A DNA stretch of 33,699 nucleotides. Source: Bacilli bacterium. Its GTDB lineage: Bacteria; Bacillota_I; Bacilli_A; RFN20; CAG-826. The translations under genes and the position numbers were made by a program. The notes under the pieces were generated by a model. That model made no database searches. It saw only the letters and a list, made by a program, of their open reading frames with translations, and was not told where the DNA came from. Within the stretch, counting starts at the first letter, position 1. Each line of letters opens with the position of its first letter. Where the stretch lies: contig JAFVCC010000077.1 in the NCBI GenBank assembly GCA_017479485.1, positions 1 through 33,699 on the forward strand, in the 5' to 3' direction. Below, in pieces: positions 1 through 33,699 of the stretch.

Positions 1-663
1 GACCACTTTATGAACTATGGCACGGGCGAATTCCAGGTTGCCCTAGATTATATCGATACCTATGATTCCATCCGTTCTGTGCAATTGGAGCTAACCACTA
101 CGGACGATAGCGGAGTGACTGGCGATTCGAGCGCTTCCTATTCCTGGAACTTAGAAAAAACCGATCAGCCTCAGACCCTCAATTTCTATGATGGATACGT
201 CTTTGATTCTAAATTCACACCAGATCGCACGTATAAAGCGGTGGTCCACTATACCGCGATCACCGGTCAAACCTTTGATGGCCTAACGATAGAAGACATT
301 TCCATCAGCAATAACGGAGAACGTGACTGGTGCGTGGCGTCCTTCGGTTTAAATAGCGTCGTCAACTACTCCGCGATGACCATCAATACGGAAGGGGTGA
401 TTCTTTATACGCCCAACGATCCTGGTGACGTTATCGAAAATTACATTCTGACGCTTTATTCCGGTGAAGGCGAAGACGCGACGCCGTTTGAGATCGACCT
501 TAACGATCCTTATACGGCCGAGGAGATTTCGCTAACGGAACGTGCGCCGACCGTGACGCAAGAAGACCTCATGGCGGTACGGCGTTATACGCTAACCGCG
601 GTGCTCGCGGACACGTCAGAAGAAGTGGTGGTATGGGATAAGCCCATTTCCTTCACGGCATAG
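1..663 (+). CDS. C-terminal part of a probable surface or secreted beta-rich protein (5' end outside the window)
   Basis: The reading frame is open to the left edge, so the first in-window ATG at position 10 is probably internal and the gene starts upstream. The visible 220 residues contain many alternating hydrophobic/polar stretches, many Thr, Ser, Asp and Tyr residues, and almost no Cys or Lys clusters. This composition suits Ig-like or fibronectin-like beta-sandwich repeats of an exported protein. There is no membrane anchor, LPXTG motif or charged tail at the C-terminus, which ends in a plain acidic-hydrophobic segment before TAG. I do not recognise a specific family. The next gene starts 49 nt downstream with its own Shine-Dalgarno. 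Export is inferred, because the signal peptide would lie outside the window. Confidence 0.6.
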   Translation, partial: DHFMNYGTGEFQVALDYIDTYDSIRSVQLELTTTDDSGVTGDSSASYSWNLEKTDQPQTLNFYDGYVFDSKFTPDRTYKAVVHYTAITGQTFDGLTIEDISISNNGERDWCVASFGLNSVVNYSAMTINTEGVILYTPNDPGDVIENYILTLYSGEGEDATPFEIDLNDPYTAEEISLTERAPTVTQEDLMAVRRYTLTAVLADTSEEVVVWDKPISFTA

Positions 664-712
664 TTTAGGGTAATCCAAAGTTTCATAAACCGATCAAAAG
701 GAGGATTCAGTT

Positions 713-1744
713 ATGAAAGGAAAGATCACAAAAGGACGAATCGTGTGGTTCATCTTCTTCGCTGCGATGGTGGCGGGAACGATTGTGGCCATCATCTTCG
801 CCAATCAAATTTGGGGACCGGAATCGATGTTCAACGTTACCGTGAGCGCGAATCCATTCCTGCAGTATATGTTCCAGCAATTTATCCCCAATGCCATCCG
901 CACGCTGCAGATCATCACCGTTGCCATCGCGCTATGGTACGTGCTCGCGCTACTTGCAAAGCTAACGTTCCATAGCAAAAAAGGCATCACCATTGCTAAG
1001 CTGCTCGTGAACTTTTTGCGCTGGGTCATCGCCATCGCGTCGCTATTCCTCATTCTTGGCGCATGGGGCGCAGATACGACCTTGATGTTAGCAAGCGCTG
1101 GCGTTGTCACCCTTATCATTGGTCTTGGTTCCCAAGCCTTGGTCGCCGATATCCTCGCGGGTATCTTCATCGTTTTCGAAGGAGACTTCCAAGTCGGTGA
1201 TATTGTCATCATTGATAATTGGCGCGGCGAAGTGCAATCCATCGGCATCCGCACGACGCGCCTTGTTGACGCTGGCGGCAACGTGAAAATCGTTACCAAC
1301 AGCGACATCAAATCCATCATCAACCAAACCAAGGAGCTCTCTGTCGCCAAATGCTACGTGGGCATCTCCTATAACGATCGCATCGAACGCGTGGAGAAGA
1401 TCATCTCCGACAACCTTGCGAAGATCAAAGACCGCATCCCTGCCATTGTGGAAGGGCCCTTCTACAAAGGCGTCGCCGAACTTGGCGCGAGCAGCGTCGA
1501 CCTTCTCTTCGTCGCCAAATGTTCTGAGGCTGATATCTTCCAGGTCCAGCGCGACCTCAACCGCGAAATCAAGATTCTCTTCGACGACAACGGCATCAAC
1601 ATCCCCTTCCCGCAGGTCATGGTTTCCTACGAAGACAAGTCCGAATCTTTGGACACCGCATCGAAGCGGGTCAAAGAAACTGCGAATACGTTTGTTGAAG
1701 AACAAAAAGAACTCTCGAAGGACGTTGAACTCGAGAACAAATAG
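713..1744 (+). CDS. MscS family small-conductance mechanosensitive ion channel
   Basis: This 343-residue protein is predicted to be a membrane channel that opens under hypo-osmotic tension and releases small solutes. Hydrophobic segments lie near residues 10-30, 60-82, 97-117 and 125-150. The last runs into the pore/beta-domain signature GLGSQALVADILAGIFIVFE followed by GDFQVGDIV, which is diagnostic for MscS. A C-terminal alpha/beta domain follows, and the last 35 residues are charged and Lys/Glu rich. The length is slightly above E. coli MscS (286). The start is supported by AAAGGAGG about 8 nt upstream of ATG 713. It appears to be a single gene, with a promoter for the next gene lying downstream. 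A second MscS paralogue lies at 16834-17865. Confidence 0.93.
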   Translation: MKGKITKGRIVWFIFFAAMVAGTIVAIIFANQIWGPESMFNVTVSANPFLQYMFQQFIPNAIRTLQIITVAIALWYVLALLAKLTFHSKKGITIAKLLVNFLRWVIAIASLFLILGAWGADTTLMLASAGVVTLIIGLGSQALVADILAGIFIVFEGDFQVGDIVIIDNWRGEVQSIGIRTTRLVDAGGNVKIVTNSDIKSIINQTKELSVAKCYVGISYNDRIERVEKIISDNLAKIKDRIPAIVEGPFYKGVAELGASSVDLLFVAKCSEADIFQVQRDLNREIKILFDDNGINIPFPQVMVSYEDKSESLDTASKRVKETANTFVEEQKELSKDVELENK

Positions 1745-1773
1745 TTTAGACATTCCCGAAAATAATGGCTTTT

Positions 1774-1828
1774 TGCAGGGGATAATCGCGCAATATCCGC
1801 ACTGTTGCGTTGAGAATTATGTCCTGCA
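1774..1828 (+). other. Long interrupted hairpin between mscS and the small membrane gene
   Basis: TGCAGG (1774-1779) pairs with CCTGCA (1823-1828). Inside it ATAAT can pair with ATTAT, and CGCAA with TTGCG, leaving an 11-nt loop. There is no T-run after it, so it is not a classic terminator. It overlaps the -35 region of the downstream promoter. It could be a weak 3' end of the mscS mRNA or a regulatory dyad. Confidence 0.45.
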
Positions 1829-1838
1829 GTACTAAAAT
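1810..1838 (+). promoter_or_regulatory. Sigma-A-type promoter for the 1870-2091 gene
   Basis: TTGAGA (1810-1815), a 17-nt spacer and TAAAAT (1833-1838) match the housekeeping consensus. The predicted start near 1845 leaves a short leader that carries ATAGGAGG before ATG 1870. Confidence 0.6.
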
Positions 1839-1869
1839 CTAAGGCAGAAACTATAGGAGGAAAATCGTT

Positions 1870-2091
1870 ATGGCTAAAAATAGTTCGAAAGATTACTTTG
1901 GGTTATCCTGGTTGATCAGCTTAATCCTTTGCATCATCCCCATCACCTCATGGATCCTTGGGTTTGTGACCCGCTTTAAGGAAGGCCATTGGGTGTGCGC
2001 CCTCATCCGTTTGATCTTCGGTTGGAACATCATCTGGATTTTGGACATCATCTTCATGATCTTCACCCATCACATCTTCAAATTATTCTAA
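1870..2091 (+). CDS. Small membrane protein, 73 aa, unknown function
   Basis: The start is set by ATAGGAGG 9 nt upstream. After a short polar N-terminus (MAKNSSKDYFG), two hydrophobic helices are visible, near residues 10-32 and 45-70, separated by a basic turn (TRFKEGHW). The protein is rich in Ile, Trp and Phe. The arrangement resembles small two-helix proteins of the TM2 or YqaE/Pmp3 type, but I do not see a diagnostic motif for either. It has its own promoter upstream and a strong hairpin terminator 17 nt downstream, so it is probably monocistronic. Its role is unknown. Confidence 0.75.
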   Translation: MAKNSSKDYFGLSWLISLILCIIPITSWILGFVTRFKEGHWVCALIRLIFGWNIIWILDIIFMIFTHHIFKLF

Positions 2092-2107
2092 GATCTGTGA
2101 TTCCTTG

Positions 2108-2132
2108 CCCGCGGCTAGCGTCGCGGGTTTTT
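2108..2132 (+). terminator. Rho-independent terminator after the small membrane gene
   Basis: CCCGCG (2108-2113) pairs with CGCGGG (2122-2127) across an 8-nt loop, followed by five T residues. Confidence 0.85.
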
Positions 2133-2340
2133 AAAATGGGAAACGCAATGATAACGCCTTAGCGCTTCCCGTAATCCTGCCGAAGCGAATGAAGGTGTAT
2201 GTTTTTCCCCGCTTAACCATAACTTGTTATGGAATTTTCGTTTCTTTTTCATTAAGGTATCTTTGTCAAAAAGCGGAGAAGAACTTGCCCTTAGCTTCTT
2301 TGTGCGCTTTTTCTCGGTTGTCTTTCAAGAAAGGAAAAGT
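2133..2340 (+). promoter_or_regulatory. 208-bp regulatory spacer before the sugar symporter, with a perfect palindrome at 2217-2232
   Basis: CCATAAC (2217-2223) and GTTATGG (2226-2232) form a perfect inverted repeat around TT, the size and symmetry of a dimeric repressor operator. Further upstream, CGCTTC and GAAGCG (about 2164-2187) form a second weaker dyad. A -10-like TATCTT lies at 2258-2263, without a clear -35. The reading frame of the symporter is open upstream to about 2224, but that extension would cross the palindrome and looks non-coding. I infer that the palindrome is an operator for a carbon-source regulator. No regulator gene lies next to it. Confidence 0.5.
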
Positions 2341-3798
2341 ATGAAAAGATTATCCAAAAAACAGATGATCATCTTCGCGATTGGTCAGCTGGGGTGGTCG
2401 TTGCTTGGCGGTATCATTTCCGCATGGCTCGTCACCTTCTACCTTCCGACCTCGGGCGACGTTGCTCTTGGAGCAAAGCAGTACATCGTCCCTGGTTTAA
2501 TCATCGGTGGTTTCATGACGGTCCTTGGCCTCATCACCGCCCTCTCCCGTATCTTTGACGCCGTCACCGACCCGCTCATCGCGTCGATGTCGGACCGTTC
2601 GAAGAACAAACGTGGCCGCCGCATCCCCTTCATGCAGGTTGCTGCGATTCCCTTCTCCGTCATCACTGTGCTCCTCTTCGTCGCTCCTGTTGAGGGCATG
2701 AGCCCGTGGAACATTGTTTGGATCTCCGTGTTCATCATCCTCTTCTATCTCTTCATGACGATGTACTGCACGCCCTATAACGCGCTTATTTCTGAATTTG
2801 GCAAGACTCAGGAAGACCGCATGTTCATCTCCACCGCCATCTCCTTCACCTACCTCGCCGGCACCCTTTTGGCCTACACGCCGTTCGTGTTCGCCGGCTT
2901 GCTCCGCGGCGCCGTTGGCTTCGCTTGGAGCTACCGCATTTGCTTCATCGTGCTTGCGGTTATCGCCTGCGTCTGCATGCTCCTGCCGACCTTCTTACTC
3001 AACGAGAAAGAATTCGTTGACACCAAGCCTTCCAACGAAAACGTCTTCAAGTCCCTTGCTTCGACCTTCAAGAACAAAGACTTCAGGACCTTCTCCCTCT
3101 CCGACATTATGTATTGGGTCGGTCTCACCATGTTCCAGACTGGTCTTCCCTTCTTCGTCAAAGTCTCGTTAGGATTCGACGCTGGCATGGTCATGGTGTT
3201 CATGGGCGGCATGACGCTTCTTTCCGCCGTGTTCTATCCTTTCGTCACCAAACTGGTCATGAAATTCGGCAAGAAGAAACTCGTCATCTTCGGTTTCTTG
3301 GGCCTTGCGGTCTGCTATGCCATCACTGCTGTTTCTTCGATTCCGGGCATGCTTCCGGAAGAAGGCAATGCGAACGCCCTCTCTTGGGTGTTTGGTATCG
3401 TCATCATGATGGTCTCTGCGTTCCCGATGGCGCTTCTTGGCATCATCCCGCAGTCGATGGTCGCCGACGTTGCCGAAGCGGAAGCCAAGACCACCGGTCA
3501 AAACCGCGAGGGCATGTTCTTCGCGGCCCGTACCTTCGCGATGAAGTTTGGCCAATCCCTCGCCATGGTGCTCTTCACCTCCTTCGCAATCATTGGTACC
3601 TCCCAGAACACCGATGCCAACGACATCGTCGCTTCGAAACAGGGCATGCTCGTCGTCGCCCTCGTCGCCGTCGCCTTCTGTGTCGCCGGCGCGATCATCT
3701 TGTTGCTCTATCGCGAAAAGCACATCATGAAGACCATCGCCAAAGAAGGAGATGAATCCTTCCTCAAGGCGGTTGAAGACGAAAAAGAAAAAGAATAA
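2341..3798 (+). CDS. GPH-family (MelB-like) sugar:cation symporter
   Basis: The predicted integral membrane symporter has 485 residues, the normal length for glycoside-pentoside-hexuronide:cation symporters. About 12 hydrophobic segments are visible. The family hallmark lies between the second and third helices: ALSRIFDAVTDPLIASMSDR followed by SKNKRGRRIPFM. A cytoplasmic loop around residues 215-240 precedes the second half. I chose ATG 2341 because AAAGGA lies about 5 nt upstream and the protein then begins MKRLSKKQM, a typical basic N-terminus. Starting at 2224 would add 39 unconserved residues. The gene is flanked by a palindromic operator candidate and a strong terminator, so it is probably a single-gene unit. 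The substrate cannot be read from the sequence, and no glycosidase is adjacent. Confidence 0.9.
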   Translation: MKRLSKKQMIIFAIGQLGWSLLGGIISAWLVTFYLPTSGDVALGAKQYIVPGLIIGGFMTVLGLITALSRIFDAVTDPLIASMSDRSKNKRGRRIPFMQVAAIPFSVITVLLFVAPVEGMSPWNIVWISVFIILFYLFMTMYCTPYNALISEFGKTQEDRMFISTAISFTYLAGTLLAYTPFVFAGLLRGAVGFAWSYRICFIVLAVIACVCMLLPTFLLNEKEFVDTKPSNENVFKSLASTFKNKDFRTFSLSDIMYWVGLTMFQTGLPFFVKVSLGFDAGMVMVFMGGMTLLSAVFYPFVTKLVMKFGKKKLVIFGFLGLAVCYAITAVSSIPGMLPEEGNANALSWVFGIVIMMVSAFPMALLGIIPQSMVADVAEAEAKTTGQNREGMFFAARTFAMKFGQSLAMVLFTSFAIIGTSQNTDANDIVASKQGMLVVALVAVAFCVAGAIILLLYREKHIMKTIAKEGDESFLKAVEDEKEKE

Positions 3799-3813
3799 CT
3801 CCGATTGAGTTAT

Positions 3814-3840
3814 GGGCTTGGGAAACCAAGCCCTTTTCTC
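3814..3840 (+). terminator. Rho-independent terminator of the symporter gene
   Basis: GGGCTTGG (3814-3821), a GAAA loop, and CCAAGCCC (3826-3833) are followed by TTTTCTC. The 8-bp stem with a GNRA loop is strong. Confidence 0.92.
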
Positions 3841-3853
3841 TTGCTCACAAAAA

Positions 3854-3899
3854 TAAAAAAAGCGGACTTTTGCGATGATTTCCAGGTTAAGTCCGCTTT
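3854..3899 (-). terminator. Rho-independent terminator of the STAS-kinase gene
   Basis: On the minus strand AAAGCGGACTT pairs with AAGTCCGCTTT (3889-3899 with 3859-3869), followed by a run of seven T residues. The plus strand could also form the hairpin. Confidence 0.85.
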
Positions 3900-3914
3900 A
3901 TTTCTATCTTTGGA

Positions 3915-5069
3915 TTAGAGACCGATATCGAGGTCGTCAATGATATCGAGCAGGTGGTTTAGACGTCCGAGGTTACCTTCGTGACGCGCTTTGTTCTCGG
4001 GGTCGTTAACTTTGCTCCACCAAAGCATGTGGGCGTAGCTGACCAGCGCGATCTTTTGGAACGTCTGCTCGTTTAAGCCACCCAAATAGACGTCGAGCAA
4101 CTTGCGGAACATCGGTTGGACGAAGGAGGCGGGGAGGCCAAGGAAGCGCTCGCTGTTGCCCGGGTCATCTTCTTCGAAAGCGACATAGGGGGCGTAAATG
4201 GCGGCGAGCTCAAAGATGGGATGGCCATAGGACAGAGTGTCCATATCAATCAATAAGAGGTCATCGTTTTGGACCATGATGTTCTTGAAGTGACAGTCGC
4301 CGTGGACGAAGGTATTGCGGTCTTCGATGCTTTCGATGAGGCGGCGAAGCTTCGCGAATTTCTCCTCGCTTAAGAATTCTTTAATGCCGTCGACCTTGCG
4401 GAGCCATTCTGCCTTTGTGCTTGGCAAGGTGGAATCACTCGGAGTGGTGGTATTGATCGTGCGAAGCAGCGTCGCATATTTGTTGATCATTTCGTCGTAA
4501 CGGTCCGGTTCGTCGCGGAAGATGTCGCGCAAGGAAGCGCAATCGAGCATCTCAAAACGCACGCCGAAACGGTTGCCCACGGTGACGACGTCGAAGGAGA
4601 TTGCGGTGGGAATGCCCAAGACGAAAGCTTGCTTGGCGAGGTTTAGCTCGCGGCGGACATCCTCGATGGTCGTGCGCTGACGGAAGACTTTGATGATGGT
4701 GTCTTTATCGATGCGGTATACCTCGGAAAAATAGCCTTGGCCGATGAGGACCGCTCCGCTGACGTCGATCTCCACCAAACGCTTCTCAACCGTCATCATG
4801 CGGGTGAAACCGGTCATTTCGAAAACTTCATAAACATCCGGGGAAGCGTTGATCACGCTGGTGTCTTTGCAGCGCTGCAGAAGTTTTAATACCACGCGCA
4901 ATCCTGCCGAAGACACGTAATGCACGCCACTGAAGTCGAGAACGACTTTTGTTGGCGATGCGCTAGAAAAAACTTGGAATACCTCAGCTTCAATCTGCGC
5001 CGCATTCGACGAAGAAATGTCGCCCGTAGGATAAAAGGTAAGGGTGCCGTTTTCAAAATGATGGTTCAT
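3915..5069 (-). CDS. STAS domain (anti-sigma antagonist type) fused to an APH/choline-kinase-like phosphotransferase
   Basis: This 384-residue protein has two parts. Residues 1-100 form a STAS domain like SpoIIAA/RsbV, with VVLDFSGVHYVSSAGLRVVL at about 42-61; Ser53/Ser54 is where such antagonists are phosphorylated. Residues 105-384 look like a protein-kinase-like small-molecule kinase: glycine loop VLIGQGYFSEVY (107-118), candidate Lys127, catalytic HGDCHFKN (256-263) and metal-binding IDMD (274-277). That half recalls the TIGR02172/aminoglycoside phosphotransferase group. GGAG lies 8 nt before the ATG and TAAAAT further up. The gene is divergent from asnA. A matching SpoIIE-phosphatase/HATPase protein is encoded at 14906-16774, so a partner-switch input is plausible. 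The substrate is unknown; drug resistance should not be assumed. Confidence 0.85.
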   Translation of the reverse strand: MNHHFENGTLTFYPTGDISSSNAAQIEAEVFQVFSSASPTKVVLDFSGVHYVSSAGLRVVLKLLQRCKDTSVINASPDVYEVFEMTGFTRMMTVEKRLVEIDVSGAVLIGQGYFSEVYRIDKDTIIKVFRQRTTIEDVRRELNLAKQAFVLGIPTAISFDVVTVGNRFGVRFEMLDCASLRDIFRDEPDRYDEMINKYATLLRTINTTTPSDSTLPSTKAEWLRKVDGIKEFLSEEKFAKLRRLIESIEDRNTFVHGDCHFKNIMVQNDDLLLIDMDTLSYGHPIFELAAIYAPYVAFEEDDPGNSERFLGLPASFVQPMFRKLLDVYLGGLNEQTFQKIALVSYAHMLWWSKVNDPENKARHEGNLGRLNHLLDIIDDLDIGL

Positions 5070-5136
5070 AGGAATCTCCGTTATTCTATTTTACCGAAAA
5101 CGCTGCGGAAACGGGATATCAACATGCGCGCTTGTG

Positions 5137-5145
5137 TGCTAAGAT
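5137..5145 (+). promoter_or_regulatory. Extended -10 promoter of asnA, near-leaderless
   Basis: TGC TAAGAT is an extended -10. Its end is 9 nt before ATG 5155, and no Shine-Dalgarno lies between, so the predicted transcript starts within a few nucleotides of the start codon. Confidence 0.5.
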
Positions 5146-5154
5146 TCACTGCGC

Positions 5155-6165
5155 ATGAGCTGTAAAGACATTTTGACCCTTGACTACCAACCAACCCTCA
5201 GCGTTTTCGAAACGCAGCGCGCCATCAAATTCATTAAGGACGATTTTCAGCATCGCCTTGCGGAGAAACTGAAACTACTCCGCGTCAGCGCACCCATCTT
5301 CGTCCGCAAGGATTCGGGGCTTAACGATGGCCTTAATGGGACGGAACGTCCAGTTTCCTTTAACGTAGAAAACGTCCAAAGCGACATAGAAATTGTTCAT
5401 TCCCTGGCGAAATGGAAACGGTTCGCTTTATCCAAATACGGTTTCGAAATCGGGCATGGACTCTATACCGACATGAACGCGATCCGCAAAGACGAGAAAC
5501 TCGATTTCATCCATAGCGTTTACGTCGACCAATGGGATTGGGAAAAGGCCATCACGAGGGAAGACCGCAGCCTTTCGTATCTCAAAAAGACCGTGCGGCA
5601 AATCTACTCTTGCCTCAGACATTGCGAGAAGGCGCTTTCGCTCCGCTACCCGATGTTTCAACCCATCTTGCCCCGCAATATCGAATTCATTTCCACCGAA
5701 GAATTGCTCCAGCGCTACCCGTTATTGAATGCAAAGGAGCGCGAAAATGCCATCGCGAAAGAATATGGAGCCGTGTTCCTTTACCAAATCGGCGGAGCGT
5801 TAAGCAGCGGCGTCCCTCACGACAGCCGCGCCGCCGACTATGATGACTGGTCGCTTAATGGCGATATCTTGGTCTATTATCCGCTCTATGACATGGCTTT
5901 AGAGCTTTCCTCCATGGGCATTCGCGTCGATGCGGATAGCCTCCGTAAACAACTAAAAACTAAAGGCGAGGAAGACAAACTTTCCAACGCCTATTGCCAA
6001 GCGATTCTTCGCGACGAGTTGCCGCCAAGCATCGGCGGTGGCATCGGACAATCCCGCATCTGCATGTTCTTGTTACGAAAAGCCCATATCGGTGAAGTTC
6101 AAGTTTCTGTGTGGCCCGAAGAGGATGCGAAGAAGCTGATGAAGCGGGGTATCCGTCTCCTTTAG
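5155..6165 (+). CDS. asnA: Aspartate-ammonia ligase (asparagine synthetase A)
   Basis: AsnA makes asparagine from aspartate, ammonia and ATP (giving AMP and PPi) in the cytoplasm. The 336-residue length matches the family (about 330). Class II aaRS-like motifs are clear and follow E. coli AsnA in order: VHSLAKWKRFALSKYGF, GLYTDMNAIRKDE, HSVYVDQWDWEKAI, REDRSLSYLKKTV, RYPLLNAKERENAIAKEYGA, RAADYDDW, LNGDILVYYPL, ELSSMGIRVDADSL and the C-terminal GGGIGQSRICMFLLRKAHIG. The start gives MSCKDILTLDYQPTLSV, consistent with the family N-terminus. An extended -10 sits just upstream without a Shine-Dalgarno. It is transcribed divergently from the STAS-kinase gene with an 85-bp spacer. Confidence 0.97.
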   Translation: MSCKDILTLDYQPTLSVFETQRAIKFIKDDFQHRLAEKLKLLRVSAPIFVRKDSGLNDGLNGTERPVSFNVENVQSDIEIVHSLAKWKRFALSKYGFEIGHGLYTDMNAIRKDEKLDFIHSVYVDQWDWEKAITREDRSLSYLKKTVRQIYSCLRHCEKALSLRYPMFQPILPRNIEFISTEELLQRYPLLNAKERENAIAKEYGAVFLYQIGGALSSGVPHDSRAADYDDWSLNGDILVYYPLYDMALELSSMGIRVDADSLRKQLKTKGEEDKLSNAYCQAILRDELPPSIGGGIGQSRICMFLLRKAHIGEVQVSVWPEEDAKKLMKRGIRLL

Positions 6166-6200
6166 TTGTTTGGCGATAGTTCCCTAAGAAACCGCTTAAC

Positions 6201-6254
6201 TCATATTTATATGAAAAAATAGTTGCCATTTATATTTTCAAAGGCAAACTATTT
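6201..6254 (+). promoter_or_regulatory. Palindrome and long dyad upstream of the ABC exporter
   Basis: TCATAT-TT-ATATGA (6201-6214) is a perfect short palindrome. Next, AAATAGTTGCC (6217-6227) and GGCAAACTATTT (6243-6254) form an 11-bp dyad with one extra A, around an AT-rich centre that contains TATATT (6231-6236), a candidate -10. This looks like an operator pair controlling the exporter; the dyad could also fold as an RNA hairpin just before the start codon. No regulator gene is adjacent. Confidence 0.5.
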
Positions 6255-6262
6255 CGACGGGT

Positions 6263-8053
6263 ATGTTATTCGAGAAGCACATTAATAAATATTACCTGAA
6301 GTATTGGTTCTTCTTCGCTATTGGCATCATCGCTTTAATCGCGGTCGATGTTGCTCAGACTTTTATTCCGCGTTTTTTGGGCAAGATTGTCGATGACAAC
6401 AACCAGCTTGTCGTGGACTTAGAAGAACTAGGCACCATCATCGGTTGGATCATGCTTTGCGCGGTGATTATGTTCATCGGGCGCTGCATCTGGAGACTAA
6501 CGATTTTCCGTGCCTCCACCAATATCGCCGCCCACATCCGCCGCGAGATGTTTGAGAAGGCGGAGCGGCTTTCCGCGACTTATTACCACGAAACCAAAGT
6601 CGGCAACATCATGAACTGGTTCACCAGCGACATCGAGGAAATCAGCGATTTCTTCGGCTGGGGTACCGTCATGATCATCGATGCCGTCTTCCTCTCCGCC
6701 TCCGTCCTCATCTCGATGTTCTCATTGAACCTCTGGATGAGCCTTTTGGCCATCATCCCCATCGCCTTGATCGTGGTTTGGGGCGCCTTGGTGGACAAAA
6801 TCATGACGGAGAAATGGGAGCTCCGCCAAAGTGAGTTCGATAAACTCTACGATTTTTCGCAAGAGAACTTCTCGGGCATCCGCGTGATTAAGTCTTTCGT
6901 CAAGCAAAACAAAGAAATCCATACCTTTGCCAAAATCGCGCGCCGCAACCAAGAGGTTAACGTCAATTTCGTCCGCCTCCACGTCATTTTCGACGTGACT
7001 ATCGAAATCATTCTCCTTTTAGAAATGGCATTCTTACTGGGTTTTGGCGGATGGTTTGTCTATGCGAGCGTCACCCTCAATCCCATCGTTATTTTTGGTC
7101 AAGAGGTGCATCTTACCATCGGCGAACTGATTGAATTCGTCGGCTACATCGATTTGATTATTTGGCCGATGATCGCGTTAGGCCAAATCGTCTCCATGCG
7201 TAGCCGCGCCAAAGGATCTCTCCGCCGTATCGGCGCGTTCCTTGATACCCCGGAAGACATCGTTAACCCCGTCAATGGCAACCGCTTGGAGAACTGCCGC
7301 GGCGAGATCGAATTCCGCGATTTCTCTTTCGCCTATCCCGGCTATGATGCGCGAAAAGTCAAAAATGTGAGCCTTGTGATTAAACCCGGCGAGCACGTTG
7401 GCGTGGTCGGAAAGATCGGCTCGGGGAAGACGACGTTATCCAATTCTTTGCTCCGCCTCTATAACGTGGAGAAGGGTTCCATCTTCATCGATGGCGTCGA
7501 CATTATGGATTGCGACATTCCTTCCCTTCGCGACGCCATTGCCTATGCCCCACAAGATAACTTCCTCTTCTCGGATAAAGTGGAAAATAACATCGCCTTC
7601 GCGACCGAAAACGTCGATCACGAGAAAGTGGTGGAGGCTGCGAAATTCGCAGATGTCCATGACAACATCGTTGGCTTTACCAAAGGCTATGAAACCGTTT
7701 CGGGCGAACGCGGCGTGACGCTTTCGGGCGGACAAAAGCAACGTATTTCTATCGCTCGCGCCTTCTATAAAGACGCTCCGATTCTCATCATGGATGACTG
7801 CGTGTCCGCGGTTGACGTCAAAACGGAGGAAACGATTCTCCATAACATCAAAGAAGCCCGCGCGGGCAAAACGACCCTTTTGGTCGCTTCCCGCGTTTCT
7901 TCGGTCCGTCAAATGGACCGCATCATCGTCATGCATTCGGGCAATCTCGTTGCTTTCGGTAGCCATGACGAATTAATGCAAACCTGCCCGCTATACCAGC
8001 GCATGGTCTACTTGCAGGAGTTAGAAAAAGAAGTGGAAGGAGGTGCGCGATAA
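6263..8053 (+). CDS. ABC exporter subunit A, TMD-NBD half transporter with a degenerate ATPase site
   Basis: This 596-residue half-transporter has about six membrane helices in residues 15-310 and a C-terminal nucleotide-binding domain. Visible motifs are Walker A GKIGSGKTT (about 382-390), Q-loop YAPQDNFLF, signature LSGGQKQR (about 487), and Walker B ILIMDD (507-512). The catalytic Glu after Walker B is Asp512, and the switch His is Ser543 (LLVASRVSS). These are typical of the non-catalytic partner in heterodimeric exporters such as TM287/288, BmrCD and LmrCD. Its canonical signature would complete the catalytic site of subunit B. The stop overlaps the next start by one base (TAATG), so the two are translationally coupled. 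ATG 6263 lacks a strong Shine-Dalgarno. The substrate is unknown: drug, lipid or peptide are all possible. Confidence 0.93.
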   Translation: MLFEKHINKYYLKYWFFFAIGIIALIAVDVAQTFIPRFLGKIVDDNNQLVVDLEELGTIIGWIMLCAVIMFIGRCIWRLTIFRASTNIAAHIRREMFEKAERLSATYYHETKVGNIMNWFTSDIEEISDFFGWGTVMIIDAVFLSASVLISMFSLNLWMSLLAIIPIALIVVWGALVDKIMTEKWELRQSEFDKLYDFSQENFSGIRVIKSFVKQNKEIHTFAKIARRNQEVNVNFVRLHVIFDVTIEIILLLEMAFLLGFGGWFVYASVTLNPIVIFGQEVHLTIGELIEFVGYIDLIIWPMIALGQIVSMRSRAKGSLRRIGAFLDTPEDIVNPVNGNRLENCRGEIEFRDFSFAYPGYDARKVKNVSLVIKPGEHVGVVGKIGSGKTTLSNSLLRLYNVEKGSIFIDGVDIMDCDIPSLRDAIAYAPQDNFLFSDKVENNIAFATENVDHEKVVEAAKFADVHDNIVGFTKGYETVSGERGVTLSGGQKQRISIARAFYKDAPILIMDDCVSAVDVKTEETILHNIKEARAGKTTLLVASRVSSVRQMDRIIVMHSGNLVAFGSHDELMQTCPLYQRMVYLQELEKEVEGGAR

Positions 8054-9831
8054 TGGACGACGAAAAAGAACGTCTGTTTGGCGATATGAAGATGAGCGCC
8101 CTCGCCATCCTCCGCCATAGCAAGCCCTACATCCTCGCCGAGAAGTGGTACATCATCCTTTCCCTCTTCCTCATCCTCGTGAATGTCGGCGTAAGCATCG
8201 CCTTACCATGGTTTACGAGCCATTTTGTCTCATTGTTCCAAAATGAGGTGGCCTCGGATACACTGAACATCCTGATTTGGCTGGTCATTGGTTATGCCGC
8301 TTTAGGCATCGCAAACCAAGCCATCCGTTACGTTCAAGCGATGATCCTTCAAAAGTCGGGCCAGCGCATCGTCTACCGTCTTCGCATGGAAGTTTTCGAG
8401 CACATCGAGTCCATGTCACAGAATCAATTCAACCAAATGCCGGTCGGCTCTTTGGTTACCCGCGTTTGCAACTACACCTCTGCGGTGAGCGACCTCTTCA
8501 CCAGCGTCATCGTGCAACTTATCTCGAACCTCCTTACGGTATTTGGGGTTTTGGGCATCATGATGGTCATCTCCATCCGCCTCTCTGCATACTTATTGAT
8601 CTTTGCTGCCGCAGCGGGCGTGTTCTCGTTCTTCTTCTGGAGGATCGTGGGCAAAATCTTCCGCAAAGAAAGAGGCTACTATTCCGACCTCAACGCCTTC
8701 TTGTCCGAGAATCTTTCGGGCATGAGAATCACGCAGCTCTTCAACCAAGAAAAACGAAAACAGGCGGAATTTACGGTGAAAAACGAGAATATTCGCCGCG
8801 CGAACTACCAAGTCGTCATCGCTTTTGCAATATACCGTCCCTTCTTGAACTTGCTCTACTTTGGCTCTATCGCCGTGACGTTCTGGGTCGGCTTATCCAT
8901 CGCTTTGACTTCAGCGGAGATCGTCGCTTTCTACCTCTATCTCTCGCGCTTCTTTAACCCCATTCAAAACATCGCGGACCAGCTCAACCAAATCCAGCGC
9001 GCGACCACGGCGGCGGAGCGTCTATTCTCTTTGCTGGACGTGCCTGCGGATGTGGTGGACCGCGAAGATGCGGTGGACGTGGACCGCTTCGAGGGCAAAA
9101 TCGAATTCCGCAATGTCTGGTTCGCCTACGAAGGGGAGAACTGGATTCTTAAAGACGTCTCCTTCACCGTTATGCCGGGCCAAACGATGGCCTTCGTCGG
9201 TGCGACCGGTGCGGGTAAAACAACCATCCTAAGCCTTATTGTCCGTAACTATGAAATCCAAAAGGGACAGATCTTGATCGATGATATGGACATCAATCAC
9301 ATCAAGATCAATTCCTTAAGGAAAGGCATCGGCCAGATGCTTCAGGATGTCACCCTATTCTCGGGCACCATCCGCGAGAACATCACCCTGCGCGATGATT
9401 CGTTCACCGAAGAGGAAATCACGGAAGCGGCGGACTATGTGAACGCTAGTTCCTTCATCAATAACCTCCCCGCCAAATACGAAGAAGAAGTGCATGAGCG
9501 CGGCGAGAATTTCTCCGCCGGCCAGCGCCAGCTCCTCTCCTTCGCTAGGACCATCCTCCATCGCCCCCAGATTTTGATTCTGGACGAGGCCACGGCCAAC
9601 ATCGACACCGAGACCGAACTGTTGATCCAAGACTCCCTCGAACGCATCAAGAACATCGGTACGATGCTTGTTGTCGCCCATCGACTTTCCACCATTCAGC
9701 ACGCGGATAACATCCTGGTGCTTCAAAATGGCGAGGTCTTAGAGCAGGGCAACCACCAAGAGCTCCTCAAGAAAAAAGGCCATTACTTCAAACTCTATCA
9801 ACTTCAATACGCAGACCAAGAACACAAATAA
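8053..9831 (+). CDS. ABC exporter subunit B, catalytically complete half transporter
   Basis: This 592-residue TMD-NBD protein has hydrophobic helices between about residues 30 and 305, then an NBD with Walker A GATGAGKTT, Q-loop GQMLQDVTLF, Walker B ILILDEATANID with an intact catalytic Glu, and the switch His in VVAHRLST. Its signature is FSAGQRQ rather than LSGGQ, as expected for the subunit whose signature faces the dead site. AAGGAGG about 10 nt before ATG 8053 lies inside the end of subunit A and sets the start. With subunit A it should form an asymmetric heterodimer in the membrane. A strong terminator follows at 9839, closing a two-gene operon. Confidence 0.94.
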   Translation: MDDEKERLFGDMKMSALAILRHSKPYILAEKWYIILSLFLILVNVGVSIALPWFTSHFVSLFQNEVASDTLNILIWLVIGYAALGIANQAIRYVQAMILQKSGQRIVYRLRMEVFEHIESMSQNQFNQMPVGSLVTRVCNYTSAVSDLFTSVIVQLISNLLTVFGVLGIMMVISIRLSAYLLIFAAAAGVFSFFFWRIVGKIFRKERGYYSDLNAFLSENLSGMRITQLFNQEKRKQAEFTVKNENIRRANYQVVIAFAIYRPFLNLLYFGSIAVTFWVGLSIALTSAEIVAFYLYLSRFFNPIQNIADQLNQIQRATTAAERLFSLLDVPADVVDREDAVDVDRFEGKIEFRNVWFAYEGENWILKDVSFTVMPGQTMAFVGATGAGKTTILSLIVRNYEIQKGQILIDDMDINHIKINSLRKGIGQMLQDVTLFSGTIRENITLRDDSFTEEEITEAADYVNASSFINNLPAKYEEEVHERGENFSAGQRQLLSFARTILHRPQILILDEATANIDTETELLIQDSLERIKNIGTMLVVAHRLSTIQHADNILVLQNGEVLEQGNHQELLKKKGHYFKLYQLQYADQEHK

Positions 9832-9838
9832 CGAACGG

Positions 9839-9887
9839 GAGCGGTTTATGCAGAATTCCACTGCAAAAAGCCGCTCTTTTTCTTTTT
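9839..9887 (+). terminator. Terminator of the ABC exporter operon
   Basis: GAGCGG (9839-9844) pairs with CCGCTC (9871-9876), with an inner TGCAG/CTGCA stem, followed by TTTTTCTTTTTG. Confidence 0.9.
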
Positions 9888-9993
9888 GTCTGAACTATAG
9901 TTTCACGCTGCATCGATGGATTTTTCCCCACCTAATGAAGCATTTCTCCGCCACTTTGTTTAAGAAGGGGTACAATGCTCGCCGGAGATAACC

Positions 9994-10320
9994 ATGAAAG
10001 AACTGTATTTGATTCTAAAGTCCTCACCGCAAGCCTACCGCACCCTGGAGGAACTTAAGGCGGAGGGGTTTAATGCCACCGTCTTAAGCGCGGAGAGCCT
10101 CCGCCACGCGGTGGACTACTATCCGGAAGAACACCATTTCTTCACGCTGCGCCAATACGAGAAGCAGGAGATGCTCGAATCCATTCTCTGCCTTTTCGTT
10201 TTGCCGGATGACAGGGTCGAAACGGTGAAGAATACCATTCGTGGGTACACCAACAATTTCAAGGACATTAAGGGTTTTATGTATTCTCGTGCCATCGAGG
10301 ATTACGAAGGCTCGCTTTAA
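9994..10320 (+). CDS. Small soluble protein, 108 aa, possibly PII-like, paired with a cation antiporter
   Basis: The start is supported by CGGAGA about 7 nt upstream, and TACAAT (9971-9976) is a likely -10. The protein begins MKELYLILKSSPQAYRTLEELKAEG and has no membrane segment or Cys cluster apart from one Cys. The layout of beta strand, helix, central flexible loop (about residues 36-55, rich in Tyr, His and Glu), strand (ILCLFVLP) and helix (DDRVETVKNTIRG) resembles a ferredoxin-like PII or DarA-type regulator, but no signature is conserved. It ends 3 nt before the antiporter start. Small PII-like proteins encoded beside transporters often gate them, so I infer a regulatory subunit. Function is not established. 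Confidence 0.6.
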   Translation: MKELYLILKSSPQAYRTLEELKAEGFNATVLSAESLRHAVDYYPEEHHFFTLRQYEKQEMLESILCLFVLPDDRVETVKNTIRGYTNNFKDIKGFMYSRAIEDYEGSL

Positions 10321-10323
10321 ACC

Positions 10324-11649
10324 ATGACTCTACCATTGTTTGCCTATATCGCCATTCTTTTGTTCGCGGGTCTTCTCTCGACGAGGCTCATGAAGATTTT
10401 CAAGCTCCCGAACGTCACCGGATACATCATTACCGGCATCATCATGGGCCCCTTTTTATTCGGCGCCTTATTCAATAATTTTTCGTTCGGCGGGATCAAA
10501 GACGGCATCATCTTTGGCTACATTTCTCGCCTTGGCTGGGTTTCTCAAGTGGCCCTTGGCTTCATCGCTTTCACCATCGGTACATCATTTCGCGTCTCTA
10601 CCCTTAAATCACTCGGGAAGCGCGTCATCGTCATCACAGTTCTTGAAGCTTTTGGCGGATCTGCTGCCGTCATTTTGGCCTTGCTCATCGCTCATTTCTG
10701 CGCCCCGGAACAGGTAGGTTGGGAGATCGTTTTGACCTTGGGTGCTATCGCCTCCGCGACCGCTCCTGCCGCGACTTTAATGGTTATCAAACAGTACAAA
10801 GCCCGCGGTCCCATCGTCGACACCTTGCTCCCGGTAGTCGCACTTGACGATGCTGCGGCGTTGATTCTATTTGCCATTTTGTTCCAAATTGCTACCACTA
10901 TGGCTGGTGGGGGCGAATTCTCCGTGTATAAGATGGTGGCCAAGCCATTAATTGAGATCGTTTTATCTTTGGCCATCGGCGCGGTGCTCGGTTTGCTGGT
11001 CACTTTTTGCAACAAATTCTTTAAGTCGCGGAACAACCGCCTCATCCTCTGCGTTATGTCCATCTTCGCCTCGCTAGGGTTCTATGCTTTGTTCCGTTTC
11101 CCTGAGCTTGGCGGATTTGAACTTAGCTCGTTATTGATGTGTATGATGGCGGGTGCCTTCTATTCCACTCTGCGCCCAGATTCTGGCCCGACGTTCGATG
11201 TACTCGACCGTTTCACCTCGCCCATCTACATGATGTTCTTCGTGCTTTCGGGCGCTTCGTTAGACCTCAGCATTTTCTTCAACGAAAACGGGCTTTTCGT
11301 CCTTCTTATCGCCGGCATCTACATCGTCTCCCGCGTCGTAGGCAAATGGGCTGGCGCGTTCTCGGGTGCGACGATTACCCGTTGCAGTCCCGAGATTCGA
11401 AAATACCTCGGTTTCACTCTTGTGCCTCAGGCTGGCGTGGCGATTGGTTTGGCCACGACCGCGAGCGCCTTATTCACCGAACTCGGCCACAATTTGGGCG
11501 AGGTTGAAGGCGCCGCGGCGACGAAAGCAGGAGCCTTAATCCTCGCCGTTATCTTGAGCTCGACGCTCGTCTATGAACTCGTTGGCCCTCTCGTGTCCAA
11601 GTTCGCCCTTACCAAGGCGGGTGCTATCGCGGTGGAAACTAAGGCCTAA
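10324..11649 (+). CDS. CPA2-type cation/proton antiporter (KefB/NapA-like membrane domain)
   Basis: This 441-residue polytopic protein has about 12-13 hydrophobic helices over its whole length. The start of the transporter fold reads STRLMKIFKLPNVTGYIITG, followed by IIMGPFLFG, which is characteristic of the Na+/H+ exchanger (PF00999) CPA2 branch. ATSATAPAATLMVIKQYKARG-like sequence near residue 145-165 and LPVVALDDAAALILFA near residue 167-182 mark the transport core, with the conserved acidic pair DD. There is no TrkA-N (RCK) domain, unlike KefB/C. The gene lies 3 nt behind the small 108-aa gene and so is cotranscribed. Ion specificity (Na+ or K+) cannot be deduced. It probably serves pH or ion homeostasis. 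Confidence 0.9.
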   Translation: MTLPLFAYIAILLFAGLLSTRLMKIFKLPNVTGYIITGIIMGPFLFGALFNNFSFGGIKDGIIFGYISRLGWVSQVALGFIAFTIGTSFRVSTLKSLGKRVIVITVLEAFGGSAAVILALLIAHFCAPEQVGWEIVLTLGAIASATAPAATLMVIKQYKARGPIVDTLLPVVALDDAAALILFAILFQIATTMAGGGEFSVYKMVAKPLIEIVLSLAIGAVLGLLVTFCNKFFKSRNNRLILCVMSIFASLGFYALFRFPELGGFELSSLLMCMMAGAFYSTLRPDSGPTFDVLDRFTSPIYMMFFVLSGASLDLSIFFNENGLFVLLIAGIYIVSRVVGKWAGAFSGATITRCSPEIRKYLGFTLVPQAGVAIGLATTASALFTELGHNLGEVEGAAATKAGALILAVILSSTLVYELVGPLVSKFALTKAGAIAVETKA

Positions 11650-11658
11650 GGCAGAAAG

Positions 11659-11672
11659 CCATATTTATATGG
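11659..11672 (+). promoter_or_regulatory. Perfect palindrome in the promoter region of the signalling block
   Basis: CCATAT-TT-ATATGG lies 21 nt before the -10 of the next gene, over the expected -35 area. It resembles the palindrome at 6201-6214 (core CATATTTATATG). It may be an operator. A second possibility is a weak terminator stem for the antiporter gene, because a T-rich run follows at 11679-11684. Confidence 0.45.
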
Positions 11673-11690
11673 CACCTGTTTTTCTTCGTG

Positions 11691-11699
11691 TGCTATCAT
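11691..11699 (+). promoter_or_regulatory. Extended -10 of the response regulator-EAL gene, predicted leaderless
   Basis: TGC TATCAT ends 6 nt before ATG 11706. Transcription should begin at or next to the A of the ATG. There is no Shine-Dalgarno. Confidence 0.6.
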
Positions 11700-11705
11700 A
11701 GCCAC

Positions 11706-13400
11706 ATGGCAGAGCGATTTCCGAGAAGTTTTTCCGCGCGACGGAAAATCCTGATTGTTGATGACGAACTCATCAACTGCGAGATCCTTTCGGCGATTTT
11801 AGAAAATGACTACGACATTTCCTTCGCCCATAACGGCAAGGATGCTTTGGAATTGCTCACTTCCACCGATTCCGAGTTTTCGCTCATCATGCTCGATTTG
11901 ATGATGCCGGTGATGGATGGCGATGCGTTCTTAGAACAAAAGAAACTCATTCCCTCGCTTCGCGATATTCCCGTTATCGTCCTTACCTCGGAGACGAAAA
12001 AAGAAGTGGAGAGCCTGCGTCATGGCGCGACCGACTTCATCAAAAAGCCCTATGAATCGCCGGAGATTATCCAAGCCCGCGTCGAGCGCATCATCGAAAA
12101 TTACGAATCTACCCGTACCATTCGCGATACCAGCGCGGATTTAGCCACGGGCCTATACACCAAAGAATACTTCGATCACTTCGCCAAAGAGATTCTGAAA
12201 AACCATCCCCAAGGTGACTTTGACATGGTCGTGATTTATTTGACCAATTTCACGATCGCCGAAGAACTCGCGGGACCTATCGCCATGTCCAAAGCGTTAC
12301 ACGAAGTCGGCGAATATCTTCGCGATGAGGCAAGGAAATTTGGTGGCATTACGACGCGAAGCAGCCAAGAGGCTTTCCTCTTTTTGGGGGAACATCGTGA
12401 ATCCTATGATGAATTCTTCCACGGCTTAGTCGATATGCTGACGGCGGAATTTGGCGCCTCGCGCCTTCGCATGAAACTCGGCATTTACCCCCATATCGAT
12501 ATGAATTCGAAACTTCCGGAAATGTGCGCGAGGGCTTTCGATGCGTTTGAAGCCATCCGAAACGATTCGGTGGCGAAAGTGAATTACTATGACGCGAAGC
12601 TTCATGAGGCGAACGTCCTGCACGAACGCCTTCTCCAGTGCTTTGAGAATTCGCTTCAGAATCAGGAATTCAAAGTATTCTTCCAACCAAAATATAGCAT
12701 CGAAGGAGACGAGCCTCGCCTTGCGGGAGCGGAAGCGCTCGTGCGCTGGGCACACCCTGAATTCGGCATGATCAGCCCCGGCGTCTTCATTCCTCTGTTT
12801 GAGAAATACGGCTATATCCGTAGCTTGGACCGTTTCGTATATGAGAAGACGGCAGAGATGATTTCTCGCCTAAAAAAGGAGCTTGGCGTCGAACTGCCGA
12901 TTTCATGCAACGTCTCACGCGTCGATATCTTTGACCCCAATCTCTGCGACGTGATCTGCTCCTTAGTGCAAAAATATGGTTTCGAACCGAAATTGCTTCA
13001 CCTCGAAGTTACCGAAACCGTCTACTCGGAGAACACGATAGAACTCATCGCGAAGACCGCGCATCTAAGGGAGATGGGGTTCGAAATCGAAATGGACGAC
13101 TTTGGCTCGGGATATTCTTCTCTCAACATGCTAAGCAGTCTCCCCTTCGATGTCTTAAAGATCGATACGGGGTTCGTCCGTAACATGTTTGAGTCCGACA
13201 AAAACCTCCGCATCCTCCATTCCATCATCGACCTTGCGAAATTCTTGGAAGTCCGCACCGTTGCGGAAGGGGTGGAAAACAAAGAACAGCTCGATAAATT
13301 AAAAGAATTCGGCTGCGATTTAATCCAAGGCTACTATTTCTCTAAACCGCTGCCCGAAGAGGATTTCTTCGCCCGGGTGAAAGGAGAACTTGTCTCATGA
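11706..13400 (+). CDS. Response regulator with degenerate GGDEF and intact EAL domain (c-di-GMP phosphodiesterase)
   Basis: This 564-residue cytoplasmic protein has a receiver domain (about 13-128) with the acidic pair DD (19-20), phospho-acceptor Asp64 in LIMLDLMMP and the Lys of FIKKPYE. A GGDEF-like middle (about 145-290) reads SQEAF where GGDEF should be, so it should not make c-di-GMP. The EAL domain (about 300-560) keeps EALVRW, CNVSR, LEVTET, MDDFGSGYSSL, LKIDTGFV, VAEGVEN and IQGYYFS, so hydrolysis of c-di-GMP is expected. I set the start at ATG 11706 because the GTG at 11688 would translate through the extended -10. Its end overlaps the Hpt gene (ATGA), which indicates coupling in a phosphorelay. 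Confidence 0.93.
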   Translation: MAERFPRSFSARRKILIVDDELINCEILSAILENDYDISFAHNGKDALELLTSTDSEFSLIMLDLMMPVMDGDAFLEQKKLIPSLRDIPVIVLTSETKKEVESLRHGATDFIKKPYESPEIIQARVERIIENYESTRTIRDTSADLATGLYTKEYFDHFAKEILKNHPQGDFDMVVIYLTNFTIAEELAGPIAMSKALHEVGEYLRDEARKFGGITTRSSQEAFLFLGEHRESYDEFFHGLVDMLTAEFGASRLRMKLGIYPHIDMNSKLPEMCARAFDAFEAIRNDSVAKVNYYDAKLHEANVLHERLLQCFENSLQNQEFKVFFQPKYSIEGDEPRLAGAEALVRWAHPEFGMISPGVFIPLFEKYGYIRSLDRFVYEKTAEMISRLKKELGVELPISCNVSRVDIFDPNLCDVICSLVQKYGFEPKLLHLEVTETVYSENTIELIAKTAHLREMGFEIEMDDFGSGYSSLNMLSSLPFDVLKIDTGFVRNMFESDKNLRILHSIIDLAKFLEVRTVAEGVENKEQLDKLKEFGCDLIQGYYFSKPLPEEDFFARVKGELVS

Positions 13401-13759
13401 CGACACAAGAACTCTACGCCAAATTCGGCGCGAATTACGAAGAGGCGAAAGGGCGCATGATGAATGATGTCCTCATCAATCGCTTCTTGCTGAAATTTGC
13501 CCAAACCTATTCCCTAGACGCCTTATTGGCGGCTCAGGAGAAACGCGACGGACACGCCCTATTCGAAGCCGCCCATAGCCTTAAAGGGGTTTGCGGCAAC
13601 TTGGCATTGACCAAGCTTTACGTCCTTGCCTCGGACTTGGCCGAAAAGACGCGCAACCTTGCGGAGGGCGCCGCGTTTGATGCTTCCTCCGAAGTTGCCT
13701 TGATTAAGAACGAATATGAGGCGACGGTTTCCGCGATTCGGGAGTGCCTCGGGCAATAA
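13397..13759 (+). CDS. Hpt (histidine phosphotransfer) domain protein
   Basis: This 120-residue helical protein has the Hpt motif LFEAAHSLKGVCGNLALTKL, with the phosphorylatable His in AHSLKG near residue 60 (family pattern HxLKGxxxxxG). It consists of one helical-bundle domain with nothing else attached. ATG 13397 overlaps the stop of the EAL gene in an ATGA arrangement, so the two are translated together. The natural reading is that Hpt passes a phosphate to or from the receiver domain of the EAL protein. No hybrid histidine kinase is in the window, so the donor must be encoded elsewhere, or the Hpt drains phosphate from the receiver. Confidence 0.92.
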   Translation: MTTQELYAKFGANYEEAKGRMMNDVLINRFLLKFAQTYSLDALLAAQEKRDGHALFEAAHSLKGVCGNLALTKLYVLASDLAEKTRNLAEGAAFDASSEVALIKNEYEATVSAIRECLGQ

Positions 13760-13771
13760 GGAGTCTCAACA

Positions 13772-14875
13772 ATGTCCCTTTCTAGCAGGTTTCCACGGTT
13801 TGCAGCCTTCAAAGATTTCTTGATGAAGACGACCAATGGCATGGCCATCGGTCTTTTTGGTACCTTAATCATCGGCACCATCATCGATCTCTTCGCGAAG
13901 ATTCCCGGCGGCGAATTCATCGCCGTGTGGAGTAGCGCGATCAAAGCGTTGATGGGCGCAGGCATTGGTCTTGGCGTCGCATTATCGTTAAAGAAAAGCG
14001 GCGTCATGGTCGTGGCCATCATGGCTGCGGGTATGGTAGGGAATTACGCGTTCCACTGGATCCCCAATGAAGAACTCCAATACGTGCAGTGGTCCGTAAG
14101 CTCTATCGGTGACCCATTAAGCTGCTATCTTGGCGCGGTGGTCGCTGCATTAGGCATCGACCTCATCATGAAAAAGAAGACCCCCGTCGATTTGATTTTG
14201 ATACCTTTGGTCGGTTTAGTGCTCGCGATTATCTATTCGCTTCTACTTGCGGAGTGGGTCCATTTCATCACCATCGGAATCGGCAAGCTTATCGAGATCT
14301 CCTTCAGCGTCATTCCTTTCCTCATGTGCATCATTATCTCGGTGCTTATGGGCATGGCTCTTACCGCCCCAATCTCCTCGGTAGCGATTGCGGTTGCGGT
14401 CCAAATCGGCGGCGTGCCCTTAGCAGCCGCAAGCGCCCTGATTGGCTGCTGCACCCAGATGCTTGGCTTTGCCGTCCATACCGCTAGAGACAATAGCTGG
14501 GGTTCGGTTCTTGCCGTGGGCATCGGTACGTCGATGCTCCAGTTTAAGAACATCCTTCGCAAACCTTTGATTTGGCTTCCGACCATCGTGATTTCGGCGT
14601 TACTTGGTCCTTTCGCGATGCTGTTCCCTCTCTCTGGCATTGACGTGGCCGCCAGTAAGAGCGCGCTATCTGTGGGCGCGGGCATGGGGACGTCCGGATT
14701 AGTTGGACCCATCAATTTCCTGTCCTCGATCGGATTTGATAATCCACTTCTTTGGGTACTCATTTTAAGCGTCTGCATTGCCGCCCCAATCGTGCTGACG
14801 TTCCTTGCCGATTTGGCATTGCGTAAAGCTGGGGTGCTTCGTGAAGGAGACTTCTCCTTAAAGTCCGACATTTAA
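13772..14875 (+). CDS. PTS EIIC-like membrane protein (PTS_EIIC_2 family)
   Basis: This 367-residue protein is very hydrophobic, with about 9-10 helices. The N-terminal KTTNGMAIGLFGTLIIGTII and the Gly/Ala-rich helices with GAGIGLGVALSLKKSGV, GDPLSCYLGAVVAALGIDL and the late GMGTSGLVGPINF loop match the stand-alone EIIC family PF13303. These proteins usually occur without EIIA or EIIB partners, as here. AAGGAG lies about 8 nt before ATG 13772, 12 nt after the Hpt stop, so the gene belongs to the same operon. The place between Hpt and SpoIIE genes suggests a sensory or regulatory transport role rather than simple sugar uptake; this is inference. The substrate is unknown. Confidence 0.83.
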   Translation: MSLSSRFPRFAAFKDFLMKTTNGMAIGLFGTLIIGTIIDLFAKIPGGEFIAVWSSAIKALMGAGIGLGVALSLKKSGVMVVAIMAAGMVGNYAFHWIPNEELQYVQWSVSSIGDPLSCYLGAVVAALGIDLIMKKKTPVDLILIPLVGLVLAIIYSLLLAEWVHFITIGIGKLIEISFSVIPFLMCIIISVLMGMALTAPISSVAIAVAVQIGGVPLAAASALIGCCTQMLGFAVHTARDNSWGSVLAVGIGTSMLQFKNILRKPLIWLPTIVISALLGPFAMLFPLSGIDVAASKSALSVGAGMGTSGLVGPINFLSSIGFDNPLLWVLILSVCIAAPIVLTFLADLALRKAGVLREGDFSLKSDI

Positions 14876-14905
14876 AAAAAGAAGTGGGGTTTGCGGTAAA
14901 AAATA

Positions 14906-16774
14906 ATGAAAACTAGGTTTAAAAGCAAGGAGACGGAAGAGGCGTTCGCCAAGAATGAAATCGAAGCGAACCGCCAAATGTGCTACATCTGCGCGATGGG
15001 CGGTGGCGGCTTATTTGTCGCTTTGATTTTCTACATTTTCAAGCTCTTCCCCCTCCATAACTACATTCAGGTCTATATCACGTTGCCGATTCTGATCGTG
15101 CTCCTTGAGATACCGCTATTCCTACGCAAAACCAAATTGGTGGAGAAATCGGGCTTCAAATACGTCACGATCTATATGCTGCTATTCGTGATTGGCTTGC
15201 TCAACACGCTTCTCCCCAAGCATTTCGTCCTCGGTTACGCCTTCTTAATCGTTTTAACGAATCATTATTACAGCCCGAAATTTGGCCGAATCATCTTCTT
15301 TGCGTCCCTTGCGACGATGCTTGTCGCACTCTATATCGGCGCGCTAATTGGCGAATACGATCCCAACTTAATCACATCCGGCAAAGTCGTCTATGACGAA
15401 GACCTAGGTGAATTCGTCTTATACCAACCGGAGAGTCCTAGGGAGCGTTTCGTTTTCTTCTTGGAGCTGATTGAATCTGGGGGTAGCAACCGCTTTATCG
15501 CTATTGCGGTCTATTACTTCTTCGCTCGCGGTTTGTTGCTGACGATGGTCTTCCTCACTTCGAATTCGCTCAATAACCGCACCCAATCCTTGCTCCAGCG
15601 CGAAGCGGATTCCCAGCAAGAGCGCACCCGTATCGCGACCGAGTTATCCGTTGCGGAAGAAATCCAGCGCACTGTTTTGCCTAGCGCCACCTACCAGAGC
15701 CAAAAGGTCGAAATCTTAGCCCAGCTTAAGCCCGCGCGAGTCGTCGGTGGCGACTTCTATGACTACTGGTTCCCGGATGCGAACCACCTTGCTTTCCTTA
15801 TTGGCGACGTCTCTGGCAAAGGTATTCCCGCGGCCATGTTTATGATGAAGACCCTCACTTCGTTCCGCGCTTCTTATTCTTTAGGTCTCAAGCCGAGCGA
15901 AGTCATTCAAAAGGTGAACCGCCTCATTTATATGGGCAATGACGCCTCGATGTTCGTCACGTGCTTCTTCGGCGTTTTGGATATGACGAGCGGAATCATC
16001 GAATACGCGAATGGCGGCCATAACGCACCCTTGCTCTTCAAAGGTGGCAAATACGAGTATCTCAAGTGCAGCCATGGCGTCATCCTTGGCGGATTTGAAG
16101 ATTCCTTCTCTCGCGATGAATCCATCCAGCTCCAGAAAGGCGATGGCTTGTTGCTTTATACCGATGGCGTTACGGAAGCGAAAAGTCTTACCGACGAACT
16201 ATATGGCGAGCAGCGCTTGCTTTCGTTCGTGAATCAATGCCCGCACGAAACCTTGATCGAATTCGGCCGCGAGCTCGAAGACAATATCGCAGAATTCACC
16301 ACCGGTGCAGAGCAGTCTGACGATATCACTTACCTGCTTTTTGTTTATGATGGCGATGTGACGTATTTCCGCGAAGCGCAGTTTAGTCCCTTCATCGAAT
16401 CGGTGGAAAGCATCCGTAACTTCATCATCGAAGGAGCGGAACAAGCGGAAATCCAAGGCGAAAACCGCTCCGTCTTCCTCGTTGCCGCGGAGGAAATCTT
16501 TTGCAATATGGTCAAGCATGGCGACTTGCCACCCGATAGTTCGGTTCTTGTTCGCTGCTGCTATAAGCCGAATAAGGATCTTGTTACGGTGACACTGGTT
16601 GACCGGGGCGAGCCCTTCGATCCTACGGCCTATGAAGATAATTCTTCTTCGGAATATGGAAATAACGACGGCGCGATTGGATGGAAGCTTGCGAAGTCGT
16701 TGATGGATGAAGTCGTCTATCACCGCACCAACGGCAAGAACGTCGTTTCGTTATCGAAGAAGATAAAACGATAA
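14906..16774 (+). CDS. Membrane SpoIIE/PP2C phosphatase fused to an RsbW-like HATPase (serine kinase) domain
   Basis: This 622-residue protein has about six hydrophobic helices in residues 25-225 with an extracytoplasmic acidic loop (about 150-190), then a coiled linker (LLQREADSQQERTRIATELSV region). The SpoIIE/RsbU phosphatase domain (about 245-480) carries EIQRTVLPS, VVGGDFYDYW, GDVSGKGIPAAMF, LLLYTDGVTEA and SDDITYL, which are the metal-binding aspartates of PP2C. The C-terminal GHKL domain (about 490-620) has an N-box AAEEIFCNMVKHG, G1-like VDRGEPFDP and a G2 region GAIGWKLAKSLMDEV. Both arms of a partner switch are thus in one chain: dephosphorylation and phosphorylation of a STAS antagonist. 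It lies 30 nt after the EIIC-like gene, without a clear Shine-Dalgarno. No sigma factor gene is nearby; the obvious STAS candidate is the fusion at 3915-5069. Confidence 0.93.
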   Translation: MKTRFKSKETEEAFAKNEIEANRQMCYICAMGGGGLFVALIFYIFKLFPLHNYIQVYITLPILIVLLEIPLFLRKTKLVEKSGFKYVTIYMLLFVIGLLNTLLPKHFVLGYAFLIVLTNHYYSPKFGRIIFFASLATMLVALYIGALIGEYDPNLITSGKVVYDEDLGEFVLYQPESPRERFVFFLELIESGGSNRFIAIAVYYFFARGLLLTMVFLTSNSLNNRTQSLLQREADSQQERTRIATELSVAEEIQRTVLPSATYQSQKVEILAQLKPARVVGGDFYDYWFPDANHLAFLIGDVSGKGIPAAMFMMKTLTSFRASYSLGLKPSEVIQKVNRLIYMGNDASMFVTCFFGVLDMTSGIIEYANGGHNAPLLFKGGKYEYLKCSHGVILGGFEDSFSRDESIQLQKGDGLLLYTDGVTEAKSLTDELYGEQRLLSFVNQCPHETLIEFGRELEDNIAEFTTGAEQSDDITYLLFVYDGDVTYFREAQFSPFIESVESIRNFIIEGAEQAEIQGENRSVFLVAAEEIFCNMVKHGDLPPDSSVLVRCCYKPNKDLVTVTLVDRGEPFDPTAYEDNSSSEYGNNDGAIGWKLAKSLMDEVVYHRTNGKNVVSLSKKIKR

Positions 16775-16797
16775 CCGCTTATGTGCGCGCATAACGA

Positions 16798-16827
16798 TTT
16801 ACATCCGCGCGTGTGAAGTGGCATAAT
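16798..16827 (+). promoter_or_regulatory. Promoter of the second mscS gene, predicted leaderless
   Basis: TTTACA (16798-16803), an 18-nt spacer that ends in TGG, and CATAAT (16822-16827) lie with only 6 nt before ATG 16834. There is no Shine-Dalgarno. The GC-rich TGTGCGCGCA palindrome just upstream (about 16781) may be an operator. Confidence 0.6.
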
Positions 16828-16833
16828 CCAACT

Positions 16834-17865
16834 ATGACCTGGGAATCGTTCTGGCAAACTATCGTTGATTACTTCTCCACGAATGTCTGGAACATCGTGA
16901 CGTTCTTTTCCGTTTTGGTCATCGGTTTCATCGTCATCAAGATTATCATGATGGTCGTCCGCAGGGTTATGCGGGCGCGAAAGGTGGACGAGATGGCCAT
17001 CCGTTTCGCTGCCGCCATCTTACGCTTTGCGCTTTGGCTTTTGCTGATTTTAATCCTCCTAAGCATTCTCGGTGTCCCCGTCAACGGTATCACGACCGCA
17101 TTCTCAGCCGCCGTACTTTCCATCGGCGTCGCCTTGAAGGACTTTCTCTCCAATGTCGCTAGCGGCATCATCCTCATCGGTTCGCGGAAATATAAAACCG
17201 GAGACTATATTCAAGTCAGCGGCGTCGAGGGCTCGGTCATCGATATCAATTTCCTTTTCACGACCCTGAAGACTCCCAATAGCACCCAGGTGACCTTGCC
17301 CAATTCAACAATGGTCAATTCGCCCGTCACCAACTTGGGCGCATATCCGATTCGCCGCATCGCCATCACCTTCACCGTGGCCTATGAGTCCGATACGAAG
17401 CTTGTCCGCGAGACGCTGCTTCATGTGATGAATTCCTGCCCCCTCGTGCTCGAAGATCCTGCCCCGGCATGCAATTTGAAGAACCTTGGGGAATCCTCAA
17501 TTGACTTCTTCTGCACGTGCTTCTGCGATAATGCGGATTATTGGGATACCTATTACTACATCATGGATCACGGCTTCGATGAGTGCAAACGGCAGGGCAT
17601 CGTCTTCCCCTTCAAGCAAATCGAGCTTACGAACAAGCAACCCGTTCCGATGCCTATTGCCTATCCTAAGGGCCTCGAAGACGCGCCGAAGAAAACCCGT
17701 AAGAAGGGCAAAGAGAAGCTCACCGTGGACGATTGGGAGGATCTTAGCTTCCTCGAGATGACGGTCAAACTCAAAGAGCAAGCTGCTTACGAGAAGAAAA
17801 CCCGCGAAGAAGAAAAACAACGGAAAGAAGCCTCAAAGAAAAATGCTTCATCTAAGAAAAAATGA
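16834..17865 (+). CDS. MscS family mechanosensitive ion channel, second paralogue
   Basis: This 343-residue channel protein has hydrophobic helices near residues 15-45, 60-85 and 90-112. The pore helix and beta-domain signature reads IGVALKDFLSNVASGIILIG, then SRKYKTGDYIQVSGVEGSV, which is the MscS pattern. The last about 60 residues are strongly basic and acidic (KKTRKKGKEK, ending KKNASSKKK), a cytoplasmic tail not found in E. coli MscS. I chose ATG 16834 over GTG 16813, because the earlier start would translate through a good -10 (CATAAT). The gene follows the SpoIIE-HATPase gene but has its own promoter. It shares the family with 713-1744, although the two differ clearly in tail and helix number. 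Confidence 0.92.
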   Translation: MTWESFWQTIVDYFSTNVWNIVTFFSVLVIGFIVIKIIMMVVRRVMRARKVDEMAIRFAAAILRFALWLLLILILLSILGVPVNGITTAFSAAVLSIGVALKDFLSNVASGIILIGSRKYKTGDYIQVSGVEGSVIDINFLFTTLKTPNSTQVTLPNSTMVNSPVTNLGAYPIRRIAITFTVAYESDTKLVRETLLHVMNSCPLVLEDPAPACNLKNLGESSIDFFCTCFCDNADYWDTYYYIMDHGFDECKRQGIVFPFKQIELTNKQPVPMPIAYPKGLEDAPKKTRKKGKEKLTVDDWEDLSFLEMTVKLKEQAAYEKKTREEEKQRKEASKKNASSKKK

Positions 17866-17885
17866 CGGATTTGCCGTCATTTTTA
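17857..17885 (+). terminator. Bidirectional terminator between mscS2 and the laccase-domain gene
   Basis: AAAATGACGG (17859-17868), loop ATTTG, CCGTCATTTT (17874-17883) and a T-tail. The minus strand also ends in a T-run, so it serves both converging genes. The mscS2 stop codon lies inside the stem. Confidence 0.88.
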
Positions 17886-17902
17886 ATTGATTTTGCGTTG
17901 AG

Positions 17903-18463
17903 CTACTTCAATGAAGCAATCGTAACGTTGCATTCCGTATCGCCACGGAGATGGCTATGAAGGAGAGTGGGGTTTTCGTAAGTGTCGTAATCGCTGATAT
18001 GGATGTTCTCCATCTTGACGCCAAGCTCGCGGAGCTGCTGGAGTACCATCACGGGGACGTCGAGAAAGTCAACGCCATCGGTGCGCTTGCACGCGGCGCG
18101 ATAGCCACGGTCCATGAGTTGATCCATTAAGGAGCGCTCGACGTGCGTGTGGGAGAAGGTGAGACACGGTCCCATATAGACCACGATGTTTTCGGGGTTG
18201 AGGTTATATTGCGTCTTAGCGGCATGGAAGCGATCGCGGAAACTCTCATCCACGGCATCCTCGAGGCGAATCTTCGCCGCCCCGAGAACTCCATCGCAGG
18301 CAAAGAAGAGCGGGATCTCGTCGCAGGTTTCCACGCCGATGGTGGCTCCTTGTCCAGCAAGGACGAGGAAGGGGTCGGCGAGCTGGGCTACTTTGGGCTT
18401 AGCCGAAGACGCGCCGTAAGTCGTCGCGGCAAACAGGTCGTTATTAAATTCAATGTTCTTCAT
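17903..18463 (-). CDS. Short, probably inactive laccase-domain (YfiH/YlmD, Cu-oxidase_4) protein
   Basis: This 186-residue protein resembles the C-terminal two thirds of the polyphenol oxidase/YfiH purine-nucleoside phosphorylase family: GVETCDEIPLFFACDGVLGAA (about 43-63) aligns with the TxDCxPxxxxD...GAAHAGWRG block, VVYMGPCLTFSHTHVE with the GPxIGxCCYEV block, and LRELGVKMENIHISDYDTYEN with the GVxxxxIxxxxxCT block. The family length is about 240-280, and the N-terminal segment with the first zinc His is missing. The HAGWRG His is Lys64 here. Activity is therefore doubtful. The start is ATG 18463 (MKNIEF), 7 nt after GATAAT on the minus strand. In-frame ATGs at 18472 and 18469 would overlap the spacer or the -10. 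Confidence 0.6.
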   Translation of the reverse strand: MKNIEFNNDLFAATTYGASSAKPKVAQLADPFLVLAGQGATIGVETCDEIPLFFACDGVLGAAKIRLEDAVDESFRDRFHAAKTQYNLNPENIVVYMGPCLTFSHTHVERSLMDQLMDRGYRAACKRTDGVDFLDVPVMVLQQLRELGVKMENIHISDYDTYENPTLLHSHLRGDTECNVTIASLK

Positions 18464-18470
18464 GTCCATC

Positions 18471-18476
18471 ATTATC
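18471..18476 (-). promoter_or_regulatory. -10 of the laccase-domain gene, predicted leaderless
   Basis: GATAAT on the minus strand ends 7 nt before ATG 18463. There is no Shine-Dalgarno before this start. Confidence 0.45.
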
Positions 18477-18574
18477 GCGCGTTCGTTTTCCAAAGGACAT
18501 ATAGAGGCGAGGCGAGCGGAAAGAATTTTTAGCCTGAGGCCGTTTTTCCCTCTATAAGTGAATGGAGGTATCCC

Positions 18575-18994
18575 ATGAATTCTAATGAACCCATCAAAAT
18601 TGGCCGCATCAACCGATCTTCCATCCGCGCGTTGAAAATATCTTTAACGGGGGAACTATCCATCTATATGTCAGCGAAAGAGCTTGACGCAATTGCCACC
18701 AAAAGACCCCATGACTATCTTTCCGTCATTGAGGAACTAAGCCACATTGTTCGAGAGCCGGATTACGTCGCATTTCAAAAACGGCCTGAGCGACTGATCT
18801 ATGGAAAAACGTTCTTCCGCGATGGCGCATTCCAAAACGTCTACCTTTCCATCGGCAGGGGGCAAACTCCAGGGAAATGGTATTACGAGGGAATGGTGTC
18901 TGGCGGGAAGGTATCCGTTCCCCATCAATTCGCATCCATGCGATTCGTACGCCCACAGGCAAAACCTATTCCCCAAAAGAACGAACGGTCGTAA
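18575..18994 (+). CDS. Hypothetical protein, 139 aa, faint resemblance to PBECR-type nuclease domains
   Basis: The start is set by TGGAGG about 8 nt upstream of ATG 18575. The protein is soluble and basic. After an N-terminal strand-helix region (IGRINRSSIRALKISL), the central part LSHIVREPDYVAFQKRPERLIYGKTFFRDGAFQNVYLSIGR is reminiscent of the phage-barnase-EndoU-colicin-RelE-like (PBECR) nuclease core, in which a predicted-helix ends in xxPDY and is followed by strands. The tail is rich in Pro and Lys. The similarity is weak, and I do not claim catalytic residues. Neither an antitoxin nor a phage gene is adjacent. The stop codon TAA is also the first half of the next gene's -10 (TAAAAT). 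Confidence 0.6.
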   Translation: MNSNEPIKIGRINRSSIRALKISLTGELSIYMSAKELDAIATKRPHDYLSVIEELSHIVREPDYVAFQKRPERLIYGKTFFRDGAFQNVYLSIGRGQTPGKWYYEGMVSGGKVSVPHQFASMRFVRPQAKPIPQKNERS

Positions 18995-18997
18995 AAT
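18992..18997 (+). promoter_or_regulatory. -10 of the vanZ gene, overlapping the upstream stop codon, predicted leaderless
   Basis: TAAAAT ends 6 nt before ATG 19004, and its TAA is the stop of the preceding gene. There is no Shine-Dalgarno. Confidence 0.55.
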
Positions 18998-19003
18998 GCG
19001 CTC

Positions 19004-19447
19004 ATGGCTCGGAAACTCGTATTTGGGATTTTGACTCTCGTCGTCAGCGGAATCATCGTTTTCACATCTCTCAATACGGGCGATACATATTCTTCCGCGG
19101 GAAGCGAACTCGGCAATTGGATCAACCAAGTGTTCTTTGCCTCGCGGTTGAACATGGCGGAGGTTTCCGCGATCGTGGGCTTCGGCGGCAAGTTCGTCGG
19201 CCATTTTAGTCTCTTTGCCTTAGATGGCGTATTCGCCTATTTATTTTGTTGCTCATTTTCCAAAAATAAAGGCCTTTTTGCGGCGATATTTATCCTTTTT
19301 GGCATATTCATGTCCATCGCTGGCGAAACCATCCAAGTCTTCATCGATGGGCGTAGTCCTACCTTTGTGGACGTGGTTATTGATTACTCGGGCTATTTGC
19401 TCATCCCAGCGGTAATCACGCTATATCAACGTCTTAATCGCGCCTGA
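19004..19447 (+). CDS. VanZ-like family membrane protein
   Basis: This 147-residue membrane protein has four hydrophobic segments (about 5-22, 60-85, 88-108 and 118-140). The VanZ-like motifs are KFVGHFSLFALDGVFAYLF in the second segment (family KxxHxxxFxxxG) and GETIQVFIDGRSPTFVDVVIDYSGYL (family ExxQxxxxxRxxxxxDxxxNxxG). VanZ homologues give low-level teicoplanin resistance in enterococci, but most members have no known role, and none of the van operon is here. The gene is leaderless by prediction. Its last 14 nt overlap the converging 19434-20099 gene. Confidence 0.87.
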   Translation: MARKLVFGILTLVVSGIIVFTSLNTGDTYSSAGSELGNWINQVFFASRLNMAEVSAIVGFGGKFVGHFSLFALDGVFAYLFCCSFSKNKGLFAAIFILFGIFMSIAGETIQVFIDGRSPTFVDVVIDYSGYLLIPAVITLYQRLNRA

Positions 19448-20099
19448 AATTGTAGGTGCGGTATTTGCCCGAAAGCAGATTGCCAATGAGCACCAATAAA
19501 GAACCTAGGCCAAGCGTCAAAGCAAAGAACATCACCGAATACCCTACGATATTCGCTCCGAAGTAATTGAGGAAGGGCAGGGAATACATATAGTCATTAT
19601 AGATGGCGGTAGAGGGCCAAATGACGGTCCTTAAATAACCAAAGATATGGAATAAGATTGGATAGATCTGCCACATCAAAACAGAGAAGAAGGGCACGGT
19701 TCCCTTTTCATCGATGAGAAAGAAATCAAATAACGGGCCGACGATCAACATAACGTTGAACATGACCGCCATCGTACCGGATGGGGCGGCCCCAACGGGC
19801 AATTGACTCGTGAAATAGAAAATGCCAGAAAGCACGGCGAAAGACGTCAAGGGCAAGGCGATGGGCATATAAGGGCCAGCTGCAACACCGCGGATGCCAT
19901 GCCGAATTAAATCGATGAAGTTGAAGACAATTTCAAAGCCAGTAAGGATGATCATGGCAAGCATCATCTCAACGTTGAAATTGCATAAGGCGACCCAAGC
20001 GCCATCAAACGAAGAAAAGTAAGGTCCGAAACTGACGAGGTAGAGGACGAAGATGATAACCCTTAGCAATAGAGCTGCCAATCGATTCCGCAAAACCAT
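19434..20099 (-). CDS. Integral membrane protein, Pr6Pr / FAR-17a-like
   Basis: This 221-residue protein has six hydrophobic segments spread over the chain. The segment MFNVMLIVGPLFDFFLID followed by EKGTVPFFSVLMWQIYPILF and later MYSLPFLNYFG fits the Pr6Pr (FAR-17a/AIG1-like) pattern, in which a conserved D-W/F-x-x-x-D, a lysine-glycine, an aromatic YP and a YPFLD occur in order. Family members are uncharacterised in bacteria, while FAR-17a relatives in eukaryotes are lipid hydrolases or reductase-like. I infer a membrane role, nothing more specific. TACAAT on the minus strand lies 8 nt before the ATG, without a Shine-Dalgarno. The 3' end overlaps vanZ by 14 nt on the opposite strand. Confidence 0.7.
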   Translation of the reverse strand: MVLRNRLAALLLRVIIFVLYLVSFGPYFSSFDGAWVALCNFNVEMMLAMIILTGFEIVFNFIDLIRHGIRGVAAGPYMPIALPLTSFAVLSGIFYFTSQLPVGAAPSGTMAVMFNVMLIVGPLFDFFLIDEKGTVPFFSVLMWQIYPILFHIFGYLRTVIWPSTAIYNDYMYSLPFLNYFGANIVGYSVMFFALTLGLGSLLVLIGNLLSGKYRTYNFRRD

Positions 20100-20107
20100 A
20101 CTTTGCT

Positions 20108-20113
20108 ATTGTA
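20108..20113 (-). promoter_or_regulatory. -10 of the Pr6Pr-like gene, near-leaderless
   Basis: TACAAT on the minus strand ends 8 nt before ATG 20099. The next gene on the plus strand has its own -10 at 20152, so this is a divergent pair. Confidence 0.5.
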
Positions 20114-20151
20114 CCCCGCTTTCCTCACTTTTCTACATTCTAGTGCGCGCG

Positions 20152-20157
20152 TAAAAT
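20152..20157 (+). promoter_or_regulatory. -10 of the Nudix gene, near-leaderless
   Basis: TAAAAT ends 8 nt before ATG 20166. AAGG in between is only a partial Shine-Dalgarno and would be at the very 5' end of the RNA. Confidence 0.5.
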
Positions 20158-20165
20158 AAGGCGCG

Positions 20166-20690
20166 ATGCTGGAATTACACTTTCATGACGATCAATACCC
20201 CTTTACAGGCGTTACTCATGTCCGCAAGGTAGCTCGCGCGATTGTGCTGGATGAGGAAAACCGCATTGCGATCCACGAAATCTATCGCAATGACATGTTT
20301 TGCAATCAGCGCTATTACGAAACTCCAGGCGGTGGCGTCGATGAAGGGGAGAGTTATGAGGAAGCAGTGTGCCGCGAGTGCGAAGAAGAACTTGGCTATC
20401 GCGTGGAAATCATCGCTCCTTTAGCGGACGTGAAAGACTATTACAACTTGATCGGCAGAGAGAACCATAACCGTTTCTTTCTGGCTCGCCGCAAAGAAGA
20501 AGTCGGCAAGCATTTCGCTTCAAGCGGAGACTTGTTCATCCAACGCACCCTTTATTTGCCCGTCGACGAAGCAATCCGACTCTATGAGCAACAAGAAGAT
20601 ACCCTTGTTTCCAAACTAGTGAAACAACGCGAACTCCCCGTATTGCGTCTTGCCAAAGAAGAGATGGCGAGGCGAGGCTGGAACCGCTAA
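20166..20690 (+). CDS. Nudix hydrolase, ADP-ribose pyrophosphatase-like
   Basis: This 174-residue cytoplasmic protein has a complete Nudix box, GGVDEGESYEEAVCREC followed by EEELGY, matching GX5EX7REUXEEXGU. The Nudix fold runs from about residue 20 to 160. The preceding strand AIVLDEENRIAIHEIYRND and the aromatic YYETPGG resemble ADP-ribose and NTP-type Nudix proteins (NudF/MutT relatives). The substrate is not determined by the box. It acts on nucleoside diphosphate-linked compounds, probably for housecleaning. A predicted near-leaderless start precedes it, and tRNA-His follows after its own promoter. Confidence 0.93.
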   Translation: MLELHFHDDQYPFTGVTHVRKVARAIVLDEENRIAIHEIYRNDMFCNQRYYETPGGGVDEGESYEEAVCRECEEELGYRVEIIAPLADVKDYYNLIGRENHNRFFLARRKEEVGKHFASSGDLFIQRTLYLPVDEAIRLYEQQEDTLVSKLVKQRELPVLRLAKEEMARRGWNR

Positions 20691-20706
20691 TTTTGATTGA
20701 AAAGCC

Positions 20707-20735
20707 TTGAATTAGTGACGCCTTGCTCGTATATT
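20707..20735 (+). promoter_or_regulatory. Promoter of tRNA-His
   Basis: TTGAAT (20707-20712), a 17-nt spacer and TATATT (20730-20735). The mature tRNA begins 12 nt after the -10. Confidence 0.75.
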
Positions 20736-20746
20736 ATTCAAGCCGT

Positions 20747-20823
20747 GGCGCAATTGGTGAAACGGTGAACACACTCGGCTGTGAACCGAGCATGAACGGG
20801 TTCGACTCCCGTATTGCGCCCCA
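20747..20823 (+). tRNA. tRNA-His (GTG)
   Basis: Acceptor GCGCAAT (20748-20754) pairs with ATTGCGC (20813-20819). An extra G(-1) at 20747 faces the discriminator C at 20820, the histidine identity element, followed by a genome-encoded CCA (20821-20823). The anticodon stem CTCGG/CCGAG holds the loop CTGTGAA with anticodon GTG. The T-arm is ACGGG-TTCGACT-CCCGT. The identification rests on both the anticodon and the G(-1):C73 pair. Confidence 0.97.
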
Positions 20824-20840
20824 TTCTTAATGCACAGCAT

Positions 20841-20870
20841 AAATGCCCGTGAAAAATGGGCATTTTTGTT
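20841..20870 (+). terminator. Terminator of tRNA-His
   Basis: AAATGCCC (20841-20848) pairs with GGGCATTT (20858-20865), followed by a T-run. Confidence 0.88.
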
Positions 20871-21017
20871 ACTTAGAAGCCCTTAATTCATATATTTAAA
20901 GCAAAAGTGTGAATTCGCAAGTTCGAAATCATAGTCAAATTCAAGTGTAAAAGCATGTTCGATTCCCAACTTCTCTCGCACCACCCAGCAATGCATAAGC
21001 TTACTTATGATTGCGAC

Positions 21018-21605
21018 TTAGTTTTCCTTTGTGGCGAACATGATAATCTTAGCCCAGAAACGGCAAAGCTTTTTGATATCCTCTTTAACCTTTTTCTTAT
21101 CTTTTTTATTTTTTAGTTGCTCGGCGTAATACAGGCACGAACCGTATAATCCTTCAAAGAAGAATATCGATAAATAATCACCAGGAACGTCATAGTCGTT
21201 GGAATTAATCGCTTCTTTAATATATTTGCCATAATTGATGGCCAAAGCGTTCTTGAATATCTCCATCGGAAAAGTATCGCCTTCATGGATGAGGTTTTGG
21301 ATTTGCTTATAATGCTTCGCCACCCAATCGTAGGTAGCCAATAGCGATTGGTATTCGATTTCTTCCTGATCGGATTCTTTTCTTAAGATTTTTCTGTATG
21401 CTTCGTTATATTCTTCGTTGATTAGATTTATGGATGCGGCAGCGAGCAAATCGGTTTTGTCCTTATAATAATGATAGAAAGTCATCTTCGTCTTCCCCGC
21501 CGAAGAGCATATCTCATTGACGGTGATGTCGTGGTAATTCTTTTTCAATAGCAATCCAAACAAGGCTTTCTCAAATCTTTTTTTCGTTGTATCGGTTTTT
21601 CTCAT
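21018..21605 (-). CDS. TetR family transcriptional regulator
   Basis: This protein of about 195 residues has an N-terminal TetR-type helix-turn-helix: FEKALFGLLLKKNYHDITVNEICSSAGKTK followed by MTFYHYYKDKTDLLAA, where the recognition helix ends in the typical FYHYYKDKxxL. The rest (about 60-195) is helical and divergent, as expected for a ligand-binding domain. I chose ATG 21605 (MRKTDTTKK). A GTG at 21617 would add four residues (MIIK), and neither start has a convincing Shine-Dalgarno. AT content is higher than in the neighbours and codon use is less GC-rich, so it may be a more recent arrival. The regulated gene may be adjacent (21903) or itself; no operator is proven. The ligand is unknown. 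Confidence 0.9.
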   Translation of the reverse strand: MRKTDTTKKRFEKALFGLLLKKNYHDITVNEICSSAGKTKMTFYHYYKDKTDLLAAASINLINEEYNEAYRKILRKESDQEEIEYQSLLATYDWVAKHYKQIQNLIHEGDTFPMEIFKNALAINYGKYIKEAINSNDYDVPGDYLSIFFFEGLYGSCLYYAEQLKNKKDKKKVKEDIKKLCRFWAKIIMFATKEN

Positions 21606-21835
21606 TTTTATAATCACGCTAATTCATACTCAATATACATCGAAAAATTTACTTTGGATACTTAAAAGTATAGTTAAGGCCTGTTCTTCTTGATTAAATT
21701 GGGCATTTAAGGCCTACATTGAGTTCAGAGTTATGAATCGAGGCTGATACCGAATGGTGTTGGCCTTTTTTCGTGGAATAATGCATATCCCAGTGGTGCG
21801 CATCTTGTTTGATAACAAAAAGGTTGGACAATACC

Positions 21836-21864
21836 TTAATTTTTCTTGTCTCAGATAGTATGAT
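21836..21864 (+). promoter_or_regulatory. Promoter for the YugP-like gene
   Basis: TTAATT (21836-21841), a 17-nt spacer and TATGAT (21859-21864). The leader of about 32 nt holds ATAGGAGG before ATG 21903. The remaining part of the 297-bp gap (21606-21902) contains no gene that I can support. Confidence 0.5.
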
Positions 21865-21902
21865 TTCCTAGGACAAAATGTGTCTCATATAGGAGGGTTG
21901 AT

Positions 21903-22697
21903 ATGCCTTTATTTGAAAAAATCGAAGCGTTTAAAAATGTAGACCCCGCATTGCAGTGGGCGATTTTCATCGTCGGCTGTCTAATCTTGATCGTCGCTTT
22001 GTTTGCTGTTGTCATCAGCATTTGGCTCGCGATCAAATACGTCGTCTACAATCGAACGGAGAACAAAGCCGGGATTAACGGCGAACAAACTGCTCGGAGA
22101 ATCTTAGACAACAACGGCTTGAACCACATTAGGGTGTCTGTGGTTGGATCGTTAATGTTTGGCAACAGTTATTCCCATTTCTTCAAGAAAGTCCGTTTGA
22201 GAAGATGGACTGTGAAGAAGAACAGTATTTCTTCCATGGCCATGGGCGCCCAAAAGTCTTCCTTAGCGATTTTAGACAAAGAGGGCGATAGGGACATGAA
22301 AACGAGGATTATCCTCACCCCGTTCATCTATTTTGGACCGTTGATGTTCCTCCCCATCCTCATCGTCGGTATCGTCCTCGACATCATTTTCTTCAACTTC
22401 TCTGGCGTTGCGACCATCATCTCCGCATCCTTGGGCCTATTGTTCTATGTGGCGTCCTTCGTGATGTCTTTGATGGTACTCAAAACGGAAGTCAAAGCCC
22501 AAAAGAAAGCCTTGGAAATCTTGGCGAAAGATAACTTGGCGACTCCAGAAGAACGGGACATGATGAAGAACTTGTTCAAACTCTACAACATCCAATATGT
22601 TAATGATTTGATTCTCGAATTCCTCGAGCTAATCCTCAGGGTTCTCATGATTTTCGCGAAAGCGCAAAGCTCCTCATCCTCAAGCTCCAGCAACTAA
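21903..22697 (+). CDS. YugP-family membrane protein lacking the HExxH zinc motif (predicted pseudoprotease)
   Basis: This 264-residue protein follows YugP (zinc metallopeptidase PF04298) along its length: an N-terminal membrane helix (about 20-48), NKAGINGEQTARRILDNNGL followed by NHIRV (family GLTGAEVARxILDxNGLxxVRV), two helices (about 138-165 and 168-195), KTEVKAQKKALEIL (family PVEFDASxxAL), and a final LEFLELILRVLMI helix. Where the family has AAHEVGHAIQ, this protein reads MGAQKSSLAI (about 114-123), so both zinc His and the catalytic Glu are gone. It ends in a run of Ser. AGGAGG upstream fixes the start, and a strong terminator follows. Enzymatic function is unlikely; a scaffold or inhibitor role is possible. 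Confidence 0.82.
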   Translation: MPLFEKIEAFKNVDPALQWAIFIVGCLILIVALFAVVISIWLAIKYVVYNRTENKAGINGEQTARRILDNNGLNHIRVSVVGSLMFGNSYSHFFKKVRLRRWTVKKNSISSMAMGAQKSSLAILDKEGDRDMKTRIILTPFIYFGPLMFLPILIVGIVLDIIFFNFSGVATIISASLGLLFYVASFVMSLMVLKTEVKAQKKALEILAKDNLATPEERDMMKNLFKLYNIQYVNDLILEFLELILRVLMIFAKAQSSSSSSSSN

Positions 22698-22710
22698 AAG
22701 CCACCGATAA

Positions 22711-22748
22711 GAAAACCTCCGATTACGTTTCGTCGGAGGTTTTCTTTG
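22711..22748 (+). terminator. Terminator of the YugP-like gene
   Basis: GAAAACCTCCGA (22711-22722) pairs perfectly with TCGGAGGTTTTC (22733-22744) across a 10-nt loop, followed by TTTG. The minus strand also gives GAAAACCTCCGA...GGTTTTC with a short T-run. Confidence 0.9.
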
Positions 22749-22838
22749 TAGTGCGTATTGCTTCGCGGACGAGCAACATTTTTCGAAGTATTGCTCGAAT
22801 ACCAATTGACCGTTTCTCTGAAAAACGCCTTTAGCAAG

Positions 22839-23045
22839 CTAATTGCCGAGATTAATGACGATTGCAGGTCTAACTCCCACGCCATCCGCTGCGGAATCAT
22901 AGCCAGCGTTCAAAGCGCCTAAGCAGTCAATGGCGGAAACACGAACTGAAGAGCCACTATAGGGAGAGCGTGTCCAATAGTCGATGTATTGACTCGCGAT
23001 TGGTTGTTTGTGGAAGAATCCATTCCTACAACTCGTGTGCGGCAC
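22839..23045 (-). pseudogene. Remnant of a DUF6273-type (surface protein C-terminal) domain
   Basis: The minus-strand frame reads ASQYIDYWTRSPYSGSSVRV, then SAIDCLGALNAGYDSAADGVGVRPAIVINLGN and stop. This is the C-terminal end of the DUF6273 family (W-x-R-S-P, later GVRPAI). The frame stays open upstream to about 23100, but there is no start codon with a Shine-Dalgarno, no signal peptide and no repeats, and the family is normally much longer. I therefore call it a decayed 3' fragment of a surface protein gene left between the YugP-like gene and the PNPOx-like gene. The remainder of 22749-23110 shows nothing else. Confidence 0.6.
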
Positions 23046-23110
23046 TTGCGATTCTTGCTCTTTCCGATATTGATTTTTGTTGTTTTCATTTATGTCTAGA
23101 GGCCAAACCT

Positions 23111-23119
23111 TGCTAGAAT
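23111..23119 (+). promoter_or_regulatory. Extended -10 of the PNPOx-like gene, predicted leaderless
   Basis: TGC TAGAAT ends 6 nt before ATG 23126, without a Shine-Dalgarno. The same TGC-hexamer-6 nt-ATG layout precedes the gene at 11706. Confidence 0.6.
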
Positions 23120-23125
23120 CAAGCC

Positions 23126-23602
23126 ATGTTTTATGAAGTCAAAAGAACCCGTCAAGCCCTTACGAAGCAGCGGTGCATAGAAATCCTAACGGAAGAAAAA
23201 CGTGGCGTTTTGTCCGTCCAAGGCGAAGACGGTTATCCCTATGCGATGCCGATGAACCATTACTATGATCCAGCGACCCATCGGCTTTATTTTCACGGCG
23301 GTAAGGTCGGCTATAAGATCGATTGCCTGAAGAATAATCCAAAGTGCTCTTACGTAGCCTTCCGACCGTGTGGCATGGACGATAACGGCTGGGCTAAGAT
23401 TTTTGAAAGCGTCATCATCTTTGGCCGTGTTTCTTTCCTTGCTGACGAAAAGGAAATCGTTTCCTATGCGCGTAAACTCTGCGATAAGTTTACCCAGGAC
23501 GAATCCTATGTTGAACATGAGCTTCAAACTTCGTTAAAAGGCACGGCAATGTTCTATATCGAAATCGAGCACATGACTGGGAAAACGGTCCACGAAAAAT
23601 AG
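23126..23602 (+). CDS. Pyridoxamine 5'-phosphate oxidase-like flavoprotein (NimA-like)
   Basis: This 158-residue protein has the split-barrel pattern of the PNPOx-like FMN-binding family: an N-terminal helix with TKQRCIEILTEEKRGVLSV, the strand YPYAMPMNHYYD, LYFHGGKVGYKIDCLKNNPKCSYVAF (family IYFHxAxxGxKxdxlkxNpxvxf), and SVIIFGRVSF later. It resembles the nimA-type 5-nitroimidazole reductases and general flavin reductases of this group; the annotated name does not imply that resistance is present. It starts with a predicted leaderless ATG. No partner gene is adjacent; the DUF3800 gene follows with its own promoter. Confidence 0.88.
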   Translation: MFYEVKRTRQALTKQRCIEILTEEKRGVLSVQGEDGYPYAMPMNHYYDPATHRLYFHGGKVGYKIDCLKNNPKCSYVAFRPCGMDDNGWAKIFESVIIFGRVSFLADEKEIVSYARKLCDKFTQDESYVEHELQTSLKGTAMFYIEIEHMTGKTVHEK

Positions 23603-23692
23603 CCGTCTCAATGTCCGTTTCGCGACCTTAGAAACATCAAAAACGACTCGGGAAAAAGACGAATTTTTCAAAAATGCTCGTTTTTCAACCCT

Positions 23693-23711
23693 TTTGTTAC
23701 TATGTAACAAA
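23693..23711 (+). promoter_or_regulatory. Perfect inverted repeat upstream of the DUF3800 promoter
   Basis: TTTGTTAC (23693-23700), TAT, GTAACAAA (23704-23711). It lies 31 nt upstream of the -35 and has no T-run after it on the plus strand, so it is more like an operator than a terminator. The 275-bp gap 23603-23877 otherwise contains only the promoter and leader described separately. Confidence 0.5.
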
Positions 23712-23741
23712 GACTTTGAATATTTAATTTTTCTGGGGTAA

Positions 23742-23770
23742 TTGTTTCTTATTTCGCCCTCTTTTATCAT
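23742..23770 (+). promoter_or_regulatory. Promoter for the DUF3800 leader and gene
   Basis: TTGTTT (23742-23747), a 17-nt spacer and TATCAT (23765-23770). It predicts a transcript start near 23777, exactly at the 5' base of the first leader hairpin. Confidence 0.55.
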
Positions 23771-23776
23771 ATTGAT

Positions 23777-23878
23777 GCAGTTAGGAAACTAAGCTGTATA
23801 CCCGTGTTACCGAACTTACGTTTAAGCAGCATGCGTTGCTGTCGGCCATGGGGGCCACTTCGGTGGCTTTAACTTTGT
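23777..23878 (+). ncRNA. Putative structured leader RNA before the DUF3800 gene
   Basis: Three hairpins are visible: GCAG-TTAG-GAAA-CTAA-G-CTGT (23777-23797), a GNRA-capped stem with one bulged G; CAGCA-TGCGT-TGCTG near 23827-23841; and GCCAC-TTCG-GTGGC (23854-23867), a UUCG-capped stem. GTTTAAGC (about 23819-23826) and GCTTTAAC (about 23866-23873) can pair with one mismatch and enclose the last two hairpins. The ATG follows 5-6 nt later with no Shine-Dalgarno. Structured RNA motifs upstream of DUF3800 genes have been described by comparative genomics (DUF3800-I to XI); I cannot say whether this one belongs to them. Confidence 0.45.
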
Positions 23879-24658
23879 ATGAACATCTATATATATTCCG
23901 ATGAATCCGGCGTTTTCGATTACGCCCACAATAGTTATTTCGTCTTCGGCGGGCTGATTTGCTTTGGCGAGGCGGAGCGCGATGCCGTCGCCAGGAAATA
24001 CGCCAGGGTAGAGATGCTTTTACGCGCTACTGGACGTTATGGAGTGGAAGAAGAACTCAAAGCTTCGCGGCTATCCAACAAGCACAAAGGCAAACTGTTT
24101 CGCTCCCTTAACGGCACCTTGAAGTTCTGTGTTTTGATTCGTCAAAAGGAATTGCGGAAGGAGATTTTCGAAAACAAGAAGCATAAACAAAGATATTTGG
24201 ATTACGCCTATAAGATCGTGCTAAAGAAGTGCTTCGAGTTCATGATCGACAAAAAGAGGATCGACCCGGACCGGGTGCAAAACATCTTCGTCAACGCCGA
24301 CGAGCATTCAACGGCGACCGATGGACGTTATGAACTGCGAGAAAACTTACTGAACGAGTTTAAGAACGGGACCTTCAATTTCGGCTGGGATTGCTACTTT
24401 GAACCGATATTCAAAAACCTCTTCGATGTGGATGTTCGCTTCCGCGACTCCAGTAAGACTCGCTTAGTTCGTGCCGCGGATATCATCGCGAACCATTGGT
24501 ATCACTGCGCCGTCTCCAATCAGGGCTACATTGAGCCAAAGGCAAATGCGTTCATCTACGTGCTGCCGGGCAATTACGCGAGCTCCTTCGACTTGCGCAA
24601 GGAATATGAACCTCGGCCATGGATCCCAGAACGTAACGCGCCTCCCGCGGTCGCATAA
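23879..24658 (+). CDS. DUF3800 domain protein
   Basis: This 259-residue protein begins MNIYIYSDESGVFDYAHNSY followed by FVFGGLICF, the hallmark of DUF3800 (YxDESG, then a strand with FVFGGL). Further conserved-type features are NVFVNADEHSTATDGRYEL-like sequence in the middle (VNADEHSTATDGR) and the late RDSSKTRLVRAADIIANHWYH, in which SxxxxLVRAADIIA is the second acidic patch. DUF3800 has an RNase H-like fold prediction and is common in mobile or defence contexts; the biochemical role is unproven. The start lacks a Shine-Dalgarno and follows a structured leader. A flavodoxin-like gene follows 64 nt downstream with its own Shine-Dalgarno. Confidence 0.9.
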   Translation: MNIYIYSDESGVFDYAHNSYFVFGGLICFGEAERDAVARKYARVEMLLRATGRYGVEEELKASRLSNKHKGKLFRSLNGTLKFCVLIRQKELRKEIFENKKHKQRYLDYAYKIVLKKCFEFMIDKKRIDPDRVQNIFVNADEHSTATDGRYELRENLLNEFKNGTFNFGWDCYFEPIFKNLFDVDVRFRDSSKTRLVRAADIIANHWYHCAVSNQGYIEPKANAFIYVLPGNYASSFDLRKEYEPRPWIPERNAPPAVA

Positions 24659-24722
24659 AGCATATTCATTGATTGAAGGATCAGGGCGGATATAGTTTTC
24701 TCATCCCGGGAGGCTAATTCCG

Positions 24723-25121
24723 ATGAACGTCGCCATTCGCTACTTCTCAAAACTCGGCCACACCAAGGACATCGCCATGGCTATGGCGGAGGAGCTGGGT
24801 GTCAAGGCTATAAGCATCGTCGACGAGCCTTCCCTAGCGGAGGCTTATGACCTCTTATTCCTTGGTGGTGCGCCCTATGCGAACATCATGGATTCCAAAC
24901 TGAGCCACTACGCCAAAGAATTAGATCCCACCAAAGTGAAAAAGGTCATCCTCTTCACCACCTCCAACTGGAGCCGCAGGACAGTGTATGCCCTCCGCAA
25001 GACGTTGAAGGAGAAGGGGATTGAGGTAGAAAAAGAGTATTTCTACGCCCACATGCTGAATATCAAAAATAGGATTCCCGAGGCGAAGAAATTTGTCCGA
25101 AAGTTCGTCAGCGGAGAATAA
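24723..25121 (+). CDS. Flavodoxin-like protein, 132 aa
   Basis: This short FMN-type protein begins MNVAIRYFSKLGHTKDIAMAMAEELG, where YFSKLGHTKD occupies the phosphate-binding loop position (T/S-x-T-G-x-T in classic flavodoxins), and continues with YDLLFLGGAPY, VKKVILFTTSNWSRRTVYALR and a helix with Lys/Glu. It is about 132 residues, near the size of flavodoxins (about 140-170). GGGAGG about 9 nt before ATG 24723 supports the start. It could bind FMN and transfer electrons, or serve a non-redox role, since the loop is degenerate. A strong terminator follows. The strand-helix order is clear, but the partner is unknown. Confidence 0.83.
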   Translation: MNVAIRYFSKLGHTKDIAMAMAEELGVKAISIVDEPSLAEAYDLLFLGGAPYANIMDSKLSHYAKELDPTKVKKVILFTTSNWSRRTVYALRKTLKEKGIEVEKEYFYAHMLNIKNRIPEAKKFVRKFVSGE

Positions 25122-25128
25122 AATGAAA

Positions 25129-25164
25129 ACCTCCTCGAGGAAGATTCCTTGAGGAGGTCATTTT
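25129..25164 (+). terminator. Strong convergent terminator between the flavodoxin-like gene and mrp
   Basis: ACCTCCTCGAGGAA (25129-25142) pairs with TTCCTTGAGGAGGT (25145-25158), 14 bp with one G-T pair, followed by CATTTTC. The minus strand also ends in T-rich sequence (TTTTCATTTT), so it can serve both genes. Confidence 0.9.
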
Positions 25165-25186
25165 CAAAAACAGGGGACTTTTGCGG

Positions 25187-26005
25187 TTAAATTGAGTGCA
25201 AATAGGCACTTAAGTCCGCGAGGTATTCACCCTCATAGTCCTCAATTTTTCCTTCGTCGACAAGCTTAGCTAAGCGCGGATCGATAGGAAGGCTTTCGTA
25301 TAAGGGGATGCCTAGACGGTCCGCTTCCTTCTTGCCACCTTGTCCATAGGGGTAGATGCGCTCGCCGCAGTGCGGGCAGTCAAGATATGCCATGTTCTCA
25401 ACCATAGCAAGAACCGGAACCTTCATCATCTCGGCCATGCGAACCGCTTTCTCCACGATTAAGGAGACGAGGTCCTGCGGGCTCGTCACGACGATGATGC
25501 CATCGATGGGCAAGGACTGGAACACCGTTAAGGGGACATCGCCCGTTCCCGGGGGCATATCGATATAAAGTTCATCGATGTCACCATAGGCAACGTCGGT
25601 CCAGAATTGCTTGATGAGACCTGCTAAAATTGGTCCCCTCCAAATGACGGGGGCAGCGGGATCATCAAGAAGCAAATTCAACGAGATGGTTTCAATTCCT
25701 GTCTTGGTACGGACCGGGAAGATCGTGGTTTCGTTCGCGGTGGCCATTTCTTTTAAGCCAAATGCCTTAGGACTGGACGGGCCAGTTAAATCCGCGTCGA
25801 TGATTGCAGTGGCTTTTCCCGCGCGGCGGGCATTGACCGCCAAGAGGGAAGTGGTTAAAGACTTGCCGACGCCGCCTTTTCCCGAGACGACGGCATAGAC
25901 TTTTTTCACGTGGCTTAGCTCGTTCGCTTGCACACGAAGATTCTCCGCTTGACGGGAGGGGCAATCCTGTCCGCAGGCGGCGCAATTGTTATCACAATCG
26001 GGCAT
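25187..26005 (-). CDS. Mrp/NBP35 family P-loop ATPase (iron-sulfur carrier)
   Basis: This 272-residue cytoplasmic ATPase, predicted to carry or insert Fe-S clusters, has a four-Cys N-terminus (C4, C8, C11, C15; CDNNCAACGQDC), a deviant Walker A SGKGGVGKS (about 41-49), DADLTGPSS (about 70-78), the Mrp motif DMPPGTGDVPLT (about 147-158), and the CPHCG cluster-binding pair (about 211-215). Length and order match clostridial Mrp. It begins 1 nt after the CBS gene stop (TAA-T-ATG), with AAGGAG inside the upstream gene, so the two are an operon. Confidence 0.96.
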   Translation of the reverse strand: MPDCDNNCAACGQDCPSRQAENLRVQANELSHVKKVYAVVSGKGGVGKSLTTSLLAVNARRAGKATAIIDADLTGPSSPKAFGLKEMATANETTIFPVRTKTGIETISLNLLLDDPAAPVIWRGPILAGLIKQFWTDVAYGDIDELYIDMPPGTGDVPLTVFQSLPIDGIIVVTSPQDLVSLIVEKAVRMAEMMKVPVLAMVENMAYLDCPHCGERIYPYGQGGKKEADRLGIPLYESLPIDPRLAKLVDEGKIEDYEGEYLADLSAYLHSI

Positions 26006-26006
26006 A

Positions 26007-26420
26007 TTATTCTCCTTCTTTGGAAGGCATCAGATAGGTCAAAATGGCACGGCGCGTCAAAATGCCGCGGAAGGTGCCATTGTTGTCGACAAGAGGAATG
26101 TAGTTCTGGTTGACGGCGAGTTCAAATAGCTCGTTCACCTCGATGTCTTCGTTGCACGATGGCGTAAGACGTTCGATGCGGACGGTGGAAAGAGGTTCTT
26201 TTAACGTAACCTTCAAATCATCACAGGTGACGAGGCGATGCAAGATGTCGCCGGAAGAGACGGAATAAAGGTAACGGGCGGAGTTGCGTTCAATGACGGG
26301 AATCATTGAATAATGGCATCGTTCCATTTTCTTTACGGCGTCGCCGATGGTGAAGTCACTATAGAGGAACTCGACGCGTTTTGCCGGTGTGGCCAAATCT
26401 TTTGCTTTCATGGGTAACAT
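26007..26420 (-). CDS. CBS domain-pair protein
   Basis: This 137-residue protein is made of two CBS repeats. The first is around residues 8-60 (KAKDLATPAKRVEFLYSDFTIGDAVKKMERCHYSMIPVIERNSARYLYSV) and the second around 70-130 (NEDIEVNELFELAVNQNYIPLVDNNGTFRGILTRRAIL), each with the typical IPVI/IPLVD-N-G turn. Such pairs bind adenine nucleotides and act as energy or ligand sensors. No catalytic domain is attached. It precedes mrp in the same transcription unit. The start could be ATG 26420 or ATG 26411 (M4), and no strong Shine-Dalgarno separates them. What it regulates is unknown. Confidence 0.9.
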   Translation of the reverse strand: MLPMKAKDLATPAKRVEFLYSDFTIGDAVKKMERCHYSMIPVIERNSARYLYSVSSGDILHRLVTCDDLKVTLKEPLSTVRIERLTPSCNEDIEVNELFELAVNQNYIPLVDNNGTFRGILTRRAILTYLMPSKEGE

Positions 26421-26477
26421 TATCTTTCTTTTCTTCTTTAGAAGGAAGAAGTTCGCTTCAATTGGAATATAGAAGAA

Positions 26478-27020
26478 CTAGCAAAGTCCTTCTACACCAG
26501 GTCGGATTGCCTCGACGGCTTCTTCGCCATAGTAATGGGCGATGATGGCTTTGGCAAAGTCCATCGTGAAGCCCATGGAACGTCCGGTAATGATGTGGGT
26601 CGTCTTAACCACACCGGCGTCTACCCAGGTCCCTTTTCCGGTTTGGAAGCCGGGGAAACAAGTGTAGTTCAGTTCGTCAAGAAGCCCGAGCATGCCCAGG
26701 ATTGAGGGAGCGGCACAGATGGCGTGAACGTCTTTGCCTTCGCGGATAAAATCTTGGATTATCTTCAGCAAAACCTCGCTCTTTTTGAGATTTTCGACAC
26801 CAAGTTTGCCTCCGGGCAAGATGATGAAATCATAGTCGTTAGGACAGATTTCATCGAGGATGATCTCGGCTTCGAGGAGAACTCCTTGGGAGGAGCGGAC
26901 GCTGCGTCCATATACTCCGCAGAGCTTCACGTCAAACCGGTGGGTGCGTTTGAGCAAATCATAGGTCTGAAGGGCTTCCACCGTCTCGAACCCATCAGCC
27001 AGCATTATCAAGCAGTTCAT
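26478..27020 (-). CDS. DJ-1/PfpI family protein
   Basis: This 180-residue protein has the DJ-1 (ThiJ/YajL) fold: ADGFETVEAL near residue 8-17 with the conserved Glu12, FIILPGGKLGVENLK (about 65-79), and the nucleophile elbow HAICAAPSIL with Cys102 (AICAAPxxL). GKGTWVDAGVVKTTHIITGRS (about 125-145) and the closing DFAKAIIAHYYG complete the family order. The family includes glyoxalase, amidase and chaperone-like activities; I cannot choose. TATACT on the minus strand ends 6 nt before ATG 27020, without a Shine-Dalgarno (predicted leaderless). Confidence 0.93.
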   Translation of the reverse strand: MNCLIMLADGFETVEALQTYDLLKRTHRFDVKLCGVYGRSVRSSQGVLLEAEIILDEICPNDYDFIILPGGKLGVENLKKSEVLLKIIQDFIREGKDVHAICAAPSILGMLGLLDELNYTCFPGFQTGKGTWVDAGVVKTTHIITGRSMGFTMDFAKAIIAHYYGEEAVEAIRPGVEGLC

Positions 27021-27026
27021 ATATGA

Positions 27027-27034
27027 AGTATAAT
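27027..27034. promoter_or_regulatory. Overlapping divergent -10 elements
   Basis: The plus strand reads TATAAT (27029-27034) 6 nt before ATG 27041. The minus strand reads TATACT (27032-27027) 6 nt before ATG 27020. Both have the leaderless spacing seen elsewhere. RNA polymerase could use only one direction at a time. Confidence 0.5.
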
Positions 27035-27040
27035 CCAGCC

Positions 27041-27193
27041 ATGCCCAAATTCAGAAAGAAATATGTTCACGGGAAATCCTATCGGTCAGATAAAGCGGTG
27101 GGATCAGATCAAAGAATGCTGAAGGAAGAAAAAGAGGACCGCGGTCTACGGTCCTCCTCATTGCGGTATAAAGACGATATCGATTCGGTTTAA
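27041..27193 (+). CDS. Possible leaderless small ORF, 50 aa, basic
   Basis: The frame from ATG 27041 runs 50 codons to TAA 27191-27193 and begins MPKFRKKYVHGKSYRSDKAV. The reason to list it is the consensus TATAAT exactly 6 nt before the ATG, the same spacing as other genes here. Reasons for doubt: the second half crosses a hairpin that is a good minus-strand terminator of the 27190 gene, the stop overlaps that gene's stop, and the peptide shows no known motif. It could also be read from a short non-coding RNA or be chance. Confidence 0.3.
   Translation: MPKFRKKYVHGKSYRSDKAVGSDQRMLKEEKEDRGLRSSSLRYKDDIDSV
27129..27156 (-). terminator. Terminator of the pyroglutamyl peptidase-like gene
   Basis: On the minus strand GAGGACCG (27156-27149) pairs with CGGTCCTC (27141-27134), followed by TTTTTCTTCC. 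Confidence 0.8.
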
Positions 27194-27735
27194 AGCGCTT
27201 CGAAGTAGTCGAGAATGTTTTCCACGATTTCCACGTCTTCGCTGACGGGGAAATCTTTTTCTAACGGGAGGTGGAGCGACACGGAACGCAATCCCGAATG
27301 GCGGGCGAGGTAGCTCGCTTGGTTGCACACCCATAAGCCGGGGTCGATGGACATGGCGATGGAGCAGCCACGGGAAGAGAGGAACTGCTGAATCGAGGGG
27401 ATGTCGAGTTCGGAGTTGATGGAGCGGGGGCCATCCGCGAGTATTGCCTCGCCGTTTTTGACCACGCCTTCTTCATCGGGCTGTACCGAACGGAGCTCGT
27501 TATATGCGTACTCCTCAATCGCCGGTTCTTTATGGAACGGGGAGAGGTTCATGGTGATGATGAAGTCTGGTTTCTCGCGTTCGATGATTTCGGGAAGTTT
27601 ATTGACCTCGCGATAAGAAACGTCCAAAACATATCCGACGATATCCTTCCGCGCGGCAAGCTTTTGAATGACGGCCTCAGAAGGGTTGGAAGGATGTTCA
27701 GCGTAACGCTTGAATCCAACGATTAGTGTCTTCAT
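27190..27735 (-). CDS. Pyroglutamyl peptidase I-like protein (peptidase C15)
   Basis: This 181-residue protein resembles pyroglutamyl peptidase I, which removes N-terminal pyroglutamate from peptides. The catalytic trio is present in order: Glu in IEEYAYNE (about 73-80; family ExxAxN), Cys137 in DPGLWVCNQASYLARHSG (family SxxAGxYVCNxxxY), and His155 in VSLHLP (family FxHxP). NPSE near residue 17-20 fits the substrate pocket NPS. It is shorter than typical (about 205-215), mainly by condensed loops. AAGGAGA lies about 9 nt before ATG 27735. The gene is probably monocistronic, with a terminator at 27129. Confidence 0.82.
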   Translation of the reverse strand: MKTLIVGFKRYAEHPSNPSEAVIQKLAARKDIVGYVLDVSYREVNKLPEIIEREKPDFIITMNLSPFHKEPAIEEYAYNELRSVQPDEEGVVKNGEAILADGPRSINSELDIPSIQQFLSSRGCSIAMSIDPGLWVCNQASYLARHSGLRSVSLHLPLEKDFPVSEDVEIVENILDYFEAL

Positions 27736-27799
27736 ATAAGGAATCTCCTTAACTTTTTATATTTTAAGCGTGAATGAAGAAAAACAAGAAAAGGATTTC

Positions 27800-28591
27800 T
27801 TATTCATGGATGTTATAAAAGGATAGAGCGTTCTCGCGCATCAGGGCTTTGAACTGTGTCTCCGGGAGTCCAAGACGGTTCTTTAGATAGGAAAGATAGA
27901 TCTCTTCACCCAACGTATTCTCTCCATCAATCGGGGCGTCAGTGCCGAAGAATACGCGGTCATCACCCAATTCATCAAGCGCTTTTTTGGCGCTTAAGGC
28001 ATCGACCCATGCCGTGTCCGCGAACACGTTCGGTGCCTCTTTTAACGCGTTGATCGCGTAATTATGGTCGCTTCCGAGCTCAAGATGGGCGGCGACAAAG
28101 CGGATGTCCGGGTGTTCTTTCGCCGCGAGTATCAATCTGCCGATGGAAGAATGAAAGTCCAGCGCGGTATGGCAAAGCACGGGTAAATTCTGATGCCTTG
28201 CGAGTTCGTAATAAGGTTCCATCCGCGGGTCGCAAGGAGAGATTCTCTCGCAGAAGGGGTGAAGCTTTAAAGCGACAACTACGTCCCGGTTGTCGCAGAT
28301 TAACTTAGTTAATTCAGCGCTTGGCTCCGGTTCAACAAGTGGTTTAATCCATGCGGAAGCGTAGATTTTTCCAGGATTCTCCCGCGCGAGTTCGAGTACC
28401 TCGGTCAGCCCTTGAACCGCGCTGATGGGCGGGCAAGGAACGCGGACATCTCCAGGAAAAGAGGAGCAATCTGCATGGGAAACGATGGAAATGTCGATAC
28501 CAAAGCGTTCCATCCCAGAGAGGATGTTCTTCTTGCATTCGCCCTTGGTTGGCCACGTGGCGAGATGGACGTGGGCATCAATAAAAGCCAT
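27800..28591 (-). CDS. Amidohydrolase family protein (metal-dependent hydrolase)
   Basis: This 263-residue TIM-barrel protein begins MAFIDAHVHLATWP, the N-terminal metal site HxH of amidohydrolases (PF04909-type). It continues with VALKLHPF (about 131-138, Lys and His), LPVLCHTALD (about 158-167), FVAAHLELG (about 187-195) and the late VFFGTDAPIDG (about 222-233) with the fifth ligand Asp. I chose ATG 28591 because it starts directly at the HxH domain and has TATTCT on the minus strand 6 nt upstream. The longer frame from 28720 would run over the tRNA-Gln gene. The substrate is unknown. Confidence 0.87.
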   Translation of the reverse strand: MAFIDAHVHLATWPTKGECKKNILSGMERFGIDISIVSHADCSSFPGDVRVPCPPISAVQGLTEVLELARENPGKIYASAWIKPLVEPEPSAELTKLICDNRDVVVALKLHPFCERISPCDPRMEPYYELARHQNLPVLCHTALDFHSSIGRLILAAKEHPDIRFVAAHLELGSDHNYAINALKEAPNVFADTAWVDALSAKKALDELGDDRVFFGTDAPIDGENTLGEEIYLSYLKNRLGLPETQFKALMRENALSFYNIHE

Positions 28592-28597
28592 GAACAA

Positions 28598-28603
28598 AGA
28601 ATA
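28598..28603 (-). promoter_or_regulatory. -10 of the amidohydrolase gene, predicted leaderless
   Basis: TATTCT on the minus strand ends 6 nt before ATG 28591. There is no Shine-Dalgarno. Confidence 0.5.
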
Positions 28604-28656
28604 GAAGATAGAATGCAAAAAGCAATGCGGTGAGATAGATTCGTGTTTTCCGCTTA

Positions 28657-28684
28657 TTGACCCGAGGAAACAAACGTGTAAAAT
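28657..28684 (+). promoter_or_regulatory. Promoter of tRNA-Gln
   Basis: TTGACC (28657-28662), a 16-nt spacer and TAAAAT (28679-28684). The mature tRNA starts 11 nt later. Confidence 0.75.
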
Positions 28685-28694
28685 TAGTGCGCCT

Positions 28695-28769
28695 TGGGGT
28701 GTAGCCAAGCGGTAAGGCACGGGTCTCTGAAATCCGCATGCACTGGTTCGATCCCAGTCACCCCAGCCA
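28695..28769 (+). tRNA. tRNA-Gln (CTG)
   Basis: Acceptor TGGGGTG (28695-28701) pairs with CACCCCA (28759-28765), then discriminator G and encoded CCA. The D-arm AGCCAAGCGGTAAGGCA is close to E. coli tRNA-Gln. The anticodon stem CGGGT/ATCCG holds the loop CTCTGAA with anticodon CTG, decoding CAG. The T-arm ACTGG-TTCGATC-CCAGT is intact. A CTG isoacceptor usually accompanies a TTG one, which would be elsewhere. Confidence 0.96.
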
Positions 28770-28781
28770 AGACGAAAAAAT

Positions 28782-28811
28782 GAGCCCTCATGATTCGAGG
28801 GCTCTTATTTT
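28782..28811. terminator. Bidirectional terminator between tRNA-Gln and pepT
   Basis: GAGCCCTC (28782-28789) pairs with GAGGGCTC (28797-28804). TTATTTTA follows on the plus strand, and six T residues follow on the minus strand. Confidence 0.88.
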
Positions 28812-28828
28812 ATGTTGCTGGCTCTTTC

Positions 28829-30028
28829 TTAAGCTTTCAGGATTTCAATGATGACATCGCGAATGATGCGGAATTCCTTGTAGGAGAGGTATTCAAAGCG
28901 TCCGTGATGATTATAGGAACCAGTGGGAAGGTTCGGAGTGGGGACGCCTTGGAAAGAGAATCCCGCGCCGTCGGTGCCGCCACGGATCGGTTCCCACTTC
29001 GGCTCGATGCCAAGCTTGTGGTAAGCCATATTGACGCGTTCGACGCATTCGGGGCAGGTATCGATGACTTCTTTCATGTTGCGGTAGTCATCACCGATGG
29101 TTAGTTCAATGGAGCAATTGGGATATTGGCGCAGAACCTCTTCCTTTGCGCGACGGAATTCTTCCTTCTGTTCTTCGAGTTTCGCGCGGTCGTGGTTGCG
29201 GATGATGTAATGCATCTTGGCTTCATCAACGCCCGAAACCAAGCTGACAAGATGGTTGAAACCTTCGTAACCCGAGGTGAACTGGGGCCGCTTTTCCGCA
29301 GGGAGCGCATGGTCAAAGGCAAAGGCGAGGTCGCTGGCGTTGACCATCTTTCCCTTCGCCTCGCCCGGATGGATCGAGATGCCATGGAGGACGACATCGG
29401 CATGGGCGGCATTAAAGGTTTCACAGGCGATGATGTCGTACTTGGCGCCATCGACGGTATAGGCGTACTTTGCGCCGAATTTCTTTGGATTAAAGTGGTC
29501 GGGCCCACGGCCGATTTCTTCATCGGGGGTGAAGCAGACGCAGATGGGGTGGTGCTCCACCTCAGGATGGGAGACAAAATAGGATAAGGCCGCCATGATC
29601 AAGGCGAGGCCAGCTTTGTCATCCGCGCCAAGGAGCGTATCCCCAGAAGTGGTGACGAGCGTGTCTCCAATATGTTCCCCTAAGGTGGCAAAATCCTTTG
29701 GCGACATGCTGTAGCCATGACCAAGTTCAATGACGCCACCGTCGTAGTTCTCGATGATTTTGGGCTTCACGTTTTCGTCGGAGCACTCCAATGCCGTGTC
29801 AACGTGGGCGTTTAATCCAATGGGGTCTAAGCCCTCTTTACCAGGGAGCTTCGCGTAGACCACGCCAAACTCATCGAGCTCGCTATCGATGCCGAGGGTT
29901 TTCAAATCTTCCTGGAGTTTGCGGGAGAGATTCAATTGCTTCGCCGTGGAAGGAACCGAATCGCTCGAATCGTCACTTTGGGTATCGATTTTGACGTAAT
30001 CGATGAAACGCTGCAGATCTAAATCCAT
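28829..30028 (-). CDS. pepT: Peptidase T (tripeptide aminopeptidase)
   Basis: PepT is a zinc aminopeptidase of the M20 family that cleaves N-terminal residues from tripeptides in the cytoplasm. At 399 residues it has the family length. Metal and catalytic motifs are in order: GLNAHVDTALE (His and Asp of the first zinc site), TLLGADDKAGLA (bridging Asp and catalytic DDKAG), VCFTPDEEIGRG (catalytic EE), YTVDGAKYDIIACETFNAA, and the C-terminal GTDGAGFSFQGVPTPNLPTG-like block (about 360-380, GGTDG with the last ligand after it). GAGGT lies about 9 nt before ATG 30028, and TAAAAT on the minus strand lies further upstream. It may recycle peptides with the pyroglutamyl peptidase-like protein, though the two are not in one operon. 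Confidence 0.96.
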   Translation of the reverse strand: MDLDLQRFIDYVKIDTQSDDSSDSVPSTAKQLNLSRKLQEDLKTLGIDSELDEFGVVYAKLPGKEGLDPIGLNAHVDTALECSDENVKPKIIENYDGGVIELGHGYSMSPKDFATLGEHIGDTLVTTSGDTLLGADDKAGLALIMAALSYFVSHPEVEHHPICVCFTPDEEIGRGPDHFNPKKFGAKYAYTVDGAKYDIIACETFNAAHADVVLHGISIHPGEAKGKMVNASDLAFAFDHALPAEKRPQFTSGYEGFNHLVSLVSGVDEAKMHYIIRNHDRAKLEEQKEEFRRAKEEVLRQYPNCSIELTIGDDYRNMKEVIDTCPECVERVNMAYHKLGIEPKWEPIRGGTDGAGFSFQGVPTPNLPTGSYNHHGRFEYLSYKEFRIIRDVIIEILKA

Positions 30029-30110
30029 GATAAGTACCTCGGCAAGATTTTACACTTATCCGCGGTGAGTTTCGGTAAAATATGCACGCGAAAAGAATCG
30101 AGGAATCCCT

Positions 30111-30365
30111 ATGAGCCAAATAACGTTAAAAATCGATGGTATGCATTGCCCCATGTGCGAGGCCCACGTCGCCGACGCCATCCGCAGAGCTTTGCCTGAA
30201 GCGAAGAAAGTTAAAGCAAATCACCGCAAAGGGGAGGCTACTTTTCTCGTCGCAGAAGGTTTGGATTATAGCCCAGCCACCAAAGCGTTAGAGGACGGCG
30301 GATATCGTGTGCTCGACCGCCAAGAAGGACCAGAAAAGAAGGGCTTCCTATTTTTCAAGAAATAA
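30111..30365 (+). CDS. HMA (heavy-metal-associated) domain protein, CopZ-like
   Basis: This 84-residue protein has one HMA domain: MSQITLKIDGMHCPMCEAHVADAIRRAL with the metal-binding GMHCPMC (CxxC) near residues 10-16, then strands ending in ALEDGGYRVLD. A short basic-aromatic tail (KKGFLFFKK) follows. Such domains carry Cu(I) or other soft metals to P-type ATPases, but no ATPase is in the window. CGAGGA lies about 8 nt before ATG 30111. It is divergent from pepT and separated from feoAB by a terminator. Confidence 0.93.
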   Translation: MSQITLKIDGMHCPMCEAHVADAIRRALPEAKKVKANHRKGEATFLVAEGLDYSPATKALEDGGYRVLDRQEGPEKKGFLFFKK

Positions 30366-30384
30366 TTTTCAATATACAAAGAAT

Positions 30385-30414
30385 GCTGATTTACTCGTTG
30401 AAATCAGCTTTTTG
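30385..30414 (+). terminator. Terminator of the HMA gene
   Basis: GCTGATTT (30385-30392) pairs with AAATCAGC (30401-30408), followed by TTTTTG. Confidence 0.9.
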
Positions 30415-30458
30415 TTAACTCCTCTTTACGGTTCTAGTTAATAAGACTTAACTTTTCC

Positions 30459-30486
30459 TTGATTCCAAGGAGCAAGACGCTATGAT
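30459..30486 (+). promoter_or_regulatory. Promoter of the feo operon
   Basis: TTGATT (30459-30464), a 16-nt spacer and TATGAT (30481-30486). CCTTGATTCCAAGG around the -35 is an imperfect palindrome and could be an iron-repressor operator, but no Fur or DtxR box is certain. A leader of about 70 nt follows. Confidence 0.5.
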
Positions 30487-30525
30487 TATTGCGTTCGGAA
30501 TGGAGTTTTTCCTCTAGTCTGGACA

Positions 30526-30554
30526 ATTACTCCTTAAAACAATCGCGGAGTAAT
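30526..30554 (+). promoter_or_regulatory. Leader hairpin directly abutting the feoA Shine-Dalgarno
   Basis: ATTACTCC (30526-30533) pairs with GGAGTAAT (30547-30554) with a 13-nt loop. GGAGGA (30555-30560) begins at the next base. The left arm CTCC could alternatively pair with the Shine-Dalgarno GGAG and hide it, so the hairpin could switch translation. Confidence 0.5.
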
Positions 30555-30563
30555 GGAGGATGT

Positions 30564-30818
30564 ATGATGATAAAGACCCTAGACACTCTCGCCGTTGGCG
30601 AGTCGGGCACCATTGTCAAAGTTCACGGCGAGGGACGCGTCCGCCGCCGCCTTTTTGACATGGGGTTGACCCCTGGAGCGGAAGTTTATTTCCGCAAGAA
30701 AGCGCCTTTTGGCGATCCGATTGAGATTACCCTTCGCGGCTATGAACTTTCTTTGAGAAAAGATGAGGCCGTGAATGTGGAAATTGAGCTGGCGGAGGTG
30801 AAGAAAAATGGACGATAA
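30564..30818 (+). CDS. feoA: FeoA, ferrous iron transport accessory protein
   Basis: This SH3-like cytoplasmic protein of about 84 residues modulates FeoB. The sequence TLDTLAVGESGTIVKVHGEGRVRRRLFDMGLTPGAEV has the FeoA signature RRRLxDMGLTPG, and it continues with KKAPFGDPIEITLRGYELSLRKDEA (family APxGDPxxxxxxGxxxxLRxxxA). ATG 30564 or ATG 30567 are both possible (MM start); GGAGG spacing favours 30567 slightly. An earlier in-frame start would cross the leader hairpin. The last 11 nt overlap feoB, so the two are translated as one unit. Confidence 0.95.
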   Translation: MMIKTLDTLAVGESGTIVKVHGEGRVRRRLFDMGLTPGAEVYFRKKAPFGDPIEITLRGYELSLRKDEAVNVEIELAEVKKNGR

Positions 30819-33081
30819 GAAAATCGTTATTGCCCTAGCTGGCAACCCCAATAGCGGCAAAACCACCCTATTCAATTCCCTTACGGGCGCTACGGCATAC
30901 GTTGGAAACTGGCCGGGCGTTACCGTCGAGAAGAGGCAGGGCACCTATCGCAATAAAAAAACCGGGGAAACCTGCGAAGTCGTCGACTTGCCGGGTATCT
31001 ACTCGCTTTCCCCATATACCCCCGAAGAAGTCATCTCTCGTGACTTCATTTTGGAGGAAAAGCCCGATGTCGTGATTAACGTCATCGACGCGACCAACCT
31101 TGAGCGCAACCTCTATATGACCACCCAGATCTTGGAAATGGATGTTCCCGTCATCTTGGCGCTCAACATGACCGACGTCTTGGAAAAAGAAGGGCAATCC
31201 ATCGATGCGGATGAACTCTCTGCTTCCCTTGGCTGCCCAGTGGTTTCGGTCTCTGCTTTGCACCGTCGTAATCTCGACATCTTGATCACCGCCGCGCTAA
31301 GAGCGGGTCGCACTTCCCGTCGCGGCTACACCGTCCTAGAAAACGGAAAATATAAAGAAATCATTGCAAAAGCCCGGGATATTTACGAACATCGCGGTGT
31401 CGAAAACCCACTCTATCACGCGATTAAAGCCCTCGAAAACGACGAGGTTGAATTAGCTCGTCGCCCTGAGGACGTGAAAGAAGTCCGCGCTCTTCTTAAC
31501 AACAAAGAAAAAGAAGATTTCGAAGCAGATACTGCTGACGAGCGTTACAAGTACATCACGGGCAACTACGTCAAATCCCGCCATGGTCAAAAAGTATCCG
31601 CCGCGGAAAAACTCACCCCTTCCGACAAGGTTGACCGCATCATGACCAACCGCTTCTTGGCCATTCCGATCTTCTTGATCGCGTTGTTCTTAATGTTCCA
31701 CCTTACCTTCGCTGAGGACTTCCTCTACTTAGGCAAGATGGGCGTTCCCTTCTCCACCTGCTTCGAAGGAAATCCTTATTTCGAGGGTCTCTTCTGGACG
31801 GAAAACGGCATCAATTCCATCGGCGTCATCATCGCCAATCTCGTCAATGGCATCACGGGATGGATTTGGGGATCGATCGAAAATGGACTCACCTCCATCG
31901 GCACGCCGGATTGGGCAGTCGGGCTTCTTGGCTCAGTCATCAACGATGGCTTCTTCGCCGTCATTGGCTTCTTGCCTCAGATTCTCTGCTTATTCTTCTT
32001 CTTCAGCTTGCTCGAAGACTCCGGCTACATGGCTCGCGTCGCCTTCGTGTTCGACCGCATCTTCCGCCGTGCTGGACTTTCCGGTCGCGCCTTCATCCCG
32101 ATGCTCATGGGCTATGGATGTGGCGTCCCTGCGATGGTCAATACCCGCACCTTGAATACCGATAAAGAACGCACCCAAACCATCCGCGTCATCGCCTTCT
32201 TCTGCTGCGGCGCGAAGGTCGCCGCTGTCGCCGCCGTCGCGGGCGTCCTTGCCGCTAAGGTCGGTTGGAACGCCGAACTCATTGGCTTATCGATGTACCT
32301 CGTCGGCATCATTCTCGCCGTGGCCATGGTCATCTTGATGCACTGGACCACCCAGCGCGAAAAAGTTCCTCCCTTCATCATGGAACTTCCCGCCTACCAT
32401 AAGCCCCAGTGGAAAGCCCTTGGTATCCATATGTGGGACAAAACCAAAGACTTCGTCAAAAAAGCGTCCACGGTCATCATCTTGGCCGCCGTGCTCATTT
32501 GGGTCTTCTCCAACTTCACCCCAACCTGGCAATATATCCCATCCCTCGTGGATGAATTTGGCGAGCCTCTTGCCGACTATGAAGGCTCCATTCTTAAGAA
32601 CATCTGCCAGATGATCTCCCCGGTCTTCTTCCCGCTTGGCTTCGGCAATAATCTCTCTGGCGCTGGCTGGTCGCTCACCCTCGCCTCGAGCCTTGGCCTC
32701 GTCGCGAAAGAACTTGTCGCCGACGCCTTCATCACCATCGCCGGTGGTGCGGATGCGGTGGAATCGATGGTGCTTGGCACCGGCATTACCACGGGTGGGC
32801 TTCTCGCCTTCTTGATCTTCAACCTCACCACGGTTCCTTGCTTCGCCGCCGTCGCTACCGCGAAGGCCGAACTCCCCAAAGGACAATTGAAGTGGACCAT
32901 CCTCTTCTGGCTTGGCACTTCCTATGTCGTCTCCTTGATGGTGCGCTTGGTCTTCGATTATGTCTGGACCCTCGCCATCATTATCCCCGCAATCGTTGCC
33001 ATCTTCGTCTGCGCCTACCTTTGGTACCGCCATGCCTGCAAGAAAGAGGAGCTTGCGAAATTAGCTAGGGAGGCCAACTAA
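30808..33081 (+). CDS. feoB: FeoB, ferrous iron transporter with G-protein domain
   Basis: This 757-residue Fe(II) transporter of the cytoplasmic membrane has an N-terminal GTPase (about 1-170): G1 GNPNSGKTT, switch region AYVGNWPGVTVE, G3 DLPGIYSL, NVIDATNLERNLYMT and G4 NMTD. A linker (about 170-275) precedes the gate domains, with LLEDSGYMARVAFVFDR (first gate, family conserved), MLMGYGCGVPA, the FGNNLSGAGW segment and LVAKELVADAFIT. The C-terminus is hydrophobic and ends in a basic-acidic tail. It is encoded behind feoA by overlap, and followed 1 nt later by a small membrane gene. Confidence 0.97.
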   Translation: MDDKKIVIALAGNPNSGKTTLFNSLTGATAYVGNWPGVTVEKRQGTYRNKKTGETCEVVDLPGIYSLSPYTPEEVISRDFILEEKPDVVINVIDATNLERNLYMTTQILEMDVPVILALNMTDVLEKEGQSIDADELSASLGCPVVSVSALHRRNLDILITAALRAGRTSRRGYTVLENGKYKEIIAKARDIYEHRGVENPLYHAIKALENDEVELARRPEDVKEVRALLNNKEKEDFEADTADERYKYITGNYVKSRHGQKVSAAEKLTPSDKVDRIMTNRFLAIPIFLIALFLMFHLTFAEDFLYLGKMGVPFSTCFEGNPYFEGLFWTENGINSIGVIIANLVNGITGWIWGSIENGLTSIGTPDWAVGLLGSVINDGFFAVIGFLPQILCLFFFFSLLEDSGYMARVAFVFDRIFRRAGLSGRAFIPMLMGYGCGVPAMVNTRTLNTDKERTQTIRVIAFFCCGAKVAAVAAVAGVLAAKVGWNAELIGLSMYLVGIILAVAMVILMHWTTQREKVPPFIMELPAYHKPQWKALGIHMWDKTKDFVKKASTVIILAAVLIWVFSNFTPTWQYIPSLVDEFGEPLADYEGSILKNICQMISPVFFPLGFGNNLSGAGWSLTLASSLGLVAKELVADAFITIAGGADAVESMVLGTGITTGGLLAFLIFNLTTVPCFAAVATAKAELPKGQLKWTILFWLGTSYVVSLMVRLVFDYVWTLAIIIPAIVAIFVCAYLWYRHACKKEELAKLAREAN

Positions 33082-33082
33082 T

Positions 33083-33271
33083 ATGCTTCCCACCCTCGTT
33101 TCGATTCTTATTGTTGCGGGGCTCTCCCTTTATGTCATTGGCATCTTCGTCTATGACTATCGGAGGAGGAAAAGCGGAAAGCCTTCCATCTTCCTCGACC
33201 AATGCGAGTCCGAGGGGAAGGGCAAAAGGCTGGTCCGCGAATTCCGTAAAGCGTACAAGAAAGGAAAATAA
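33083..33271 (+). CDS. Small single-helix membrane protein behind feoB
   Basis: This 62-residue protein has one hydrophobic helix (about 4-24), a basic stop-transfer sequence YDYRRRKSGK and a cytoplasmic tail FLDQCESEGKGKRLVREFRKAYKK with a single Cys. GGGAGG is inside the feoB end and the gene starts 1 nt after the feoB stop, so it is cotranscribed. The position is that of the FeoB-associated Cys-rich protein or FeoC, but the Cys-rich tail of that family is absent. I infer an accessory to FeoB, with low certainty. Confidence 0.75.
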   Translation: MLPTLVSILIVAGLSLYVIGIFVYDYRRRKSGKPSIFLDQCESEGKGKRLVREFRKAYKKGK

Positions 33272-33275
33272 GCCG

Positions 33276-33699
33276 ATGAAAAAGAACGCAATTGCGCTTC
33301 TCGCGCCCGTCTTTCTCCTCGCCTCATGCGCGGCAAATTCAACCGGAATAACCCGCGCTGAAGCTCGCACCGCCATAGTGGATTCGCTGGAGGACTTCGC
33401 TTCGAGCAGCGATGAAATCCTAAAATCCTTCACCGCGAAATACCGCTCCGTGGACGAAGAGGGAAATACTCTTGTTCGCCTCCTCGGGGCGGATGAAAAC
33501 GGTTCTTATGTTCTAGTGGACCGCCACTATGACGAAGAAGGCGAACTTGCAGAATATCACTATGTCCTCGGCTTAGTTGAAGAAGACGAGGAAGGGGAGG
33601 AATCCTTCTGCCTCATCGTCTCGGACGAAGACGAATTCGTCGAGAGCGAAGACGAGAAAACCATCGAGCAATCCAAAGCGGATTTTACGTCCGCTCAGA
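33276..33699 (+). CDS. N-terminal part of a lipoprotein (gene continues outside the window)
   Basis: The frame starts at ATG 33276, 4 nt after the previous stop, and stays open to the right edge (141 codons). It begins MKKNAIALLAPVFLLASC, a lipoprotein signal peptide with lipobox LASC, so Cys18 should be lipidated. The rest of the visible sequence is highly acidic (EEDEEGEE, SDEDEFVESEDEK) and mixed beta, with no motif I recognise. AAGGAAAATAAGCCG upstream gives a weak Shine-Dalgarno (AAGGA). It may be part of the feo transcription unit, because no terminator precedes it. Function unknown. Confidence 0.85.
   Translation, partial: MKKNAIALLAPVFLLASCAANSTGITRAEARTAIVDSLEDFASSSDEILKSFTAKYRSVDEEGNTLVRLLGADENGSYVLVDRHYDEEGELAEYHYVLGLVEEDEEGEESFCLIVSDEDEFVESEDEKTIEQSKADFTSAQ

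Follow-up and report, generated by a model that had tools for sequence, protein, structure and literature searches.

The gene at 3915–5069 on the minus strand of the window (the whole 33,699 nt stretch of DNA analysed here) encodes a 384 aa protein in which a STAS domain of the SpoIIAA/RsbV antagonist type is joined to a kinase of the APH/choline-kinase fold. Judged from domain content, gene neighbourhoods and residue conservation, this STAS-kinase is fairly likely to serve as the output of a partner-switching module that targets an enzyme. Partner switching is best known for freeing sigma factors. In the scheme proposed here, a membrane protein encoded at 14906–16774 would sense a signal, its RsbW/SpoIIAB-type HATPase domain would bind the STAS half and phosphorylate Ser54, and its SpoIIE phosphatase domain would take the phosphate off again. 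The phosphorylation or binding state of the STAS domain would then set the activity or substrate access of the attached kinase, in either direction, and the kinase would in turn phosphorylate a small molecule. Because the state of the STAS domain would set the attached kinase directly, no sigma factor would be needed.

The open reading frame has an ATG start, and both the domain fusion and the three motifs that a sequence-only reading had assigned to it are borne out by domain matches and a structural model. The STAS domain (residues 6–98; 4776–5054, minus strand) matches PF01740 with an E-value of 2.8e-15 (56.4 bits, cut-off 22.6), and the kinase domain (residues 101–382; 3924–4769, minus strand) matches PF01636 over residues 109–294 with an E-value of 1.6e-14 (54.7 bits, cut-off 23.2). 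The SSAGL motif occupies residues 53–57, whereas the catalytic HGDCHFKN (residues 256–263; 4281–4304) and the metal-binding IDMD (residues 274–277; 4239–4250) lie within a single segment at 4239–4304 of the minus strand. Scores for narrower families stay below their cut-offs. The best full-domain NCBIfam match of the kinase half is TIGR02172, at 108.7 bits over residues 101–293 (cut-off 228.2), and the STAS half scores 53.3 bits against TIGR00377 (anti-sigma factor antagonist), 0.15 short of the cut-off of 53.45, and 36.5 bits against the SpoIIAA equivalog TIGR02886 (cut-off 114.75). By its PF01636 score, catalytic residues and fold, the kinase half belongs to the APH phosphotransferases. The same genome has a paralogue with 41 % identity on a different contig, and 16 of the 25 genomes of the genus contain full-length homologues of identical architecture (35–65 % identity), which rules out a frame or assembly artefact; the fusion is a real two-domain protein. 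A likely terminator lies at 3860–3898 (no strand assigned), between an MFS gene and the STAS-kinase gene, and was recognized by direct reading of the sequence as a 10 bp perfect inverted repeat, AAGCGGACTT...AAGTCCGCTT, flanked by A/T runs. It is absent from the terminator-scan output, its 19-base loop exceeding the length permitted by the scanner.

The AlphaFold2 model of the 384 aa protein, built with 67 homologues as input, is confident throughout (mean pLDDT 94.6, pTM 0.83). In VIA-align comparisons, residues 1–97 superimpose on SpoIIAA from its complex with SpoIIAB (1th8_B; Z 15.9, rmsd 1.4, 97 residues aligned), and residues 97–383 on a member of the choline/ethanolamine kinase family (3dxq_A; Z 17.3, rmsd 4.3, 250 residues aligned), with LicA (4r77, Z 15.9) and several aminoglycoside phosphotransferases slightly below the latter. 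Designed Pizza repeat proteins, with low per-repeat scores, appeared among the first phmmer matches of the STAS domain in the PDB. A structural search of viral proteins returned kinase-fold matches only, with no name pointing to a STAS-kinase architecture.

Ser54 (codon 4908–4910, minus strand), the predicted phosphorylation site, corresponds in a profile alignment to the solved SpoIIAA structures (1auz/1th8) to the first serine of DSSGL, Ser58 of Bacillus subtilis SpoIIAA, which has been named as the site of phosphorylation (PMC11418112). A serine is present at this position in 88 of 90 distinct homologues of a first set and in 121 of 123 alignable homologues of a larger one, a reference set in which one rumen genus predominates, so that the homologues are not independent. 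The sole two replacements are in L054 and L055, whose proteins have a SpoT-like HD domain at the N terminus and a degenerate STAS domain, and there a separate STAS gene is present in the cluster. Free STAS proteins retain the serine without exception (32/32). Loss of the serine from most homologues of the STAS half, named beforehand as contrary to the proposal, is thus not seen. The kinase residues K127, E141, H256, D258, H260, N263, I274 and D275 are likewise invariant, in 90/90 homologues. Among the neighbouring SpoIIE-HATPase proteins, the asparagine box of the HATPase is preserved (E530 and N534 in 64/64, D566 in 62/64), and the phosphatase motif residues, including the metal-site aspartates, are conserved in the homologues at or just under 100 %.

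Genetic linkage joins the STAS-kinases to both arms of such a switch. A SpoIIE gene, in most cases one with a HATPase at its end, lies directly downstream on the same strand of 50 of the 118 distinct STAS-kinase genes, compared with 8 of 930 control genes (other genes at the same loci); 44 of these 50 overlap the STAS-kinase gene or start within 3 bp of it. A further 6 of the 118 have SpoIIE directly upstream, and SpoIIE or a HATPase is found within three genes of the STAS-kinase in 73. About half of the homologues have no immediately adjacent SpoIIE gene, and about twenty loci carry a free STAS gene beside the fusion. Counted over whole genomes of the genus, a SpoIIE gene lies no more than 2.5 kb from 10 of 23 fusions, against an expectation of 0.27, and a strong SpoIIE match is present in 15 of the 16 genomes that have the fusion and in 2 of the 9 that lack it (Fisher p 0.0005, uncorrected for shared ancestry). 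One 87 %-complete metagenome-assembled genome (G021) has two fusions and no SpoIIE or HATPase match. Distances among the kinases and among their neighbouring PP2C phosphatases are strongly correlated (Mantel r=0.91, 47 pairs), a pattern that vertical inheritance could also produce. The co-occurrence across genomes on which the proposal had been made to depend is therefore evident both in next-gene counts and genus-wide. Together with the conservation of the serine, this linkage supports the original suggestion that partner switching controls an enzyme instead of a sigma factor, by which the activity of the kinase would be altered.

Other genes recur around these loci. In a paralogue block of the C63 type, which consists of a conserved gene run, a DUF5677 protein gene is immediately upstream of the STAS-kinase; seven such blocks (L043, L044, L045, L046, L121, L122, L129) have no adjoining SpoIIE-HATPase gene. 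An ABC pair of the NHLM-type bacteriocin exporter kind (TIGR03796-like and TIGR03797-like, slightly below cut-off) is found directly upstream of STAS, STAS-kinase or SpoIIE-HATPase genes at twelve loci (L062, L064, L068, L070, L075, L078, L085, L090, L092, L101, L115, L120), frequently accompanied by genes for a radical SAM protein and a 130 aa protein; in L064 the exporter is downstream.

Within the window itself, the gene at 14906–16774 (plus strand) encodes a 622 aa protein with the phosphatase/kinase make-up claimed for it: transmembrane segments, a SpoIIE/PP2C phosphatase domain (15779–16342, plus strand; PF07228, 4.9e-50) and an RsbW/SpoIIAB-type HATPase_c_2 domain (16397–16759, plus strand; PF13581, 1.6e-15). 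About 10 kb separate this gene from that of the STAS-kinase, which lies on the opposite strand, and the pair does not form one operon, an arrangement also seen at locus L033 of another genome of the genus (G018). The guess that this protein is the partner of the STAS-kinase is nonetheless supported by phylogeny. A tree of 66 SpoIIE-HATPase proteins places the one from the window, together with its orthologue at L033, in a 44-row clade (support 100/99). The remaining 42 rows of this clade are, without exception, immediate neighbours of STAS-kinases, whereas the second SpoIIE-HATPase of the window's genome (on C61, beside a free STAS gene) falls outside it. From its place in this clade, the protein is likely to be the predicted cognate phosphatase and kinase of the STAS-kinase, secondarily separated from it. 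Beside the SpoIIE-HATPase gene, at 11688–14875, are genes for a response regulator-EAL protein with a weak GGDEF domain, an Hpt protein and a PTS_EIIC_2 protein; proteins of the response regulator-EAL and Hpt families are again encoded close to the module at L033, L086 and L088.

Natural fusions place all three components of the proposed interaction in one chain, and in both orders: HATPase-STAS-kinase (L052) and STAS-kinase-HATPase (L184, L188, L189). Searched by itself with phmmer, the HATPase domain of the window protein matches nothing in the PDB at 0.01, and its assignment is based on its Pfam match together with the fold of such a fused domain in a homologue. The model of the L188 protein is confident (pLDDT 95.1, pTM 0.87), and its C-terminal HATPase domain matches RsbW of the RsbV/RsbW complex (6m37; Z 17.0, rmsd 1.9) and SpoIIAB (Z 16.8).

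It is very unlikely that the STAS half is an ordinary anti-anti-sigma factor, freeing a sigma factor from the HATPase, with the kinase as a passenger serving stability, localisation or some unrelated activity. The STAS and HATPase domains are of the SpoIIAA/SpoIIAB type, as this would require, and some genomes of the genus have a second sigma-70-like ORF of ~300–370 aa beside rpoD, which may be the target of the HATPase in some of them. However, these second ORFs are found in most genomes without the fusion and in few with it. TIGR02980 (SigB/F/G) has no match over its cut-off in 25 genomes of the genus, the best matches there being RpoD-sized ORFs and, in some genomes, the second ORF; other, sporulating families of the same order give SigF/G-like TIGR02980 matches of 200–250 bits, four of them above cut-off. 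No cognate SigB/F/G was found in the window's own genome either, and because that genome is only 61.65 % complete, the absence rests on its relatives. Additionally, invariant catalytic residues would be needless in a passenger, and the direct fusion of the kinase to the HATPase also speaks against one. A chance or inert fusion, the remnant of a decayed signalling gene, is virtually inconceivable, being refuted by the conservation of the same architecture in more than 100 homologues with invariant active sites.

The substrate might also be of another kind. CcrZ, CotS-type and LicA choline kinases act on a protein or on a lipid or cell-wall precursor, and the kinase half could do the same, with the STAS domain mainly docking it on a membrane complex. 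Consistent with this are weak matches to CotS, CcrZ and Bud32 in NCBIfam, the presence of LicA among the best fold matches and the membrane location of the window partner. However, the three family matches are all below cut-off, a common fold names no substrate, and a conserved cell-wall neighbour gene was looked for and none was found, which leaves this role decidedly unlikely.

A nucleotide substrate is a sub-case of the enzyme-output explanation, one that names a substrate class, and is hinted at by the fusions and neighbours of the kinase in some relatives. Five proteins (L054, L055, L202, L186, L187) combine the kinase in one chain with an HD_4 domain, of the SpoT-like small alarmone hydrolase type, and an HD_4 gene is directly upstream of the STAS-kinase at five more loci (L125, L128, L135, L137, L138), mostly in Clostridia. 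The HD and D..N catalytic motifs of these domains are largely intact. A RelA_SpoT synthetase gene is present in the same cluster at two loci (L054:64-3180 and L055:12318-17278), in the order STAS, RelA_SpoT synthetase, then HD_4/degenerate STAS/TIGR02172 kinase, with SpoIIE-HATPase next in L055; by its predicted gene content this cluster is a partner-switch module with alarmone enzymes. A bacterial small alarmone hydrolase acts on alarmones and on NADPH (PMC9765508). These arrangements raise the possibility, an unlikely one, that a nucleotide messenger is produced or altered by the kinase and removed by SpoT-like HD hydrolases, with the STAS switch setting the balance. The upstream-neighbour test is small (5/118, background 2/930), and in the window's genus a hydrolase besides the housekeeping RSH is clear in two genomes only (G011 and G018), so that most STAS-kinases work without an HD hydrolase and, given this rarity, the hydrolase cannot be a required part. 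A sigma-independent, partner-switched second messenger, in which the kinase would write and the HD domain erase a phosphorylated nucleotide signal under the balance of STAS, SpoIIE and HATPase, is distinctly improbable. Two of the HD_4-kinase fusions have no STAS domain (L186:5582-7060, L187:5976-7472), and at L217:582-2951 an AMP-binding enzyme and an APH-type kinase are joined in a single protein of 789 aa.

Viral, plasmid and defence-gene collections yielded little. Eight pattern matches in viral contigs are unrelated to the STAS-kinase, and plasmids gave two partial, weak matches only, with no sign of plasmid spread. Neither the fusion nor its partner matches the anti-phage defence library, in which the RelA_SpoT neighbour in L055 has a weak PDC-S33 match. 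Ternary-complex conflict systems (TCAD9, PMC7159879) were considered on account of a weak TCAD9 match (16.5 against 40 bits) and then dropped.

With the STAS-kinase as the predicted output of the switch, gut and rumen bacteria without the usual sigma targets carry a complete phosphatase, HATPase kinase and STAS switch on a kinase of metabolic type, frequently as several copies in one genome, and gut bacteria probably control an enzyme with a switch that is classic in gene regulation. The covalent link between STAS domain and kinase offers a direct test of the control of a STAS phospho-switch over catalysis, and the STAS-kinase-HATPase and HD-kinase fusions provide one-chain constructs and a lead to the substrate.

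Similarities to known systems are found for each part of the module. Like SpoIIE/SpoIIAB/SpoIIAA and RsbU/RsbW/RsbV of Bacillus, it has a STAS domain with the aligned serine, a HATPase of the RsbW/SpoIIAB fold and a SpoIIE-type phosphatase; unlike them, its STAS domain is fused to a kinase, its phosphatase and HATPase form one membrane protein, and its genus has no SigB/F/G. The kinase half resembles the TIGR02172 family at a score below the family's cut-off, and shares its fold (Z 15–17) and catalytic motif with the LicA choline kinase and the APH aminoglycoside kinases, whereas its identity to these is only ~8–17 %, and the resemblance names no substrate. Small alarmone hydrolases (HD_4, SpoT/Mesh1 type) are fused to or beside kinases of this type in some relatives, but not in the window protein or in most of the genus. 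No description of a STAS-APH fusion or of TIGR02172 was found in the open-licence papers searched. The closest parallel in output is SiaABCD of Pseudomonas aeruginosa, composed of the PP2C phosphatase SiaA, the kinase SiaB, the STAS-like SiaC and the diguanylate cyclase SiaD, with an enzyme as output (PMC8457831, PMC9239204). Both combine a phosphatase, a kinase and a STAS-type protein in a switch with an enzyme output, a predicted one in the case of the STAS-kinase. In SiaABCD, however, SiaC binds SiaD as a protein of its own, whereas here the STAS domain is covalently joined to its predicted target, an APH-fold kinase and not a diguanylate cyclase, and the HATPase shares a chain either with the phosphatase or with that target. 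An enzyme as the output of a partner switch is already known from SiaABCD.
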